Shown here: positions 1 to 64,000 of the stretch, one piece after another
How the letters are laid out: every line of letters starts with the position of its first letter
How positions within the stretch are numbered: position 1 is the stretch's first letter
NCBI RefSeq assembly: GCF_000711985.1
Contig: NZ_KL544007.1
Span: forward strand, 62,001 to 126,000
DNA: 64,000 nucleotides
Direction: 5' to 3'
Source: Rheinheimera texasensis DSM 17496
GTDB taxonomy: Bacteria > Pseudomonadota > Gammaproteobacteria > Enterobacterales > Alteromonadaceae
Position numbers and translations under genes: made by a program
Notes under the pieces: model-generated
What the model was told of the DNA's origin: nothing
The model's database searches: none
The model's input: only the letters and a program-made list of their open reading frames with translations

Positions 1-899
1 TTGGTCGTCCGGACTATGTGTCTATCCAGGGCGGTACTGTGGTCGGCACGCTGGCGAACCGTTCAGGTGGCAGCGGCTCATCAGGGAACCCAAGCCTGTT
101 ACCACTGGAATCGCAGAACTATGACTTCTCGGCCGAATGGTACTATGCCGAGGCAAGTTACTTGTCTGCCGGTTATTTCCGTAAAAACGTCACCAACTTT
201 ATTACCAACGTCAAAGTCGACTCGACCATTTACAACCTGGCGAACCCGGCGGATGGTAAAAAGTACCGCGAAGCTTTAGCGGCGGTGGGCGCGGATGCTG
301 CGGCGATCCGCAACTGGATCTTCGCCAATTATCCGAACGACCCGAGCGTCAACGTAGCGGGTAAAGTCATCAGCGGTAAAACCGGTGAAGACAATACGAT
401 GATCTTTAAGATCGACACGCCATCAAACGGTACAGAAGAAGAGACCATCGACGGTTGGGAATTTGCCATCCAGCACGCCTTTGGCGAGACCGGTTTTGGC
501 ACTATCCTGAACTACACCATGGTGGATTCAGGCGTTGAATATGACAACTTTATCCTGAAAGATCAGCCGGCGCTGGTCGGTTTAAGTGACACCGCTAACG
601 CCATCCTGTTCTATGAGAACAATGGTCTGCAGGCACGGGTTGCTTATAACTGGCGCGATGAGTTCTTAAATTCACGCGGTCAGGGCACAGGCGCCAACCC
701 GCAATATACCGAAGCTTATTCACAAATTGACGCGTCGGTCAGCTATGACCTGCCACAGGTGAAAGGCTTAACTGTGTATCTGGAAGCGCTAAACATCACT
801 GACGAGTACATCCGTGTGCATGGCCGTGCCAAAGAGCAGGTATTGAATCTGACTGAAGCCGGTTCCCGTTATAGCATCGGTGCCCGCTACAGCTTCTAA
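1..899 (+). CDS. TonB-dependent receptor, 3' part
   Basis: This is the C-terminal part of an outer-membrane TonB-dependent transporter; the reading frame (third base of the window onward) is open at the left edge, so the plug domain and signal peptide lie outside. About 298 codons are visible. The protein carries the NPSLLPLESQNYD stretch typical of carbohydrate-type TonB receptors, alternating beta-barrel strands, and ends in Phe after a Tyr/Arg-rich last strand, the usual outer-membrane insertion signal. Established knowledge: such receptors import scarce nutrients across the outer membrane using TonB/ExbBD energy. The downstream halogenase operon and beta-glucoside genes suggest that it takes up a plant- or algal-type glycoside, but this is inferred from neighbours only. 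A terminator follows it at 961-1015. Confidence 0.93.
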   Translation, partial: GRPDYVSIQGGTVVGTLANRSGGSGSSGNPSLLPLESQNYDFSAEWYYAEASYLSAGYFRKNVTNFITNVKVDSTIYNLANPADGKKYREALAAVGADAAAIRNWIFANYPNDPSVNVAGKVISGKTGEDNTMIFKIDTPSNGTEEETIDGWEFAIQHAFGETGFGTILNYTMVDSGVEYDNFILKDQPALVGLSDTANAILFYENNGLQARVAYNWRDEFLNSRGQGTGANPQYTEAYSQIDASVSYDLPQVKGLTVYLEALNITDEYIRVHGRAKEQVLNLTEAGSRYSIGARYSF

Positions 900-955
900 G
901 TGAAGCGGTTGTAGGTCAAGACAAACAGCAGGTGCACAGGAAGTGCCCTGCTGAA

Positions 956-971
956 TTGTAAGCGCTCTCTT
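956..971. promoter_or_regulatory. LacI-type operator, copy 1
   Basis: The site TTGTAAGCGCTCTCTT, read on the minus strand, matches 13 of 16 positions of the two operators before the GH1 gene (6759-6774 and 6871-6886) and has the same AGCGCT core. It lies upstream of the first halogenase gene. Its core also forms the left arm of the terminator at 961-1015, so the match could partly be chance. The likely ligand is the LacI-family regulator encoded at 9800-10801. Confidence 0.4.
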
Positions 972-1015
972 GTTTGCAACTGTAGTTTGTTGCATGCTGC
1001 AGAGCGCTTTTTTTT
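961..1015 (+). terminator. Intrinsic terminator after TonB receptor
   Basis: AGCGCTCT (961-968) pairs with AGAGCGCT (1001-1008). An inner stem GCAAC/GTTGC (976-980 with 989-993) extends the hairpin, and a run of T follows (1008-1015). It separates the receptor from the halogenase operon, unless it is regulated or leaky. Confidence 0.75.
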
Positions 1016-1076
1016 CGGCTGTATTTAGCGTGATACGCCATTTTCGTTCCAATTCAAGCGGTAAAAGGTCAGGCCG

Positions 1077-2672
1077 ATGCCAAGTTGTCCTCCTGCAAAA
1101 ACTGAAGTGCTGATTGTTGGTGGTGGTGCTGCCGGCTGGCTGACGGCTGCGGTACTGAGTGCCACGCACAATCTCGATGAAGGTGTCCTGGCGGCGCAGC
1201 CGCGGGTACAAGTCATTGTGCTGGAATCGCCCGATGTGCCAACCATTGGCGTCGGCGAAGGCACCTGGCCCTCGATGCGCCAGACGTTAAAGCTGATTGG
1301 TCTTTCTGAAACCGAATTCTTCCGTTGCTGCGACGTCAGCGCCAAACAAGGCTCTTTGTTTGTCGACTGGTTAGAACCCGGCAGCCACTATTTGCACCCG
1401 TTCATGCTGCCGGCTGGTTGGCCGGAATTTAATCTGGCCGGTTGTTGGTTGCCTTTTGCTGGCGACATCGCTTTTGCCGATGCCGTCACCACGCAATATC
1501 AGTTAAGCAAGGCCGGTTTTGCGCCGCGTTTGCCCCAGGCACCGGATTATCAGCCGGTACTCAATTACGGCTACCACTTAAACGCCGGCAAATTTACTGC
1601 GTTATTGCAGCGCCATTGTCAGGACAAACTTGGCGTCCGTTATGTGCCGGCACATTTAAAAGAGGTGGTGCTGCGTGCTGACGGCGCTATCGACAAATTG
1701 CTGGCGACGCCCGCAGGCAGCGCTGAGCTTGGTGTTTATCAGGCTGACTTATATGTCGATTGCACCGGCATGCAATCTTTGTTGCTCGGAAAAGCACTGC
1801 AGACGCCGCTCACCAGCGTCAAAGATATATTATTTAACGATCGCGCTTTGGCGGTGCAGGTGCCCTATCCGGATGCCGACACGCCGATTGCCAGCAATAC
1901 CATTTCAACTGCACAAGACAGTGGTTGGGTTTGGGATATTGGCCTGCCGACCCGCCGTGGCGTCGGTTTTGTGTATGCCAGCGATTATTGCTCTGACGAC
2001 GAAGCCGATGCCTGTCTGCGGAATTATCTGAAAAAAACGGCAGGTAGCAGCACACAGGCGGCGCTGTTTTTTGCAGAGCAGGCAGAACCGCGTCAGCTGC
2101 AATTCAAGCCGGGCTATCGTAATGGCTGCTGGCAGCACAACTGTGTCGCTGTTGGCATGGCGGCGGGTTTTATCGAACCGCTGGAAGCCTCAGCGCTGGC
2201 TCTGGTCGAATGGAGTGCCAAAACCTTGGCCGCCGCGCTACCGCTTGATCCGGCGTTATACAGCCTGGCTGGTGCCAAAATGAACCGGACTTTCCTGCGC
2301 CACTGGCAACAAATTATCGAATTTCTGAAGCTGCATTATGTGTTGTCCAAACGCGACACGCCGTATTGGCGCGCGCACCGCGATAGCGCCTCTATTCCGC
2401 AGACGTTACAGGACCAGCTACAGCTGTGGCAGCAGCAAGTGCCGCAACCGCTTGATTTTGCTTATCAGGATTTGCTGTTTCCCGCCGCCAGCTATCAATA
2501 TGTGTTGTACGGCATGGGTGCGCTGACGCAGACGTTAGCGGCCAAACCGTCGCAACAGGCACGTGCCCGCGCGTTGTTTGCGCAAAACTATCAGGATTTA
2601 ACCAGGCTGCAGCAACTGCTGCCGGATAACCGGCAATTGCTGCAACAGCTGGCGCTGAAAAACCAAAACTAA
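1077..2672 (+). CDS. Flavin-dependent halogenase, tryptophan-halogenase family, divergent type
   Basis: The 531-residue protein belongs to the FADH2-dependent tryptophan halogenase family (PF04820), cytoplasmic enzymes that make HOX and pass it to an active-site lysine. The FAD motif GGGAAGW is at residues 15-21. GVGEGTWP follows near 58-65, where classical enzymes have GEATIP. Lys90 aligns with PrnA/RebH Lys79. The EPLE segment ends at Glu370, the counterpart of PrnA Glu346, but Ala follows where PrnA has Ser347. The WxWxIP motif is changed to WVWDIG. The start is ATG with AAAAGG about 8 nt upstream. It is the first gene of a five-gene operon. No flavin reductase is visible in the window. 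The substrate is unknown: family members near TonB receptors in Xanthomonas, Brevundimonas and Caulobacter-type bacteria have been linked with indole bromination, so free tryptophan should not be assumed. Confidence 0.88.
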   Translation: MPSCPPAKTEVLIVGGGAAGWLTAAVLSATHNLDEGVLAAQPRVQVIVLESPDVPTIGVGEGTWPSMRQTLKLIGLSETEFFRCCDVSAKQGSLFVDWLEPGSHYLHPFMLPAGWPEFNLAGCWLPFAGDIAFADAVTTQYQLSKAGFAPRLPQAPDYQPVLNYGYHLNAGKFTALLQRHCQDKLGVRYVPAHLKEVVLRADGAIDKLLATPAGSAELGVYQADLYVDCTGMQSLLLGKALQTPLTSVKDILFNDRALAVQVPYPDADTPIASNTISTAQDSGWVWDIGLPTRRGVGFVYASDYCSDDEADACLRNYLKKTAGSSTQAALFFAEQAEPRQLQFKPGYRNGCWQHNCVAVGMAAGFIEPLEASALALVEWSAKTLAAALPLDPALYSLAGAKMNRTFLRHWQQIIEFLKLHYVLSKRDTPYWRAHRDSASIPQTLQDQLQLWQQQVPQPLDFAYQDLLFPAASYQYVLYGMGALTQTLAAKPSQQARARALFAQNYQDLTRLQQLLPDNRQLLQQLALKNQN

Positions 2673-2694
2673 AAATGAAGAGAGGGATTGCCGC

Positions 2695-3420
2695 ATGACC
2701 AACACTGTTTTATTAAATGCCGCCGACCATGTCGATCTGCGTGTGATCACGGCGCGTGGCGCGAAGTACGGCGACAATCAATGGTTTGCCACTACATTCC
2801 CGCTGGAATTTCGTAGTTGTGCGGCCTGTTATCCGCTGTTTTTTTTCAAAGATAATCAGAGCCAGCAAACTTATCCGGTCGCGCTGTTTGGCTTTCGCCA
2901 TGGCGAGAATCTGTTTCTGGCCGACGGTTGGCAGGAGCAATATCTGCCTTTGTCGGTACGTCGACAGCCGTTTTTAATCGGCCGTCAGCAAGTGCGGGAA
3001 GACGGCATGGTGCGGGAGCAACGCGTTTTGCATATTGCGTTGGACCATCCACGTGTCAGTAAAGATGAAGGCGAGCCGCTGTTTTTGCCTTATGGCGGCC
3101 AGACGCCGTTTCTGCAGGATATGGCGGGTATGCTGGAAACACTGCATTTGGGTATGCAGGATGCAAACAATTTCGTCGCGTTGCTGGAGCAATATCAGCT
3201 GCTGGAACCGGTGACGGTCAATGTCACTTTAAAAGACGGCAGCAGCCATCAGCTGGTGGGTTTTTTGACCATCGCTGAAGAGCAGCTGGCAAATCTTGAT
3301 GGTGCAGCACTGGCGCAATTGCATCAGCATGGTTACCTGCAAGCGATTTATCTGATGATCGCCTCACAAGCGCAGATCCGGCAGCTGGTGACGCTGAAAA
3401 ACCAACAGTTGGGGTTATAA
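2695..3420 (+). CDS. SapC family protein
   Basis: The 241-residue soluble protein resembles the SapC family (PF07277), with the typical N-terminal region around AADHVDLRVITARGAKYGD, then FPLEFRSCAACYPLFFFKD, and a conserved middle part with PLFLPYGG. No signal peptide or membrane helix is seen. A strong Shine-Dalgarno GAAGAGAGGG (2677-2686) precedes the ATG. It starts 22 nt after the first halogenase gene and ends 3 nt before the cupin gene, so the genes are almost certainly co-transcribed. SapC-family proteins recur beside TonB receptors and flavin halogenases in several proteobacteria. Their biochemical role is not established; the name comes from an S-layer connection that need not apply here. 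Confidence 0.8.
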   Translation: MTNTVLLNAADHVDLRVITARGAKYGDNQWFATTFPLEFRSCAACYPLFFFKDNQSQQTYPVALFGFRHGENLFLADGWQEQYLPLSVRRQPFLIGRQQVREDGMVREQRVLHIALDHPRVSKDEGEPLFLPYGGQTPFLQDMAGMLETLHLGMQDANNFVALLEQYQLLEPVTVNVTLKDGSSHQLVGFLTIAEEQLANLDGAALAQLHQHGYLQAIYLMIASQAQIRQLVTLKNQQLGL

Positions 3421-3423
3421 AAC

Positions 3424-4473
3424 GTGCAGCCGGTCGCGGAACTGAGTCTCACAACTGAGCCAGGCAAGTCGCCGGATGCGGCGCTGCTCACGGCTGTGTT
3501 AAAAAACGCCGAAGCGCCGCTGGTACTGCGTGGCCTGTGCCGCGACTGGCCGCTGACGCAGGCCGGTTTAAAAAGTCCGGCGGCCGCGCTGGACTTGTTG
3601 CAAAGCTACAGTGCCGGTTTGCCGGTGAGCGCCTGCTATTTGCCGCCTGAAACCCGGGGCCGGGTGTTTTACAACGCGGATTTTTCCGGCTTTAACTATC
3701 AGGGCGGCCCGCTGCCTTTTGCTGATTTATGTCAGCGGCTGCTGGACCCGGCGCTAAGCGCCAGCGGCGCCTCGATTTATATGGGTTCAACTGAAGTCGG
3801 CCAGTATTTCCCCGGCATCCGCGAACAGCATCAGCTGCCGCTGCAAGGCTTACTTAATGGGGGGCCGGGCGCAGCGCAGGCTTTAGTCAGTATCTGGCTT
3901 GGCAGCAAAAGCCGCATCGCGGCGCATTATGATTTCCCGCATAACCTGGCTTGTAATCTGGTTGGCCATCGCCGTTTTACCTTGTTCCCGCCTGAGCAGG
4001 TGGTGAATCTGTATCCGGGGCCGATGGAATTTGCGCCGGGAGGGCAGGATGTCAGTCTGGTGGATTTTGCCGCACCGGATTTTGACCGTTTTCCGCGTTT
4101 TGCCGACGCTTTGGCCGCTGGTTTTCAGGTGACCTTAGCGCCTGGCGATGTACTTTTTATGCCGTCGATGTGGTGGCACCATGTTGAAGCGCTGGACGAC
4201 GTAAATTTACTGCTGACGCACTGGTGGCGTGACACACCGGCATATCTCGGTCGGCCAAACAATGCGTTGCTGAGTGCCATGCTCAGCATCCGCCATTTAC
4301 CCAAAGCGCAGCGCAAAGCCTGGCAGGCGTTATTTGACTATTACATTTTTGCCGACGAACCGGGCGGTGGTACAGAACTGCCACCGGCGGCGCAGGGCTT
4401 GTTGCGTCAGCCGCTGGATGAAGCCACGGCGCGGGCGCTTCGAAGCCTGATCATTCAGAAATTACAACGATAA
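3424..4473 (+). CDS. Cupin-like (JmjC/cupin-8) 2-oxoglutarate oxygenase family protein
   Basis: The 349-residue protein has a JmjC/cupin-8 double-stranded beta-helix (PF13621). The metal triad is visible: His168-Tyr-Asp170 (HxD), with the distal histidine in the MWWHHVE motif (His252/253). This spacing matches FIH-like hydroxylases, Fe(II)/2-oxoglutarate enzymes that hydroxylate protein side chains. The N-terminal part contains APLVLRGLCRDWPL, which resembles the common 'P.v.rG...dWpa' opening of cupin-8 proteins. The start is GTG three nt after the SapC stop, with TTGGGG upstream. Cupin-8 proteins accompany flavin halogenases in TonB-linked loci. Whether it acts on a protein, a peptide or a small molecule is unknown. 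Confidence 0.85.
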   Translation: MQPVAELSLTTEPGKSPDAALLTAVLKNAEAPLVLRGLCRDWPLTQAGLKSPAAALDLLQSYSAGLPVSACYLPPETRGRVFYNADFSGFNYQGGPLPFADLCQRLLDPALSASGASIYMGSTEVGQYFPGIREQHQLPLQGLLNGGPGAAQALVSIWLGSKSRIAAHYDFPHNLACNLVGHRRFTLFPPEQVVNLYPGPMEFAPGGQDVSLVDFAAPDFDRFPRFADALAAGFQVTLAPGDVLFMPSMWWHHVEALDDVNLLLTHWWRDTPAYLGRPNNALLSAMLSIRHLPKAQRKAWQALFDYYIFADEPGGGTELPPAAQGLLRQPLDEATARALRSLIIQKLQR

Positions 4474-4491
4474 AACAACAGGATTGGACAG

Positions 4492-6018
4492 ATGCAGATG
4501 ATGAAAAAACAACGGGTGGTGATCGCCGGCGGCGGCACTGCAGGCTGGATGACCGCGGCAGCCCTTGGCAAACTGATGGGCAAACAGCTGGATGTGACGT
4601 TGGTCGAGTCTGACGAGATTGGCACTGTCGGCGTTGGCGAAGCGACTATCCCGACTTTGCATCTGTACCATCGCCTGCTCAATATCAACGAAGCCGACAT
4701 GATGGCCGCGACCAACGCCACTTTTAAGCTCGGCATCATGTTTGAAAATTGGCGCGACGTGGGCAAAGACTATCTGCACTCTTTTGGCTTTTTAGGCAAA
4801 GACTGCTGGGCCTGTGGTTTTCAGCATTTCTGGCTCAAAGGCCGTGAAATGGGGTTGGCTTCCGAGATTGGCGATTATTGCGCTGAGCATCTGGCCGCGC
4901 GCGAAGGGCGTTTTGCGGCGCTGGCAGGGCAGGATCAGAACCATGCCTACCATTTTGATGCCAGCCTTTATGCCAAATTTCTGCGCGGTATCGCCGAAAC
5001 CCATGGCGTTAAACGTATCGAGGGCAAAATCGCCGAGGTACAACAGCATGTGTATGAGCAACAGCATGTAAACGGACAGCAGCATCCGCAAAACGGTTTT
5101 ATTAAAGCGCTGTTGCTAGAATCCGGCCAGCTGCTTGAAGGTGATTTATTTATCGATTGCACCGGTTTCCGTGGCCTGTTGATTGAACAGACGTTGATGA
5201 CCGGTTACGACGACTGGACGCATTGGTTACCCTGTGACAGCGCTGTGGCCGTACAAACAGTGTCGACCGGTACGCCGGTGCCTTATACCCGCTCGATTTC
5301 GCATCCGGCCGGCTGGCAATGGCGCATCCCGCTGCAAAGCCGTGTTGGTAATGGCCTGGTCTATTGCAGCAAATATCTGTCTGATATGGATGCAAAAACC
5401 TTATTAAAAGCCAATGTGCAGGGCGAGATGCTGACCGAGCCGCGGCTGATTAAATTCCGTACCGGCACCCGGCGCAAACACTGGAATAAAAACTGTATTG
5501 CTATTGGTTTATCGAGCGGGTTTTTGGAGCCGCTGGAATCGACCAGTATCCACCTGATTCAGCGCAGTATTATCCGGCTGTTACAGATGATGCCGGCTGG
5601 CGAAGTGATTCAGGCCGATGTCGATGAATTTAACCAGCAGACCAAAATCGAAATGGAGAACATCCGCGATTTTATTATCCTGCACTACAAAGTGACGGAG
5701 CGCAGCGACAGTGCCTTCTGGCGCCATTGCGCGGCGATGGAGATCCCGCCATCGTTAGCGCATCGCATCGAGATGTTTGGTGAGGCTGGCAAGGTGTATA
5801 AATTTGCTCAGGAACTGTTCGGCGAAAGCTCCTGGATCCAGGTCATGCTGGGGCAGGGTCTGAAACCAAAACAACACCATCCGATTGTTGATTTGATGCC
5901 ACAGTCGGAGCTCGCCCAGTTCCTTGCCAATATCAAAACCAATGTGGCAAGGCAGGTGCAGGCATGGCCACCGCACTATGATTTTGTGCAGCACTACTGC
6001 AAAAGTCGGATGATGTAA
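4492..6018 (+). CDS. Flavin-dependent halogenase, tryptophan-halogenase family, canonical type
   Basis: This second halogenase (508 residues) keeps the classical motifs better than the first. The FAD motif GGGTAGW is at 13-19 and GVGEATIPT near 47-55. The catalytic lysine falls at residue 79 (ATFKLG), as in PrnA and RebH. The WxWxIP motif appears as WQWRIP, and EPLEST places the active-site glutamate at 349 followed by Ser. It is cytoplasmic and needs FADH2 from an unlinked reductase. ATG follows a weak CAGGA about 8 nt upstream; a second ATG lies two codons downstream. It starts 18 nt after the cupin gene and ends one base before the next start codon. A glutamine/histidine-rich insert near residues 184-200 (QQHVYEQQHVNGQQH) is unusual. 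The substrate is unknown. Confidence 0.9.
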   Translation: MQMMKKQRVVIAGGGTAGWMTAAALGKLMGKQLDVTLVESDEIGTVGVGEATIPTLHLYHRLLNINEADMMAATNATFKLGIMFENWRDVGKDYLHSFGFLGKDCWACGFQHFWLKGREMGLASEIGDYCAEHLAAREGRFAALAGQDQNHAYHFDASLYAKFLRGIAETHGVKRIEGKIAEVQQHVYEQQHVNGQQHPQNGFIKALLLESGQLLEGDLFIDCTGFRGLLIEQTLMTGYDDWTHWLPCDSAVAVQTVSTGTPVPYTRSISHPAGWQWRIPLQSRVGNGLVYCSKYLSDMDAKTLLKANVQGEMLTEPRLIKFRTGTRRKHWNKNCIAIGLSSGFLEPLESTSIHLIQRSIIRLLQMMPAGEVIQADVDEFNQQTKIEMENIRDFIILHYKVTERSDSAFWRHCAAMEIPPSLAHRIEMFGEAGKVYKFAQELFGESSWIQVMLGQGLKPKQHHPIVDLMPQSELAQFLANIKTNVARQVQAWPPHYDFVQHYCKSRMM

Positions 6019-6019
6019 G

Positions 6020-6733
6020 GTGTATGCCTTTAATCCACATGCGCAGGTGCATTGGCTGGAATTAGGCCAAAGCCGCACGCGCGCTTTATTGATTGATGAT
6101 GCGCTGACGGACCTGTCCCGGATCCGTCAGGATGCTTTAGCGGCCAGCTTTCGCGAAGACACAGCGTCGTATTACCCTGGCATTCGGGCTGAGATGCCAC
6201 AGGCCTATGCCCGTGCTGTACTGGAAGCCGTGTATCCGTTGTTATTGCAGCTGGTGCAGCCACCGCCGGACTATCGGTTAGTGCCGCAACAGTGGTATTT
6301 GTCGTTGCTGACCACTCCTGCTGAAAAGCTGCAGCCGCTGCAGCGCTTGCCGCATTTTGACAAAGCTGAACCGCTGCATCTGGCGATTTTGCATTATTTG
6401 GCCGAAGGCCCGCATGGCGGTACCGGTTTTTTCCGCCACGAAGCGACCGGTTTTGACAAGATTTCGCCAGAGCAGCAACAGCAGTACTTCAGCACCTTGC
6501 AACAACAGCTCACGGCTCAAGGTGGGGCTGCACCTGGCTTTCCGTCTGCTGAAACGCCGTTTTTCTGCCTTTATCAGCAGCTTGCTTATAAACCTAACCG
6601 TTTATTGATTTATCCCGGCCATTTACTGCATTCGGCTTTAGTGGAACCGGCGACAGACTTGTCTGCAGATCCGCTGACCGGCCGGCTGACAGCCAACGTG
6701 TTTGTGCAGTTTCAGCCCAAAGCGTCCCAATGA
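6020..6733 (+). CDS. DUF6445 family, 2-oxoglutarate oxygenase-like protein
   Basis: The 237-residue protein looks like the DUF6445 family. It has the core pattern of a 2OG-Fe(II) dioxygenase fold: His112-Phe-Asp114 (HxD), then the GGTGFFRH segment, and a distal histidine in PGHLLHS (His201 or His204). The GTG start lies one base after the halogenase stop, which implies translational coupling. As the last gene of the halogenase operon it is the second probable non-heme iron protein in the set. No signal peptide is seen. Its reaction is unknown; the iron site is inferred from motif spacing rather than alignment. Confidence 0.75.
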   Translation: MYAFNPHAQVHWLELGQSRTRALLIDDALTDLSRIRQDALAASFREDTASYYPGIRAEMPQAYARAVLEAVYPLLLQLVQPPPDYRLVPQQWYLSLLTTPAEKLQPLQRLPHFDKAEPLHLAILHYLAEGPHGGTGFFRHEATGFDKISPEQQQQYFSTLQQQLTAQGGAAPGFPSAETPFFCLYQQLAYKPNRLLIYPGHLLHSALVEPATDLSADPLTGRLTANVFVQFQPKASQ

Positions 6734-6758
6734 TTCTTTGTACCTGGTAATAGCTGTG

Positions 6759-6774
6759 TTGAAAGCGCTAACAA
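6759..6774. promoter_or_regulatory. LacI-type operator, copy 2
   Basis: TTGAAAGCGCTAACAA has the near-palindromic AAAGCGCT core of LacI/PurR-family operators (AGCGCT at 6764-6769). It lies between the halogenase operon and the GH1 gene and differs from copy 3 at one position. Confidence 0.65.
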
Positions 6775-6870
6775 AGTGACATTTATTGCTGAAAAGCTAA
6801 GAAAAAATACGAAATTTCAATCTGCTCTCTTTGTCTGCTTGACCATTCGCTGAGCTGTTGTTACAGTCAA

Positions 6871-6886
6871 TTGAAAGCGCTTACAA
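6871..6886. promoter_or_regulatory. LacI-type operator, copy 3
   Basis: TTGAAAGCGCTTACAA, AGCGCT core at 6876-6881, exactly 112 bp from the core of copy 2. It lies about 100 bp before the GH1 start codon. The paired spacing would allow DNA looping by the repressor encoded at 9800-10801. Confidence 0.7.
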
Positions 6887-6983
6887 AATAAGATCTGTGA
6901 CCTGCCCAAACCAGGCAGCGTTACAGACGAACCCGGTCAGGGGACATGACAAGACGACCTTGCAGCACAGCAAAGAGACCAGC

Positions 6984-8318
6984 ATGACATTACAATTGCC
7001 AGCGGATTCCCGCATTTTAAACACCGATTTTGTATTTGGTGTTGCCACATCTTCCTTTCAGATTGAAGGGGGGCTGGATAGCCGGCTCCCTTGTATCTGG
7101 GATACTTTTTGCACCCAGCCCGGCGCTATTCGTGATGGCAGTCACGGTGCTGTGGCTTGTGACCATATCCGTTTATGGCGCGAGGATGTAGAGCTCATTC
7201 AGTCTCTTGGTGTGGATGCATATCGGTTGTCGTTGTCCTGGCCGCGGGTAATGCAACAAAATGGCGAACTCAATCCAACCGGCGTGGCGTTTTATCGTGA
7301 CCTGCTTGGCACGTTAAAAGCGCAAGGCATCCGCACTTTTGTCACTTTGTATCACTGGGATTTACCACAATATCTGGAAGACGAGGGCGGCTGGCGTAAT
7401 CGCGCCACAGCCTACGCTTTTGCCGATTATGCCGACAAAATCTCCAAAGCGCTGGCGGATCTGGTTGATGCCTGGGCTACTCTGAATGAGCCGTTTTGCA
7501 GCTCTTACCTCGGTTATGAAATAGGCGTGCACGCACCGGGTTTAAAGAACAAAGGCTGGGGCCGGCAAAGTGCGCACCATTTGCTGTTGGCGCACGGCCT
7601 TGCCATGCCTAAACTCCGGCAAAACGCGCCGCAGGCACAACATGGTATCGTGTTAAATTTCACCCCTTGTTATGCCGAAACGGATGCGCTGGCTGATGTT
7701 GCAGCAGCAGATTATGCTGACCAGTACTTTAATCAGTGGTATATCAAACCCTTGTTTGATAAAGCTTATCCGGCATGTTTCAGTCAGCTTTCGGCAGAAG
7801 AACAGCCGCAAATTCAGCCCGGTGATTTTGACATTATCGCGGCGCCGCTGGACTATCTGGGCATAAACTTCTACACCCGGCATGTCTATCGCGCCGATGC
7901 ACAGCAGGGTTTTGTCGTGGTCGATCAGGTCGGCGTTGCCAAAACTGATATTGGCTGGGAAATTTATCCGCAGGCTTTTACTGATCTGCTGCTGGATTTA
8001 CACCGCCGTTACCCGTTACCACCGCTTTATATCATGGAAAACGGCGCGGCCGGTGCTGATGAGCTGGTGGATGGCAAGGTGCAGGACGATATGCGGCTTG
8101 GTTATTATCAGCAACATTTGCTGGCACTGGATAATGCGATGCGGCAAGGTGTGGATGTGCGTGGTTATTTCGCCTGGAGCCTGATGGATAACTTCGAGTG
8201 GGCTGAAGGTTATCTGAAACGCTTTGGCATTGTGTATGTCGATTACGCCACGCAGCAGCGCGTGATTAAACAAAGCGGTTTAGCCTTTCGCGACCTGAGC
8301 TTAAGCCGCAAAGGCTAA
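6984..8318 (+). CDS. GH1 family beta-glucosidase
   Basis: The 444-residue protein is a glycoside hydrolase family 1 retaining beta-glucosidase or related enzyme. The FVFGVATSSFQIEG opening, the acid/base Glu169 in TLNEP and the nucleophile Glu352 in YIMENG are all present, and the length is standard for GH1. No signal peptide is seen, so it hydrolyses beta-glucosides in the cytoplasm after import. I chose the ATG at 6984 because AAAGAGA stands just upstream and the GH1 fold begins soon after; a longer frame from 6858 would run through the operator at 6871. It is followed by a GPH symporter, LacI regulator and lactonase in the same direction. Sugar specificity (cellobiose, laminaribiose or aryl-glucosides such as salicin) cannot be read from sequence. 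Confidence 0.94.
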   Translation: MTLQLPADSRILNTDFVFGVATSSFQIEGGLDSRLPCIWDTFCTQPGAIRDGSHGAVACDHIRLWREDVELIQSLGVDAYRLSLSWPRVMQQNGELNPTGVAFYRDLLGTLKAQGIRTFVTLYHWDLPQYLEDEGGWRNRATAYAFADYADKISKALADLVDAWATLNEPFCSSYLGYEIGVHAPGLKNKGWGRQSAHHLLLAHGLAMPKLRQNAPQAQHGIVLNFTPCYAETDALADVAAADYADQYFNQWYIKPLFDKAYPACFSQLSAEEQPQIQPGDFDIIAAPLDYLGINFYTRHVYRADAQQGFVVVDQVGVAKTDIGWEIYPQAFTDLLLDLHRRYPLPPLYIMENGAAGADELVDGKVQDDMRLGYYQQHLLALDNAMRQGVDVRGYFAWSLMDNFEWAEGYLKRFGIVYVDYATQQRVIKQSGLAFRDLSLSRKG

Positions 8319-8335
8319 GCACAAATAATAAAAAA

Positions 8336-8354
8336 CGGCGCCAACGCTGCGCCG
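8336..8354 (+). other. Intercistronic hairpin
   Basis: CGGCGC (8336-8341) pairs with GCGCCG (8349-8354) around a 7-nt loop between the glucosidase and transporter genes. There is no T run, so it is more likely an mRNA processing or stability element than a terminator. Confidence 0.35.
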
Positions 8355-8395
8355 AATAAAACTACAACAAATCAACAACTTCGACAGGGTGGCTT

Positions 8396-9724
8396 ATGCT
8401 CAGCAAGCGGGAGAAGATCGCATACGGTCTTGGTGATACCGCCAGTAATATCGTGTTCCAGACGGTCATGATGTTTCTGACTTATTTTTATACCGATATT
8501 TTTGGTTTAGCGCCGGCTTATATTGGTTTTATGTTCCTCGCCGTGCGCATTATTGATGCAGTGACAGACCCGTTGATGGGCGCTATCGCCGACCGCACTC
8601 AGAGTAAACACGGCAAGTTCCGGCCTTATATTTTGTGGGGCGCTATTCCTTTTGGCCTTTTAAGTGTGCTGGCTTTCACCACGCCGGATTTGTCCGACCA
8701 GGGCAAAATGATTTACGCCTTCGTCACTTACACCTTGCTGATGCTGGTGTATACCGCAGTCAATATTCCGTATTGCGCGTTAGGCGGCGTGTTAACCGCA
8801 GATCCGCAGGAGCGGGTATCGGTGCAGTCTTACCGTTTTGTCTGCGCTTTTATCGGTGGTTTATTGGTGTCGGCGCTGACGCTACCGCTGGTGGATTATT
8901 TTGGCGCCGGTGATAAAGCCAAAGGTTATCAGCTGACGATTCTGTTGATGAGCGTCGCCGGTGTGGCGATGTTTTTACTTTGTTTTGCCGGCACCAAAGA
9001 GCGGGTACAGACCGTTCTTGAACGCAAAACCAATTTCCGTCAGGATTTTAAAGCCTTATGGCAAAATGACCAATGGCGGGTGTTATCTGTGGCCGCGTTG
9101 TTTTTGCTGACCGGTAATGTGCTGAAAAACACCATGGCGATTTATTACGTCAAATATTATCTTGGCGCGCCGGATGACATCACTTTATTCATTACTTTGG
9201 GCATGTTCGGCAGTATGCTGGGGTGTATCGTTGCCAACCCACTGGCGAAAAAGGTCGAAAAAGTGAAGGCCTACATCGGTTTACAACTGGCAGCCGCGTT
9301 TTTCTGTGCACTGAGTTACTGGATTGCTGCGGATCAGCTGAGTCTCGCTTTTGCCGTCTTTATCGCCTGGAACTTCTGCTTTAATGCCGCCACGCCGTTG
9401 TTGTGGGCCAAGATGGCTGATACGGTTGATTATGGCGAGTGGAAAACCGGCATCCGCACCACAGGCATGGTGTATTCGTCGATTATTTTCTTTATCAAAC
9501 TGGGGCTGGCGTTGGGTGGTGCCGCTGCCGGCTGGCTGTTGGCCGGTTATGGCTATCAGGCTGATACCGAGCAAACGGAAACGGCCCGCAATGGCATTTT
9601 ATTGTCATTCAGCTTGTTCCCGGCCATTGGTTCAGTGATTGTTGCTATCGTGATGCGGCATTATCTGCTGGATACCGCCAAAGTGGCGTCGATTCAGGCG
9701 CAGTTGAAGCAAAGCGCCGGTTAA
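8396..9724 (+). CDS. GPH-family glycoside:cation symporter (MelB-like)
   Basis: The 442-residue inner-membrane protein has about 12 hydrophobic segments and the hallmarks of the glycoside-pentoside-hexuronide:cation symporter family. The N-terminus KREKIAYGLGDTASN is typical, and Asp54 and Asp58 in the DAVTDPLMG motif match the cation-binding Asp55 and Asp59 of MelB. The motif ADRTQSKHGKFRPYI marks the first cytoplasmic loop. ATG is preceded by ACAGGGTGG. Next to a cytoplasmic GH1 glucosidase it most likely brings an intact beta-glucoside across the inner membrane with Na+ or H+. Substrate and coupling ion are inferred. Confidence 0.92.
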   Translation: MLSKREKIAYGLGDTASNIVFQTVMMFLTYFYTDIFGLAPAYIGFMFLAVRIIDAVTDPLMGAIADRTQSKHGKFRPYILWGAIPFGLLSVLAFTTPDLSDQGKMIYAFVTYTLLMLVYTAVNIPYCALGGVLTADPQERVSVQSYRFVCAFIGGLLVSALTLPLVDYFGAGDKAKGYQLTILLMSVAGVAMFLLCFAGTKERVQTVLERKTNFRQDFKALWQNDQWRVLSVAALFLLTGNVLKNTMAIYYVKYYLGAPDDITLFITLGMFGSMLGCIVANPLAKKVEKVKAYIGLQLAAAFFCALSYWIAADQLSLAFAVFIAWNFCFNAATPLLWAKMADTVDYGEWKTGIRTTGMVYSSIIFFIKLGLALGGAAAGWLLAGYGYQADTEQTETARNGILLSFSLFPAIGSVIVAIVMRHYLLDTAKVASIQAQLKQSAG

Positions 9725-9799
9725 ATTGTCAAAGAGGCACAGCTAAAAAGCTGATACTATTGGGTTTATCAAAGCACAGCTTGGGGGCTCATCAGACCG

Positions 9800-10801
9800 A
9801 TGGCTACGATTTACGATGTCTCACTGCGCGCCGGCGTGTCGCTGGCGACAGTGTCCCGGGTCATTAACAAAAACAGCAATGTCAGCGAAAAAACCCGGCA
9901 AAAAGTGCTGGATGCGATGGCTGAGCTGGATTACCGGCCCAATACCATTGCGCAGTCACTGGCGTCCAATGTGTCAAATAGTGTCGGTGTGCTGGTGTCG
10001 CAACTGGACGGTCCGTATTACGGCCCGATGATGGCCGAAATTGAAGCGGCGCTGCGCGCGCAAAATAAACATGTGATCATTGCGGTTGGCCATAGCGACG
10101 CAGCAGTGGAGCAAGACAGCGTTGAATTTCTGCTCAGTCGCGGTTGTGATGCGCTCATTCTTGATGTTGAAGCGGTGTCGGATGAATATCTGGTACAGCT
10201 GAGTCAGCGTTCAGTGCCGATTGTGCTGATCAACCGCTACATTCAGGCGATGGAACCCAGCTGCATTTACCTTAATAACGAACTGGGCGGTTATCTGGCC
10301 ACCCGTCATCTGGTGGATTTAGGCCATCGCAGCATTGCGTATATCTCAGGGCCAAAAAACAAACATGACGCGATGGAGCGTTTGGTTGGCCACCAGCGTG
10401 CGTTGGCTGAAGGTGGCCTGGTGTATGACCCGGCGCTTTATATCGAAGGTGATTATAAAGAAGAGGGTGGTGAAGCCGGCATGTTGGCGCTGCTACAAAC
10501 CGGTAAATCGTTTTCGGCGCTGGTCTGCGCCAACGACCAGATGGCGTCCGGTGCTATTGCCGTTTGTCTGCAACGTGGTCTGGTGATCCCAAGGGATCTG
10601 TCTGTGATCGGTTACGACAACATTCCTTTTGCCAAATACATTTCACCTAAGCTGACGACCGTCAACAACCCTATCCATGAGATGGGCAAGATGGCAGCCT
10701 TGTGGGTGCTGCGTCATGTTTATGCCGACGACCAGACGCAGGTCAATAATGTGTTTGAACCTGAACTGGTGGTGCGTGGCTCTGCCATTCGCGCCCAATA
10801 A
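9800..10801 (+). CDS. LacI-family transcriptional regulator
   Basis: The 333-residue protein has an N-terminal LacI helix-turn-helix with hinge helix (residues 2-58: TIYDVSLRAGVSLATVSRVI, then RPNTIAQSLAS) and a C-terminal periplasmic-binding-protein-like ligand domain starting at SNSVGVLVSQ. It is encoded within the glucoside operon, 75 nt after the transporter, and probably represses it through the AGCGCT-core sites at 6759 and 6871, and perhaps also at 956. The inducer is probably a beta-glucoside or phosphate-free sugar. A weak Shine-Dalgarno (TTGGGGG, 9781-9787) stands before the ATG. Confidence 0.93.
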   Translation: MATIYDVSLRAGVSLATVSRVINKNSNVSEKTRQKVLDAMAELDYRPNTIAQSLASNVSNSVGVLVSQLDGPYYGPMMAEIEAALRAQNKHVIIAVGHSDAAVEQDSVEFLLSRGCDALILDVEAVSDEYLVQLSQRSVPIVLINRYIQAMEPSCIYLNNELGGYLATRHLVDLGHRSIAYISGPKNKHDAMERLVGHQRALAEGGLVYDPALYIEGDYKEEGGEAGMLALLQTGKSFSALVCANDQMASGAIAVCLQRGLVIPRDLSVIGYDNIPFAKYISPKLTTVNNPIHEMGKMAALWVLRHVYADDQTQVNNVFEPELVVRGSAIRAQ

Positions 10802-10823
10802 AACATTTTCGGAGACTGGATTG

Positions 10824-11849
10824 ATGGCTCTGTTCCGCCCTTTGTGTCTGATCACTACGCTGTTGATGCCATTCGCCGGCGTGACTGAAGAACAGGCCGC
10901 CGGAGGCTGGCCGGCTGAACTGCCGCAGCAACCGGTTGAAGTGCGGGACGCTGCGCTGCTGCAGGTGATTGATGCAACAGCAAAACTGGAGATTTTGTCG
11001 ACCGGCCATCAGTGGGCCGAAGGTCCGGTGGCAGAACCCGGCAACGGCGCTGTGTTGTTTTCTGACGTGCCGAAAAACCAAATCTGGCGCTGGTCAGAAG
11101 CGACAGGTTCACAGCTGTATATGTCGCCTTCAGGTGCTACCGGCTTTCAGCCATCTGCGCTGAAGCAAGGCAGCAACGGGCTGATCTTCAACAAAAAAGG
11201 CGAACTGGTGCTGGCGCAGCACGGTGATCGCCGGTTGGCCATCCGTACCGCACAGCAGGGGCAACAAGCGACGTTTCGCACCCTCATTGGGAACTATCAG
11301 GGCAAGGTGCTGAATAGTCCAAACGACCTGATAGAACTCAAAGATGGCCGTTATTTATTTACCGACCCGCCTTATGGTTTAAAAGGGGGCGATCAGGCGG
11401 CGGACAAACAACAAACACACAATGGGGTCTATCAGCTCACGCCTGATGGTGTGGTGAGCCTTATCAGTAGTGCTTTGACCCGGCCAAACGGGCTTGCTGT
11501 GTCCCCGGATGAACAGTTTTTGTATGTGGCCAATTCAGATCCCAAGGCGGCACAGTGGTGGCGTTTTCAGCGCAGCGCCAATGGCCAATATCAGCAGGGA
11601 GTGCTCTGGCTGGATGTGACGGCAGAAGTTGCCAAAGCCGAAGGCTTACCGGATGGGTTAAAAGTGCTGCCGAACGGTATTTTACTGGCGACAGGGCCTG
11701 GTGGCGTCTGGGTCATCAATGCGGCTGGGAAAGTGCTGGGACTGATCAACACCGGCGTGGCCGCGGCGAATGTGGCGCTCAGTGAAGATGGGCATTATCT
11801 TTATATCACCGCCAGTCAATATCTGCTGCGGATCAAACTCAGGCCTTAA
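10824..11849 (+). CDS. SMP-30/gluconolactonase-type protein, exported
   Basis: The 341-residue protein is a six-bladed propeller of the SMP-30/gluconolactonase/LRE family. Metal-ligand motifs are visible: EGPV (Glu), SPNDL (Asn), RPNGLAVSPD and VANSD (Asn/Asp). The TDPPYGL segment is also typical. The N-terminus carries a short signal peptide (LFRPLCLITTLLMPFAG), so it should act in the periplasm. GGAG-like CGGAGA lies upstream of the ATG at 10824; a TTG one codon earlier is also possible. Earlier in-frame starts would overlap the regulator gene. In this setting it could open aldonolactones made from glucose or a glycoside by a periplasmic dehydrogenase. That partner is not in the window. Confidence 0.85.
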   Translation: MALFRPLCLITTLLMPFAGVTEEQAAGGWPAELPQQPVEVRDAALLQVIDATAKLEILSTGHQWAEGPVAEPGNGAVLFSDVPKNQIWRWSEATGSQLYMSPSGATGFQPSALKQGSNGLIFNKKGELVLAQHGDRRLAIRTAQQGQQATFRTLIGNYQGKVLNSPNDLIELKDGRYLFTDPPYGLKGGDQAADKQQTHNGVYQLTPDGVVSLISSALTRPNGLAVSPDEQFLYVANSDPKAAQWWRFQRSANGQYQQGVLWLDVTAEVAKAEGLPDGLKVLPNGILLATGPGGVWVINAAGKVLGLINTGVAAANVALSEDGHYLYITASQYLLRIKLRP

Positions 11850-11940
11850 CATAAAACGTTGCCGGCCTGATCCGCGTAGTTTTTGCGCAGTAACTCTGGC
11901 ATAGTGCTTTTAAGCTCCGCGGTTGTCAGGGTTTTCGCCA

Positions 11941-12717
11941 ATGTGTCGTTTGTTCTGCACTGTTCTGTTTTTTATCGCAGGTCCGATATATGCGGCTGCC
12001 TCGCTGCAGCTGCTGACTGAACATTTTCCGCCATACAACTATCAGGATGGCGACCGAATCACCGGCATCAACGCCGAAATCATTCATCGCCTCTGTGAAA
12101 TCACCAATACAGCATGCAGTATGCAGCTGTATCCCTGGTTACGGGCTTATGAATACACCTTACAGAACCCGAAAGGTGGCCTCTTTACCACATCGCGCAC
12201 GCCAGAGCGTCAGGCTAAGTTTCAGTGGGTGGGGCCTTTGGCTTCATCCCGGGCATTTTTATACCGCTTGAAAAGCCGGCCAGAGGTCAATCCAAAGGAT
12301 TTGCAACAAGCGCAGCAATTTGGCATCGCTGTGGCACGGGGAGACGTTTACGAAGAATTTCTGCTGCAGAATGGCTTTGTCCGCGGCAAAAACTTGTTGG
12401 ATTTTCCGTCAAAGTCGGCGCCTATAGCGCTGTTTCTACAAGGAAAAGTCGATTTGATTATCGGCTCTGAACTGGTGATGCCGGCCTGGCTTGCTGCTCA
12501 CAACAGCAGGGTTGAACTGGTGGAGCCGGTGCTGGAACTGGAAACCAAAGGTGATAACTATCTGGCACTGAATCTGGCGGTGCCGCCGGCGCAAGTGCAG
12601 GCGTTACAGCAGGCGCTGGATGAGATGAAACGCAGTGGCGAATATCAGCGCATTGTGGCGCGCTTGTTTGTCGAAGCCATGCCGGAAGTGCGGTCCAATA
12701 AAGTTAAAACACCATAA
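11941..12717 (+). CDS. Orphan periplasmic solute-binding-type protein (SBP_bac_3)
   Basis: This 258-residue protein has a signal peptide (LFCTVLFFIAGPIYAAA) and an amino-acid-type extracellular binding fold (PF00497): LLTEHFPPYNYQDG, then GINAEIIHRLC, PWLRAYEY, GLFTTSRTPER and a C-terminal ALDEMKRSGEYQRI. No ABC permease or ATPase gene is adjacent. Such orphan binding proteins are common in Alteromonadales, and the family also supplies sensor partners. ATG at 11941 is preferred over an in-frame TTG at 11923 because CAGGGTT (11927-11933) has better spacing to it. Ligand unknown. Confidence 0.82.
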   Translation: MCRLFCTVLFFIAGPIYAAASLQLLTEHFPPYNYQDGDRITGINAEIIHRLCEITNTACSMQLYPWLRAYEYTLQNPKGGLFTTSRTPERQAKFQWVGPLASSRAFLYRLKSRPEVNPKDLQQAQQFGIAVARGDVYEEFLLQNGFVRGKNLLDFPSKSAPIALFLQGKVDLIIGSELVMPAWLAAHNSRVELVEPVLELETKGDNYLALNLAVPPAQVQALQQALDEMKRSGEYQRIVARLFVEAMPEVRSNKVKTP

Positions 12718-12804
12718 GTGACTAAATCTAATTATATTTTTCTGTTTCGTTGACATTTTTTGTCAGTGAATGCTGACAGTTGTGGTCCAGCCGGTTTTGT
12801 TGGT

Positions 12805-12821
12805 TTGGCAGCGACTTTGAT
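12805..12821 (+). promoter_or_regulatory. Possible sigma-54 promoter before HPPD
   Basis: TTGGCAGCGACTTTGAT resembles the sigma-54 consensus TGGCACG-N4-TTGC, with GG at 12807-12808 and the -12 element 12 nt further on. The -12 position is GA rather than GC, so the match is imperfect. Phenylalanine/tyrosine catabolic genes in some gammaproteobacteria need RpoN, which makes the site plausible. Confidence 0.25.
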
Positions 12822-12903
12822 CTATATCAACAATAGGCCTGGCTCTCGCCTTTATCGTGAAGTGGTTATTGAGTTTACAATATTTTCACTTCTTGAGGCC
12901 GAC

Positions 12904-13938
12904 ATGCAGCACAATCCATTGGGCTTGCGGGGTATCGAATTTACCGAATTCGCCGCCGCCGACAGCAGCTATCTACATCAGGTTTTTCAGGCTTTTGGTT
13001 TTTCCAGAACCCGGCAGTTTAAGGGGAAAGCCATTGATTATTATCAGCAAAACGATATCCACATCTTATTAAACCGTGAGCGCAGCGGCTTTTCGGCCGA
13101 CTTCAGCCGCAGCCATGGCCCGGCTATTTGCGCCATGGGCTGGCGGGTTGATGATGCGGTTGCCGCAAGGCGTATTGCGCTGGAACGCGGTGCCCGCGGT
13201 GTAGATCCGGCCGCGACAGACCTGCCATATCCGGCAATTTACGGTATTGGCGACAGCCTGATTTATTTTATTGACCGTTTTCACTGCGCTGATTCGATTT
13301 ATCAACGCGATTTTGAGCCGCATGATGAACCGGCTATTGTTGAAGATTTAGGCTTCAGCTGTATCGATCATCTGACTAATAACGTGGTCAAAGGCACCAT
13401 GCAACATTGGGCTGACTTTTACAAAAACGTGTTTGGTTTTACCGAAGTACGCTATTTCGACATCAAAGGCCAGCAAACGGCACTGTTGTCTTATGCACTG
13501 CGCTCGCCGGATGGCAGCTTCTGCATTCCAATCAACGAAGGCAAAGGCGACGACCGCAACCAAATCGACGAATTTCTGCGGGAATACAACGGTCCCGGTG
13601 TGCAGCACATCGCTTTTCTGACCGACAATATTCTGGATTCACTCGACAAACTGGATCATCAGGTCATCGATACGCTGGACATCCACGAGGATTATTACAC
13701 CAAAGCCTTTGCCCGCGTGCCGCAGGTTCGCGAAGACAAACTGCGTATTCAGCAACATCAGGTGCTGGTCGATGGCGGCGATGACGGTTATCTGCTGCAA
13801 ATTTTCACCAAAAACCTGTTTGGGCCGATTTTTGTCGAGATTATCCAGCGTGTTGACAACTTAGGCTTTGGCGAAGGCAACTTTCAGGCGCTGTTTGAAT
13901 CGATTGAACGCGATCAGCAAAAACGGGGGCTGTTATGA
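12904..13938 (+). CDS. hpd: 4-hydroxyphenylpyruvate dioxygenase
   Basis: The 344-residue enzyme converts 4-hydroxyphenylpyruvate to homogentisate in tyrosine degradation. It has two VOC-type halves. The iron ligands are visible as His156 (CIDHLTNN), His235 (GVQHIAF) and Glu312 (FGPIFVEIIQR), and the DDGYLLQIFTKN segment is diagnostic. GAGG lies 5 nt before the ATG at 12904. A longer in-frame start at 12760 would add a non-homologous tail through the promoter region, so it is rejected. Its stop overlaps the next start codon (ATGA). Homogentisate dioxygenase, the expected next enzyme, is not beside it. Confidence 0.95.
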   Translation: MQHNPLGLRGIEFTEFAAADSSYLHQVFQAFGFSRTRQFKGKAIDYYQQNDIHILLNRERSGFSADFSRSHGPAICAMGWRVDDAVAARRIALERGARGVDPAATDLPYPAIYGIGDSLIYFIDRFHCADSIYQRDFEPHDEPAIVEDLGFSCIDHLTNNVVKGTMQHWADFYKNVFGFTEVRYFDIKGQQTALLSYALRSPDGSFCIPINEGKGDDRNQIDEFLREYNGPGVQHIAFLTDNILDSLDKLDHQVIDTLDIHEDYYTKAFARVPQVREDKLRIQQHQVLVDGGDDGYLLQIFTKNLFGPIFVEIIQRVDNLGFGEGNFQALFESIERDQQKRGLL

Positions 13939-14501
13939 CCATGCCTTCAACCAGCAACATAAAAGTCCGGCAAATCCATCATGTGGCCTACCGTTGCCAT
14001 GATGCAAAAGAGACAGTGCAATTTTATCATGATGTGCTGGGCATGAATTTTATGCTGGCCATTGCCGAAGATCAGGTGCCCTCGACCAAAGCGCCGGACC
14101 CTTATATGCATGTGTTTTTAGACGCCGGGCAAGGCAATATTCTGGCGTTTTTTGAATTGCCGAATTCAGCACGAATGGGCAAAGACCCGCATACACCGGA
14201 ATGGGTGCAGCATATTGCACTGCAGGTCGATGATGAAGCAGCCTTGCTGGCAGCCAAAACTGAGCTGGAGCAACGTGGTATAGCCGTTGTCGGGCCGACC
14301 AACCACGAAATTATCCGCTCAATTTATTTCTTTGACCCTAATGGCCATCGTATTGAGCTGACCTGTGTCACTGCAACTGCTGCCATGCTGCGACAGCTTG
14401 ATGCAGTGAAGTGGCAGATGCTGGAGGAGTGGTCGCAAACCAAAAAGGCGCCGAAACAGGCTGCCTGGCTGCATCAGCAGGAGTTTACCGAACCTGCCTG
14501 A
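13935..14501 (+). CDS. VOC-family (glyoxalase-like) protein linked to tyrosine degradation
   Basis: The 188-residue single-module VOC protein opens with QIHHVAYRCHDAKETV and carries VQHIALQV and GHRIELTC, giving the His/His/Glu pattern of a metal-binding vicinal oxygen chelate fold. Its ATG overlaps the HPPD stop by four bases, so translation is coupled. Proteins of this type often sit with HPPD and homogentisate dioxygenase in Shewanella-like genomes. The substrate is unknown; a ring-cleavage or isomerase role in the homogentisate route is the natural inference. It is followed by a strong terminator. Confidence 0.82.
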   Translation: MTMPSTSNIKVRQIHHVAYRCHDAKETVQFYHDVLGMNFMLAIAEDQVPSTKAPDPYMHVFLDAGQGNILAFFELPNSARMGKDPHTPEWVQHIALQVDDEAALLAAKTELEQRGIAVVGPTNHEIIRSIYFFDPNGHRIELTCVTATAAMLRQLDAVKWQMLEEWSQTKKAPKQAAWLHQQEFTEPA

Positions 14502-14549
14502 AACCTTGTAAAACAAAACCACAGCACCAAGGGTTGAATCCCTGTAACG

Positions 14550-14580
14550 GCGCGGGATAGTTCTGCTCCCGCGCTTTTCT
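14550..14580 (+). terminator. Intrinsic terminator after tyrosine operon
   Basis: GCGCGGGA (14550-14557) pairs perfectly with TCCCGCGC (14567-14574), followed by TTTT. Confidence 0.85.
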
Positions 14581-14764
14581 CGTCAGAAACTGCGCCGGAT
14601 CAATATTTGCGACGGGCAGAGCTGGCAAAATCATCCATACTGCAGTTCGGTGCGTAAATGTTTTGGATTTGGGCGCAAACCAAATCCCAACTGCAGTTTC
14701 TGCCAAATAAAATTCGACAGCAAACAACAAAAAATTGATATCTACCGTGCAACAGGAGCAAGTA

Positions 14765-15055
14765 ATGTCTCAACTTGATCGTCGTTCCTTTTTAAAACTC
14801 TCTTCAGCAACTTTAATCGGCGTCACCATGGGCGGCGTCAGCCTCAATGCCGTGGCGCAGGAAGCTGTTAAAGCAGATGATCCGATGGCGGTGGCGATGA
14901 AATATGTCGCGAAATCCACCACAGCCGACCAAACCTGTGGCAACTGTATGCATTATGCCAAAGATGCCAAAGGCGAGACCGGCGGCTGTGCCATCTTCAG
15001 TGGTAAGCTGGTGGCGAAAGGCGGCTGGTGTGCGGGCTGGATGAAAGCCGCTTAA
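14765..15055 (+). CDS. High-potential iron-sulfur protein (HiPIP), Tat-exported
   Basis: The 96-residue protein is a periplasmic electron carrier with one [4Fe-4S] cluster. The four cluster cysteines are Cys58, Cys61, Cys75 and Cys89 (C-x2-C-x13-C-x13-C), with the conserved GGWC end motif. The N-terminus has a twin-arginine signal, DRRSFLKLS, fitting export of a folded, cofactor-loaded protein. GGAG (14754-14757) stands 7 nt before the ATG. It is monocistronic, with terminators on both sides. HiPIPs usually pass electrons from the bc1 complex to a terminal oxidase or photosynthetic reaction centre; no photosynthesis gene is present here, so a respiratory role is inferred. Confidence 0.93.
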   Translation: MSQLDRRSFLKLSSATLIGVTMGGVSLNAVAQEAVKADDPMAVAMKYVAKSTTADQTCGNCMHYAKDAKGETGGCAIFSGKLVAKGGWCAGWMKAA

Positions 15056-15075
15056 TCATCACTGTGTTCTGACTG

Positions 15076-15101
15076 AAAAAAGCGCCGCCGGCGCTTTTTT
15101 T
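15076..15101 (+). terminator. Intrinsic terminator after HiPIP
   Basis: AGCGCC (15081-15086) pairs with GGCGCT (15090-15095) around a GCC loop, lengthened by flanking A and T runs. Confidence 0.88.
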
Positions 15102-15266
15102 CTGCCCGGCAGTCAGGCCGCAGCCGATGTTTGACAACAACCACAATGCACCGGCTGATCACTCCGTGCTCTTCCTGCGTATATGCCGCGCAGTTGAATG
15201 CAGTCCGCCTCGCCGGAGCAGGTCAACATCTGGCATAATTCAGCGAAAATCTGCTCTGGAGTAACT

Positions 15267-16031
15267 ATGACGGGAATGGTTTTGATCACCGGTGCGGCGC
15301 AGCGGGTGGGATTACATTGTGCACTAGGGCTGCAACAGGCCGGTTATCAGGTGATTGCGACTTACCGTCAGCCCAAAGCCGGCGTGGAGCAGTTGCGCCA
15401 GGCCGGGGTGGTTTGTCTGGCGCTGGACATTACACCACACAGCGATTTAGCGCTGCAGGTCGCGGACCTGGCCGCAGCCGTCGGTGATTTATGTCAGCAA
15501 CAGCAATTGCCACTGCGCGCTGTGATCCACAATGCCTCCAGTTGGGCCGGTGAAGTGCAGACCAGCGGCGATCTGCTGGCGCAGCTCAGCGCGGATGCTG
15601 CGGTCTTTGATGACATGTTCCGTATTCACACCAAATTACCTTATTTACTCAGTCGCGCGCTGGCGCCGCTGTTAACCACAGAACAGCCACAGGCCGCGGA
15701 CATTATCGCTATCAGCGATTTTGCCGTGAATACCGGCAGCTGTAACCATATGGCGTACGCAGCCTCCAAGGCCGCACTGGAGAATCTGGTGTTGTCGCTG
15801 GCACGCCAGCTGGCGCCACAGGTTAAAGTCAATGCGATAGCGCCGGCGCTGCTGATGTTTAATGAAGGCGACAGCGCCGAGTACCGTGCTTTTACGCTGA
15901 AAAAATCTTTGATGGAAATTGAGCCCGGGCCGGCGGAAGTGCTGCAAAGCATTCTCTACCTGTTGCAGAGCCGTTATATCACCGGCCGCGTGTTGGCACT
16001 GGACGGTGGCCGGCATCTGAAACTGCCGTGA
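15267..16031 (+). CDS. folM: Dihydromonapterin reductase, SDR family
   Basis: The 254-residue short-chain dehydrogenase resembles E. coli FolM throughout. It shows the nucleotide motif LITGAAQRVGL, HNASSWAGE, the catalytic YAASKAALENL and the FolM-typical tail APALLMFNEGD...GRVLALDGGRHLK. It reduces dihydromonapterin (and dihydrofolate weakly) to tetrahydromonapterin, a pterin cofactor for phenylalanine hydroxylase in some bacteria. TGGAGT precedes the ATG at 15267. An upstream in-frame start at 15198 would add a non-homologous tail. The CLCA_X gene follows within 6 nt. Closeness to the HPPD genes is suggestive, since phenylalanine hydroxylase feeds tyrosine degradation. Confidence 0.92.
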   Translation: MTGMVLITGAAQRVGLHCALGLQQAGYQVIATYRQPKAGVEQLRQAGVVCLALDITPHSDLALQVADLAAAVGDLCQQQQLPLRAVIHNASSWAGEVQTSGDLLAQLSADAAVFDDMFRIHTKLPYLLSRALAPLLTTEQPQAADIIAISDFAVNTGSCNHMAYAASKAALENLVLSLARQLAPQVKVNAIAPALLMFNEGDSAEYRAFTLKKSLMEIEPGPAEVLQSILYLLQSRYITGRVLALDGGRHLKLP

Positions 16032-16037
16032 CCGCAA

Positions 16038-16889
16038 ATGCAGCCACATGCGCCGGTGCCGCGAATTCAGCGGCCGTATTTTCGTAATGGTCCGCAGCAT
16101 CGGGCCGGGGCGGATGTCAGCTTCGGTGATATCGTCAAAATCTTTGATTTTCGCCGGATAAAAATCGGCCGCTGGGTCAACGCGACCGAAACCCAGCTGG
16201 CGGCTAATTTATTTTTTGATGCGCTGTCAGACCTGCAATTGCTCTTGCAGGTGCCGCCGCAGGTGATTTCGCTCAATGGCTCATTGGCGCTTAGTTTTGG
16301 GATTGGTGGCGAGCCGGGTACTTGCGCCTTTTACCAGCCACAGGGTCGGCTTTTGGCTTTGGCTAAAAACGCCGGCGGTGGCTCGCTGGCACACGAGTGG
16401 TTTCATGCCTTTGACCATTATATTTCCAGTCGGCTTTGTATAGATCCCAAACCCGGCGATTTCGCGAGTCGCAGCTGGTTGCATGGCGCTGCTTTACAGC
16501 CTCATCCGCTGAATCAATTGCTTGCCGCAGGATTTGCGCATTGTTTACTGGCACCTGATGGCGCTCAGCCGTCGGCGTATTTTCAGCGCAGTGCAGCTGC
16601 CGACAGCAGCAAGGGGACTTTGTATTACGCGCTGCCGGAAGAGTTATGCGCCCGGGCATTCGAAAACATGCTGCAGCGCCAGAGTTTGCAAAATAGTTTT
16701 TTAGTTAGTGGGACTGTCTGGCGAAGCCAAAAAAGTCTGAAGGTAGAGCAGACCGCAGAACAACAATGGCGTGTTGCGCTTTATCCGGATGCCGCCGAAA
16801 GTAGCCGGCTGGCGGAACACTGGCTGGGGTACTTTCAGCGGCTGGGGCAAGCGCTGACCAGACCAAGACTGAATCAGGCCGGCAGCTAA
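16038..16889 (+). CDS. CLCA_X family metallopeptidase-like protein
   Basis: The 283-residue protein matches the uncharacterised CLCA_X family found next to folM/folX genes in gammaproteobacteria. It has an HExxH zinc motif, His119-Glu120-x2-His123 (AHEWFHAFDHY), which suggests a metallopeptidase fold. No signal peptide is seen. It lies 6 nt after folM, so the two are probably one transcript. Its stop codon overlaps the stop of the convergent lipase gene by two bases. Substrate and physiological role are unknown. Confidence 0.8.
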   Translation: MQPHAPVPRIQRPYFRNGPQHRAGADVSFGDIVKIFDFRRIKIGRWVNATETQLAANLFFDALSDLQLLLQVPPQVISLNGSLALSFGIGGEPGTCAFYQPQGRLLALAKNAGGGSLAHEWFHAFDHYISSRLCIDPKPGDFASRSWLHGAALQPHPLNQLLAAGFAHCLLAPDGAQPSAYFQRSAAADSSKGTLYYALPEELCARAFENMLQRQSLQNSFLVSGTVWRSQKSLKVEQTAEQQWRVALYPDAAESSRLAEHWLGYFQRLGQALTRPRLNQAGS

Positions 16890-16896
16890 AGCTGCC
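16881..16896. other. Palindrome at convergent stops
   Basis: GGCAGC (16881-16886) and GCTGCC (16891-16896) form a hairpin with loop TAAA that contains both convergent stop codons. It could end transcription weakly in both directions, but there is no T run. Confidence 0.35.
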
Positions 16897-18646
16897 TGAC
16901 CAACAAACTGACATAGTTTTTCATTTTATGGTCATCAAGATGTTGCCGTAATGCCGCTTCAGCCTGATCTGCATTACATAACACCTGATCCAGCAGCATC
17001 AGCCAGCGCGGCGGATTCAGCTGCAGCTGGTCCAAATCATCAAAGTAATACAGCTGACCGCTATGGCGGTAATCCAGTAGTGGTGGCAGCTTGGGCACTA
17101 TGTCGCGTTGATTGACATAACGGCGATAGAATGGCAACAGCTGCGCGGTGATGGCCTGACTTAGCTGCGCGTCACCGACTTTAGGCTGGCCAAAAGTCAC
17201 GACGCCGGCGAGTTTGCTGCCGGGCTTTTGACTAAACTGCAGCGCCAGCAAAATCGCCAGCGCGCCGCCTAAACTATGGCCGGTGATCCACAGCGGTCGC
17301 TCCAGTCCTGCCTGCGGCTGTTGTTGGCTCAGGTCAGCCAGAATGACATCGGCTTGTGCGCTAAACCCCTGATGGGCTTTGCTGTTGCTGCCCAAAGGCC
17401 AGTTGACCAGCGGGCACTGCGCATCGGTGCGGATATCCGCCAGTTTGCCTTCCGTGCCGCGGCAGATCAGCACATCATAGTCCATGCCACGGGCGTATAA
17501 ATATTGCGTGTCCTGGCCGACGGAACGTAACTGCCCGCTGAGTAAAAATGTCTGTAATTCCAAATCGAGCTGAGGCCCATTCAGATAAACCAAATCCGAT
17601 AAACGGGCGAGCTGTAAATCCATTGCTGCCACCGGGTTTGGTTTTTTGCTGATAACTGCAGACGTATTGTTGCTCATCGCAGTCGGTGCGGTCGTTGAAT
17701 TGCTACTTTGTGTTTCAGCGCTGACTTCGCTGCTGGTTGCTGTGCTGGGCCGGAATTTTTGTTTGACCGCCATCAGCTTCTGCAAAATATCAAACCAGAA
17801 GGGGGCACCTAACGACAAGGCAAAACCAGTCAGCAGATAACCGAGCCAGGCAGCGGGCGCTTGCCAGGGCCATGACCAGTCGTCCTGATGGCCCAATAAT
17901 GGCGCTGTTTGTGTCAGTTGTTGTTTCAGTGCCAGCGTGTCCATACATTGGGTTTTATCTTCCCGGCACAGTTCTGTTGCCAGTTGTGGATTGGCAGCCA
18001 GATTTTCTGCCAGTAAGACTGCTTGCTGGCGGGCGATCGGATCTGAGAATAATTTTTGGTACAAGGCGATGGAATCAACATTCATACCGATGGCGACAAT
18101 AAGGCCAATTAACAGCTGCAGAATGCCCAGTTTGCGCTTAAACCAGCCGACAGCCCGGTCACAGCGGTCATTAAACCAGTCCTGAACTAACAGTTGAAAT
18201 TGCTGCGGATCGGCGTGGGCTTGTTGCCAGAAATGCAGCAAACTGCTGCGTGTAGCTGAAGCCGGCAGGTGTTCCAGCCGCTGTTGGATCTCCAGCGGCG
18301 ATTGACTGAGCTGGGACAGCGGTGCGCCGAGTTGTTGCTCCAGCAGCACTTCGGTGGCGATATCCACCGGAATATAAGAGGGCAGGCCAAACCCAAGGTG
18401 TAACCAGAGTTTGCGCAAGACATTGCCGGGGACATCATATTGCATCAGCTGGCGGATGCGTGGATGCTGATAAAAGGTTGTGGTGCGGCTTTTGCCGACA
18501 AGGCCGATGAACACCTGGCGTAAGTTGCGGCCGCGCATACCGGACGCCTGACTAATACCTTCACCAATGGCGGTAACTAATAAACTTAAGGTCAAATAAA
18601 TTCCGACCAGCCCGATAAAAGCATCAAGCATTTCCAGACCAGACAT
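16886..18646 (-). CDS. Membrane protein with C-terminal class 3 lipase domain
   Basis: The 586-residue protein joins two parts. Residues 1 to about 300 match an uncharacterised inner-membrane family: a first helix ending in LLVTAIGEGISQ, then GRNLRQVFIGL, the block DRAVGWFKRKL with MNVDSIALYQ, and the segment ALSLGAPFWFDILQKLM. A Ser/Thr-rich linker follows (near 300-340). The C-terminal part is a lipase class 3 domain (PF01764) with the nucleophile Ser458 in GHSLGG, Asp in NQRDIVPKLP and a His near HSGQLYYF. About three membrane segments are visible. AGGGAATGGG precedes the ATG. The fusion suggests a membrane-tethered lipase or phospholipase. The membrane half has no assigned function, and the combination is unusual. 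Confidence 0.82.
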   Translation of the reverse strand: MSGLEMLDAFIGLVGIYLTLSLLVTAIGEGISQASGMRGRNLRQVFIGLVGKSRTTTFYQHPRIRQLMQYDVPGNVLRKLWLHLGFGLPSYIPVDIATEVLLEQQLGAPLSQLSQSPLEIQQRLEHLPASATRSSLLHFWQQAHADPQQFQLLVQDWFNDRCDRAVGWFKRKLGILQLLIGLIVAIGMNVDSIALYQKLFSDPIARQQAVLLAENLAANPQLATELCREDKTQCMDTLALKQQLTQTAPLLGHQDDWSWPWQAPAAWLGYLLTGFALSLGAPFWFDILQKLMAVKQKFRPSTATSSEVSAETQSSNSTTAPTAMSNNTSAVISKKPNPVAAMDLQLARLSDLVYLNGPQLDLELQTFLLSGQLRSVGQDTQYLYARGMDYDVLICRGTEGKLADIRTDAQCPLVNWPLGSNSKAHQGFSAQADVILADLSQQQPQAGLERPLWITGHSLGGALAILLALQFSQKPGSKLAGVVTFGQPKVGDAQLSQAITAQLLPFYRRYVNQRDIVPKLPPLLDYRHSGQLYYFDDLDQLQLNPPRWLMLLDQVLCNADQAEAALRQHLDDHKMKNYVSLLVRQL

Positions 18647-18768
18647 AACCCATTCCCTGTGCAGCTGAACCGATGTTCGAGCTTAGCCGGAATTTAGCGG
18701 ACTGCCCAGTAGGGTTTGCATTGGAGAGCTGACGCGGAGTGACCGCGTCTGTGGCATGTAAAGCCGGA

Positions 18769-20136
18769 TTAGCAGATCCGGCAGCGAAAGTTACGGCCTT
18801 TAATGCCGGCACTGATCAGTTTCAGCGCATGTTTGGCCTTGGCCGCCGGCACTGCGACATAAGAGTGGAATTCAGTAACCTGAATTTTGCCAATCTGGTT
18901 ACCGTCGATTTGCTGGTCCACCGTCAAGGCGCCAACGATGTCGCCGGCACGCAATTTGTGTTTTTTACCACCGTCGATCCAAATCGCGGCCATCGCCGGG
19001 GTGCGTGGCGGGCGCTGGCGTAATGACGCGTCCGGCAGCGGCAACAGGTGTTCGGCCTGTGGATACAAATCGGCCAGCAATGCGCGCTTATAGTCATCGG
19101 CCGGGGCGACCAGACTGACCGCAAGGCCCGATGCGCCGGCGCGGCCGGTACGACCAATGCGGTGGACATGGGTTTCAGTATCATGCGCCAGCTGCACATT
19201 GACCACTAAATCCAGCCCCTGAATATCTAGACCACGCGCGGCGACGTCGGTGGCGACCAGCACGTTGGCGCTTTGGTTGCTGAAGCGGATCAGCGTCAAA
19301 TCCCGGTCGCGTTGCTCAAGGTCGCCATGCAGCGCCAGGGCAGCAAAACCCTGATCTGCCAGGTACTGCCATAAGTCATGACATTCGCGTTTTTGGTTAC
19401 AGAATAACACCGCTGACACCGGCTGATGTTGTTTCAGTAACAGCTCTACAGCGGCAAAGCGCTGTTCAGGGCTCACGGCGTGAAATTGTTGTTCGATAGC
19501 GGGTTTATTGTCGGCGGTCTCAATCTGTACCCGTGCTGGTTCTCGCAGATACCGGCTGGCCAGTTGTTCAATTTGTTTTGGAAAGGTTGCGCTGAATAAC
19601 AGCGTCTGCCGGCTCGCCGGTGTTTGCTGCACTATGGCATCTAAACTTGGCGCAAAGCCCATTTCCAGCATGCGGTCGGCTTCGTCCAGCACCAGCATGT
19701 TCAGATCCTGCAGTTGTAACGAGCCTTTTTGCAGATGTTCTTCAATCCGGCCCGGCGTACCGACAATGATATGCGCGCCGTGCTCCAGACTACCCAGTTG
19801 TGGGCCAAACGGCACACCACCGCATAAGGTCAGTACTTTAATATTGTGAATAGCCCGGCCCAGTTTGCGGATCTCGCTGGCAACCTGATCTGCCAGCTCA
19901 CGGGTGGGGCACAACACCAGGCTTTGAATACGGAAACGTTTAACGTCGAGTAACTGCAGTATGCCAAGTGCAAAAGCGGCCGTTTTGCCTGAGCCGGTCT
20001 GCGCCTGTGCAATCAAATCCTGTCTGGCCAGGATCAGCGGCAAACTGGCCTGCTGCACCGGTGTCAGGGTGGTGAATCCAAGGTCGTTCAGATTTTGTTG
20101 CAGTTCAGGTTTCAGCTGGATATCGGTCGGATTCAT
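18769..20136 (-). CDS. dbpA: ATP-dependent RNA helicase DbpA
   Basis: The 455-residue DEAD-box helicase has the Q motif, Walker A (AQTGSGKT), DEAD box (VLDEADRML), SAT and HRIGRTGRAG motifs, and a C-terminal DbpA RNA-binding domain (IDGGKKHKLRAGDIVGAL ... AGIKGRNFRCR). Family knowledge: DbpA binds hairpin 92 of 23S rRNA and acts in 50S subunit assembly. Length agrees with E. coli DbpA (457). It is transcribed toward the lipase gene, about 120 nt away. A short hairpin (18764-18769 with 18776-18781) spans its stop codon and may be a weak terminator. Confidence 0.95.
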   Translation of the reverse strand: MNPTDIQLKPELQQNLNDLGFTTLTPVQQASLPLILARQDLIAQAQTGSGKTAAFALGILQLLDVKRFRIQSLVLCPTRELADQVASEIRKLGRAIHNIKVLTLCGGVPFGPQLGSLEHGAHIIVGTPGRIEEHLQKGSLQLQDLNMLVLDEADRMLEMGFAPSLDAIVQQTPASRQTLLFSATFPKQIEQLASRYLREPARVQIETADNKPAIEQQFHAVSPEQRFAAVELLLKQHQPVSAVLFCNQKRECHDLWQYLADQGFAALALHGDLEQRDRDLTLIRFSNQSANVLVATDVAARGLDIQGLDLVVNVQLAHDTETHVHRIGRTGRAGASGLAVSLVAPADDYKRALLADLYPQAEHLLPLPDASLRQRPPRTPAMAAIWIDGGKKHKLRAGDIVGALTVDQQIDGNQIGKIQVTEFHSYVAVPAAKAKHALKLISAGIKGRNFRCRIC

Positions 20137-20268
20137 CGGTCACTCGGCGCAGGGAAAAGAGCGGCGCAGTGTATAGATTTTCACCGGTTGGTCAATGTTT
20201 TTCGGTGTTGCAGTCTGCGCTTTTTCCGCTGGACAGGCGATGTGACACCATCCGAGTTGCGTGCGCTG

Positions 20269-21186
20269 CTAGGAGTTGGCTTTTAAGAAGCGAAAGACCG
20301 CGCTGTAATATAAATCTGGCTGATCCAACCAGCCATAATGCGCACACTGAGGCAGCAGTACGAGCTCCGCCTTGGAAAAACTGCCGGCAATAGTTTGAGC
20401 GGTCTCAGTGCTGATAATGTCATTTTCTCCCTGCAGTACCAGCACTGGCGCCTTGAACTGCTTAAATTGCGCCTTCAAATCAAAATGGTTTTTTTCCAAA
20501 TCAGCAAATACCAGCTGATTAATGGTCATGTTGACTACTTTCAGCCGCGCCGCAATCAATGGTGCTTTGGATTTATCCACCACATAAGCGCGGGCGCGCA
20601 GCTGCGCTAAGGTGTCCCGGGTGCCTTCAGAATCGTCGCCACTGCGCTGGCGCAGCTGATACATCTGCATACGGATTTGCTCCTGCAGGCTCAGATTGTT
20701 AAGCAGCCGTTCGGCAATTTGATCGCGAAACTGCAAATCCAGGCCGCCCGACGATGAGAAAATCAGTTTGCGGATATGTTGTGGGTATTTCGCCGCATAA
20801 GCTGCGCCGAGCATGCCGCCAAAAGAATGGCCCAGAATGACCCATTGTTTGATGTGCAGTTGCTGGCGCAGCTGTTCGATGTCCTGCACCATCAGCGCCA
20901 GTTGAATGGTGTCGGCGTTAATGCTGCTGAGCTTGGAATGACCGGTGCCGCGCTGGTCAAACAAAATAGTCTGATAGCCTTGCGCTGCGATGGTTTTTGC
21001 TACAGCTTCAAAGCCGGCGCTATCCAGACCCGGACCGCCATTGATGATCAATACCGGTGTGCCGCTGCCAAAAGTCTGGTAATAAATGTTGCCGGCATAG
21101 CCGGACTCAGCCTGCGCCAAAGCGGCGAAACTGAGCAACACAAACACCAAGCCACGTTGGATGAACCTCACCAGAATGGAAACCAC
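20269..21186 (-). CDS. Exported alpha/beta hydrolase, peptidase S33-like
   Basis: This 305-residue protein has a signal peptide (FIQRGLVFVLLSFAALAQA) and an alpha/beta-hydrolase fold close to proline iminopeptidases. It shows NGGPG (oxyanion region), DQRGTGHS, the nucleophile Ser121 in GHSFGG, Asp in GENDIIS and His in CAHYGW. It should act in the periplasm or outside. Proline iminopeptidase is the nearest named activity, but many homologues are esterases or epoxide-type hydrolases, so the substrate is open. It stands alone, upstream of dbpA on the same strand with about 130 nt between them. Confidence 0.85.
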   Translation of the reverse strand: MVSILVRFIQRGLVFVLLSFAALAQAESGYAGNIYYQTFGSGTPVLIINGGPGLDSAGFEAVAKTIAAQGYQTILFDQRGTGHSKLSSINADTIQLALMVQDIEQLRQQLHIKQWVILGHSFGGMLGAAYAAKYPQHIRKLIFSSSGGLDLQFRDQIAERLLNNLSLQEQIRMQMYQLRQRSGDDSEGTRDTLAQLRARAYVVDKSKAPLIAARLKVVNMTINQLVFADLEKNHFDLKAQFKQFKAPVLVLQGENDIISTETAQTIAGSFSKAELVLLPQCAHYGWLDQPDLYYSAVFRFLKANS

Positions 21187-21317
21187 AGGCAGAACCTCAG
21201 CACGACCATTATTAAAACCGGCATTAACTTAGCAGGTTCGCCATGCGCTGACAGCGGTTTTGCAGGCACGGCTTTGTAACAGAACTTGTCTGTGAAACCA
21301 GCCCTGTTCTGGCGGGT

Positions 21318-21344
21318 AAAAAAAAAGCCCCCGAAAACGGGGGC
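21318..21344 (-). terminator. Intrinsic terminator after yccA
   Basis: GCCCCCG (21327-21333) pairs with CGGGGGC (21338-21344) around AAAA. A run of nine A (21318-21326) is the T tract on the minus strand. Confidence 0.9.
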
Positions 21345-21420
21345 AAAGAGCGGGTGTCGAGTTGCTCAAGGGTCTTACTAACGGAACATGAACTGGGAAA
21401 AATCCAACAATAAAACTTAG

Positions 21421-22089
21421 TTACTCATCGCTGTTCATAAAACCCAGCAGCTGCAGCAGGCTGGTGAACAGGTTAAAAATCGAGACAAACAAACTGACAG
21501 TCGCCATGATGTAGTTAGTCTCGCCGCCATGCACAATCTCGCTGGTCTGATACAGGATCATGCCGGACATCAGCAATACAAACATTGCAGACACCGCCAG
21601 GCTTAACGCCGCAATCTCAAAAAAGACGGCACCCAGGCCGGCCAGGAAAGCGACCAGGATGCCAACGGTTAGGAAACTGCCCATAAAACTGAAATTGGTT
21701 TTCTTCACTAACGCGTAGGCTGACAGCGCAAAAAATATTGCCGCAGTACCGGCCATCGCCAGCATTACAATCTCACCGCCGTTTGGCAGTGCCAGGTAGC
21801 GATTGATGATTGGACCCAGGGTATAACCCATAAAGCCGGTCAGACCAAAAACACCGACCAGCCCCATGGCGCTGTTGCGGAATTTGGTGGTGAAAAACAA
21901 CAAACCAAAATAGCCGACCAGCGTGATCAAAATGCCAGGATGCGGCAAATTCATACTGGCACTGATGCCAGCCATCACTGCGCTGAACGTCAGGGTCATC
22001 GCCAGCAGGGAATAAGTGTTACGCAGAACTTTGTTGGCCTGTTCGACGCCGAGAGCGCCGCTGTAGGCCTGTTGATGATATGTGGTCAT
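21421..22089 (-). CDS. yccA: Bax inhibitor-1 family protein YccA
   Basis: The 222-residue inner-membrane protein has seven hydrophobic segments and resembles E. coli YccA (219 residues). It opens with LGVEQANKVLRNTYSLLAMTL and ends with FVSIFNLFTSLLQLLGF plus an acidic tail. YccA binds and modulates the FtsH protease that removes jammed SecY and misassembled membrane proteins. The ATG at 22089 is chosen because CGGAG lies 5 nt before it; a GTG two codons upstream is less likely. It is divergent from nhaR and ends at a strong terminator. Confidence 0.93.
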   Translation of the reverse strand: MTTYHQQAYSGALGVEQANKVLRNTYSLLAMTLTFSAVMAGISASMNLPHPGILITLVGYFGLLFFTTKFRNSAMGLVGVFGLTGFMGYTLGPIINRYLALPNGGEIVMLAMAGTAAIFFALSAYALVKKTNFSFMGSFLTVGILVAFLAGLGAVFFEIAALSLAVSAMFVLLMSGMILYQTSEIVHGGETNYIMATVSLFVSIFNLFTSLLQLLGFMNSDE

Positions 22090-22218
22090 ATGCACTCCGG
22101 TTTGAATTGAGCTGTTGCCAGCTGGTTTAAACTGACTGCATTAAAACAAAGATTGTGCTATTCGGTAAAATCGAATATACCTAATGTCAAATCAGTTTAT
22201 AACTTAGATGGTGGTTGT

Positions 22219-23112
22219 ATGACGCCGGTCAATTTTAATCAGCTGTATTATTTTTATCTGGTGGCGAAAGAGGGCAGTATCGCCAGGGTCAGTGAGCAGC
22301 TGCATGTGACAGCCCAGACAATCAGTGGGCAGCTGGCTGCATTGGAGCATAGCACCGGTACGGCGTTGTTTGTCCGAAATGGTAAAAAATGGGGCTTGAC
22401 TGAGCTTGGCCGCGTCACATATCGCTACGCTGAGGATATTTTCCGCTTAGGCGATGAACTGCGTGCCGTGTTAAAAGGCAACCACGGCGTGCAGTGGCAG
22501 ACATTCACCGTCGGTGTGACGGATGTCCTGCCGAAGGCCTTTATTTATGAAATGTTAAAGCCGGTGTTTACTTTGCCGGAGCAACTGCGGCTGATTTGTG
22601 TTGAAGGCGAACAAAGCCAGCTATTGGCAGATTTGGCGTTAAACAAGCTGGATTTAGTGCTGACCGATCAGCCATTGTCGCCGTCCAGCCCACTGAAAGC
22701 TTATAGTCATCAAATCGTCGAATCCGGCACCAGCTTTTTTGCCAGTCCGCCGTTGGCTGCCAGCTTAAAAGCCGTCAGTTTTCCCGCTTGTTTACATCAG
22801 CAGCCATTATTGCTGCAGAGCAAAAGGTCGATTATCCGTCAGCGGCTGGATGCGTGGTTTGCCCAATGTGCGGTCAGTGGCCAGATTATTGCTGAGTTTG
22901 ATGACAGCGCGCTGATGAAAGCGTTTGGTCAGCAGGGACTTGGGGTCTTTTCTGCGCCGAGTCTGATTGAAGAGGCCATCTGCCGGCAATATGAAGTAGA
23001 AGTGGTTGGTCGTACCGACCAGGTTAAAGAGGTGTTCTATGCGATCTCGCCGGAGCGTAAGCTCACGCATCCGGCGGTGTTACAGTTGGTGCAGGCGCTG
23101 GCACAACGATAA
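22219..23112 (+). CDS. nhaR: LysR-family activator NhaR
   Basis: The 297-residue LysR-type regulator has the characteristic NhaR N-terminus NFNQLYYFYLVAKEGSI followed by VTAQTISGQLAALE, ELGRVTYRYA and a substrate-binding domain with AFGQQGLGVFSAPSLIEE. E. coli NhaR (301 residues) activates the nhaA Na+/H+ antiporter and pgaABCD in response to sodium. No nhaA is next to it here; it is divergent from yccA. ATG at 22219 aligns with family starts; an upstream GTG at 22153 would add 22 unrelated residues. The Shine-Dalgarno is weak. Confidence 0.88.
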   Translation: MTPVNFNQLYYFYLVAKEGSIARVSEQLHVTAQTISGQLAALEHSTGTALFVRNGKKWGLTELGRVTYRYAEDIFRLGDELRAVLKGNHGVQWQTFTVGVTDVLPKAFIYEMLKPVFTLPEQLRLICVEGEQSQLLADLALNKLDLVLTDQPLSPSSPLKAYSHQIVESGTSFFASPPLAASLKAVSFPACLHQQPLLLQSKRSIIRQRLDAWFAQCAVSGQIIAEFDDSALMKAFGQQGLGVFSAPSLIEEAICRQYEVEVVGRTDQVKEVFYAISPERKLTHPAVLQLVQALAQR

Positions 23113-23120
23113 ACACAGGG

Positions 23121-24332
23121 CTAATGAGCAAAGCGGCCGAGTTGCTGCTGGGTCTCTGCAGTGGCTTTTAACAGCGTCTGGCCGGCAGTTTCAATCGACG
23201 ACATCTGCTGATAAGCATCTGTGGTGCCTTGCTCAATGGCGCTCAGATGCTGGTGGGTCTGTTGGTAACTTTGTTCCAGATCCAGCACTGACCCTGTGAT
23301 CTGCTGCACACCTTGTTTAGCCTGACTCAGCTGTTGTTGCAGCTGGGTAAATTCGCTGGCTGTCATACCGATTGTTTGTTGCGCCTGACCGGCTTGTTCA
23401 TTCAGCCGTTCCGATTCGGCGCGGGTATCGCGCACCAGCCGCTCCATATCATTGAGAAAGCCGGAAATTTGCCGGGTCGCCTCATTGACCTTCGCTGCCA
23501 GAGTGCGGACTTCGTCAGCAACGACGGCAAAACCGCGGCCTGCGTCGCCGGCCCGTGCCGCTTCGATTGCCGCATTAAGCGCCAGCAAGTTGGTTTGATC
23601 TGAGAAGTTCTCTACCATTTGCAGAATTTGCCGCACATTTTCAGAATTTTTCTGCAGACCCTCGACTGTCGCGCCAAAGGTTTCCAGCAGCTGAACGATG
23701 CCGGACAACTGGGTTGAAATGGCTTGCATGCCGCTGCTGGCGTCTGCTGCTTTGGTGACTGTGGTCTGGGCAATCTGATTCATCTGGTCACCGGTGCTGA
23801 CAATGGCGGCCAGCTGGTCCAGCACATGGTCACTTTCACTGCGGATTTTTTCGCTGCGTTGTTCTGTCGCCTGCAAATGGCTGCGGGTAGTTTTCACCGC
23901 ACTGCTGACTTGTTCGTTGATTTGATGAGTGTGTTGGGCCTGATGATGCAACTGAGTCAGTAATTCAGCGAGCTGACTGACAAACTGGTTGTATTCTTCT
24001 GACAGAGTGCGGAATTCGTCATAAGTAAAAGCTGGTAACCGGTGATTTAAGTCTGTGCCTTTTTGATTGGCTTTTTGCAGCGCCTGCACCAGCGCCTGCA
24101 CGGGTCTGACTATCAGGTAAATCAGATAGCCGATGGTAAAGAAAAATGCAGCAGTGCCGAGCAGCAACGTGGTCCACCAGGCACTGCTGGCGCCGCCGGT
24201 ATCCGGATAAGCAAAATACAGTGCCAGCCAAAAAATGATGGTCAGGAAACCGATATTCCCGATGATTTTTTTGCTGAGGCTGTCAAAAAAGGTGCGCTCT
24301 ACCGTGGTATACAGACTTGAAAACCAACCCAT
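23121..24332 (-). CDS. Methyl-accepting chemotaxis protein without periplasmic sensor
   Basis: The 403-residue protein has two closely spaced membrane helices (near residues 25-43 and 55-75) joined by only about a dozen residues, then a HAMP region and a long coiled coil with the chemoreceptor tip [19 protein letters not shown] and [15 protein letters not shown]. It controls CheA/CheW signalling. Without a periplasmic ligand domain it must sense something in the membrane or cytoplasm, or work through a partner; energy or redox taxis is one option. It converges on nhaR with 8 nt between the ends. No chemotaxis genes are adjacent. Confidence 0.92.
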
Positions 24333-24439
24333 GCCGGACTCCCGCTAACTGATTGTGACTGTTGCAGAATCTACCATAGCAAAGTTTCAGCAGTTTGCGG
24401 TAAATCAGCCTTCGCTATGATTGGTCATAAATTTGCGAC

Positions 24440-24465
24440 AAAAAAGGCTGCCCGGTGGCAGCCTT
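24440..24465 (-). terminator. Intrinsic terminator after isocitrate dehydrogenase
   Basis: AAGGCTGCC (24444-24452) pairs with GGCAGCCTT (24457-24465) around a 4-nt loop. The A run at 24440-24445 gives the T tract on the minus strand. Confidence 0.88.
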
Positions 24466-24497
24466 GTTCAGTTGACTCGTATTGAGCTGATGATTGC

Positions 24498-25505
24498 TCA
24501 GAGGCGCTCCAGCACCGCCTGAGTGAAATCTGTAGTGCCGTGTGTACCGCCAAGGTCGCGCGTGGTGCGGTCGCCGCTGGCGATCACATCAGTCACAGCC
24601 GCCAGAATACGCTGCGCTTTGTCCTTCATACCGAGGTACTCCAGCATTTGGATCGACGCCAGGATCACTGAACTTGGGTTGGCCAGATTTTTACCGGCGA
24701 TATCCGGTGCACTGCCATGGACAGCTTCAAAAATCGCACAATCTTTACCAATATTGGCGCCAGGCGCCATGCCAAGACCGCCAACCAGGCCGGCACAGAG
24801 GTCGGACAGAATGTCGCCAAACAGGTTAGTAGTGACAATCACATCAAACTGCTGCGGGTTCATTACCAACTGCATACATGCGTTATCCACGATCATTTCG
24901 ACGGCCTGAATATCCGGGTACCGGGCCGCGACTTCACGGGCTGTCTTCAGAAACAAACCAGAGGTTGATTTCAGGATATTGGCTTTGTGCACAATAGTGA
25001 CTTTTTTGCGCTGCTCACGACGGGCCAGTTCAAAGGCAAATTCGACGATCCGTTCTGAGCCTTCGCGGGTCACAATACTCATGGCTTCGGCCAATTCACC
25101 TTCGTTTTTGACTACCTGACCAGCACCTGAGTACATGCCTTCGGTGTTTTCGCGCACTGTGATGATATCGATATTCTCGTAACGCGCTTTGGTTCCTTTA
25201 AAGGAGATCACCGGACGCACGTTGGAATACAGATTAAATTTCTTGCGTAAGGTCACGTTAATAGAGGTGAAACCTTCGCCAACCGGCGTGGTCAGTGGGC
25301 CTTTTAAGGTGATTTTGTTACGGGCAATAGCGTCCAGCGTGGCTTGTGGCAGCAGCTCGCCTGTTTTCTCCAGGGCTGTCAGGCCGGCATCGACATACTC
25401 ATACTGAAAATCGCATCCGGCTTTGTCCAGAATCGCAATAGCGGCGTCGACAATACTTGGACCAATACCGTCGCCTTTGATAACAGTAATAACTTGTGCG
25501 CTCAT
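24498..25505 (-). CDS. Isocitrate dehydrogenase, short NAD-type
   Basis: The 335-residue protein belongs to the isocitrate/isopropylmalate dehydrogenase family. It shows VIKGDGIGPSI, the substrate-binding ENTEGMYSG, the metal-binding region TTNLFGDILSD and the nucleotide loop AVHGSAPDIAGKN. It decarboxylates isocitrate to 2-oxoglutarate in the TCA cycle. The length is that of the short, NAD-dependent-like class rather than the ~416-residue E. coli Icd; cofactor preference is not proven by sequence. The ATG at 25505 has AAAGG 6 nt upstream. A longer start at 25538 adds 11 unrelated residues. It is monocistronic with a terminator. Confidence 0.92.
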   Translation of the reverse strand: MSAQVITVIKGDGIGPSIVDAAIAILDKAGCDFQYEYVDAGLTALEKTGELLPQATLDAIARNKITLKGPLTTPVGEGFTSINVTLRKKFNLYSNVRPVISFKGTKARYENIDIITVRENTEGMYSGAGQVVKNEGELAEAMSIVTREGSERIVEFAFELARREQRKKVTIVHKANILKSTSGLFLKTAREVAARYPDIQAVEMIVDNACMQLVMNPQQFDVIVTTNLFGDILSDLCAGLVGGLGMAPGANIGKDCAIFEAVHGSAPDIAGKNLANPSSVILASIQMLEYLGMKDKAQRILAAVTDVIASGDRTTRDLGGTHGTTDFTQAVLERL

Positions 25506-25698
25506 AGCTAACCTTTGTGGTGGATTTGGCTGAAACAAATGCAGGAGTCTTGGGCTCTGCTGAGCCTCTGGTCTGAGGTCTGGACTCCGGCGGAACGACT
25601 CGACTATAGCATTTTTCGTTATTCGTTACCAGAATGGCAGCATGCCTGTGCTATAAGCGCTGTTTATAATGGATATAGCGGAAAATGATGAAAGAAAA

Positions 25699-27378
25699 CT
25701 ACAGTTTAGGTTGCAGTGGCCAGGATGCAGCACAGTGCTGGGTTAGCTGCAACAACCATTCACTTAGCGGAATCGCTGGTAAATCAAGGGCATGGCGAGC
25801 ATTTTTATAGAGTGTTTCCAGCTGTGCCGGTGTTGTTGTACTGCCAAAGAAATACAGTTCAGTCAGAGTCCAGCCAAACTGGATGAACAGCTGGGCGCTC
25901 TGTTGCTGGCTGTAGTCGGCCTGCATACCCACAGGGCTGCGAAACTGCAGCACTGCGTCCTGCCAAAGCAAGCCAAAGCCGGTTGCCGCCAACAGTTGAG
26001 CGATTTGTTGCAGACAATCAGGCTGTTGCCACAACAGCTTACGGCATTCGGTGGACAGCGCTTGTGCCGGTCGCGCGTCGCGGTGCAACGGTTGATGCCG
26101 GAGTTCGTCATGCTGTTGCAATGTCAGGCTGACGCAGGCTGCGAGCAGACGGGTCTGCGCTATCGAGATCTCTAGTTTTTTCGTCTGTTGTGCCAACAGG
26201 CCCAGTGCTTGTTGGAATACCTGTTCGAGCTCATTGAACCATTCCCGCCACGGCTGTGCGCATAAAGCGATTTGTTGCGCCAGCCACGATTGTCGCAGCA
26301 GTGCCGGGAGTTGCTCTGTGCCAATCAAAGCCAGTGCATGCCGCACATCGGTAATGGCCGTCTGCTGGCGACTCAGTTGCGACGCGGCCTGACATAATAA
26401 CTGGCAAAAGGCCGGATGCGTTTGCAGAAAACTGACCTGGCGACTGACTGACCAGTCGGGGTTCAGTTGCTGGATCAGCGCCAGAGACATAGGTTCCGGA
26501 TCTGCGGTTTCCAGCACATCCCGTGCCTGGCGGACCAACAGCGTCAACCAGCCCGGGTCATGGCATACTTTTGGTGGTAACAACTGCAGACCGGAACCAG
26601 CCAGCTCAGTCGGCGTGGCACTGAGGCTTTTTAAATTCAAATCAAACAAATAACCGGTTAACTCCGGCTCTGCTGCCGTGATAAAGGCCACCACCCCGAT
26701 GCTGTCACTGCAAAAACGCCCAAGCTGATGCAAGGCGGCGCCACTACGACTCAGTAAAGTCAATAGCTGTTGATTGACCGGATTTGCCTGTCGCCACTGC
26801 TGGCGAAACAAGGTTTCAAAGCCGACTTTCCCGGCAGTGGCAGGCTGAACCAGCGGATAGCTCAGCTGGTAGACCAGCACTAACACAGTTGCCAGCGGAT
26901 TTTGTTGCCAGATAGCAGCCTGCTGGCGTAACCGGCAACAACTGGCAAAGAGTTGCAGCCAAACGGCAGGTAACTGCTGCTGATGACGCCGCACTGTCAG
27001 CAGCCAGGGATCCTGTAACAACTGCGGTTGGGCAAAATCTTTGCTGAACATATCTGGTGTCAGGCCGCTTAACGCCGCAAAACTGGCACTGAGCAACTGT
27101 TCCTGCGCCAGCATGGGCCAGCGGCTATGTTCCGCCAGTGTCAGGATCAGGACAGCTTGTTTCATTGCTAAATTCGCCAATGGCGGGTGGTCAGAAGACG
27201 ATAGTGCTAATTGAGCATGCAATAATGCGGGTTGCTGTTGATAAAGCTGACAGAACTTCGGAGCAATTTGTTCACAAGCCAGCTGAAAACGGCCTGCGCT
27301 GAGCAGTGCCGGCGCTTGTGAATACAAACGCTGCAGGTACTGATACAGACTATTCAGCTGCTCGACGGCCTGACTCAT
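25699..27378 (-). CDS. HDOD-like helical protein of unknown function
   Basis: The 559-residue protein is rich in Leu, Gln and Ala, mostly helical, with no signal peptide. Residues about 297-370 resemble a degenerate HDOD domain: ALIQQLNPDW, QTHPAFCQLLCQAAS and AITDVRHALALIGTEQL follow the HDOD spacing, though the usual asparagine-rich 'NSA' is lost. HDOD proteins act in signalling as protein-binding scaffolds. The rest is unrecognised. The ATG at 27378 lies 5 nt after the DUF3192 stop, so the genes are probably one operon. An ATG at 27477 is also open but would overlap the upstream gene by 94 nt. No convincing Shine-Dalgarno is seen for either. Confidence 0.65.
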   Translation of the reverse strand: MSQAVEQLNSLYQYLQRLYSQAPALLSAGRFQLACEQIAPKFCQLYQQQPALLHAQLALSSSDHPPLANLAMKQAVLILTLAEHSRWPMLAQEQLLSASFAALSGLTPDMFSKDFAQPQLLQDPWLLTVRRHQQQLPAVWLQLFASCCRLRQQAAIWQQNPLATVLVLVYQLSYPLVQPATAGKVGFETLFRQQWRQANPVNQQLLTLLSRSGAALHQLGRFCSDSIGVVAFITAAEPELTGYLFDLNLKSLSATPTELAGSGLQLLPPKVCHDPGWLTLLVRQARDVLETADPEPMSLALIQQLNPDWSVSRQVSFLQTHPAFCQLLCQAASQLSRQQTAITDVRHALALIGTEQLPALLRQSWLAQQIALCAQPWREWFNELEQVFQQALGLLAQQTKKLEISIAQTRLLAACVSLTLQQHDELRHQPLHRDARPAQALSTECRKLLWQQPDCLQQIAQLLAATGFGLLWQDAVLQFRSPVGMQADYSQQQSAQLFIQFGWTLTELYFFGSTTTPAQLETLYKNARHALDLPAIPLSEWLLQLTQHCAASWPLQPKL

Positions 27379-27383
27379 AGGGG

Positions 27384-27785
27384 TCAGGGCCTGGCTGGGC
27401 GGGCTTGCCGAAACTGCTGCACTGCGTTCTCGCCAACCGCAATCAGCCGGCGATTCAGGTACAGCAGCGCAGTACATTCGGTTTTTGTCGTGATACCGTC
27501 GGAAATATCGCGTTGGGTGCGGTAATAGACCAGTTGATAAAGATCTGTACCGGCCTGATAAGCTTCTGTGATATCGGGCCCACCCAGTTTTTGCCGGATT
27601 TGGTCCTGAGTGACGGTTGCACTCAGTTGCAAGGCATTGATGAACTTACGATTGTAAGCTTCCCGATCGGTCCAGGCCATCGCATCGGGGTCGTCCTGAT
27701 AGACATTCAATGCCAGCCAGGTTGCCAGTGGATAGACGGCAATCAAGGCCGCGGCAAGTAATAACCAACGCAGATATTTTTTCAT
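27384..27785 (-). CDS. DUF3192 family membrane-anchored protein
   Basis: The 133-residue protein has a lysine pair and an N-terminal hydrophobic helix (YLRWLLLAAALIAVYPLATW) as signal anchor or uncleaved signal, then a small periplasmic domain of the DUF3192 family. It includes RQKLGGPDIT, VYYRTQRDISDGITT and KTECTALLY. The core segment closely parallels the second DUF3192 protein at 36063-36434. The fold resembles BamE/SmpA-like small envelope proteins, which is an inference. ATG at 27785 was chosen because the signal-like helix begins there; an upstream ATG at 27830 lacks a Shine-Dalgarno. It precedes the HDOD-like gene by 5 nt. Confidence 0.78.
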   Translation of the reverse strand: MKKYLRWLLLAAALIAVYPLATWLALNVYQDDPDAMAWTDREAYNRKFINALQLSATVTQDQIRQKLGGPDITEAYQAGTDLYQLVYYRTQRDISDGITTKTECTALLYLNRRLIAVGENAVQQFRQARPARP

Positions 27786-28026
27786 CGCAGTGCCACCGCG
27801 AGAGGGGAACCAATAATCAGAAGCAAACATTTTTCTGTAGTTTCAGCTGTCATCTGTAGACCTTTTATACAAAAAATCTGCCAAGTTGGTTGGCTGCAGG
27901 TCAATACGCCGGCAATGGAGCCATCAGGCGAACCCAGACGGCCCCGATATCAGGCAATATACAGAACCGATGCCCCTCCGGCACCTGAACGCGCCGGAGA
28001 GGGAGCTGCAAACGATGGGCGTCTGT

Positions 28027-29385
28027 TTAGCGGCTGATTTGATAGCAGGGGATATACTTACTGCCGGGCAGTTTCATCCTGCCCTGCGCAACAAAAGCTT
28101 CCAGCAGGTTGTCCATCAGTTCCATCAACCCCGGCTCACCAGACAGAATAAATGGCCCCTGGCTGCTGATCGCTCTGATGCCTTCGTCTTTGACGTTACC
28201 TGCGACAATACCAGAAAACGCCCGGCGCAGATTCGCAGCCAACCGGGCTTTGTCCTGCTCCAGGTGCAGGTTCAGGCTTGCCATATTCTGGTGGGTTGGT
28301 GCGAACGGATGCTGGAAATCTTCGTCAATTTGCAAAGTCCAGTTGAAATGATAAGCGTCACCAACCGATTTACGGTACTGCCGGACGTCCTGACAACCTT
28401 GTTTCAGTTTTTGCGCAACCGCCACCGGATCATCAATGATCACTTCGAACAAATCCAGGGCGGCTTTGCCCAGGGTTTTTTCTATAAAGTTTTGTAATTC
28501 AGTGAAATAGGCTGCGCTTTGCTTCGGACCTGTCAGGATCACCGGCAAGACCTGCTGGCGGTTTTGCTCGTGCAGCATAATCCCCAAAAGATACAACAGC
28601 TCTTCGGCAGTACCTGCGCCCCCCGGGAAAATAATAATACCGTGGGCCGTGCGGATAAAGGCTTCCAGGCGTTTTTCAATATCCGGCAGGATCACCAGTT
28701 CATTGACGATTGGGTTTGGCGGCTCAGCGGCGATAATGCTCGGCTCTGTCAGCCCCAGATAACGGCCGTTACTGATGCGTTGTTTGGCATGCCCAATTGT
28801 GGCGCCTTTCATCGGGCCTTTCATCGCGCCCGGGCCACAACCAGTACAAATATCCAACCCGCGCAGGCCAAGCTGATATCCGACCTCTTTGGTGTACTTA
28901 TATTCGGTTTCGTTGATAGAGTGACCACCCCAGCACACAATCATGTTCGGTGTGGCGCCTGGCGCTATAACCTGAGCATTGCGCAGAATATCAAACACCG
29001 TATGGGTGATGTGTTCGCTGTTGTGCAGATCCAGCCGTTTTTCATCAGCGCCAAGGCGAGTGTGATAAAACAGGATGTCGCGTAGCACGGCAAACAAATG
29101 TTCGTGAATGCCTTTAATCAGTTCGCCATCAACAAAAGCACCGGCCGGGGGGTTAAACAGCTCGATTTTGATACCGCGCTCTCTGGCAATTAAATTCACC
29201 GCAAAGTCTTTAAACTGGTCATAAATTTCTGCGGAGCTGTCGGTATGGCTGCCGACGTTCAGCACGGCCAGGCAACAATTACGGAATAGTTTAAAAGTTT
29301 CACTGTGCGCATGTTGCTTCAGCTGATCAACTTCCAGCTGTGACAACAAATCCATCGCGCCTAACGGGTTTAACTGTACATGCAT
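28027..29385 (-). CDS. ppnN: Pyrimidine/purine nucleosidase PpnN
   Basis: The 452-residue protein resembles E. coli PpnN (YgdH, 454 residues) end to end, opening with [19 protein letters not shown] and [13 protein letters not shown]. The LOG-type nucleotide motif [16 protein letters not shown] marks the catalytic domain. PpnN cleaves nucleoside monophosphates to base and ribose-5-phosphate and is activated by (p)ppGpp. The ATG at 29385 follows AAGGAGAG with ideal spacing, so an in-frame start 7 codons earlier is rejected. It lies about 40 nt after the GGDEF gene on the same strand. Confidence 0.96.
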
Positions 29386-29425
29386 CTTGCTCTCCTTGGA
29401 CGGCACGGGGACCAGAATGGCGGGC

Positions 29426-30976
29426 TCAGGGTTTCAGAATCACCAGATCGCGTCCCTGACGTTTGGCGTCATATAACGCCTCGTCGGCCCGGTCAAAGGC
29501 TTCACGACCCTCATCTGTTGGTTTGAGTTGGGTGGCCCCGAATGATATTGAGATCACAACGTTGGTGTCTTTGAATTTAAACGGGATACGTTTAATTTTC
29601 TCCCGTATCGTATTCAGTGGTGTTTCCAGTTGTTCCAGCGGCGTTTCCGGAAACAGTAAAATAAATTCCTCACCGCCGTAGCGGGCGATAAAGTCAGCTT
29701 CGCGCATGCTTTGTTTCAGTGCTTTTGCAATCACTTTCAGCGTTTTATCACCGGCGCTGTGACCATAAGTGTCATTAATAACCTTAAAGTGATCCACATC
29801 TGCCAACACTATCGACAGTGGCGTGTTGTAACGTCTGCTGCGCTTGAGTTCCAGTTCGTAACGTTCGTCAAAAGCTGCGCGGTTGGGCAGCTCTGTTAAT
29901 GCGTCCTGCAGGCTGCGGAACTTTTGTTCGGCCAGGCGTTTTTTAAATTGCCGCGCTTCTTCTTCGAGTTCTTTTAAGCGGCTATCCATTTCTTTGACCG
30001 AACCGAGCAGGATTTCGCGCTCTTGCTTTTCCAGTTGTTCTTTATCTTTCAGAGAATTGCTTAACGTAGTTAGTTTGTCGGTGACCAGCGACTGTAATTG
30101 CTCCAGCGACGTAGCGGACTGGGTGTCATGGCTTAACACACTGATTTGTTGCTCAATCTGTTGATTCAGCAGCGCCATTTTTTCGCGGATGTTATTGGTC
30201 GATTTCAGCGACGACACCAGCGAATTCTGCACGCTGTTCAGTGCGTCATTGAGTTTCAGCAGGAAATGCTGCGCCGACTGGCGCTCTTCATTGATGCTGG
30301 AGATGATAATTTCGATCGTACGCAAACAGGCTTCGAGCAGTTTTTCGATACTGAGCTCGCCAAGCAGGCTCACCCGGATGGTGTTAATCGCGTTGGCGTA
30401 GCTGCCTTCAAATGCCAGTTCACTGAGCAGATTAGTCAGCTCTACAGAGATCTGCCGACAAATGCCGTCATACCTGGTACTGTCGCTGATCTCCTGCAAA
30501 TCCAGACTTTGCTTGGCATTTAACGCCAGCTGGTATAGCTCGGTCAGATGGGTTAAATGGGGGATATACGCATGGATGGTCGGAGCCGGCTCTTCGACAC
30601 GTGATAATAAATCACGTAAGTCCCGTCTGAGCTGATTGGGTAAACCCCGTTGTTTCTGCAGTAGTTTTCCGGCTTCGCTGATGGTGACCTGCGCTTTGCG
30701 GACTTCTTGTTGTTGCCGGCTTTCCAGTGTTTTCAGATGCTCTGTTGTTGCATCAATTTGCGGTAGCAGTTTTTCCAAATCTGTACCATTGCTGAGTTGT
30801 TGCCGCAAACGTGCCAGCCGGTTGTCCAGCTCAACGTCAATGCCTTTACATACCAGCGACAGTCTTGCGACAAACTGCGTCAGGATCACGAACTGACTTT
30901 CGTAGGTATCTTCCAGCTGCTTACGGGCTTTTAAGGCACTGGCCAGTTGTTGTTTCAGAGCTTGTTCGGAATCCAC
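29426..30976 (-). CDS. Diguanylate cyclase with coiled-coil N-terminal half
   Basis: The 516-residue protein ends in a GGDEF domain (about residues 350-516) with active-site RYGGEEF and an intact inhibitory RxxD site (READ) five residues upstream, so it should make c-di-GMP and be product-inhibited. The N-terminal 340 residues have no membrane helices and are predicted helical with long coiled coils (for example [17 protein letters not shown] and [17 protein letters not shown]), a possible dimerising sensor region. The start codon is GTG with a weak GGGAAC upstream. Upstream lie the palindrome at 31149 and the small ORF at 31248. It is followed by ppnN, perhaps in one transcript. Confidence 0.93.
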
Positions 30977-31148
30977 GACTCAGATGTTCCCGTCGGTATC
31001 GGCAAAGGAGGCTGGGCTAAGTATATCGCTTGTGCGTAAAAAGCATAGTCAAAAATAAGCCGTGAATTTGCTGGTTCGACCGGCTGTTTTTTTCGCAGAT
31101 TCAATGTGTTGTTCTATCAACTTCGATTAAACGCTGTTTTATTGATGA

Positions 31149-31169
31149 CATCTTTCGAAACGAAAGATG
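31149..31169. promoter_or_regulatory. Perfect palindrome, copy A (TTTCG-N3-CGAAA)
   Basis: CATCTTTCG (31149-31157) and CGAAAGATG (31161-31169) form a perfect 9-bp inverted repeat around AAA. Its centre TTTCGAAACGAAA has the same form as the site at 31392-31404. It lies about 170 bp before the GGDEF start, so it could be an operator for that gene, or an RNA hairpin. The cognate regulator is unknown. Confidence 0.5.
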
Positions 31170-31181
31170 AGGTAGGCATAA

Positions 31182-31222
31182 ATAAATAAAGCCGGGACTT
31201 TACAGTCACCGGCTTTATTTAT
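31182..31222 (-). terminator. Long AT/GC hairpin, likely terminator of the small ORF
   Basis: ATAAATAAAGCCGG (31182-31195) pairs perfectly over 14 bp with CCGGCTTTATTTAT (31209-31222), loop 13 nt. On the minus strand the GC core is followed by TTTATTTATTT, fitting an intrinsic terminator 26 nt after the stop of the small ORF at 31248-31310. It can also act on the plus strand. Confidence 0.65.
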
Positions 31223-31247
31223 CTCGGCTGTTCAATGACAGCACGAA

Positions 31248-31310
31248 TTATTTTTTTGTCAGGTAGTAGGGTAACCAGGTTTGCTCTTCAGCAGCGGTAA
31301 GCATGTTCAT
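31248..31310 (-). CDS. Possible 20-residue small protein
   Basis: An ATG at 31310 follows a good Shine-Dalgarno AGGAAAG (31316-31322, 5-nt spacing) and opens a 20-codon frame, MNMLTAAEEQTWLPYYLTKK, ended by TAA. A long hairpin with terminator features comes right after it, and a possible -10 (TATGAT, 31386-31391) lies upstream beside a palindrome. The arrangement of promoter-like box, SD, ORF and terminator is that of a stand-alone small gene. I recognise no family: it lacks the Glu-x3-Tyr of PqqA and no maturase is near. Alternatives are a leader peptide or chance. Confidence 0.4.
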   Translation of the reverse strand: MNMLTAAEEQTWLPYYLTKK

Positions 31311-31391
31311 AACAACTTTCCTGTATCAGCATTAAGTCAAGCATTCGGTTGGGTTGATGTGTCTGGCACCAACGGATTGCATTTAATCATA

Positions 31392-31404
31392 TTTCGATTC
31401 GAAA
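31392..31404. promoter_or_regulatory. Palindrome, copy B (TTTCG-N3-CGAAA)
   Basis: TTTCGATTCGAAA has the same arms and 3-nt spacer as copy A at 31149-31169. It directly abuts a possible minus-strand -10 box (31386-31391) of the small ORF and lies about 130 bp before the M61 peptidase gene. Such placement between -10 and -35 fits a repressor site. Confidence 0.45.
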
Positions 31405-31414
31405 GTAAAAGTTA

Positions 31415-31444
31415 TTTTGTAATGTTACATGTTGGGTTACAAAA
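31415..31444. promoter_or_regulatory. Nested inverted repeats before M61 gene
   Basis: TTTTGTAA (31415-31422) and TTACAAAA (31437-31444) form 8-bp arms 14 nt apart. Inside them TGTAATGTTACA (31418-31429) is itself palindromic. This may be a regulator site in the peptidase promoter region; no family is assigned. Confidence 0.35.
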
Positions 31445-31533
31445 TTTTTGGCAGTGAAATTTGCCACCTTCAACGCAAAGGGCTGGTTTCGCGCTGTTTT
31501 ATTGCTTAGGCTGGGCAAAAAAACGGAGTCTTT

Positions 31534-33297
31534 ATGCGCTATTTTGCTTTTTTAGTATTGTTGTGCCCTTTATTCGCCAGTGCTGCTGTCGATTATCAGA
31601 TCAGTATTACAGAGCCAGATCAACATCTGGCCGACGTCACTATCCGCTTGCCTGCAACACAAGCCGGGCCTTTTGAGCTGAAACTACCGGCCTGGCGCAG
31701 CGGCAAATATCAAATCCTCGATTTGGCCAACGGCGTGCGGCGGTTTGAAGCGCGTTTAGTGGATGGCGCACCGCTTCAGGTAGAAAAAACCGAAAAAAGT
31801 ACCTGGCAACTGCAGGTGCCGGCGGTCGGGACTATCGAGGTGCGCTATCAGGTGTACGCCAACGAACTTAATCAGCGAACCCGGCATATTGACGATACGC
31901 ATGCCTATATCAATGCGTCGGCTTACCTGATGTACCACGAGGCGCAGCGTAAAGAACCGGTGACTGTCAGTTTGCAGGTGCCGGCACAGTGGCGCAGCAC
32001 ATCCGGTATGATACGGACCGGTGCGCACAGCTTTAAAGCGGCGGATTATGACGTGTTAGCCGATTCACCAATTGAAACCGGCATCCATCAGAGTTTCAAT
32101 TTTAAAGCCGATGGTCGTGATTACGAAGTGGTGTTCTGGGGACAGGGCAATTTTGACACGGCGCAAACAGTGAAAGATCTGCAGAAAATCGTGTTACAGG
32201 CCAGCAGTATCTGGCAGGGTTATCCATATCAAAATTACCTGTTTATCATCCATGCCGCCACTGGCGCACGCGGCGCCACAGAACACCTGAACTCGACCGT
32301 GATCCAGCGAGACCGCTTCAGCTTCCGTAAACGTGAACATTATCTGGAGTTCCTGTCGACTGCGGCACACGAGCTGGTGCACACCTGGAATGTAAAAGCC
32401 TACCGGCCCGCAGAGTTAGTGCCATACGACTACTTGCAGCCGAACTACAGCAAACTGCTGTGGATCTCGGAAGGTTCAACCAGCTATTTCCAGAATCAGT
32501 TGCTGTTACGGGCCGGCCTGATGACGCCCGAGGAGTTTTACACCGATCTCGCCAAACGGTTAAAACGTTTTGCCCGCACACCAGGACGTGAAATTCAGTC
32601 CGTGGCGCAAAGCAGTTTTGATAACTGGATAAGCCTGGGTGGCGACCACGCGGATAATTTCAGTGTGAACATTTACAGCGAAGGTTATTTGGTCAGCTGG
32701 ATGCTGGACCATTTCCTGTTGAGTAACAGCGGTTTAAAGGCTAATTACCGCACTTTACACAATGAGTTGTATCAGCGGTTTGGTAAAACTACTGCTTTTA
32801 CCGCTGCGGACGTGCAGCAGATTGCGCTGGATTTAACCGGCAAGTCGCTGCAGGAGTTCTGGGCTGGGCAGGTGGAAAGTCCGCTGGAACTGGATGCTGA
32901 CACCATATTGAAAGCGGCAGGCTTGCAGCTGAGCAAACCCAAAGCCACAGAGCCGTTCACTGGCCTGACGGTACAGGCGCAGAAAGACCTGGCTGAAGTG
33001 ATGAAGGTGGAACGCGGCTCACCGGCCTGGCAGGCTGATTTGTCAGTCGGCGACCAGATCATCGCGGTGAACGGCTTGCAGCTGCAGACTGAATTGGCGG
33101 AACGGTTAAAAGATTTCCCGGCTGACAGCGCTGTGACCCTGACGCTGTTCCGCGATGGCCGCCTGCTGGAGCGGATGCTGACGCCACAAACACAGCCGGC
33201 AGGTAACTGGCAAATCTTGCCAGTGGCTAAACCCAGCCGCCAACAGAAGGCTTATTATCAGGCCTGGCTTGGTATGGAACTGCCGGCAGCCAAATAA
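31534..33297 (+). CDS. M61 family glycyl aminopeptidase with PDZ domain, exported
   Basis: The 587-residue protein has a signal peptide (YFAFLVLLCPLFASAA) and the M61 layout: an N-terminal beta domain, a zinc peptidase domain with His279-Glu280-Leu-Val-His283 and third ligand Glu313 in WISEGSTSYF, then a C-terminal PDZ domain (GLTVQAQKDLAEV ... GDQIIAVNG). Family members cut N-terminal glycine or alanine from peptides. It should be periplasmic or surface-located. CGGAGT precedes the ATG. Upstream lie several palindromes that may control it. It is monocistronic and ends at a strong terminator shared with queF. Confidence 0.93.
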   Translation: MRYFAFLVLLCPLFASAAVDYQISITEPDQHLADVTIRLPATQAGPFELKLPAWRSGKYQILDLANGVRRFEARLVDGAPLQVEKTEKSTWQLQVPAVGTIEVRYQVYANELNQRTRHIDDTHAYINASAYLMYHEAQRKEPVTVSLQVPAQWRSTSGMIRTGAHSFKAADYDVLADSPIETGIHQSFNFKADGRDYEVVFWGQGNFDTAQTVKDLQKIVLQASSIWQGYPYQNYLFIIHAATGARGATEHLNSTVIQRDRFSFRKREHYLEFLSTAAHELVHTWNVKAYRPAELVPYDYLQPNYSKLLWISEGSTSYFQNQLLLRAGLMTPEEFYTDLAKRLKRFARTPGREIQSVAQSSFDNWISLGGDHADNFSVNIYSEGYLVSWMLDHFLLSNSGLKANYRTLHNELYQRFGKTTAFTAADVQQIALDLTGKSLQEFWAGQVESPLELDADTILKAAGLQLSKPKATEPFTGLTVQAQKDLAEVMKVERGSPAWQADLSVGDQIIAVNGLQLQTELAERLKDFPADSAVTLTLFRDGRLLERMLTPQTQPAGNWQILPVAKPSRQQKAYYQAWLGMELPAAK

Positions 33298-33309
33298 TCT
33301 TCTTGTTGC

Positions 33310-33340
33310 AGTAAAAAGCCCGCAGTGCGGGCTTTTTACT
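33310..33340. terminator. Bidirectional terminator between M61 gene and queF
   Basis: AGTAAAAAGCCCGC pairs with GCGGGCTTTTTACT over 14 bp around AGT. T and A runs allow function on both strands, for the two convergent genes. Confidence 0.92.
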
Positions 33341-33357
33341 TTTGAGCGTCAGAACTG

Positions 33358-34203
33358 TTATTGCCGGGTCAGACGAATATTCGGCGGCGTGTAGGGCACA
33401 CTACTGCGCAGCGGATTAATATCCAGGCCACCACGGCGTGTATAGCAGGCATACACCGCCAGAAACTCAGGGGCCGCCAGGCGCCAGATATCAGTATAAA
33501 TACGCTCAACACATTGTTCGTGAAATTCATTGTGCTGGCGGAAACTGATCAGATATTTAAGCAGGCTTTCGTGGCAAAGCGCCGGCCCTTTGTAGTGGAT
33601 AAACACGCTGGCCCAGTCCGGTTGCGAGGTGATCAGGCAATTTGACTTCAGCAGGTGAGAATGTAACTTTTCTTCGACAATATTACCGGGCTCAGCCAGC
33701 TGCAATAAGTCGCCGTCGTACTGATACTGGTTGATTTCAATATCCAGCTCGTCGATACAACGCCCCGGGATCCAGGTCGGCTGAAACGCTACCAGTTCGT
33801 TAACATGATGAATAGTGACCACTACAGCTTTGCCGGCGCAGGCGGATAAATCCTGCTGCATGGTCTGATAGACCTGACTGATATCCCGAAACCGGGTCTG
33901 GTTAAAGCTATTTAAGTAAAGCTTAAAAGATTTGGATTCAATCAGGTTGGCGGAGTCATAAGGTACTGTCACCGTCAGCAAGGCTACCATGGGTTTGCCT
34001 TTGCTGTTAAGCCAGGACAACTCATACCCGTGCCAGATATCATGACCGACAAATGGCAGCGCAGCATCCGCCGGCAGGCCTATCGCATCCCGCGCCAGCT
34101 GGCGCGGCACCGGCTGTAACAAGCCGGCATCATATTGATCGGCATAAGCCGTCACTTTGCCAAGGCTCAGATGGGCCAGGGCGGCTTCAGTTTGTTTTGT
34201 CAT
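33358..34203 (-). CDS. queF: NADPH-dependent 7-cyano-7-deazaguanine reductase
   Basis: The 281-residue enzyme reduces preQ0 to preQ1 in queuosine synthesis. It is the long bimodular type like E. coli QueF (282). It shows [17 protein letters not shown] (the QueF NADPH motif), the catalytic Cys in [14 protein letters not shown], and ERIYTDIWR with [11 protein letters not shown] at the end. The ATG at 34203 matches the family start; an upstream in-frame ATG at 34257 would add 18 residues into the promoter of syd. It is divergent from syd with 69 nt between start codons. Confidence 0.96.
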
Positions 34204-34272
34204 GACAGATCCGAAAAGCATAAAATGATCAGAAGGCAACTTTGCCCAGTTTATCACAGGAAGCGTATATCG

Positions 34273-34812
34273 ATGTCCGAGTTACAGCAGCAGTTACTGC
34301 AATTGGCACAACAATCCGAGGCTTTGGCACGGCAACGCGGCGAACAATGGCGGGCCTGGGCTGATCCAGCCGAATTATCACCGGCACAGTTCGGTGAAGT
34401 CATCGACGAACAAGTCGCCTGGTGGCCGGTCGTGCAAACGCAGCCTCTTGATTTTGCCGGCATTGAACAAGGCCTGGACCTGCCGCTACACCCGTCTATC
34501 AAAGAGTTCTACGCCGCTTTGTGGGGCGCGGATCTGCCGGTAGCCCATCCTCGTGGCCCCGCCAGTCTGTTATTACTCTGGCATTCCGGCGATTTTGTCC
34601 GCCTGCAACAGAATTTAATCGCCCATGTGTTGATGAAGCGCCGGCTGAAACAGCGCGAGACGTTGTTTTTTGCTGTGACGGACGAGGAAGATACAATGTT
34701 GTCCGTACTTAACAGCACAGGTGAAGTTTATCTGGAGCATACCGGGCAGGAGGTTAAGCAGCTGGTGGCCCCCGATTTACTGAGCTTTCTGCGCCAGCTG
34801 CAGCCGGTTTGA
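34273..34812 (+). CDS. syd: SecY-interacting protein Syd
   Basis: The 179-residue cytoplasmic protein matches E. coli Syd (181), with [40 protein letters not shown] and the ending [13 protein letters not shown]. Syd binds SecY and monitors the state of the translocon. AGGAAG (34259-34264) stands about 8 nt before the ATG at 34273. A longer frame from 34135 would overlap queF and lacks homology. Divergent queF-syd order is common in Shewanella and Vibrio relatives. Confidence 0.94.
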
Positions 34813-34820
34813 CGCAGCAA

Positions 34821-35591
34821 TTATCCCTGACACTGCCAGGCGATGTTGCTGACCAGCAAACAGCGGTCACAGCGAAAATCAAAACGGTGATGCCAGGGCT
34901 CAGGCAGTAACCATTCACCGCCACACCCCGGACAGCGACGCTGAGTCTCCGTGTCGCAGTCGGTGCTGCTGCCACGGTACAAGGCGTAATACACCGGTTT
35001 AGCGATGCGCCGGCTGATGCTGCGCGCAAAGGCACGGCCCTGACGGTTGAGCTTGCTGCCAAAGTTTTGTAACGCGCGTTCTGCGGGTTGCAGCAATATA
35101 CTGTTTTGCTGCATCTGCACTTCATCCAGCGCCTGGTATTGTAACTGCCAGCGGATTAAATCCTCAAAGCCGGTGTCCACGCCAAAACGGTACAAGGGTA
35201 CAGGAGCAAAGTGCTCTGCGCAGTAAAGCACCGAGTTCATTTGCGCAAAGCGGCAATACAGGATGTATTGCTCTGCACTCGGGCAGGGATCTGTATGATT
35301 CGACATCAAATCTACGCCGGCGATTTCTGCTTTGGGATACGACAGCCCGGCTTGCTGCAAGGCGTGCAGGGCTTGTCGGCCAGCATCGCTGTGATGGGCC
35401 ATCAACAGGGCATCCTGAGCAGGCAGCACAACGCGGCTGACAAAATGCTCCTGCTGCAGCACAGTTGGAAATTCCCTGCCAAGGATCTGGCCCTGAAAAA
35501 TCAGTGCTTCCAGATAATGACGAATGGCCGCTTCAGCGGCGTCATAGCTGGTATCTCCGATGACTCTGAAATATAAATCCGCGGCGAACAT
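34821..35591 (-). CDS. DUF2310 family zinc-ribbon protein
   Basis: The 256-residue protein matches DUF2310, described as a Zn-ribbon-containing, possibly nucleic-acid-binding family. The C-terminus carries the zinc ribbon: CPGCGGEW followed by CDRC about 20 residues later. The N-terminal part opens with FAADLYFRVIGDTSYDAAEAAI. No signal peptide. The ATG overlaps the stop of the upstream KfrA-like gene by one base (TGATG), so the two are translated as a unit. It converges on syd with 8 nt between stops. The function is not known. Confidence 0.82.
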   Translation of the reverse strand: MFAADLYFRVIGDTSYDAAEAAIRHYLEALIFQGQILGREFPTVLQQEHFVSRVVLPAQDALLMAHHSDAGRQALHALQQAGLSYPKAEIAGVDLMSNHTDPCPSAEQYILYCRFAQMNSVLYCAEHFAPVPLYRFGVDTGFEDLIRWQLQYQALDEVQMQQNSILLQPAERALQNFGSKLNRQGRAFARSISRRIAKPVYYALYRGSSTDCDTETQRRCPGCGGEWLLPEPWHHRFDFRCDRCLLVSNIAWQCQG

Positions 35592-35887
35592 CAGTGTTTG
35601 CTCTGTAACAGCTGCAGGATTAAATCCAGCTTTTGTTCAAGCCTGGCGATATCGGCCTGCAAATCTGGTGGGGTGGCGACCACAGCTTGTTCAGCAGGGG
35701 AGTCTGCAGGTTGCGGCTGTTGTTGCATTGGGCTACCTTGCGCGCGCCAACTTTGGTAAGCGCTGAACAGTTCAGTTGGGTTGATCCCTCCACCCAGGCG
35801 GGCTCTGACCAGTGCCAGACTGGGGGATTTGCCTTCCTGCTGCAGTTGGCTGGCGATGGCACTGATTCTGCTCAGTAATGTGTTCAT
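35591..35887 (-). CDS. Small KfrA-N-like protein with coiled-coil end
   Basis: The 98-residue protein has an N-terminal region, ISAIASQLQQEGKSPSLALV followed by RARLGGGINPTELF, that resembles the KfrA N-terminal DNA-binding helices of plasmid partition proteins. A Pro/Gln-rich linker and a short C-terminal coiled coil (LQADIARLEQKLDLILQLL) follow. It is coupled by a one-base stop-start overlap to the DUF2310 gene. DNA binding is inferred from resemblance only; the two may form a complex. Confidence 0.68.
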   Translation of the reverse strand: MNTLLSRISAIASQLQQEGKSPSLALVRARLGGGINPTELFSAYQSWRAQGSPMQQQPQPADSPAEQAVVATPPDLQADIARLEQKLDLILQLLQSKH

Positions 35888-36062
35888 CAGGTTTCGTTAC
35901 ATTGGCTAAATATTGGTTTAATTTACCACTTTTAATTTTACGTATGCGAGTGTGCTGATTTAAGTTGTTGATATGAAATGATTTAAATGTTGGCATTCCC
36001 CTTGCTGTCCGGTTTTATCAATTCAGCTACCGAATTGTTTGTTCAAAATATAAGGAAAATAT

Positions 36063-36434
36063 ATGCACGCATTTATCAAATTAGTCACCGCAGTTGCAGT
36101 GATCAGCAGTTTATCCGGGTGTGTTGTTGCTGTGGGTAATGACGATTTTGACGATGATGACGATGGTAATAACTGGCGTAAAACTCAGCAATACAACCAG
36201 AACTACGTCAGCACGTTAAAAACCGGCACTGATATTGGTGCGGTGAGACAAAACCTCGGCACGCCGGCATTCAGCGAGTCTTTTAACAAACAAGGCGAAA
36301 CCGTAGAAGTGCTGTTCTATCGCACCCACCACAGTCACAGTGATGGCATGACCAGCAAAGATGAATGTACTGCATTGATCTTTAAACGCGGCTTATTAGT
36401 TGGTTGGGGCGATAAAGCCTACCAGAATCTGTAA
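36063..36434 (+). CDS. DUF3192 family lipoprotein
   Basis: The 123-residue protein has a lipoprotein signal with lipobox LSGC (Cys20), an Asp-rich stretch (DDFDDDDDGN) after it, then a DUF3192 domain with VRQNLGTPAF, VLFYRTHHSHSDGMTSKDEC and TALIFKRGLLVGWG. The core closely parallels the membrane-anchored DUF3192 protein at 27384-27785, so the two are paralogues. Mature residue +2 is Val, which favours outer-membrane sorting. AAGGA precedes the ATG. It is monocistronic with a terminator. A BamE/SmpA-like structural role is a guess from fold resemblance. Confidence 0.85.
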   Translation: MHAFIKLVTAVAVISSLSGCVVAVGNDDFDDDDDGNNWRKTQQYNQNYVSTLKTGTDIGAVRQNLGTPAFSESFNKQGETVEVLFYRTHHSHSDGMTSKDECTALIFKRGLLVGWGDKAYQNL

Positions 36435-36451
36435 GCAGCAAAGTCCGTATC

Positions 36452-36488
36452 AAAGCCGGGCGAGTGAACAAAACCTTGCCCGGCTTTT
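36452..36488 (+). terminator. Intrinsic terminator after DUF3192 lipoprotein
   Basis: AAAGCCGGGC (36452-36461) pairs with GCCCGGCTTT (36478-36487), followed by T. Confidence 0.85.
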
Positions 36489-36569
36489 CACATTGCGCTG
36501 ATGCCGATACAAACTTGCAGTTCTGTTTTGCCCTGCTATCGTCAGTGAATTGATCACAAGGGGCGTGGC

Positions 36570-37220
36570 ATGACTAGTAACATTTCGTTGGACCTCTCTA
36601 AGTGTCGTATTGAACAACTTAACGCCGAACAGCTGCGGCAGGCCAGTTCGATTTTATACAGTGCCTATCATGACGACCCGCTTTTTATGCAGATTTTTCA
36701 GGCCGATAAGCCTGATTTTGAAGCTCGTTTACGCGCTGCTATCCGGGAAGAAATTGCCACATTCTGGGATAAACAACAGCCGGTGCTCGGTATGTTTTTC
36801 GAGGAGCAGTTACTCGGCGTCGCCTGTCTGACTAAACCGGATGCCGGTTTCCAGGGCGAGCGTTTGTGGCATTGGCGACTGAAAATGTTGTTAACTGCAG
36901 GGTATTTATCCAGCCGCCAAATGCTGGAAAAAGAGAAAAAAGTCCACGAAGCCATGCCGGCAGCTTCTTACCATATGCTGGCGTTTATTGCGCGTAACCC
37001 CGCTTATTATCATCCTGACGCCATGAGTCACTTCCTGAACGCTATTGACTACTGGGTTGACCAGCACCCGCTTTCTGAAGGCGTTGGTGTTTTTGTCACG
37101 CTGGACAAATACCTGCCTTTTTTCCATCAGGACCAATATCAGGTAGTCGGACAACTTGACTTCCAAAAGGTCAGCGGTAAATTGCTGTTTAGAAAACGGC
37201 AACAATTGCAGGAATCCTGA
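36570..37220 (+). CDS. GNAT family acetyltransferase-like protein
   Basis: The 216-residue protein has the layout of a GNAT N-acetyltransferase: an N-terminal strand-helix (CRIEQLNAEQLRQASSILYSAYHDDPLF), a core strand (VLGMFFEEQLLGVACLT), and the segment HMLAFIARNPAYYHPDAMSHFL, where the acetyl-CoA pyrophosphate loop would be expected but is not well kept. Substrate unknown. Its TGA overlaps the ATG of the next gene by one base, so the pair is coupled. Confidence 0.75.
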   Translation: MTSNISLDLSKCRIEQLNAEQLRQASSILYSAYHDDPLFMQIFQADKPDFEARLRAAIREEIATFWDKQQPVLGMFFEEQLLGVACLTKPDAGFQGERLWHWRLKMLLTAGYLSSRQMLEKEKKVHEAMPAASYHMLAFIARNPAYYHPDAMSHFLNAIDYWVDQHPLSEGVGVFVTLDKYLPFFHQDQYQVVGQLDFQKVSGKLLFRKRQQLQES

Positions 37221-37558
37221 TGACAGGGCAATCATTCAAAACTTTTAAAGAGTTCTACCCTTATTACCTGCAGGAACATCAGCAGCCACTATGCCGTGCT
37301 TTGCACTATTGTGGCAGTACGCTGGTGTTATTGATCCTGACCTACGCCATTGTTACCGCACAGTTTCAGTGGTTGTGGCTGATGCCTGTTGCCGGATATG
37401 GCTTTGCCTGGGTTGGGCATTTTTTTGTTGAACACAACAAACCTGCGACTTTCCGTTATCCGTTTTACAGTCTGTTGGGGGACTGGGTCATGTACGCAGA
37501 GTTTCTCAGTGGCCGGCTAGCGTCCAGCCTGGCGGCGTCAGACCCGGAACGGCGGTAG
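37220..37558 (+). CDS. DUF962/Mpo1-like membrane protein
   Basis: This 112-residue protein matches the DUF962/Mpo1 family: FYPYYLQEHQQPLCRALHYCG, two hydrophobic segments, and GHFFVEHNKPATFRYP, with the conserved His residues of this iron-dependent dioxygenase family. Yeast Mpo1 carries out alpha-oxidation of 2-hydroxy fatty acids; bacterial members are less studied. It is coupled to the GNAT gene. Its 3' end overlaps the convergent DUF3301 gene by 21 nt. Confidence 0.85.
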   Translation: MTGQSFKTFKEFYPYYLQEHQQPLCRALHYCGSTLVLLILTYAIVTAQFQWLWLMPVAGYGFAWVGHFFVEHNKPATFRYPFYSLLGDWVMYAEFLSGRLASSLAASDPERR

Positions 37559-37834
37559 TTTAAAGTCGGCCAGGCGTAAGCCCTTCATCCACAGCTCTGC
37601 CTGATAACGGCTTTCACCATCACCGCTGAAATCAATCAGATATAAAGTCCGTAAACCTTTGCGCTCATTGAGTTTTACCCAACGATGACCATCTCTGGCA
37701 CAGTCCAGAAACTGTACTTGCTGCTGCTGACAAAGCTGCCGGGCCAGCGCTGTGGCGCGCTCGTCCTGTCGGCGTTGGATTAAAAACAGATAAGTGACCA
37801 GCATCAGCGCCAGTAACACAAGAATTGAACTCAT
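37538..37834 (-). CDS. DUF3301 family membrane protein
   Basis: The 98-residue protein has one N-terminal membrane helix (ILVLLALMLVTYLFLI), a basic QRRQDERA stretch and a small cytoplasmic domain with GHRWVKLNERKGLRTLYLIDFSG, as in DUF3301 proteins that accompany yqcC and truC in Vibrio and Shewanella relatives. Function unknown. It is divergent from yqcC. Confidence 0.78.
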   Translation of the reverse strand: MSSILVLLALMLVTYLFLIQRRQDERATALARQLCQQQQVQFLDCARDGHRWVKLNERKGLRTLYLIDFSGDGESRYQAELWMKGLRLADFKLPPFRV

Positions 37835-37926
37835 AGTGGTTCCTCCTGGCTCCGATCATGTGGCTGATGACCTGCAAAAGCAAGCCTTGTGCTAAAATCC
37901 GCCGCCTTTCTTGCTGGGAGTTTCAG

Positions 37927-38271
37927 ATGAAGTATCAACAAACTCAACACTTATTACTGGCGATCGAACGCGAACTACGCCAGTTGCAATGGTGGACGTC
38001 AACACCGCCCAGTGCCGATGCACTGGCCAGCCAGGCGCCTTTTTGTTGCGATACTATGCCACTGCAGCAATGGCTGCAGTATGTGCTGCTGCCACGAATG
38101 CAGGCACTGATTGATGCACAGTTACCGCTGCCGGCTCAAATCAGCATTTGCCCGATTGCCGAAATCGCTTTTGCCGAGTCAGGCGCTGCGGCCTGGCCAT
38201 TAATTAATCTGCTTGGTGAATTGGATGAATTGCTCAGCGGCAAAAGGGAGCAAAGCATTGCAAGAGTCTGA
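37927..38271 (+). CDS. yqcC: YqcC family protein
   Basis: The 114-residue protein matches YqcC (DUF446), a small helical protein with LLLAIERELRQLQWW, MPLQQWLQYVLLPRMQALI and LLGELDELLS. YqcC is regularly placed before truC, as here, where the genes overlap by 14 nt. GGGAG precedes the ATG at 37927; an earlier in-frame start at 37858 is not supported. Function unknown. Confidence 0.88.
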   Translation: MKYQQTQHLLLAIERELRQLQWWTSTPPSADALASQAPFCCDTMPLQQWLQYVLLPRMQALIDAQLPLPAQISICPIAEIAFAESGAAAWPLINLLGELDELLSGKREQSIARV

Positions 38272-39085
38272 AGCGAAGCCGCCGCTGGAGATCCTCTATC
38301 AGGATGAGTGGCTGGTTGCTGTGAATAAACCGGCCGGCATGCTGGTGCATCGTTCTTTTTTGGATAAACATGAAACCGAGTTTGTCATGTTGCGCCTACG
38401 TGACCAGATTGGAAAGCATGTGTTTCCGCTGCATCGGCTGGACAGACCCACTTCTGGGGTGCTGTTGTTTGGGTTGTCTTCTGATATCGCCAGGCAAATG
38501 GGCGAACAACAACATCTATGGCAAAAGACTTATCTGGCAGTTGTGCGCGGCCATCTGAAAGAGGCGCTGCTGCTGGACTATGCACTGAAAGAGCAATTGG
38601 ATGCCATTGGCGATAAATTTTCACGTACAGATAAAGCAGCGCAATCCGCACAATCGGCCATCTGGCCGCTCGAGCATATCGAATTGCCCTACGCGGTAGG
38701 GCGTTATGCCACTGCCCGCTACAGCCTGTTAGCCTTACAACCCTTAACCGGGCGTAAACATCAACTGCGCCGGCACTGTGAACACCTGTTTCATCCGATT
38801 ATTGGCGACACCACGCACGGTGACGGCAAACACAATCAGCTGTTCCGGCAGCAGTTTGACTGCAAGCGCTTAATGTTGCACGCGGCCCATTTGTGTTTTC
38901 GTCATCCGGTCACAGGGCAAGATGTAGTGATCCATGCCGGACTGCGCGATTTTGCCATGGTGTTGTCGCAACTTGGCTTTGCGTTTGATGAAGTTGCCGC
39001 AGCCAACAGTTTGACTGCGCTTAATGCCCGGTCATTGGCCATCAGGAGTGATCCGCCCTGTGATGCTGCGACATCAGGGCGCTGA
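38258..39085 (+). CDS. truC: tRNA pseudouridine(65) synthase TruC
   Basis: The 275-residue enzyme makes pseudouridine at tRNA position 65. It has the RluA-family motif PLHRLDRPTSGVLLF with the catalytic Asp, the opening LEILYQDEWLVAVNKPAGMLVHR, and TGRKHQLRRHCEHLFHPIIGD. The likely start is the TTG at 38258, 7 nt after GGGAG, inside the end of yqcC. It is slightly longer than E. coli TruC (260), with a non-homologous tail of about 20 residues after FAFDE. Confidence 0.93.
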   Translation: MQESEAKPPLEILYQDEWLVAVNKPAGMLVHRSFLDKHETEFVMLRLRDQIGKHVFPLHRLDRPTSGVLLFGLSSDIARQMGEQQHLWQKTYLAVVRGHLKEALLLDYALKEQLDAIGDKFSRTDKAAQSAQSAIWPLEHIELPYAVGRYATARYSLLALQPLTGRKHQLRRHCEHLFHPIIGDTTHGDGKHNQLFRQQFDCKRLMLHAAHLCFRHPVTGQDVVIHAGLRDFAMVLSQLGFAFDEVAAANSLTALNARSLAIRSDPPCDAATSGR

Positions 39086-39528
39086 ATGAGGGGTTTTATC
39101 AGTTTCAGACTGAGTTTATGTTCGTTCAAACCGAATATCGCATATTTTTGTTAATTGGTCTCAGTCTGTTAACCTGAATTATGTTAATTAATGATAAATA
39201 AATGAGAAATTTAATATAAATCAATTTTTTTGTTTCACCACAGGTTATGTGTATTGGTTTATTTAAAAGCAATTTAAATACAATGACTTAATTTGGCTTT
39301 TCATGTGGGGGAAAGGTCGGATTTAAACAATTTAACGTGGCAATTTCTTACCTTATTTGTGAATCATTGTCATTTGAATGAAAATTTTACGCAGAATTTT
39401 CATTTTTTTTGCCCATTTCAGTACCTTTAAAGGGTAATTTGTTGATGTACAGAATCAGTCTGTTCGTGGTAATAGTAAAAAAGGAACGGAAAGTTCCTGG
39501 ATAACAACAAATTGGAGAATAAGAAATA
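39086..39528 (+). promoter_or_regulatory. AT-rich leader before Oar-like receptor
   Basis: These 443 bp contain no gene I can support. The region is strikingly AT-rich compared with its flanks. AATGAAAATT (39377-39386) pairs with AATTTTCATT (39395-39404), followed by eight T, an AT-rich terminator-like hairpin. TGTGAATCATTGTC (39358-39371) is a weak Fur-box look-alike. AGGAAC/GTTCCT (39482-39487 with 39493-39498) forms a small hairpin about 30 nt before the start codon. These could make a regulated 5' leader, but each is weak alone. Confidence 0.4.
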
Positions 39529-42500
39529 ATGAAATCCAACAATGGAACATGGCGCTTCAAGCGCTCGCTGGCGGCCCTGGCGGTCTCTGCGATCCTGGGT
39601 GTGGCCGGTTCAGCCTACGCTGCTGATACCTCAAATTTAACTGGTAGCGTGACGGGTGCCGCTCCTGGTTACAAAGTCAAAGCTTCAGACCCAAAAACTG
39701 GCTTTAGCCGTGAAATTCAACTGGATGGCACTGGTACTTTCCGTTTCAGTCAGCTGCCGGTTGGTAGCTATGTGGTCACTATCGAAAAAGACGGCAAAGT
39801 CGTCGCACAAGATAATATCCGCTTAGCGCTGGGTTCTAACTCTGTCGCCCGTTTCGAATTAAATCGCCCGACTGACGGTACTGAAGTGATTCAGGTCACC
39901 GGCGCCCGCGTTGTCGCAGTGGATTTAAGCTCTACTGACTCAGGCCTGGTATTAGGCGAAGTTGAAATCGATAAACTGCCGGTTGCCCGCAACTTAACTG
40001 CCATTCAGCTGTTAGCGCCTGGTGCAGTGAAAGGTGATTCACGCTTTGGTAACACTGCATCATTTGCAGGTTCTTCAGTTGCAGAGAACTCCTGTTATAT
40101 CAACGGCCTGGAAGTAACTAACACCCGTCAGGGTTTAGGTTGCGGTTCTGTGCCATTTGAATTCTACAAAGAATTCCAGGTGAAGACCGGTGGTTACTCG
40201 GCTATGTATGGTCGCACCACAGGTGGTGTGACTAACGCCATTACCAAAAGCGGTACTAACGATTGGGAATTTGGCTTCACAGCCTACCATCAGCCTGGCA
40301 GCTTAGCGGGCGAAGGTAAAAAATCTTACGCGCAACAAGGCAGCAGCGAAGTTTTCTACGATTCAACCCAAGACGAGCTGACGCAAACCGATTACTCGTT
40401 GTCTGCTGGCGGTGCGTTAATCGAAGATAAACTGTTTTTCTACGGCATTATTAACCCGCGTTCGACTGACGACCGCTTCACCACAGGCAATTCACGTTTT
40501 GCTGTTACAAACGGTGTGCGTGAACAGAAAGCCAGCGGCGGTGATAACCTGTTCTGGGGCAGTAAAATTGACTGGGACATCGTCGATGGCCATCGTTTGA
40601 GCCTGTTTGGTTATTCAGACCGTCGTGATGTCAGTGAGCGCAACTGGCGTTATAACGCGCAAACCGGTGTTCAGGGCGTCGAAACCGGTGCTTTCACTCG
40701 GTCTCGCGGTGGCGATATTATGAGCGCCAGCTATGTTGGTAACATCACTGACGACCTGACAGTATCTGCATTGTGGGGCAATATCGAAACGCAATATACC
40801 GATACTCCTGCTGTGACTGATTGTCCGACCATCACCGATAACCGCACTACAGGCCAACCTAAAGCTGTGCAGTGTGGTTCTGGCGGTACTATTGGCGTGA
40901 ACTACGACGACAACACGCAAATTCGTTTTGACGTTGAATACAACCTGGAATTCTACGGCAACCACACGCTGAAAGTCGGTTTAGATAAACAAGACCGTCA
41001 GTCTAAACAAACTACTGCGCCAGTCGGCGGCCATGCGTATACCTATGTAACAATTGCGCCAAATGGTGCGGTGCAGGGGAATAATGGTGTGTTATTCCGT
41101 AACACCTCAGGTGCACCAAAAGATTATGTACGTGACCGGATCTTCGCTGGTGGCGGTGAGTTCTCTTCTGACTTATCTGCGTACTATCTGGAAGACAACT
41201 ATCAGGTCAATGACCAGCTGATGTTAAGCATTGGTCTGCGTCAGGACCACTTTATCAATACCGGTGTGACCGGCGTTGATTTTGCTGATATTAAAACAGA
41301 CTGGGCACCACGTTTAGGCTTTACCTATGACCCAACAGGCGAAGGCACTTCCAAAATCTTCGCAACCTGGGGCCGCTATTATCTGCCTATTCCAAACAAC
41401 ACCAACTACCGCGCGGCTGGTGGTATTTCTGACTCAACCACTTATTACACCTTCACTGGCGTAAACGCTTCCAATGGTGCGCCAACGGGCTTAACACCGG
41501 TCAATGGTACTGCTGAGAATTCGCGTGTAGTGAATAGTTTCCCGGTAGAACTGCGTAAAGAAGCCTTCCAGGCTGAAGAAGCAGAACCATTTGCCAAAGA
41601 TGAGTTGATTGTGGGCTATGAAACGCAAATCAATGACGATTTGACCGGTTCAGTCCGTGGTATTTTCCGTGAAGTCAGTACAGCTCTTGATGACTTCTGT
41701 GGTCCTACAGCTCCAGCATGCGTGATTTTAAACCCTGGTAAAGGTGGTACCTGGTGGCAGGATGCGGATCACGACGGCGTACCTGATCCAGGTTCTCGCA
41801 AATACTATACTGCTGCGGAAATTGCGTTGCCTGAAGCGAAAAACGAATATTTAGGCTTACAAACTGAGCTGAAATATCGTGGCGAAAAATTCAGTGGCTC
41901 AGTGATTTATACCTGGTCACGCAGCTATGGTAACTTCGAAGGTGCAGTGAAATCAGATATCGCGCAAGCTGATGCTGGTATCACCCAAGACTTCGACTTC
42001 CCGGCTGTAATGGATGGTTCAGATGGTTACCAGCCAAATGACCGTCGCCATGTACTGAAAATGTTCGGTAGCTACGCAGTGACTGAAGACCTGGATGTTG
42101 GTTTTAACGCCACATTGTCCAGCGGCAAGCCAGTCAGCGCCTTTGGTCAGGGTTACCCAAGTGATGACCCACTGCTGTACGGTAGCTACGGTGATACCTT
42201 CTACCACTACACCAACCAATGTCCTGATGCCAATGGCAATGGCAAGTGTGAACAGTCTGAAAAAGTGTATACCTTCCATCCACGGGGTTCAGCAGGCCGT
42301 ACGCCATGGACTTTCAACGTGGATATGAGTGTTGGTTATAACTTCAATGTCTCTGGCGTGGACATGCGTGCTTCTGTTGATGTGTTTAACATCCTTGATA
42401 TCCAGGAAGTGACAGCAGTCAACGAGCACTATGAAAACTCCAGTTCTGAAGGTACTTTTAACCGTTTCTACGGTCAGGCGATGGGCTGGCAAGCACCACG

Positions 42501-42534
42501 TACTGTACGTTTTGGAATTACCGGCAATTTCTAA
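39529..42534 (+). CDS. Oar-like TonB-dependent receptor
   Basis: The 1001-residue outer-membrane receptor has a signal peptide (SLAALAVSAILGVAGSAYAA), an N-terminal carboxypeptidase-regulatory-like beta domain (about 34-115: GSVTGAAPGYKVKASDPKTG ... GTFRFSQLPVGSYVVTI), a plug and a 22-strand-type barrel ending in RFGITGNF. This is the Oar/OmpA-like TonB receptor class, often linked with peptide or protein uptake or secretion. Two calcium-loop-like motifs sit in predicted extracellular loops: Asp745-x-Asp747-x-Asp749-Gly and Asp900-x-Asn902-x-Asn904-Gly with Glu911. Several close Cys pairs suggest loop disulfides. GGAG precedes the ATG. It is monocistronic with a terminator; no TonB/ExbB genes are adjacent. 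Confidence 0.94.
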   Translation: MKSNNGTWRFKRSLAALAVSAILGVAGSAYAADTSNLTGSVTGAAPGYKVKASDPKTGFSREIQLDGTGTFRFSQLPVGSYVVTIEKDGKVVAQDNIRLALGSNSVARFELNRPTDGTEVIQVTGARVVAVDLSSTDSGLVLGEVEIDKLPVARNLTAIQLLAPGAVKGDSRFGNTASFAGSSVAENSCYINGLEVTNTRQGLGCGSVPFEFYKEFQVKTGGYSAMYGRTTGGVTNAITKSGTNDWEFGFTAYHQPGSLAGEGKKSYAQQGSSEVFYDSTQDELTQTDYSLSAGGALIEDKLFFYGIINPRSTDDRFTTGNSRFAVTNGVREQKASGGDNLFWGSKIDWDIVDGHRLSLFGYSDRRDVSERNWRYNAQTGVQGVETGAFTRSRGGDIMSASYVGNITDDLTVSALWGNIETQYTDTPAVTDCPTITDNRTTGQPKAVQCGSGGTIGVNYDDNTQIRFDVEYNLEFYGNHTLKVGLDKQDRQSKQTTAPVGGHAYTYVTIAPNGAVQGNNGVLFRNTSGAPKDYVRDRIFAGGGEFSSDLSAYYLEDNYQVNDQLMLSIGLRQDHFINTGVTGVDFADIKTDWAPRLGFTYDPTGEGTSKIFATWGRYYLPIPNNTNYRAAGGISDSTTYYTFTGVNASNGAPTGLTPVNGTAENSRVVNSFPVELRKEAFQAEEAEPFAKDELIVGYETQINDDLTGSVRGIFREVSTALDDFCGPTAPACVILNPGKGGTWWQDADHDGVPDPGSRKYYTAAEIALPEAKNEYLGLQTELKYRGEKFSGSVIYTWSRSYGNFEGAVKSDIAQADAGITQDFDFPAVMDGSDGYQPNDRRHVLKMFGSYAVTEDLDVGFNATLSSGKPVSAFGQGYPSDDPLLYGSYGDTFYHYTNQCPDANGNGKCEQSEKVYTFHPRGSAGRTPWTFNVDMSVGYNFNVSGVDMRASVDVFNILDIQEVTAVNEHYENSSSEGTFNRFYGQAMGWQAPRTVRFGITGNF

Positions 42535-42560
42535 ACGTAGTTAAAAAAATCTCCCTGAAT

Positions 42561-42587
42561 AAAAAACCCGGCAATTGCCGGGTTTTT
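42561..42587. terminator. Bidirectional terminator between Oar-like gene and dapD
   Basis: The palindrome AACCCGGCAATTGCCGGGTT is flanked by A and T runs, so it serves both convergent genes. Confidence 0.92.
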
Positions 42588-42604
42588 CTTTTCCAACATT
42601 TTTA

Positions 42605-43429
42605 TCAATCAATACTGCGCAGCAGGGCATTAATGCCTACTTTGGCGCGGGTTTGAGCATCAACTTTTTTCACGATAATAGCCGCATACAGGCTGTGGGT
42701 GCCGTCTTTGGACGGGATTGAACCCGGCACAACAACAGCACCAGCTGGTACACGTCCATAAGTGATTTCGCCGGTTTCGCGGTCGAAAATCCGGGTGGAC
42801 TGGCTGATGTAAACGCCCATCGACAACACTGCACCTTCTTCAACGATCACGCCTTCAACAACTTCAGAGCGGGCACCGATAAAGCAGTTGTCTTCGATAA
42901 TGGTTGGGTTGGCTTGCAGTGGTTCTAACACACCGCCGATACCAACACCGCCGGACAAATGCACGTTTTTACCGATTTGCGCGCACGAACCAACAGTCGC
43001 CCAGGTATCGACCATAGTGCCTTCGCCGACATAAGCGCCGATATTGACGTAGGATGGCATCAACACCACGTTTTTCGCGATATAACTGCCTTTACGCACA
43101 GCAGCAGGCGGCACCACACGCACGCCTTCAGCGACAAACTGTTCATGGCTGTAGCTGGCGTATTTCATCGGTACTTTGTCAAAAAAACGGTTTTCAGCAC
43201 CGTCCATCACCTGATTGTCGTTGATACGAAACGACAGCAAGACCGCTTTTTTCAGCCATTGGTGAGTCACCCATTCGCCGGAAATTTTTTCGGCAACGCG
43301 CGCCTGACCAGCATCGAGCAGGGCGATAGCGTTGTTGACGGCCTGGCGGACTTCGTCACTGACGGTGGATGGAGTGATCGACAAGCGGTCTTCAAATGCT
43401 TGTTCGATAATGCTTTTTAAATCAGACAT
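42605..43429 (-). CDS. dapD: 2,3,4,5-tetrahydropyridine-2,6-dicarboxylate N-succinyltransferase
   Basis: The 274-residue enzyme (same length as E. coli DapD) succinylates tetrahydrodipicolinate in lysine and diaminopimelate synthesis. The C-terminal part is a left-handed beta-helix with hexapeptide repeats ([38 protein letters not shown]) and the conserved end KVGINALLR. It starts 8 nt after glnD, in the usual map-glnD-dapD cluster, and ends at a shared terminator. Confidence 0.97.
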
Positions 43430-43438
43430 GGTGGTTCT

Positions 43439-46063
43439 TCAGCCTTCTGTAACATCTGTGAGTTGTTCCACCAGCACCCGGCGTAAAATTGCCTGCTCAT
43501 CGGCTGACAACGCCTGGTCCTCGCGGGTTGAAATCATAAAAAAGTCTTCGGCACGTTCGCCGATGGTGGTGATTTTTGCAGCGTGAATATTGATCTCACA
43601 CTGCGCAAACACCTGACCAATAGTGGCCAGCAAACCCGGCATATCGAGTGCAGCCAATTCCAGCATCGTCCGGTGCTTGTTTTTACCCGGTAAAAACACC
43701 ACTTTGGGCGGCACATGGAAGGCTTTGAGCTGTTTGTTCACGCGAACTTTGGCACTGAGTACCAAATCAGGTTGGCCAATTGCCTGTTCCAGCGCTTTTT
43801 TGATGCTTTGAATACGTGAGGTGGAGGTCACCGCATTGCCGTTTTGCTCCAGCACGACAAAAGTATCCATGGCATAACCATCTTTGTTGGTCATGATTTG
43901 TGCATCAAAGATACTGACTTTTTTACTGTCGAGTGCCGCCACCATCCGGGCGAACAGCTTTGGCTGGTCAGCGGTATACACAAAGATCTGCGTGCCGCCG
44001 CGCATTGCTGTGGGGCTGACTAATACCATCGGCTTGCTGAGATCTGTGTGCGCCAGCAGGTTTTCGCTGTGCCAGGCAATCAGTTTTGGATTATACCGGG
44101 CAAAATAATCGGCTTTAAATTTGGCCCACAGCGGCGAAACTTGCTGCTCGCTGATGCCGCTTTCGGCTAGCAGCCTTAAAGCTTCAGTCTGGTGTTCGCG
44201 GATTTGATCGCGCAGATCCATCGGTTTTTCCAGACCGCGGCGGAAGGCTTTTTGGGTGCCGAGATAAAGTTCACGCAGCAACGAGCCTTTCCAGTCGTTC
44301 CACAAGTTGTCATTGGTGGCGCGGATGTCGGCCAGTGTCAGGCAATACAGGTAATTCAGCCGGGTTTCGTCGCGGACTTTGTCGGCGAATTCGGCGATCA
44401 CGGCAGGATCGTGAATATCGCGGCGCTGCGCTGTGACCGACATCAGCAGGTGCTGCTCGACCAGCCAGACAATCAGTTTGGTATCAAATTCGCTGAGTTT
44501 GTGCATCTTGCCAAACTCGCGGGCGTCGATGGCGCCGAGTTCTGAGTGGTCACCACCGCGGCCTTTAGCGATATCGTGGAAAATACCGGCTAAATACAGT
44601 AGTTCCGGTTTTTCCAGCCGTTTGACGATATCAGTGCAAAGCGGAAACTCATTGGCGAATTCCGGTTCAGTGTAACGATGCAGATTCTTCAGCAAACGGT
44701 GCGTATGCTCATCGACTGTGTAAGCGTGGAACAAATCAAACTGCATCTGGCCGACAATATTACGCCAGGCTGGAAGATATGCCGCCAGAATGCCATGGCG
44801 GTGCATCAGCGTAATAGCACGGTCCATGCCCTGCGGGTGTCGAATGATCGCCATAAACAAATCACGGCAACCCTGATAATCCTGCAAATCGCCCATCAGC
44901 CGGCGCCGCACCTGGCGCAGCAGCCGCAGCGTTTCGGAGTGGATGCCCTGGATATTCGGTTGTTCGGCGATATGCCAGAATAGTTTCAGAATGTTTTCAC
45001 GCCGGGCGAATACCGCTTTATCCGAGGCATAGATTAAGTGGCCATGTTGCTCGAACACTTCATCGAGCTTTTGCACTTTAAATTTGCTGTGGCTTTTCAG
45101 GATGTTGCCTTCAAAATGCTGCAACAGCATTTCGTTCAGTTCGCTGACGCGCTGCACAGTACGGAAAAATCGTTTCATCATCCGTTCGACTGAGGCTTTG
45201 CCGTCATCGCCAAAACCGAGCCAACGGGCCACGGCCGGCTGATAATCAAACAAAATACGGTTTTCATTGCGGCCGGCTTCCAGATGCAAAGCAAAGCGCA
45301 TCTGCCATAAATAAGCCTCACACTCCATCAGTTCCTGATATTCATCTTCAGTCAAATAATGGTGCGCAACCAGTTCACGCATGGTGCGGGTACGGAAGTG
45401 TTTTTTTGCCACCCAGCCAACAGTCTGAATATCACGCAGGCCACCCGGGTTGGCTTTTAAATTCGGTTCAAGGTTGTAGGCAGTACCGTGATATTGCGCA
45501 TGACGGCCTTGTTGCTCGTGGCGTTTGGCCTGGAAGAAATCTTTGCTTGGCCAGAAACTGTCTTTGCTGACTTCCAGCGCCAGCTGTTCAAACAACTGTT
45601 GATTGCCGCTGAGGAAACGCATTTCCATCAGGTTAGTTGCAATAGTGATGTCTTCGCGGCCGAGCGTTAGCGTCTCTTTAATAGTGCGCACGCTGTGACC
45701 GACTTCGAGGCGTAAATCCCAAAGAATGGTGACGAACTGACCGATTTGCTCCTGCTGCTCACGGCTCAAGCGTGATTCAGTCAGGATCAGCAAATCAATG
45801 TCGGAGTAGGGGTGGAGTTCGCCACGGCCGTAACCGCCAACGGCGATTAAGGTCAGGCCTTTATGCTGCTGCAACTGATAATGGCGCCACAGCTGCTGCA
45901 GCACCTCGTCGATAAAACGGGCGCGGGCCCGCACCAGTGTCGCCACACTTTGCGTGGCAGAAGCGACTTTCAGCCAGTCGAGAAAGTCACTGAAATGTTT
46001 TTTATAACCGTCGAGGGTAAACTGGCCCGGGACTGTTTTTTCAAAGACCATAGCCGTTGTCAT
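43439..46063 (-). CDS. glnD: Bifunctional PII uridylyltransferase/uridylyl-removing enzyme
   Basis: The 874-residue protein is the glutamine sensor that uridylylates and deuridylylates PII. Its nucleotidyltransferase motif GGYGRGELHPYSDID lies at residues 76-90. The HD domain (FHDIAKGRGGDHSELG) follows in the middle, and two ACT domains form the C-terminal 170 residues (VLVSPTAMRGGTQIFVYTAD and MLELAALDMPGLLATIGQVF). Length is close to E. coli GlnD (890). It lies between map (32 nt upstream) and dapD (8 nt downstream) in one operon. Confidence 0.97.
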   Translation of the reverse strand: MTTAMVFEKTVPGQFTLDGYKKHFSDFLDWLKVASATQSVATLVRARARFIDEVLQQLWRHYQLQQHKGLTLIAVGGYGRGELHPYSDIDLLILTESRLSREQQEQIGQFVTILWDLRLEVGHSVRTIKETLTLGREDITIATNLMEMRFLSGNQQLFEQLALEVSKDSFWPSKDFFQAKRHEQQGRHAQYHGTAYNLEPNLKANPGGLRDIQTVGWVAKKHFRTRTMRELVAHHYLTEDEYQELMECEAYLWQMRFALHLEAGRNENRILFDYQPAVARWLGFGDDGKASVERMMKRFFRTVQRVSELNEMLLQHFEGNILKSHSKFKVQKLDEVFEQHGHLIYASDKAVFARRENILKLFWHIAEQPNIQGIHSETLRLLRQVRRRLMGDLQDYQGCRDLFMAIIRHPQGMDRAITLMHRHGILAAYLPAWRNIVGQMQFDLFHAYTVDEHTHRLLKNLHRYTEPEFANEFPLCTDIVKRLEKPELLYLAGIFHDIAKGRGGDHSELGAIDAREFGKMHKLSEFDTKLIVWLVEQHLLMSVTAQRRDIHDPAVIAEFADKVRDETRLNYLYCLTLADIRATNDNLWNDWKGSLLRELYLGTQKAFRRGLEKPMDLRDQIREHQTEALRLLAESGISEQQVSPLWAKFKADYFARYNPKLIAWHSENLLAHTDLSKPMVLVSPTAMRGGTQIFVYTADQPKLFARMVAALDSKKVSIFDAQIMTNKDGYAMDTFVVLEQNGNAVTSTSRIQSIKKALEQAIGQPDLVLSAKVRVNKQLKAFHVPPKVVFLPGKNKHRTMLELAALDMPGLLATIGQVFAQCEINIHAAKITTIGERAEDFFMISTREDQALSADEQAILRRVLVEQLTDVTEG

Positions 46064-46095
46064 GCGCTGTTACCCTGTGCTGACAGGGCGCGCGC

Positions 46096-46890
46096 TCAGG
46101 CGTCCGCTGTCAGGATCCGCTCAATAGTGTCATCTGATCGCAACGTCAGAATTTCACAACCCGTGTCCGTCACCACGATAGTGTGCTCGAACTGCGCAGA
46201 TAAACTACGATCTTTCGTTACAACCGTCCAGCCGTCTTTCAGTAATTTACTGTGGCGTTCACCAGCGTTGACCATAGGTTCAACGGTCAGGCACATGCCG
46301 GTTTTTAACACGTCGCCGGTACCAGGCCGGCCGTAGTGCAGTACTTGTGGATCTTCATGGAAGATTTCGCCGATTCCGTGACCGCAATATTCACGCACGA
46401 TGGAGTAGTTGTGTTTTTCCGCATGCACCTGAATCACGTGGCCGATATCGCCAAGGCGCGCGCCATTTTTCACTTTCTTCAGGCCCAGATACAGACATTC
46501 TTGCGTCACGCGGATCAGCCGCTCCGCCAGAATACTTGGCTTGCCAACTACAAACATTTTTGACGTGTCGCCATGAAAGCCATCTTTAATCACCGTGATG
46601 TCGATATTGACGATGTCGCCGTCTTTGAGCACTTTGTCATCCGCCGGAATGCCGTGACAAATCACATGGTTGACTGAGGTGCAAATCGATTTGGGGAAAC
46701 CGTGGTAGTTCAGCGGTGCCGGGATGGTTTTTTGCACATTGACCATATAGTCGTGGCAAATGCGGTCCAACTCGCCAGTCGTCACGCCCGGCTTGACATA
46801 AGGCTCGATCATTTCCAGCACTTCTGCGGCCAGACGGCCTGCAATTCGCATTTTTTCGATTTGTTCCGGGGTTTTGATCGTGGCGGCCAT
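46096..46890 (-). CDS. map: Methionine aminopeptidase, type I
   Basis: The 264-residue enzyme removes the initiator methionine from nascent proteins. Family motifs are VNHVICHGIPADDKVLKDGD, VNIDITVIKDGFHGDTSKMF (two metal-binding Asp), YCGHGIGEIFHEDPQVLHYG and the closing EHTIVVTDTGCEILT, giving the Asp/Asp/His/Glu/Glu metal site. It is the first gene of map-glnD-dapD, divergent from rpsB. GAGAGAA stands before the ATG. Confidence 0.97.
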   Translation of the reverse strand: MAATIKTPEQIEKMRIAGRLAAEVLEMIEPYVKPGVTTGELDRICHDYMVNVQKTIPAPLNYHGFPKSICTSVNHVICHGIPADDKVLKDGDIVNIDITVIKDGFHGDTSKMFVVGKPSILAERLIRVTQECLYLGLKKVKNGARLGDIGHVIQVHAEKHNYSIVREYCGHGIGEIFHEDPQVLHYGRPGTGDVLKTGMCLTVEPMVNAGERHSKLLKDGWTVVTKDRSLSAQFEHTIVVTDTGCEILTLRSDDTIERILTADA

Positions 46891-46923
46891 CAGGTTCTCT
46901 CTGCTGTAAAACTACACAATTCA

Positions 46924-46952
46924 TTGTGTTTGCGGGGCGCCTATGGTATAAA
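46924..46952 (+). promoter_or_regulatory. rpsB promoter
   Basis: A -35-like TTGTGT (46924-46929), 17 bp, and an extended -10 TGGTATAAA (TATAAA at 46947-46952) followed by a GC-rich discriminator GCGCGCC. This layout matches the conserved gammaproteobacterial rpsB promoter, whose GC-rich discriminator makes it sensitive to ppGpp. Confidence 0.75.
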
Positions 46953-47040
46953 GCGCGCCGCAATTTGGCAAATAAAGCCGACGAAATTCTGCAAAGATCA
47001 GTCAGCGTCACAATTGCACAACCAAACTTAAGTTAAACAA

Positions 47041-47138
47041 CACACATACATCGTCACATAAACCGGGGTGCTGAAGCATGCTTCAGTCGGATTTATGGGG
47101 TGTATGGAGGCCTAACCCCTTACTAAGGAATTACTCAA
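47041..47138 (+). promoter_or_regulatory. rpsB 5' leader with S2-responsive-type hairpins
   Basis: The leader contains the palindrome CTGAAGCATGCTTCAG (47071-47086) and GGGGT (47097-47101) that can pair with ACCCC (47115-47119), just before the AAGGA Shine-Dalgarno of rpsB. In E. coli relatives the rpsB leader is the target of autogenous control by S2. The layout here is similar, but the assignment is from resemblance. Confidence 0.5.
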
Positions 47139-47867
47139 ATGGCTAAAGTTTCAATGCGCGATATGCTCCAGGCGGGCGTACATTTCGGTCACCAAACCCG
47201 TTACTGGAACCCAAAAATGAAGCCTTTCATTTTCGGCGCCCGTAACCGCGTTCATATCATCAACCTGGAAAAAACTGTTCCAATGATGAACGACGCACTG
47301 ACTTTCATCCAGTCAGTGGCTGCGAAGAAAGGCAAAATCCTGTTCGTAGGTACCAAACGCGCTGCTTCTGAAGCAATCAAAGACGCTGCAAAACAAGCTG
47401 ATCAGTACTACGTCAACCACCGCTGGTTAGGCGGTATGCTGACTAACTGGAAAACTGTGCGTCAGTCCATCAAACGTTTAAAAGACCTGGAAGCTCAGAG
47501 CCAGGACGGTACTTTCGACAAGCTGACCAAAAAAGAAGCTCTGGACCGTACCCGTGAAATGGACAAACTGGAGAAGAGCTTAGGCGGTATCAAAGATATG
47601 GGCGGTCTGCCAGACGCTCTGTTCGTTATCGATGCTGACCATGAACACATCGCGATCAAAGAAGCTAACAACCTGGGTATTCCAGTAGTTTCTATCGTTG
47701 ATACCAACTCTGATCCTAAAGGTGTTGATTTTGTTATCCCAGGTAACGATGACGCGATCCGCGCTATCCAGCTGTACCTGAGCGCCGTAAACGCTGCTAT
47801 CGCAGAAGGCCGTGATAAAAACATCGAAGTTCAGGCAGAAGCCGACAACTTCGTTGCAGCTGAGTAA
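47139..47867 (+). CDS. rpsB: 30S ribosomal protein S2
   Basis: The 242-residue ribosomal protein S2 opens with [20 protein letters not shown] and contains [25 protein letters not shown] and [14 protein letters not shown]. It binds the 30S head and body junction and is needed for S1 loading. It has an AAGGA Shine-Dalgarno and a conserved upstream promoter and leader. Partial terminators lie between it and tsf. Confidence 0.99.
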
Positions 47868-47919
47868 TACAGCTGTATGGGGTCTGTCATCTGATTGACC
47901 CCATTCACCTTTTAATCTG

Positions 47920-47940
47920 ACAGGGGCATTGCCCCTGTTT
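47920..47940 (+). terminator. Attenuating hairpin between rpsB and tsf
   Basis: ACAGGGGC (47920-47927) pairs with GCCCCTGT (47931-47938), followed by a short T run. A second stem, ATGGGGTC/GACCCCAT (47877-47884 with 47897-47904), lies just before it. They probably lower tsf readthrough or protect the rpsB mRNA end. Confidence 0.55.
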
Positions 47941-47970
47941 GTCTAACCCGATTGAAACGAGGAATTCCCC

Positions 47971-48843
47971 ATGGCCGTAACTGCCGGTATGGTTAAAGAA
48001 TTACGCGAGCGCACTGGCGCTGGCATGATGGACTGCAAAAAAGCCTTAGAAGAGACCAACGGTGATATCGAAGGCGCAATCGAATTAATGCGTAAAAACG
48101 GTCAGGCCAAAGCTGCCAAGAAAGCAGGCCGGATCGCTGCTGAAGGTACTGTACTGACTCGCGTTGGTAACGGTTACGCAGTTGCAATCGAATTTAACTG
48201 TGAAACAGATTTCGTTGGCCGTGACGCCAACTTCCTGGCATTTGCTAATGCCGCTGCTGATCTGGCTCACGCCAACAAGCTGTTCACTGTAGAAGCCTTA
48301 AGTGCTGCTTCTCTGGGCGACGCTACTGTTGAAGAAGCGCGTGCGACGCTGGTTGCTAAGATCGGTGAAAACATCGCTATCCGCCGTATCTCTGTTGCCC
48401 AGGGCGACGTGATCGGTCAGTACACACACTCAGGCCGTATCGGCGTGTTAGTGGTACTGGAAGGTGGTAATGAAGAAGTGGCCAAAGACGTTGCAATGCA
48501 CGTTGCTGCAAACAACCCTTCATTCCTGACTCCAGATTCAGTTCCGGCTGAAGTTGTAGCAAAAGAGCAGGAAATCCAGATCGAAATCGCTATCAACAGC
48601 GGTAAGCCAAAAGAAATCGCTGAGAAGATGGTTGCTGGCCGGATGACTAAGTTCACTGGCGAAGTATCTCTGACTGGTCAGCCATTCGTGAAAGACCCAG
48701 CCATCACTACTGGTGACTTCCTGAAGCAACACGGCGCGAAAGCTGTCAGCTTCATTCGTCTGGAAGTAGGCGAAGGCATCGAGAAGCAGGAAACTGACTT
48801 CGCAGCTGAAGTTGCTGCTCAAATCGCTGCAGCGAAGAAATAA
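47971..48843 (+). CDS. tsf: Elongation factor Ts
   Basis: The 290-residue protein is the guanine-nucleotide exchange factor for EF-Tu. It has the UBA-like N-terminus ([21 protein letters not shown]), [10 protein letters not shown] and the dimerisation core with [19 protein letters not shown]. It follows rpsB in the usual order with GAGGAATT upstream of the ATG. A strong terminator comes after it. Confidence 0.99.
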
Positions 48844-48878
48844 TCGCGCTTCAGCATGCTGCTGAAACCGACTACACT

Positions 48879-48912
48879 AACCGCGACTGGCTTGCCAGCC
48901 GCGGTTTTTTTT
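48879..48912 (+). terminator. Intrinsic terminator after tsf
   Basis: AACCGCG (48879-48885) pairs with CGCGGTT (48900-48906), with an inner CTGG/CCAG stem and eight T. Confidence 0.9.
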
Positions 48913-49009
48913 AAGTGAAACCTGTGCAAACTTCGGTGAATCCGTTAGTCCCGCCACAGCTGTTTCATTGCATTCTAAGTATTTAACTGACCAGCACAAT
49001 GGGGATCCT

Positions 49010-49750
49010 ATGAGCATCAATCCAAAACCTACCTACAGAAGAATCCTGTTAAAACTCAGTGGTGAGGCCCTGATGGGCGATGAAGGCTTTGGTATTGATC
49101 CCAAAGTGCTGGACCGGATGGCTGCTGAAATCAAAGAGCTGGTTGAACTGGGCATTCAGGTTGGTATCGTGATTGGCGGTGGCAACATTTTCCGCGGTGA
49201 AGGCTTAGCCAAAGCTGGTATGAACCGCGTGGTCGGCGACCATATGGGCATGTTGGCGACCGTGATGAACGGCCTGGCGATGCGCGATGCGCTGCACCGT
49301 GCTTTTGTCAACGCCCGTCTGATGAGTGCATTTCCACTGAATGGCGTGTGTGACAACTACAGCTGGGCTGAAGCTATCAGCCTGCTCAAATCCGGTCGTG
49401 TGGTGATTTTCTCTGCCGGTACCGGCAATCCATTTTTTACGACAGATTCTGCAGCCTGTTTACGCGGCATTGAAATTGAAGCCGACGCGGTATTAAAGGC
49501 AACTAAAGTAGACGGCGTCTATTCTGCAGATCCGGTGAAAGACCCTACAGCGACACTGTACAGTAGTCTGACTTATGACGAAGTATTGTCAAAAGAGTTA
49601 AAAGTCATGGACTTAGCGGCATTCACTCTGGCGCGCGACCACAACCTGCAAATCCGCGTGTTTAACATGAACAAACCAGGCGCACTGAAGCGCGTGACGA
49701 TGGGTGAAGCTGAAGGTACAGTGATCGACCACGCTGAAAATTTACAGTAA
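49010..49750 (+). CDS. pyrH: Uridylate kinase
   Basis: The 246-residue UMP kinase of the amino-acid-kinase fold phosphorylates UMP to UDP. It shows [49 protein letters not shown] and [12 protein letters not shown]. The ATG at 49010 has TGGGGA just upstream; an in-frame start at 48968 adds 14 unrelated residues. It is followed by frr. Confidence 0.98.
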
Positions 49751-49796
49751 ACTACCGGCACTTTTTCGAGCCGAAAGTACGCGAAGGAACAACCAA

Positions 49797-50354
49797 GTGA
49801 TCAACGATATTCTGCAAGACAGCAAAACCCGGATGGAAAAAAGCGTTGAAGCGCTGAAAAGCCAACTGTCAAAAATCCGCACCGGCCGTGCTCATCCGAG
49901 CCTGCTTGATGGTATTCAGGTTTCTTATTACGGTGTGGATACACCACTGCGTCAATGCGCCAACGTATCTGCTGAAGACTCCCGCACCCTGATGATCACG
50001 GTCTTTGATCGTTCTATGATTCAGGCGGTGGAAAAAGCCATTATGCAATCTGACCTGGGGTTAAACCCGATTGGTGCCGGCACCAGTATCCGTGTGCCGT
50101 TACCAGCACTGACGGAAGAGCGTCGCCGTGACCTTGTCAAAGTGGTGCGTGGTGAAGCTGAAGGCGCCCGCGTTGCGGTGCGCAACATCCGTCGTGATGC
50201 CAACGCCGACTTTAAAGCGTTACAAAAAGACAAGGAAATCAGTGAAGACGATGAACGCCGCGCAGTGGATGAAGCGCAGAAGCTGACAGACTTGTTCATC
50301 AAGAAAATTGATGAAGTTCTGGCAGCAAAAGAAAAGGAACTCATGGAAGTCTGA
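49797..50354 (+). CDS. frr: Ribosome recycling factor
   Basis: The 185-residue protein splits post-termination ribosomes with EF-G. It shows [19 protein letters not shown] and the end [18 protein letters not shown]...KEKELMEV. The start codon is GTG, about 9 nt after GAAGGA. It is followed by a terminator, so uppS onward is probably served by its own promoter or by readthrough. Confidence 0.98.
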
Positions 50355-50374
50355 TGACTGTCCATGGCTGATGG

Positions 50375-50409
50375 AAAGCGCCGTGCAGACCCCTTCGCGG
50401 CGCTTTTTT
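50375..50409 (+). terminator. Intrinsic terminator after frr
   Basis: AAAGCGCCG (50375-50383) pairs with CGGCGCTTT (50398-50406), with a run of six T. Confidence 0.85.
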
Positions 50410-50447
50410 GTTGATAAAAACAGCATTTAATGCGGAAATCTCGACGG

Positions 50448-51215
50448 ATGACAATTTCAAGCACGACGATGGATCAGGCGCTGCCCCGACATGTTGGCAT
50501 CATTATGGATGGCAACGGTCGCTGGGCTGAACGGCAAGGCAAACCACGGGTTTGGGGCCACAAAAAAGGTGTCGACGCTGTGCGTCGTGCTGTCAGTTTT
50601 TGCCGCCGGCTGAATATTCCTTCGTTAACTCTGTTTGCTTTTAGCAGCGAAAACTGGCGCCGGCCGGAAGATGAAGTCAGCAGTCTGATGGAACTCTTTA
50701 TGTTTGTGCTGCAAAAAGAAATCAAACTGCTGCATAAAAATCAGGTCCGATTAAAAATCATCGGTGATTTATCGCGTTTCAGCACCAAGTTACAAATAAA
50801 AATCGCTGAAGCTGAGTCTTTGACCGCTGGCAATACCGGGCTAACTCTGAACGTAGCCGCCAACTATGGTGGGCGCTGGGATATTGCTCAGGCCGCGCAA
50901 CAACTTGCCCGTCAGGTCGCAGCCGGTACTTTGCAGGCCGATGACATCGACGAAAAATTACTCGCCAGCCATATCCAAATGCACGACCAACCGGAACTGG
51001 ACCTGATGATCCGTACCGGTGGTGATATCCGCATCAGCAATTTTTTGCTGTGGCAGGCTGCCTATGCGGAGTTGCTTTTTATTGATACCTTATGGCCAGA
51101 TTTTGACGATCAGGTGTTTGCTGACGCTATTGCCAGTTTTGTCAGCCGCGAACGTCGTTTTGGCTGCACCGGTGCGCAAATTCGCGAGCTGGCCGCAGCA
51201 ACTGTACAAGGATAA
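50448..51215 (+). CDS. uppS: Undecaprenyl diphosphate synthase
   Basis: The 255-residue cis-prenyltransferase makes undecaprenyl diphosphate, the lipid carrier for peptidoglycan and O-antigen. It has the [17 protein letters not shown] motif (catalytic Asp21), [23 protein letters not shown] and [16 protein letters not shown]. coli has GlyGlyGluHis where this one has GlyGlyAspIle. ATGs at 50430, 50448 and 50469 are all in frame; 50448 is chosen on length, and the Shine-Dalgarno is weak for all three. Confidence 0.95.
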
Positions 51216-51220
51216 CGATT

Positions 51221-52081
51221 TTGTTTAAACAACGGGTGATCACAGCGTTAGTGCTGGCACCGCTGGCGCTTGGCGCGGTGTTTTATTTACCGCCAGTCGG
51301 CTTTGCTATTTTTCTTGCAACTGCTTTTTCAGTCGCAGCCTGGGAGTGGGCCGGCTTTTGTGGCTGGCATACCCTGAGCAGTAAAACCGCTTTTACTACA
51401 TTAATCGCTGTGTTGTATGGCGTGGTATACCTCGCAACACCGGCCGCTTTGCACTGGCCGGTTCAAAGTAATTACACCGTTGAGGCGCTGTTGTGGCTTG
51501 GTGTGATCTGGTGGTTAGTTGCCGTCTTGTTGGTTTTGAGCTTTCGCAAGTCCCAACAGCTGTGGGCGCAGTCCCGATTGATTAAAATCTTCATGGGCGT
51601 GTTAACCCTCGTGCCCAGTTTCACAGCAATCTGGCTGGTGCGTCAGGTCAATTACGAACAGTCGAGTTTTACCGGTGCCTGGCTGATTTGCCTAATGTTA
51701 GGCCTGGTCTGGGCTGCGGATATTGGCGGTTATGTCATTGGTAAACCTTTTGGCAAACACAAATTAATGCCGGACGTGAGTCCAGGCAAGACGCTGGAAG
51801 GTTTTGCCGGCGGTCTGGTTTTTGTGCTGTTGTTGGTAACCGCCGTCGCCGCCAGTCAGCAATGGCCAGAGCAAACCATGCTGTGGTTCGGTGCTGCAGT
51901 GATCCTGACTATTTTGTCAGTGTTTGGTGATTTATCGGAAAGTATGTTTAAACGCGTTGCCGGTCTTAAAGACAGCGGCAGTATTTTCCCAGGCCACGGC
52001 GGCATGTTAGACCGCATCGACAGTCTGACCGCGACTGCACCGTTGTTTGCCATTTTTGTCGCGCTGTTTGGTGGCTTCTGA
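51221..52081 (+). CDS. cdsA: Phosphatidate cytidylyltransferase
   Basis: The 286-residue polytopic inner-membrane enzyme makes CDP-diacylglycerol for phospholipid synthesis. It has about eight hydrophobic segments and the CDS signature [19 protein letters not shown]...[13 protein letters not shown] near the C-terminus. The start codon is TTG, 5 nt after the uppS stop, with AAGGA upstream. Its TGA overlaps the dxr ATG by one base. Confidence 0.95.
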
Positions 52082-53277
52082 TGCCTAAGCAGGTGGTCAT
52101 TTTAGGTGCGACCGGTTCTATTGGTTGTAGCACGCTGGATGTTGTCGCGCAGCATCCTGAGTTGTATCAGGTATTGGCGCTGACCGGCGGAAAACGCGTC
52201 GATGTGCTGCTGCAGCAATGTATTCAGTTCAGACCGCGTTTTGCAGCCTTAACAGATGCAGCAGATGCCGCTGAATTGCGCCGGCAACTGCAACAAGCTG
52301 GTGTTAAGACCGAAGTGTTTAGTGGTGCTCAGGCGCTGGCTGATCTCGCAGCGCATCCGGATGCTGATATCGTCATGGCCGCTATTGTCGGTGCAGCCGG
52401 TTTGTTACCAACCCTTGCTGCCGTCAAAGCCGGCAAAACAGTGTTGCTGGCCAATAAAGAAGCGCTGGTGATGAGCGGCGAGTTGTTTATCCGTGCGGTA
52501 CAACAACATGGCGCTACCTTGCTGCCCATCGACAGTGAGCACAATGCCATTTTCCAGTGTCTGCCAGCGACCTTGCAGCAACATTGTTATCAAAGCCAAC
52601 TGGCGGGCGCAGGGATTGCCAAAATCCTTCTGACTGGCAGTGGTGGTCCATTCCGACAGAAGCCCCTCACTGAATTTGACCTCATCACGCCGGAACAGGC
52701 GGTTGCGCATCCAAACTGGAGCATGGGCAAAAAGATTTCGGTCGACAGTGCGACCATGATGAACAAAGGCCTGGAATTTATCGAAGCGCGCTGGTTGTTT
52801 AATTGCGCGGTCAGCGATATTCAGGTGGTTATCCATCCGCAAAGTATTATCCATTCGATGGTGCAATATACCGACGGCTCTGTGCTGGCACAGCTTGGTA
52901 ATCCGGATATGCGCACACCTATCGCCCATGCCCTGGCGTTCCCCGAGCGCATCGCGTCCAACGTTAAACCGCTGAACTTCTTTGATGTGCCGGCTTTTAC
53001 CTTTGAAGCGCCGGATTATGGTCGTTATCCTTGTTTATTGTTGGCGCAGCAGGCCTGTGCCGCCGGGCAGGGCGCAACCACGGCGTTAAACGCCGCGAAC
53101 GAAATTGCGGTTGAAGCTTTTCTAAACCGCCAAATCCGTTTTCCGGAAATCGCTGCGCTCAACGCGCGGGTACTGGCGCATTTTTCCGCCAGTAAAGTGG
53201 CCGAACTCGAAGAGATTCTGGCGCTGGATGCGCAGGCCCGTACTTATTCGCAGTTGTTGTTGAAGGATTTCGTCTGA
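52081..53277 (+). CDS. dxr: 1-deoxy-D-xylulose 5-phosphate reductoisomerase
   Basis: The 398-residue enzyme (IspC) makes MEP in the non-mevalonate isoprenoid pathway. It has the NADPH motif [28 protein letters not shown], the metal site region [13 protein letters not shown] and [17 protein letters not shown]. Both ends overlap neighbours by a single base (TGATG), a sign of tight coupling. It lies after cdsA, as in Shewanella, while in E. coli it comes before uppS. Confidence 0.98.
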
Positions 53278-54629
53278 TGCCTGATTTTCTGTGGAATTTG
53301 CTTAGTTTTGTGGTTGCGCTGGGTTTGCTGGTGACAGTGCACGAATTTGGCCATTTTTGGGTAGCGCGTAAAAACGGCATTCTGGTGAAGCGTTTTTCGA
53401 TTGGTTTTGGCAAGACGTTGTTCAGCTGGCGCGATAAACAAGGCACTGAATTTGTCATTGCTGCTATTCCGCTTGGCGGTTATGTACGGATGCTGGATGG
53501 CCGCGTCGACCCGGTGTTACCGCAGTTTGCCGACTTAGCCTTTGACAGCAAAACAGTGCCGCAGCGCATGGCAGTGATAGCTGCCGGCCCTGTCGCCAAT
53601 TTCCTGTTTGCCATTTTTGCGCTGATGCTGATGTATCTGATTGGTGTGCCGAGTTTGCGTCCGGTGGTGGCGGAAGTCGCCCCGGATTCGATTGCGGCCA
53701 GAGCTTATGTACCGAACCAGCAGATCATTGCGGTCAATGGCGAAACAGTACAGGACTGGCAGGGTGTGCAGCTGCTATTACTCGAACAGATTGGACGCGA
53801 CAGCGTGACGCTGACGCTGGCGGATGATATCGACAGCCCTGGTGCTGATGTACAGCTGGATTTAACCGGCTGGAAGTTTGACCCTGAACATGATTCGGTG
53901 TTCGGTAGTCTTGGCATAGTGCCTGTGCAAGCCCGACCTTTGCTGGAAGTGGGGCAGGTGCAGCCGAACAGCCCTGCAGCAGCAGCCGGATTGCAATTAG
54001 ACGACAAACTGCGGGTACTCGAAGGTGTTGCGTTGACCGACTGGGCCAGTATGGTCAAAGTGATCCAAAACAGCCCGGGCAAGACGCTGACGCTGCTGAT
54101 TGAGCGGGGCGGTCAGCCGATGACGCTGAGCGTCACGCCGGCCTCACAACAAACCGCTGATGGTTTCCATCAGGGCTTTTTGGGGGTGTCACCGAAAGTA
54201 AAACCGGTCGACCCTCAATATATCCGCACGCTGCAATACGGCCCGTTCGAAGCAGTCTGGCAGGGCGTGCAAAAAACCTGGCAACTAGTGCGCTTAAGTT
54301 TTTCGATGGTTGGCAAACTGATTTTCGGCGATGTATCGGTGAAACATTTAAGCGGGCCAATTTCGATTGCGCAGGGCGCCGGTAGCAGTGCCGACCTCGG
54401 TTTGATTGCGTTCTTGTCCTTTCTGGCCTTAATCAGCGTTAATCTCGGCGTGGTAAATTTACTGCCGCTGCCTATTTTGGACGGCGGCCATTTAATGTAT
54501 CTTGTCGTGGAACTAATACGCGGCAGGCCGGTCTCTGAGAAAGCGCAGGAGACAGGTTTTAAAATCGGAGCCTTCGTTCTGCTGATGTTAATGGGAATTG
54601 CGCTGCTCAACGATATTTCTCGTTTGTAA
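53277..54629 (+). CDS. rseP: Site-2 protease RseP
   Basis: The 450-residue inner-membrane zinc protease cuts RseA to release sigma-E and clears signal peptide remnants. Its HExxH is His22-Glu23-x2-His26, the same positions as E. coli RseP, and the second metal motif is LPILDGGHLMYL near the C-terminus. Two PDZ domains lie between (around residues 125-190 and 215-285: QPNSPAAAAGLQLDDKLRVL). It precedes bamA, whose assembly failure activates the pathway. Confidence 0.97.
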   Translation: MPDFLWNLLSFVVALGLLVTVHEFGHFWVARKNGILVKRFSIGFGKTLFSWRDKQGTEFVIAAIPLGGYVRMLDGRVDPVLPQFADLAFDSKTVPQRMAVIAAGPVANFLFAIFALMLMYLIGVPSLRPVVAEVAPDSIAARAYVPNQQIIAVNGETVQDWQGVQLLLLEQIGRDSVTLTLADDIDSPGADVQLDLTGWKFDPEHDSVFGSLGIVPVQARPLLEVGQVQPNSPAAAAGLQLDDKLRVLEGVALTDWASMVKVIQNSPGKTLTLLIERGGQPMTLSVTPASQQTADGFHQGFLGVSPKVKPVDPQYIRTLQYGPFEAVWQGVQKTWQLVRLSFSMVGKLIFGDVSVKHLSGPISIAQGAGSSADLGLIAFLSFLALISVNLGVVNLLPLPILDGGHLMYLVVELIRGRPVSEKAQETGFKIGAFVLLMLMGIALLNDISRL

Positions 54630-54655
54630 TAACTAATCATAAGTAGTCCAAAACA

Positions 54656-57154
54656 ATGACAATTAAACGATTAGTAGCAGCGATGTGGCTGGCCTCTGCC
54701 AGCGCGTCGGTGCTCGCTGAACAATCTTTTACTGTACAAGACATTCAGGTGGAAGGCTTACAACGCGTCGCTTTAGGTGCAGCCCTGAATAATTTACCGT
54801 TTAACATCGGTGACACAGTTACAGAATATACCTTATCTAAAAGTATCAAGACCTTATATGCAGCTGGCCATTTTGATGAAATCACAGTGCTGCGTGATGG
54901 CAATGCCATCATCTACCGGGTGAAAGAACGTCCGACCATCAATGCCGTAGAATTTGACGGCAACAAAGACATCAAAGAAGAGCAGTTACAGGAAAGTTTG
55001 ACCAACCAGAAGATCATCGTCGGTGAGCAGCTGGACAAAACCATTATCCGTGAACTGGAAAATGGCCTGACCGAATTCTTCCACGGTGTTGGTAAATACA
55101 ACGCCAAAGTCGAAATCAAACTGACTTATTTGCCGCGTAACCGCGTCAATCTGAAACTCGAATTTAAAGAAGGCGACGCAGCCTCGGTCCGTCAAATCAA
55201 CATCGTTGGTAATGAGCTGTTCAGTGATGAAGAGATCATGAAAGACATCGAGTCGATGGTCGATTTGCCGTGGTGGCGTTTTATGTCTTCTGACCGCTAT
55301 CAGAAAGATACGCTGAAGGGCGATCTGGAAAAGATCCGGAGTTTCTACCTTGACCGTGGTTACCTGCGTTTTGATATCGAAGCCAACACTGTTGCGGTCA
55401 GCCCGGACAAAAATTCGGTGTATGTCACCCTGCAGGTCAAAGAAGGCGTGCAATACACTATCAAAGGTATTGAGTTTGTTGGCGACCTGATTGGTCAGGA
55501 TGAGCTGATTAAGGCCATGCTGCCGTTAAAAGACGGCCAGCTCTACAATGGCGCCCTGGTGACATATACCGAAGAAAGTATTGCCAAATTCCTGGCGAGC
55601 TTCGGTTATGCCAACTCGAAAGTCCGCACCAGCACTAACATCAATGACGACACCAAAGAAGTGGCCTTGTCGATTAACGTCGCACCGGGTAAGCGCGTCT
55701 ACGTCAACCGTATTTCGGTGACGGGGAACGCGTCAACTAAAGACGAAGTCATCCGTCGGGAAATGCGCCAGATGGAAGGTTCCTGGTTATCGAACGACCG
55801 TTTGGAGATGTCCAAACTCTTTATTCAGCGTCTGCCATATATCGAAAAAGTAGAGTTTGAGACCAAAGATGTGCCGGGCGTCGATGACAAAGTCGACGTG
55901 ACTTTTAAAATAAAAGAACGGCCGTCAGGCAGTTTCAACGCTGGTGTGTCATTTGGTAGCTACCAGGGTCTGGCATTCCAGTTCGGTGTTGAACAGCAAA
56001 GCTTCCTCGGCAGCGGTAACTCGGCTGGTATTAGTTTTAATACCAACAAGTACCAGAAGTCCGTCAATTTATCTTTCACTGACCCGTATTTCACGCTGGA
56101 TGGCGTGAGTCTGGGTGGCTCGGTGTTCTATTCCGACTTTGACGGCAGCCGCGCTGGTCTTGAAGCATACAACCAGAAAAGCTACGGCACAGGGGTTAAC
56201 TTCGGTTATCCGTTGAACGACTTTAACCGGCTGAATTTTGGCGCCAACGTGGTGTGGAACGATATCAATTCCATTCAGGAATTTGATCAAATTCGCCATT
56301 TCCGCGGTGTGTTAATTGACAACACCAATCCTGATGCGGCTTACAAGTTCACTAACTACGAACTGTTGGCCGGCTGGGTGATGAGTACCTTAAACCGCGG
56401 GACTTTCCCGACAGACGGGACTTACCTGGGTGCGAACATTAAAGTCACCACGCCAAACTCGGATTTAACCTACTTCAAAACCAATTTTGAAGCGCGTCAT
56501 TATATTCCATTGAGCAGCGACCATGGCTGGTCGTTCCTCAGTAAGCTTGAACTTGGCTACGGTAACGGTTATGGCGACAACAACGGCTATGACCATACGC
56601 TGCCATTTAACGATAGTTTCTATGCCGGTGGTCAGAACTTCCGTGGTTTTGAAAACCGCGTGATAGGACCTCGCGCGGTATATCGCCAAATCAGCGCGAT
56701 TCCGGGTTTACCTGATCCATTCAGTGGTACCAGTTCCGGCGGACTGCCAAACTCAGCCAATTATGACCGTTATAGTATCTCGCGGCGTTCATTTGGTGGT
56801 AATGCGATGGCGATCGGTACGCTCGAGCTCATTACGCCGACACCTTTCCTGAAAGAGGATTATGCCAACTCAGTACGGACCAGCTTGTTTGTTGATGCCG
56901 GTAACGTCTGGGATACTGAATTCGATATCAGTCGCTACAGCAAGCTGGTCCAGGTACTGGATTCGGAAGTCGGTTATGACCAGCCGGGTTTGCTGGATTA
57001 TTCAGATGCAGGTATGATGCGCGTTTCGGCCGGTTTAACAGTGCAATGGATCTCTCCGATGGGCCCATTAACCTTTAGTCTCGCGAAGATCATCCGCAAA
57101 TATGAAGGTGATGAGCAAGAGAACTTTAGCTTCAACATCGGTACTACATTCTAA
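54656..57154 (+). CDS. bamA: Outer-membrane assembly factor BamA
   Basis: The 832-residue outer-membrane protein is the core of the BAM complex. It has a signal peptide (VAAMWLASASASVLAEQ), five POTRA domains (about residues 23-420; the first starts FTVQDIQVEGLQRV) and a 16-strand barrel with the family motifs VRGF-type FRGFENRVIGPR and the end FSFNIGTTF. Length is close to E. coli BamA (810). It is followed by skp in 27 nt. Confidence 0.98.
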   Translation: MTIKRLVAAMWLASASASVLAEQSFTVQDIQVEGLQRVALGAALNNLPFNIGDTVTEYTLSKSIKTLYAAGHFDEITVLRDGNAIIYRVKERPTINAVEFDGNKDIKEEQLQESLTNQKIIVGEQLDKTIIRELENGLTEFFHGVGKYNAKVEIKLTYLPRNRVNLKLEFKEGDAASVRQINIVGNELFSDEEIMKDIESMVDLPWWRFMSSDRYQKDTLKGDLEKIRSFYLDRGYLRFDIEANTVAVSPDKNSVYVTLQVKEGVQYTIKGIEFVGDLIGQDELIKAMLPLKDGQLYNGALVTYTEESIAKFLASFGYANSKVRTSTNINDDTKEVALSINVAPGKRVYVNRISVTGNASTKDEVIRREMRQMEGSWLSNDRLEMSKLFIQRLPYIEKVEFETKDVPGVDDKVDVTFKIKERPSGSFNAGVSFGSYQGLAFQFGVEQQSFLGSGNSAGISFNTNKYQKSVNLSFTDPYFTLDGVSLGGSVFYSDFDGSRAGLEAYNQKSYGTGVNFGYPLNDFNRLNFGANVVWNDINSIQEFDQIRHFRGVLIDNTNPDAAYKFTNYELLAGWVMSTLNRGTFPTDGTYLGANIKVTTPNSDLTYFKTNFEARHYIPLSSDHGWSFLSKLELGYGNGYGDNNGYDHTLPFNDSFYAGGQNFRGFENRVIGPRAVYRQISAIPGLPDPFSGTSSGGLPNSANYDRYSISRRSFGGNAMAIGTLELITPTPFLKEDYANSVRTSLFVDAGNVWDTEFDISRYSKLVQVLDSEVGYDQPGLLDYSDAGMMRVSAGLTVQWISPMGPLTFSLAKIIRKYEGDEQENFSFNIGTTF

Positions 57155-57181
57155 AAAATATTATTTGAGGTAATAGGAAAC

Positions 57182-57697
57182 ATGTTCAAGTCAGCTTTTT
57201 CTAAAACAGCATTGTTAGTGGCCGGTGTGATGATGGCGGGTGCCGTCTCTGCCAAAGAAATGAAAGTCGGTTTTGTTGATGTACGTGAAGTGTTTTCGCA
57301 ACTGCCACAAGCAGCAAAACTGCAGGAAACCATGAAAGCCGAATTCGGTGGCAAAATTGCTGAAGTACAAAAACTGGAAAAAGATATCGCCTTCAACGTT
57401 GAAAAATTCAAACGTGACGGTTCAACGATGAGCGAAGACCAGAAGAAAAAACTGCAGGAAGATATCGGCAAACAACAACAGCAGTATGAGCAACTGGCTC
57501 GTCCGCTGTCTGAACAAATCCGTGCCCGTGAAACTGAAGAGCGCAATAAATTACAGGCGCTGATCAAATCAGCCATCGACCAAATCGCTGCAAAAGAACA
57601 GTACGACGTCGTTCTGAATGCTGAAGCTGCGGTGTATGCCAAGCCAGAGTACAACATCTCTTCAGCTGTGGTTGCACAGGTTAGCAAAGCGAAATAA
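57182..57697 (+). CDS. skp: Periplasmic chaperone Skp/OmpH
   Basis: The 171-residue protein has a signal peptide (TALLVAGVMMAGAVSA) and a long helical tentacle region rich in Lys, Glu and Gln, as in the trimeric Skp chaperone that carries unfolded outer-membrane proteins to BamA. KVGFVDVREVFSQLPQAAKL opens the mature protein. Its stop overlaps the lpxD start by one base (TAATG). Confidence 0.95.
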   Translation: MFKSAFSKTALLVAGVMMAGAVSAKEMKVGFVDVREVFSQLPQAAKLQETMKAEFGGKIAEVQKLEKDIAFNVEKFKRDGSTMSEDQKKKLQEDIGKQQQQYEQLARPLSEQIRARETEERNKLQALIKSAIDQIAAKEQYDVVLNAEAAVYAKPEYNISSAVVAQVSKAK

Positions 57698-58746
57698 TGC
57701 CAGCTTTTACCCTGCTTGAATTAGCTCAGCTGTTATCAGCTGAGCTGCACGGAGACGGCGCTGAAACCATCAGCGCCGTTGCCACTTTAGAAAATGCTGC
57801 CGCCGGGCAGATCACTTTTCTGTCTAATAGTAAATATCGCAAATATTTGCAGCAGACTAAGGCGTCTGTGGTCCTGCTGACGGCTGCGGATGTTGAATTT
57901 TGTCCGGTTGCCGCATTAGTGGTGTCTGATCCTTATGTGGCATTTGCCAAAGTAGCGCAGCTGCTGGACAACACGCCGCGTGCTGCGACCGGAATAGCAC
58001 CAACAGCGCAGGTCGCTGCTGATGTGGCGCTTGGACGCGATGTCGCTATTGGCCACAATGTAGTGATTAGCGCCGGCGCAGTGATTGGTGATAACGTCCA
58101 GATTGGCCCAGGCTGTTTTATCGGCGAAGGCGCAATAATTGGTGCCGGCTGTAAAATCTGGGCCAATGTCAGTATTTATCATCGGGTACGGCTGGGCGCA
58201 GATTGCATTGTGCACAGCGGTGCGGTGCTGGGTGCTGATGGTTTTGGCTTTGCCAACCAGCGTGGCAACTGGCTGAAGATCCCACAAGTGGGCACCGTCG
58301 TCATTGGCGATCGCTGTGAAATCGGCGCCAGCACCACTATTGACCGGGGCGCGTTAGAAGACACCGTCATCGGGACTAATTGCATCATCGACAATCAGGT
58401 GCAAATCGCCCACAACGTACAAATCGGCGACCATACCGCCATCGCCGGCTGTACTGTAGTGGCTGGCAGTACTAAGATTGGCAAATATTGCATCATCGGT
58501 GGCGCCTGTGCCATCAATGGCCACATGGAGATCTGCGACGGCGTGCAGATCACCGGCATGTCGATGATCATAAAATCCATCACCGAAAAAGGGATTTACT
58601 CGTCGGGGATGCCAGCTGCGACCAACCTGGAGTGGCGCAAAAACAGTGCCCGTTACCGGCAGCTGGATCAGATGTATCAGCGTTTGCGTGAACTGGAGCA
58701 GCAAGTCGCTGCTCTGACACCTGCCGCCGGCCCGGCCGCCGAATAA
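57697..58746 (+). CDS. lpxD: UDP-3-O-(3-hydroxyacyl)glucosamine N-acyltransferase
   Basis: The 349-residue acyltransferase adds the second acyl chain in lipid A synthesis. It has an N-terminal uridine-binding domain ([19 protein letters not shown]), a left-handed beta-helix of hexapeptide repeats, the catalytic-His motif [15 protein letters not shown], and a C-terminal helix ([20 protein letters not shown]). It starts inside the skp stop codon. Confidence 0.98.
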
Positions 58747-58787
58747 GCACCGGGCGGCAACGCTTCTTTTCAGACAGAGGAATCATT

Positions 58788-59240
58788 TTGGCTACTGCAT
58801 TAAACACACTGGAAGTCCAGGAAATCATGGCATTGCTGCCACACCGTTATCCGTTTCTGCTGATTGACCGCGTGCTGGACTATGTCCCCGGTGAAAGCCT
58901 GACGGCGGTGAAGAATGTCACGATTAACGAACCGATTTTCACTGGCCATTTCCCGAATCTGCCGATTTTTCCAGGCGTGTTGATCCTGGAAGCCATGGCT
59001 CAGGCCACCGGTTTGCTTGGCTTCAAAACAGTCAGCGAGCGCAAAGAAAACGAATTGTATTTGTTTGCCGGTATCGACGAAGCCCGTTTCAAAAAACCAG
59101 TAGTGCCTGGTGACCAGTTAATTCTCGAAGTGAAGTTCCTGGTAGAAAAACGCAATATCTGGAAGTTTTCTGCCGAAGCCAAAGTCGACGGGCAGGTGGT
59201 TTGTTCCGCCCAGATTATGTGTGCCAGAAGAGAGCTTTAA
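58788..59240 (+). CDS. fabZ: 3-hydroxyacyl-[acyl-carrier-protein] dehydratase
   Basis: The 150-residue hot-dog fold enzyme dehydrates 3-hydroxyacyl-ACP in fatty acid synthesis and so competes with LpxA for the same substrate. It shows [19 protein letters not shown] (catalytic His) and [19 protein letters not shown] (catalytic Glu). The start codon is TTG, with AGAGGA 6-7 nt upstream. It sits between lpxD and lpxA, the usual order. Confidence 0.97.
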
Positions 59241-59241
59241 T

Positions 59242-60012
59242 ATGATCCATCCAAGTGCAGTGATTGAAGCCGGCGCCAAAATTGGCGCAAATGTCCGGAT
59301 CGGACCTTTTTGTTATATCGGCGCCAATGTTGAGCTCGGTGACAACTGTATTCTGGAATCTCACGTGGTGATCAAAGGCCCAAGCCGCATTGGCACGGGC
59401 AACCATTTTTTCCAGTTCTGCAGTATCGGTGAAGCCTGTCAGGATAAAAAATACCGCAACGAACCGACCCAGCTAATCATCGGCAATGACAATGTGTTCC
59501 GCGAAAACTGCACTGTGCACCGCGGTACTATTCAGGACAAAGGCATTACGCAAATTGGCAGCCGTGGCCTGTATATGAACAGTAGCCATGTGGCGCACGA
59601 TTGTGTCATTGGTGACGATGTGATTTTCGCCAGCGGTGCTCAGGCTGCCGGCCACGTCCATGTTGGTGATTGGGCTATTCTCGGTGGCATGAGCGGTATC
59701 CACCAGTTCTGCCATATCGGCGCCCATGCCTTTATTGGCGGTGGCTCTATTGTGGTGAAAGATGTCCCCCCTTATGTGATGGCGCACGGCTCCCATGCCG
59801 TGCCACATGGCATCAACAGTGAAGGCTTAAAACGCCGTGGTTTTACTTCCGAAGTGATTCTGGAAATTCGCCGCGCGTATAAAGTGTTGTACCGTCAGGG
59901 CCTGACAGTACCTGAAGCGTTGGCTGAGCTGTCGGTTAAAGCGGCTGAACTGCCACAGTTAAAAGCTTTCACTGATTTTATCGAAAACGCATCACGCGGC
60001 ATTGTTCGTTAG
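59242..60012 (+). CDS. lpxA: UDP-N-acetylglucosamine acyltransferase
   Basis: The 256-residue enzyme starts lipid A synthesis by acylating UDP-GlcNAc. The left-handed beta-helix is clear (GAKIGANVRIGPFCYIGANV), with the catalytic-His segment SSHVAHDCVIGDDV and AGHVHVGDWAILGGMSGIHQ, then a helical C-terminus. The ATG at 59242 is one base after the fabZ stop and matches the family start; an upstream GTG at 59221 would overlap fabZ. Confidence 0.97.
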   Translation: MIHPSAVIEAGAKIGANVRIGPFCYIGANVELGDNCILESHVVIKGPSRIGTGNHFFQFCSIGEACQDKKYRNEPTQLIIGNDNVFRENCTVHRGTIQDKGITQIGSRGLYMNSSHVAHDCVIGDDVIFASGAQAAGHVHVGDWAILGGMSGIHQFCHIGAHAFIGGGSIVVKDVPPYVMAHGSHAVPHGINSEGLKRRGFTSEVILEIRRAYKVLYRQGLTVPEALAELSVKAAELPQLKAFTDFIENASRGIVR

Positions 60013-60110
60013 CTGTGCAGTTCGCTGACTGAATAGTTCGCTAGCCCAGCTAAAAGTGGCGCCGGTCTGCCCCTCGGCAGTTCCGGCATTTACCTGCTGC
60101 TTGTTTCAGG

Positions 60111-61283
60111 ATGAACTCCGTGCACAATACTCCAATTCGAATTGGCCTGATCGCCGGTGAACACTCCGGTGATATCCTCGGGGCCGACCTTATCCGCGCC
60201 TTAAAACAACGGTTCCCAGACGCGGAGTTTTATGGCATTGGCGGTGAACGCATGCGCGCACAAGGCTTCCATGCTGTTTTTGACATGGAAGAGCTGGCGG
60301 TGATGGGCATTGTTGAAGTGCTGGGTCGGCTGCCGCGTCTGCTGCAGGTGCGCCGTGAGATCCTGGCGCATTTTCAACAACATAAACCCGATGTGTTTAT
60401 TGGCATTGATGCACCGGATTTTAATCTGCCGGTCGAGTTGAAACTGAAGCAAGCCGGCATTAAGACCATTCAATATGTCAGCCCGTCGGTCTGGGCCTGG
60501 CGGCAAAAACGTATTTTTAAAATCGAAAAGGCCACCAATTTAGTGCTGGCGTTGTTGCCGTTTGAAAAAGCTTTTTACGACAAATTTGCGGTGCCTTGTG
60601 CCTTTGTCGGTCATACGCTGGCAGATCAAATGCCAGTCGAGCCGGATAAAATGGCTGCAAAAACAGCTTTAGGATTTAGTGCAGAACAGCCGTTGTTGGG
60701 ACTGATGCCTGGCAGTCGCACCAACGAAATTAAATTACTGGCGCCGGATTTTTTCCGTGCAGCAGCAGCGTTACAGCAACAGATGCCCGGTTTACAGCTG
60801 GTCTGTAATATGGTGACCACCCAAAAAGCTGAGTTATATCAGCAGATTAAGGCGCAGGTTGCGCCAGATTTAAATGTGAAGTTGCTCATCGGTCAGGCAC
60901 GTGAGGTGCTGACAGCCGCCGATGCGGTCTATATCGCCTCCGGTACTGCGACGCTTGAAGCCATGCTGGCAAAAACGCCGATGGTGGTGGCCTATAAAAC
61001 TAACTGGCTGACTTATCAGATAGCCAGACGCATGGTCAAACTCAAGCACTTCAGCTTACCGAATTTATTGGCCGAAAAAGCGCTGGTGCCTGAGTTGCTG
61101 CAGGATGCGGTCACAGTGGAAGCCTTAGTTGTACAGATGCAGCCGCTGCTCGGCAGCAAAGGGCGGGACACTTATCAGGATTTTGTCGCCATCCATCAGC
61201 AAATTCGTTGTGATGCCAGCGCCACAGCGGCCAAAGAAGTCGCTTTGTTATTAAACCGCACAGCCCCCGGAGATGTCGCATGA
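60111..61283 (+). CDS. lpxB: Lipid-A-disaccharide synthase
   Basis: The 390-residue peripheral membrane glycosyltransferase joins UDP-diacylglucosamine and lipid X. It shows [53 protein letters not shown] and [19 protein letters not shown]. The ATG at 60111 directly follows AGG and has poor spacing; an in-frame GTG three codons later (60120) is better placed for AGGAT and may be the true start. Its TGA overlaps the rnhB ATG (ATGA). Confidence 0.97.
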
Positions 61284-61870
61284 CTTTAGAATTTAACCGG
61301 CCGCCATTTAGTCTCATTGCCGGCGTGGACGAAGTCGGGCGCGGGCCTTTAGTCGGCGCAGTAGTCACTGCTGCAGTGATCCTGGATCCGGCGAATCCGA
61401 TCAGCGGCCTGAATGATTCAAAAAAACTCAGTGAAAAGAAACGTTTATTATTAGTTGATGAAATCAAAGCCAAAGCATTAAGCTGGAGCCTCGGCCGCGC
61501 CGAAGTGCATGAAATTGATCAGCTGAATATTCTGCACGCCACTATGCTGGCGATGGAGCGGGCGGTGGCGGGGCTGCTGATCCAGCCGGAATGGGTGTTG
61601 ATTGACGGCAATCGCGTTCCTGATGGGCTAAAAGGCCGGGCTACTGCGGTGGTTAAAGGTGACAGTCTGGTGCCGGAGATCAGTGCCGCTTCGATTCTGG
61701 CGAAAGTGGCGCGCGATGCCGAGATGACAGCCTTGCATCAGCTGCATCCGCAGTATAATTTTGCCGGGCACAAAGGTTATCCGACAGCCGAACATCTGGC
61801 AGCAATCCAGCAATATGGCATTTTAGCGGAGCATCGCCGCAGTTTCCGGCCGGTGCGCGAGCTGTTATAA
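61280..61870 (+). CDS. rnhB: Ribonuclease HII
   Basis: The 196-residue enzyme removes ribonucleotides from DNA. The catalytic pattern is visible: [16 protein letters not shown] (Asp, Glu), [23 protein letters not shown] and the [20 protein letters not shown] segment with the Asp and Glu of the D-E-D-D site. It is coupled to lpxB by a four-base overlap and lies just before dnaE. Confidence 0.97.
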
Positions 61871-61900
61871 CCACGGCCTTGGTTACATGGCGGAGCATTG

Positions 61901-64000
61901 ATGGAACCGATTTTTGTCCACCTGCGGGTGCACAGCGACTTTTCGATGATCGACGGCTTGTCGAAAATCAAACCTATTGTCAGTGCCGCGAAAAAACAGG
62001 TGATGCCAGCATTGGCGTTGACCGATCAGATGAACATGTGTGGGCTGGTGCGGTTTTATTCGACGGCGCACGACGCTGGCATTAAACCGATAATCGGCTC
62101 CGACTTGTGGGCGCAGCACCCGTTGTTCCCCGGCGAAGCATGCCGTTTGTTAGTGCTGGCCGCCGATAACGACGGTTATCAGAACCTGACCATGTTGTTG
62201 TCCAAAGCCTATTTACGTGGGCATGTCGACAACAAACCGCAAATTGATCACGACTGGCTGGCCGAACACCACAAAGGCCTGATTGTGATTTCCGGCGGCA
62301 AAGACGGTCCGCTTGGCAAGGCCCTGATCAAAGGCAATCAGGCCAGTACTGATGCGCTGGTGCAGTTTTACCAGCAGTATTTCCCCGACAGCTTTTTCCT
62401 TGAGCTCATTCGCACCGGCCGACCGGACGAAGAGTTATACATTCAACATGCCGTCACGCTGGCAGAAAATACCGGCTTGCCGGTGGTGGCGACCAATGAA
62501 GTGGTGTTTTTAACACCGGACGATTTCTCTGCACACGAAATTCGCGTCGCCATTCACGATGGTTATACGCTGGAAGACAAACGCCGGCCAAAAAATTACA
62601 GTGAATCCCAGTATTTACGTTCAAGTGATGAAATGGCTGCGTTGTTTCACGACATTCCTGAGGCGCTCGCCAACTCAGTCGAAATCGCCAAACGCTGCAA
62701 TGTGACTATCCGGCTTGGCGAATATTTTTTACCAGCTTTTCCGACCGGCGGCATGACCGATGCCGACTTCCTGGTGCTGAAATCACGCGAAGGCCTGGAA
62801 GATCGAATGAAAATTCTGTTTCCGGACGAAGCAGAGCGGGCGGAAAAACGTGTTCCGTATGATGAACGTCTGCAGATTGAACTCGACGTCATTAATCAGA
62901 TGGGTTTCCCGGGTTACTTCCTGGTCGTGATGGAGTTTATCCAGTGGTCGAAGGATAACGATATTCCCGTAGGCCCGGGGCGGGGCTCAGGAGCAGGCTC
63001 GCTGGTGGCGTATGCGCTTAAAATCACCGACCTGGACCCACTCGAATTTGACCTGCTGTTTGAACGTTTCTTAAACCCGGAACGGGTGTCGATGCCGGAC
63101 TTCGACGTCGACTTCTGTATGGACAGGCGCGACGAAGTGATTGAGCACGTCTCGGACATGTATGGCCGCGAAGCGGTGTCGCAGATCATCACCTTCGGTA
63201 CTATGGCGGCCAAGGCCGTTATCCGCGACGTCGGTCGGGTACTGGGCCATCCTTATGGTTTTGTTGACCGCATTTCGAAGCTGATCCCGCCAACGCCGGG
63301 CATGACACTGGAACAGGCTTTTGTAGAAGAGCCACGGCTGCCGGAGCTGTATGCGTCGGACAGCGAAGTCAAAGATCTCATCGATATGGCGCGCCGGCTC
63401 GAAGGCGTGACCCGTAACGCCGGTAAACACGCTGGTGGTGTGGTGATAGCGCCGACCAAAATCACCGATTTTGCGCCGGTGTACTGTGACGCGGAAGGTA
63501 ATAACCCGGTCACCCAGTTTGATAAAAACGATGTGGAATATGCCGGTTTAGTCAAATTCGACTTCCTCGGTTTGCGCACCCTGACTATCCTGCAGTGGGC
63601 GGTCAACATGGTGAATGCGCGCCATAAAAAGACCAACAAGCCGCTGGTGGATATCAATCATATTCCACTGGATGACCGCAAAAGCTACGACATGCTGATG
63701 AAGGCGGAAACCACTGCGGTGTTCCAGCTTGAATCGCGTGGCATGAAGGACTTGATCCGCCGTCTGCAGCCGGACTGTTTCGAAGACATGATTGCGTTGG
63801 TAGCCCTGTTCCGGCCCGGTCCGCTGCAATCGGGTATGGTGGACAACTTCATCGACCGTAAACGTGGCCGCGAAGAAATTTCTTATCCGGATGCGACCTG
63901 GCAGCATGAGTCGCTGAAACCCATTCTGGAACCAACTTACGGCATCATTCTTTATCAAGAGCAGGTGATGCAAATCGCCCAGGTGTTGTCGGGGTATTCG
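61901..64000 (+). CDS. dnaE: DNA polymerase III alpha subunit, 5' part
   Basis: The first 700 codons of the replicative polymerase are present; the frame is open at the right edge (full proteins have about 1160 residues). The N-terminal PHP domain opens with [19 protein letters not shown]. The polymerase palm shows [18 protein letters not shown] and [13 protein letters not shown], with the two catalytic Asp. [14 protein letters not shown]-type and [12 protein letters not shown] motifs follow. CGGAG stands 5 nt before the ATG at 61901. It follows rnhB by 30 nt, the common order in gammaproteobacteria. Confidence 0.98.

What the first reader, a model, noticed from the sequence alone, without database searches (positions are those of the whole stretch)
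1077..6733. TonB-linked operon with two flavin halogenases, a SapC protein and two putative non-heme iron oxygenases
The five genes are separated by 22, 3, 18 and 1 nt, so they form one operon. Both halogenases keep the catalytic Lys and Glu, and both oxygenase-like proteins keep an HxD...H pattern. There are no NRPS/PKS, transport or tryptophan genes and no flavin reductase. The set lies between a TonB receptor and beta-glucoside genes. It looks like a dedicated oxidative and halogenating tailoring system tied to nutrient uptake rather than a classical natural-product cluster. The SapC-family protein may hold the substrate. This locus type recurs in other proteobacteria, but its purpose is, to my knowledge, unresolved.
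Basis: partly seen in the sequence, partly recalled or inferred. Interest (0 to 1): 0.78.

Follow-up and report, generated by a model that had tools for sequence, protein, structure and literature searches.

The report
Halogenase cassette wedded to sugar receptors
Next to an outer-membrane sugar receptor sits a set of halogen-adding and oxygen-adding enzymes that recurs, whole or in part, beside such receptors in many bacteria, and the pattern suggests, without proving it, that the enzymes chemically decorate the receptor protein itself.

The parts
3..899 (+). C-terminal part of a TonB-dependent receptor (TIGR01782, TonB-Xanth-Caul); the whole gene, 988 aa, runs in from the left of the window
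1077..2672 (+). flavin-dependent halogenase, A type (the SapC-associated clade); K90, E370, WxWxIG
2695..3420 (+). SapC-family protein (PF07277); AlphaFold2 mean pLDDT 90
3424..4473 (+). Cupin_8/JmjC-like putative 2-oxoglutarate oxygenase, nearest solved relatives by sequence FIH, then JMJD5 and JMJD7; H168, D170, H252
4492..6018 (+). flavin-dependent halogenase, B type (best PDB matches 6Y1W, 9LUQ, then BrvH 6FRL); K79, E349, WxWxIP
6020..6733 (+). DUF6445 protein, putative non-heme iron 2-oxoglutarate oxygenase; H112, D114, H204, R222
6858..8318 (+). GH1 beta-glucosidase of the surrounding glycan-use locus (the true start may lie further in)
8396..9724 (+). GPH-family sugar symporter of the same locus
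9800..10801 (+). LacI-family regulator of the same locus

Best explanation
A dedicated, cytosolic side-chain modification cassette for the TonB-dependent sugar receptor encoded just upstream. Proposed mechanism: when the glycan locus is switched on (by the LacI regulator here), receptor and enzymes are made together. SapC binds the unfolded receptor before export and offers it to the two halogenases, which (with FADH2 from a general reductase, O2 and halide) halogenate aromatic side chains, and to the Cupin_8 and DUF6445 oxygenases, which hydroxylate others. The modified receptor is then exported and inserted into the outer membrane. Shown: the gene order and its recurrence, intact catalytic residues, the receptor as the usual partner while glycan genes change, SapC's company with other large ORFs. 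Inferred: receptor as substrate, SapC as adaptor, co-regulation, timing, halogen and residues.
For: Gene order TBDR-(halogenase A)-SapC-(Cupin_8-halogenase B)-DUF6445 recurs in Rheinheimera, Shewanella, Ferrimonas, Gilvimarinus, Microbulbifer, Catenovulum, Pseudoalteromonas, Thalassotalea and Colwellia: of 31 loci, halogenase in 30, TBDR in 29, SapC in 28, Cupin_8 in 11 (presence anywhere in the fetched stretch). In a halogenase-anchored draw, TBDR in 62 of 80 loci and within 5 kb of 88 of 113 halogenase genes. Genome-level co-occurrence: 32 both, 3 halogenase only, 15 TBDR only, 249 neither. Flanks vary: of the 62 loci, GH13 in 14, GH3 in 14, a second GH3 type in 8, GH97 in 6, GH1 in 3, GH42 (label recalled) in 1. 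Halogenase subclades go with the partner set: one of 43 has SapC within 1.5 kb in 41; one of 35 has SapC in 32 and Cupin_8 in 33. SapC-linked receptors are clustered on the receptor tree (6 changes against 47.6 shuffled). Halogenase and receptor distances agree more for true pairs than for partners shuffled within genomes (r 0.147; 0 of 1000 shuffles, best 0.102). None of 23 receptors from genomes without a halogenase hit falls in the main SapC-linked receptor group, which holds 58 of the 59 SapC-linked ones. The own genome keeps, at another place, a receptor that groups with those heading the relatives of its C5 halogenase-SapC-DUF6445 operon (L010, 40 of 40 signature residues). Cupin_8 is nearest to FIH, JMJD5, JMJD7. 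BrvH and Xcc4156 do not take free tryptophan, have open sites, and their authors suggested larger or peptide substrates (PMC5945002, PMC7336383, passages). The window cassette's gaps leave no room for a precursor peptide gene. Outside halogenase loci SapC sits within 2 kb of an ORF of at least 1200 aa in 9 of 16 cases (controls 11 of 483 ORFs of 220-290 aa, 4 of 40 receptors).
Against: No receptor residue tracks linkage: the three unlinked receptors nested among SapC-linked ones keep 37, 34 and 36 of 40 signature residues, so either they are served in trans or the signature is only ancestry. 18 of 80 halogenase loci show no TBDR. Only 3 of 80 hold the whole set. The distance correlation is weak (0.147). 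7 of 16 SapC genes away from halogenases have no giant ORF near. Linkage could reflect shared induction alone. Purified BrvH brominates free indole (PMC5945002), so a small molecule is possible. No halogenated outer-membrane receptor is known to me. Receptors are exported unfolded, and how cytosolic enzymes would meet them is unknown.
Confidence: 0.4

Rival explanations
1. The cassette makes or alters a small molecule (an indole, phenol or aryl aglycone brought in or set free during glycan uptake), and the linkage to the receptor is import plus shared regulation.
For: BrvH and Xcc4156 brominate indole or its derivatives in vitro (PMC5945002, PMC7336383, passages); a beta-glucosidase gene lies next to the cassette in the window; a sugar transporter, ECF sigma factor and FecR are neighbours in many of the DUF6445 loci.
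Against: The glycan genes change from locus to locus while receptor and halogenase stay; no aromatic-catabolic, NRPS/PKS or drug-export genes among the genes scanned in the own genome's loci; the authors judged from low activity that indole may not be BrvH's natural substrate (PMC5945002); the nearest solved relatives of the Cupin_8 member act on proteins (activities recalled).
Confidence: 0.25
2. The client is SapC itself or a complex of SapC: SapC is a modified carrier or sensor protein, and the receptor gene is only co-regulated.
For: SapC is tightly packed with the enzymes (gap of 60 nt or less, overlaps included: halogenase-SapC 30 of 36, SapC-Cupin_8 33 of 33, SapC-DUF6445 18 of 18); Trp79 is present in 59 of 59 copies from halogenase loci; one SapC-DUF6445 in-frame fusion.
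Against: Trp79 is also present in 18 of 19 SapC copies without a halogenase in the locus (0.95), so it is not halogenase-specific; 27 of 80 halogenase loci hold a receptor but no SapC, Cupin_8 or DUF6445.
Confidence: 0.12
3. Genomic hitch-hiking: glycan-use loci are mobile and accumulate enzymes with unrelated roles (for example halide or peroxide detoxification), with no shared pathway.
For: Tandem halogenases in several loci; cassette subsets differ between loci.
Against: Conserved order and near-zero gaps across genera; intact catalytic Lys in 163 of 165 and Glu in 164 of 165 halogenases; subclade-partner match; within-genome shuffle test.
Confidence: 0.1

Closest known systems
BrvH (PDB 6FRL) and Xcc4156 (PDB 6Y1W by recall), non-tryptophan flavin-dependent halogenases
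   Same: The B-type halogenase of the window matches them (phmmer E 1.7e-138 and 1.5e-192); same lack of the Trp4 motif (0 of 165 homologues); native substrate stated to be unknown (PMC7336383)
   Different: In the passages read they are studied as single enzymes; 'TonB' does not occur in either main text, nor 'SapC' in PMC5945002 (SapC not looked for in PMC7336383). Here the genomic partner set is defined
Halogenase of PDB 2PYX (Shewanella frigidimarina by recall)
   Same: Nearest solved relative of the A-type halogenase (E 5e-177)
   Different: The call gave only the molecule name 'Tryptophan halogenase'; no function was found here
QhpG, peptidyl-tryptophan dihydroxylase
   Same: Flavoenzyme that acts on a Trp inside a protein before its export (PMC7876137, abstract and passages); weak sequence match to the A type (28.3 bits, cut-off 240)
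   Different: Far below the family cut-off; hydroxylates and works with a radical SAM partner, none of which is among the ten genes scanned
MibH, lanthipeptide halogenase (5UAO)
   Same: PF04820 enzyme that halogenates Trp only inside a peptide (as told in PMC5945002 and PMC7336383)
   Different: Acts on a small RiPP in a biosynthetic cluster (cluster recalled); distant (E 3.6e-48)
FIH / JMJD5 / JMJD7 protein hydroxylases
   Same: Nearest solved relatives of the Cupin_8 member by sequence, shared HxD...H
   Different: Other substrates; only about 115 residues align with FIH

Membership tests
Flavin-dependent halogenase (PF04820, variant A fold) | Pfam match over cut-off, GxGxxG, catalytic Lys and Glu, WxWxI motif | tested here: met
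   (K 163/165, E 164/165, GxGxxG 164/165; the window's A type reads WxWxIG; 165 of 178 matches kept by length and score)
Flavin-dependent halogenase (PF04820, variant A fold) | halide- and FADH2-dependent halogenation | not testable with these tools
   needs purified enzymes
Free-tryptophan halogenase (PrnA/RebH/PyrH type) | Trp-binding 'Trp4' C-terminal motif (as given in PMC8269204, passages) | tested here: not met
   0 of 165 homologues, window pair included, carry it (simple pattern [YHF]YHG)
Cupin_8 / JmjC protein hydroxylase | HxD...H iron ligands and family match | tested here: met
   (42 of 42 kept, of 45)
Cupin_8 / JmjC protein hydroxylase | 2-oxoglutarate-dependent hydroxylation of a protein | not testable with these tools
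   needs an assay
DUF6445 (PF20043) | Pfam match over cut-off | tested here: met
   234.3 bits against 24
Fe(II)/2-oxoglutarate oxygenase superfamily (for DUF6445) | HxD...H...R/K pattern on a double-stranded beta-helix | tested here: inconclusive
   HxD, H and R invariant in 43 of 43 kept, of 44; no PDB sequence match; the structure job could not be queued
SapC (PF07277) | Pfam match over cut-off | tested here: met
TonB-Xanth-Caul receptor (TIGR01782) | match over cut-off (310 bits) | tested here: met
   655.9 bits for the whole gene
Classical halogenating biosynthetic gene cluster | NRPS/PKS, tryptophan or export genes beside the halogenase | tested here: not met
   ten genes scanned in the window and ten of the own genome's halogenase loci; no cluster-finding program was run
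RiPP cluster | precursor peptide gene | tested here: inconclusive
   no room inside the window cassette (gaps 1-22 nt); 10 of 60 TBDR-halogenase gaps are 60 nt or less; short ORFs elsewhere were not searched

The most novel reading that the evidence does not exclude
Many Gram-negative glycan receptors are post-translationally halogenated and hydroxylated outer-membrane proteins: a PF04820/SapC/2-oxoglutarate-oxygenase cassette is a dedicated receptor-modification machine, with SapC as a client adaptor that also serves giant surface proteins. This would give the orphan 'indole halogenases' of marine and plant-associated bacteria a native substrate.
Probability: 0.3. Interest if true: 0.92.

Novelty: new variant of a known kind. 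Interest (0 to 1): 0.68.

Why it matters
The native substrates of BrvH and of three Xanthomonas halogenases are stated to be unknown (PMC7336383, passage). The usual genomic partner found here turns that into a direct test: look at the receptor by mass spectrometry. If true, halogenation would be a protein modification of outer-membrane transporters, SapC and DUF6445 would get functions, and sugar-receptor biology would gain a layer of chemistry that could matter for uptake and for recognition by phages or bacteriocins.

Tried and rejected
Site mapping: I compared 157 receptors by linkage class. Many columns separate SapC-linked receptors from others (for example W328, W907, K184, N292, R979 in the window receptor's numbering), but nested unlinked receptors mostly keep them, so no residue can be named as the target. 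A first comparison of 36 linked and 15 own receptors was confounded by clade.

SapC's near-invariant Trp79 as the halogenation site: rejected as a specific sign, since 18 of 19 SapC copies away from halogenases have it too.

An aromatic-glycoside pathway: not excluded, but the changing glycan genes speak against it.

Limits of the counts. The first gene calls used the longest non-overlapping ORFs and lost true genes to antisense frames in GC-rich genomes; searches replaced them by profile matches on all ORFs of at least 60 aa (E up to 1e-12, 1e-8 later), with models built from these same loci. The genome search scores only a few candidates per genome (up to 13, 7, 5, 3), so gene counts per genome are lower bounds and 'no halogenase' means no hit at that threshold. 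Two of the 40 receptors fetched as unlinked (L209, L215) proved to have a halogenase; they were counted as linked. The 31 loci include near relatives; the 80 loci come from 33 genomes; neither set is independent. Fisher p values take no account of kinship. Start codons were taken as the first possible one, so some gaps come out negative.

Papers: ten full-text searches. None listed a paper that joins SapC or DUF6445 to halogenases; (DUF6445, PF07277, 'SapC family protein' and like terms) returned nothing. Only the listings and, for nine papers, passages were seen: PMC8269204, PMC7336383, PMC5945002, PMC7876137, PMC6680617, PMC11337851, PMC4911050, PMC11340318 and PMC1790865. 'SapC' in PMC6680617 is another protein, a peptide-transport permease, and in PMC4911050 it is part of a clay name. 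I recall, without a call, that halogenase and SapC-like genes have been listed in GlcNAc- or maltodextrin-related TonB loci of Xanthomonas and Caulobacter; I could not check it. The library lacks most subscription papers and all preprints.

Full report
The observation. The first halogenase has K90 and E370, the second K79 and E349. The oxygenase-like pair keep HxD...H. The gene before them, 177 nt away, is a TIGR01782 TonB receptor of 988 aa, whole in the genome. The gene behind is a GH1 beta-glucosidase, then a GPH symporter, a LacI regulator and an SMP-30-type protein; upstream of the receptor, on the other strand, is a GH3 enzyme.

The own genome. It has 7 halogenases over the cut-off, 4 SapC, 2 DUF6445 and 18 TIGR01782 receptors over the cut-off. 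Six of the 7 halogenases lie in loci headed by four of the 18 receptors, with different sugar enzymes beside them: the window (GH3, GH1), a GH13 locus, a GH97 locus, and a locus with an aldose epimerase, an SSF symporter and SapC (its nearby GH42 is labelled from recall). The seventh is in a halogenase-SapC-DUF6445-ECF sigma-FecR-sugar transporter operon on contig C5 without a receptor beside it. The fourth SapC (C4:262915) has no halogenase near and a receptor 4.4 kb upstream. In other species the halogenase-SapC-DUF6445 set with ECF sigma and FecR genes nearby has a receptor at its head (the one scanned, L080, has an N-terminal STN domain), and the own genome's nearest receptor to those is at the end of contig C9 (L010).

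Recurrence. A scan with DUF6445 gave 31 named loci. By profile matches anywhere in the stretch, halogenase is present in 30, receptor in 29, SapC in 28, Cupin_8 in 11; the whole set with receptor in 10, the set without Cupin_8 in 17. TBDR-HalA-SapC-Cup8-HalB-DUF6445 is seen in Rheinheimera, Shewanella and Ferrimonas; Gilvimarinus has TBDR-SapC-Cup8-HalB-DUF6445; Microbulbifer, Catenovulum, Pseudoalteromonas, Colwellia and Thalassotalea have TBDR-HalA-SapC-DUF6445. In one Colwelliaceae MAG SapC and DUF6445 are one open frame (L083), a single case that sequencing error could mimic. L078 has DUF6445 alone. To avoid the DUF6445 bias I took an even draw of 299 genomes of the phylum: PF04820 at E 1e-80 in 35, TIGR01782 at 1e-95 in 47, both in 32, Fisher p 3.7e-28 (kinship not corrected for). 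From that search I fetched 80 regions, all places outside the own genome and G012, neighbouring places merged, from 33 genomes. Receptor in 62 of 80 loci, SapC in 28, Cupin_8 in 28, DUF6445 in 10; of 113 halogenase genes, 88 have a receptor within 5 kb, 37 SapC, 44 Cupin_8, 12 DUF6445. By form: receptor-halogenase alone 27, receptor-halogenase-SapC-Cupin_8 18, halogenase alone 12, the whole set 3, other forms 20. Eighteen loci show no receptor; one (L169) begins at a contig end, and three (L170, L175, L176) belong to the genomes without a TIGR01782 hit.

What is constant. Among the 62 receptor-halogenase loci the sugar enzymes vary (GH13 14, GH3 14, second GH3 type 8, GH97 6, GH1 3, GH42 by recall 1; LacI 26). 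They were sought only with queries from the own genome's loci and two named loci, so other enzymes were not counted. Receptor and halogenase stay. Halogenase subclades go with the partner set: in a clade of 43, SapC lies within 1.5 kb of 41; in a clade of 35, SapC near 32 and Cupin_8 near 33; others are mostly receptor-only. On a receptor tree of 157, the SapC-linked label (59) needs 6 changes against 47.6 in shuffles. Over 71 nearest receptor-halogenase pairs of 32 genomes, the rank correlation of distances is 0.147; shuffling partners within genomes gave at most 0.102 in 1000. It is a weak but specific signal. The 23 receptors from genomes without a halogenase hit (L177-L199) all lie outside the main SapC-linked group (58 of 59 SapC-linked receptors; L168 lies elsewhere), whereas three unlinked ones from halogenase-bearing genomes lie inside (L022, L206, L212). 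Three of the 23 (L180, L198, L199) lie among receptors linked to a halogenase alone.

SapC elsewhere. In the class draw (114 genomes, 22 SapC genes in 16 genomes), 16 SapC genes outside the own genome lie away from halogenases; 9 of them have an ORF of at least 1200 aa within 2 kb, against 11 of 483 ORFs of 220-290 aa and 4 of 40 control receptors. Of the giants scanned, L058 carries a TPS secretion domain and L048 a LEPR-XLL domain; that of L050 matched no family. Secretion partners lie nearby in L052 (ShlB/POTRA) and L048 (outer-membrane efflux protein). In L049 SapC is near a PqqD-containing protein resembling a RiPP metalloprotease, a short SecA-like protein and a HlyD protein. In L175 and L176, fetched as halogenase hits, a PF04820-like flavoprotein without the catalytic Lys and SapC lie near each other, with a LEPR-XLL giant in L176. 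What SapC's two settings share is a large ORF beside it that is, where identified, an exported surface protein.

Mechanism. The most economical reading is that SapC is a client adaptor for exported surface proteins and that, in receptor loci, halogenases and oxygenases act on the receptor precursor. It would explain the lack of a precursor peptide gene inside the cassette, why sugar genes may change, and why the halogenases' relatives have open sites. Shown: linkage, order, intact active sites, partner statistics. Inferred: substrate, adaptor role, timing, residues. Against it stand the failed residue mapping, the rarity of the whole set and the lack of any direct protein evidence. The main rival, a small molecule bound to uptake, is not excluded. 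A fair weight is 0.4 for the receptor, 0.25 for a small molecule, 0.12 for SapC, 0.1 for hitch-hiking.

Comparison and novelty. Each enzyme belongs to a known family, so the parts are not new. The cassette as a unit, with its receptor, was not found in ten searches of the open library (listed under Tried and rejected), but most subscription papers are not held, and I recall mentions of halogenase genes in TonB loci of Xanthomonas and Caulobacter. I therefore file it as a new variant of a known kind (non-tryptophan flavin halogenase loci) and keep the receptor-modification reading as the bold case.

Noticed in passing
L083:3380-4861: SapC and DUF6445 in one open frame of 493 codons in a Colwelliaceae MAG, directly behind a receptor gene.
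   Followed up: partly
L097, L103, L105, L107, L108, L109, L123, L125, L175, L176: Ten low-scoring PF04820-like proteins, eight of them between or beside true halogenases, none with Lys at the catalytic column (L103 aligns poorly); possible flavin monooxygenases or non-halogenating partners.
   Followed up: partly
L049, L175, L176: SapC with DUF3467, HlyD, PqqD-containing and short SecA-like genes (scanned in L049, alike by eye in L175 and L176) and, in L176, a LEPR-XLL giant: looks like an export system for giant surface proteins.
   Followed up: partly
G000:C9:174768-177503 (L010) and G000:C5:1083807-1086792: The own genome keeps a receptor of the ECF/FecR-linked group at a contig end, apart from the halogenase-SapC-DUF6445-ECF-FecR operon that has such a receptor at its head in relatives.
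   Followed up: partly
   Followed up: no
window 10677-10801: The listed SMP-30-type ORF overlaps the LacI gene end by 125 bases; its true start is probably further in.
   Followed up: no
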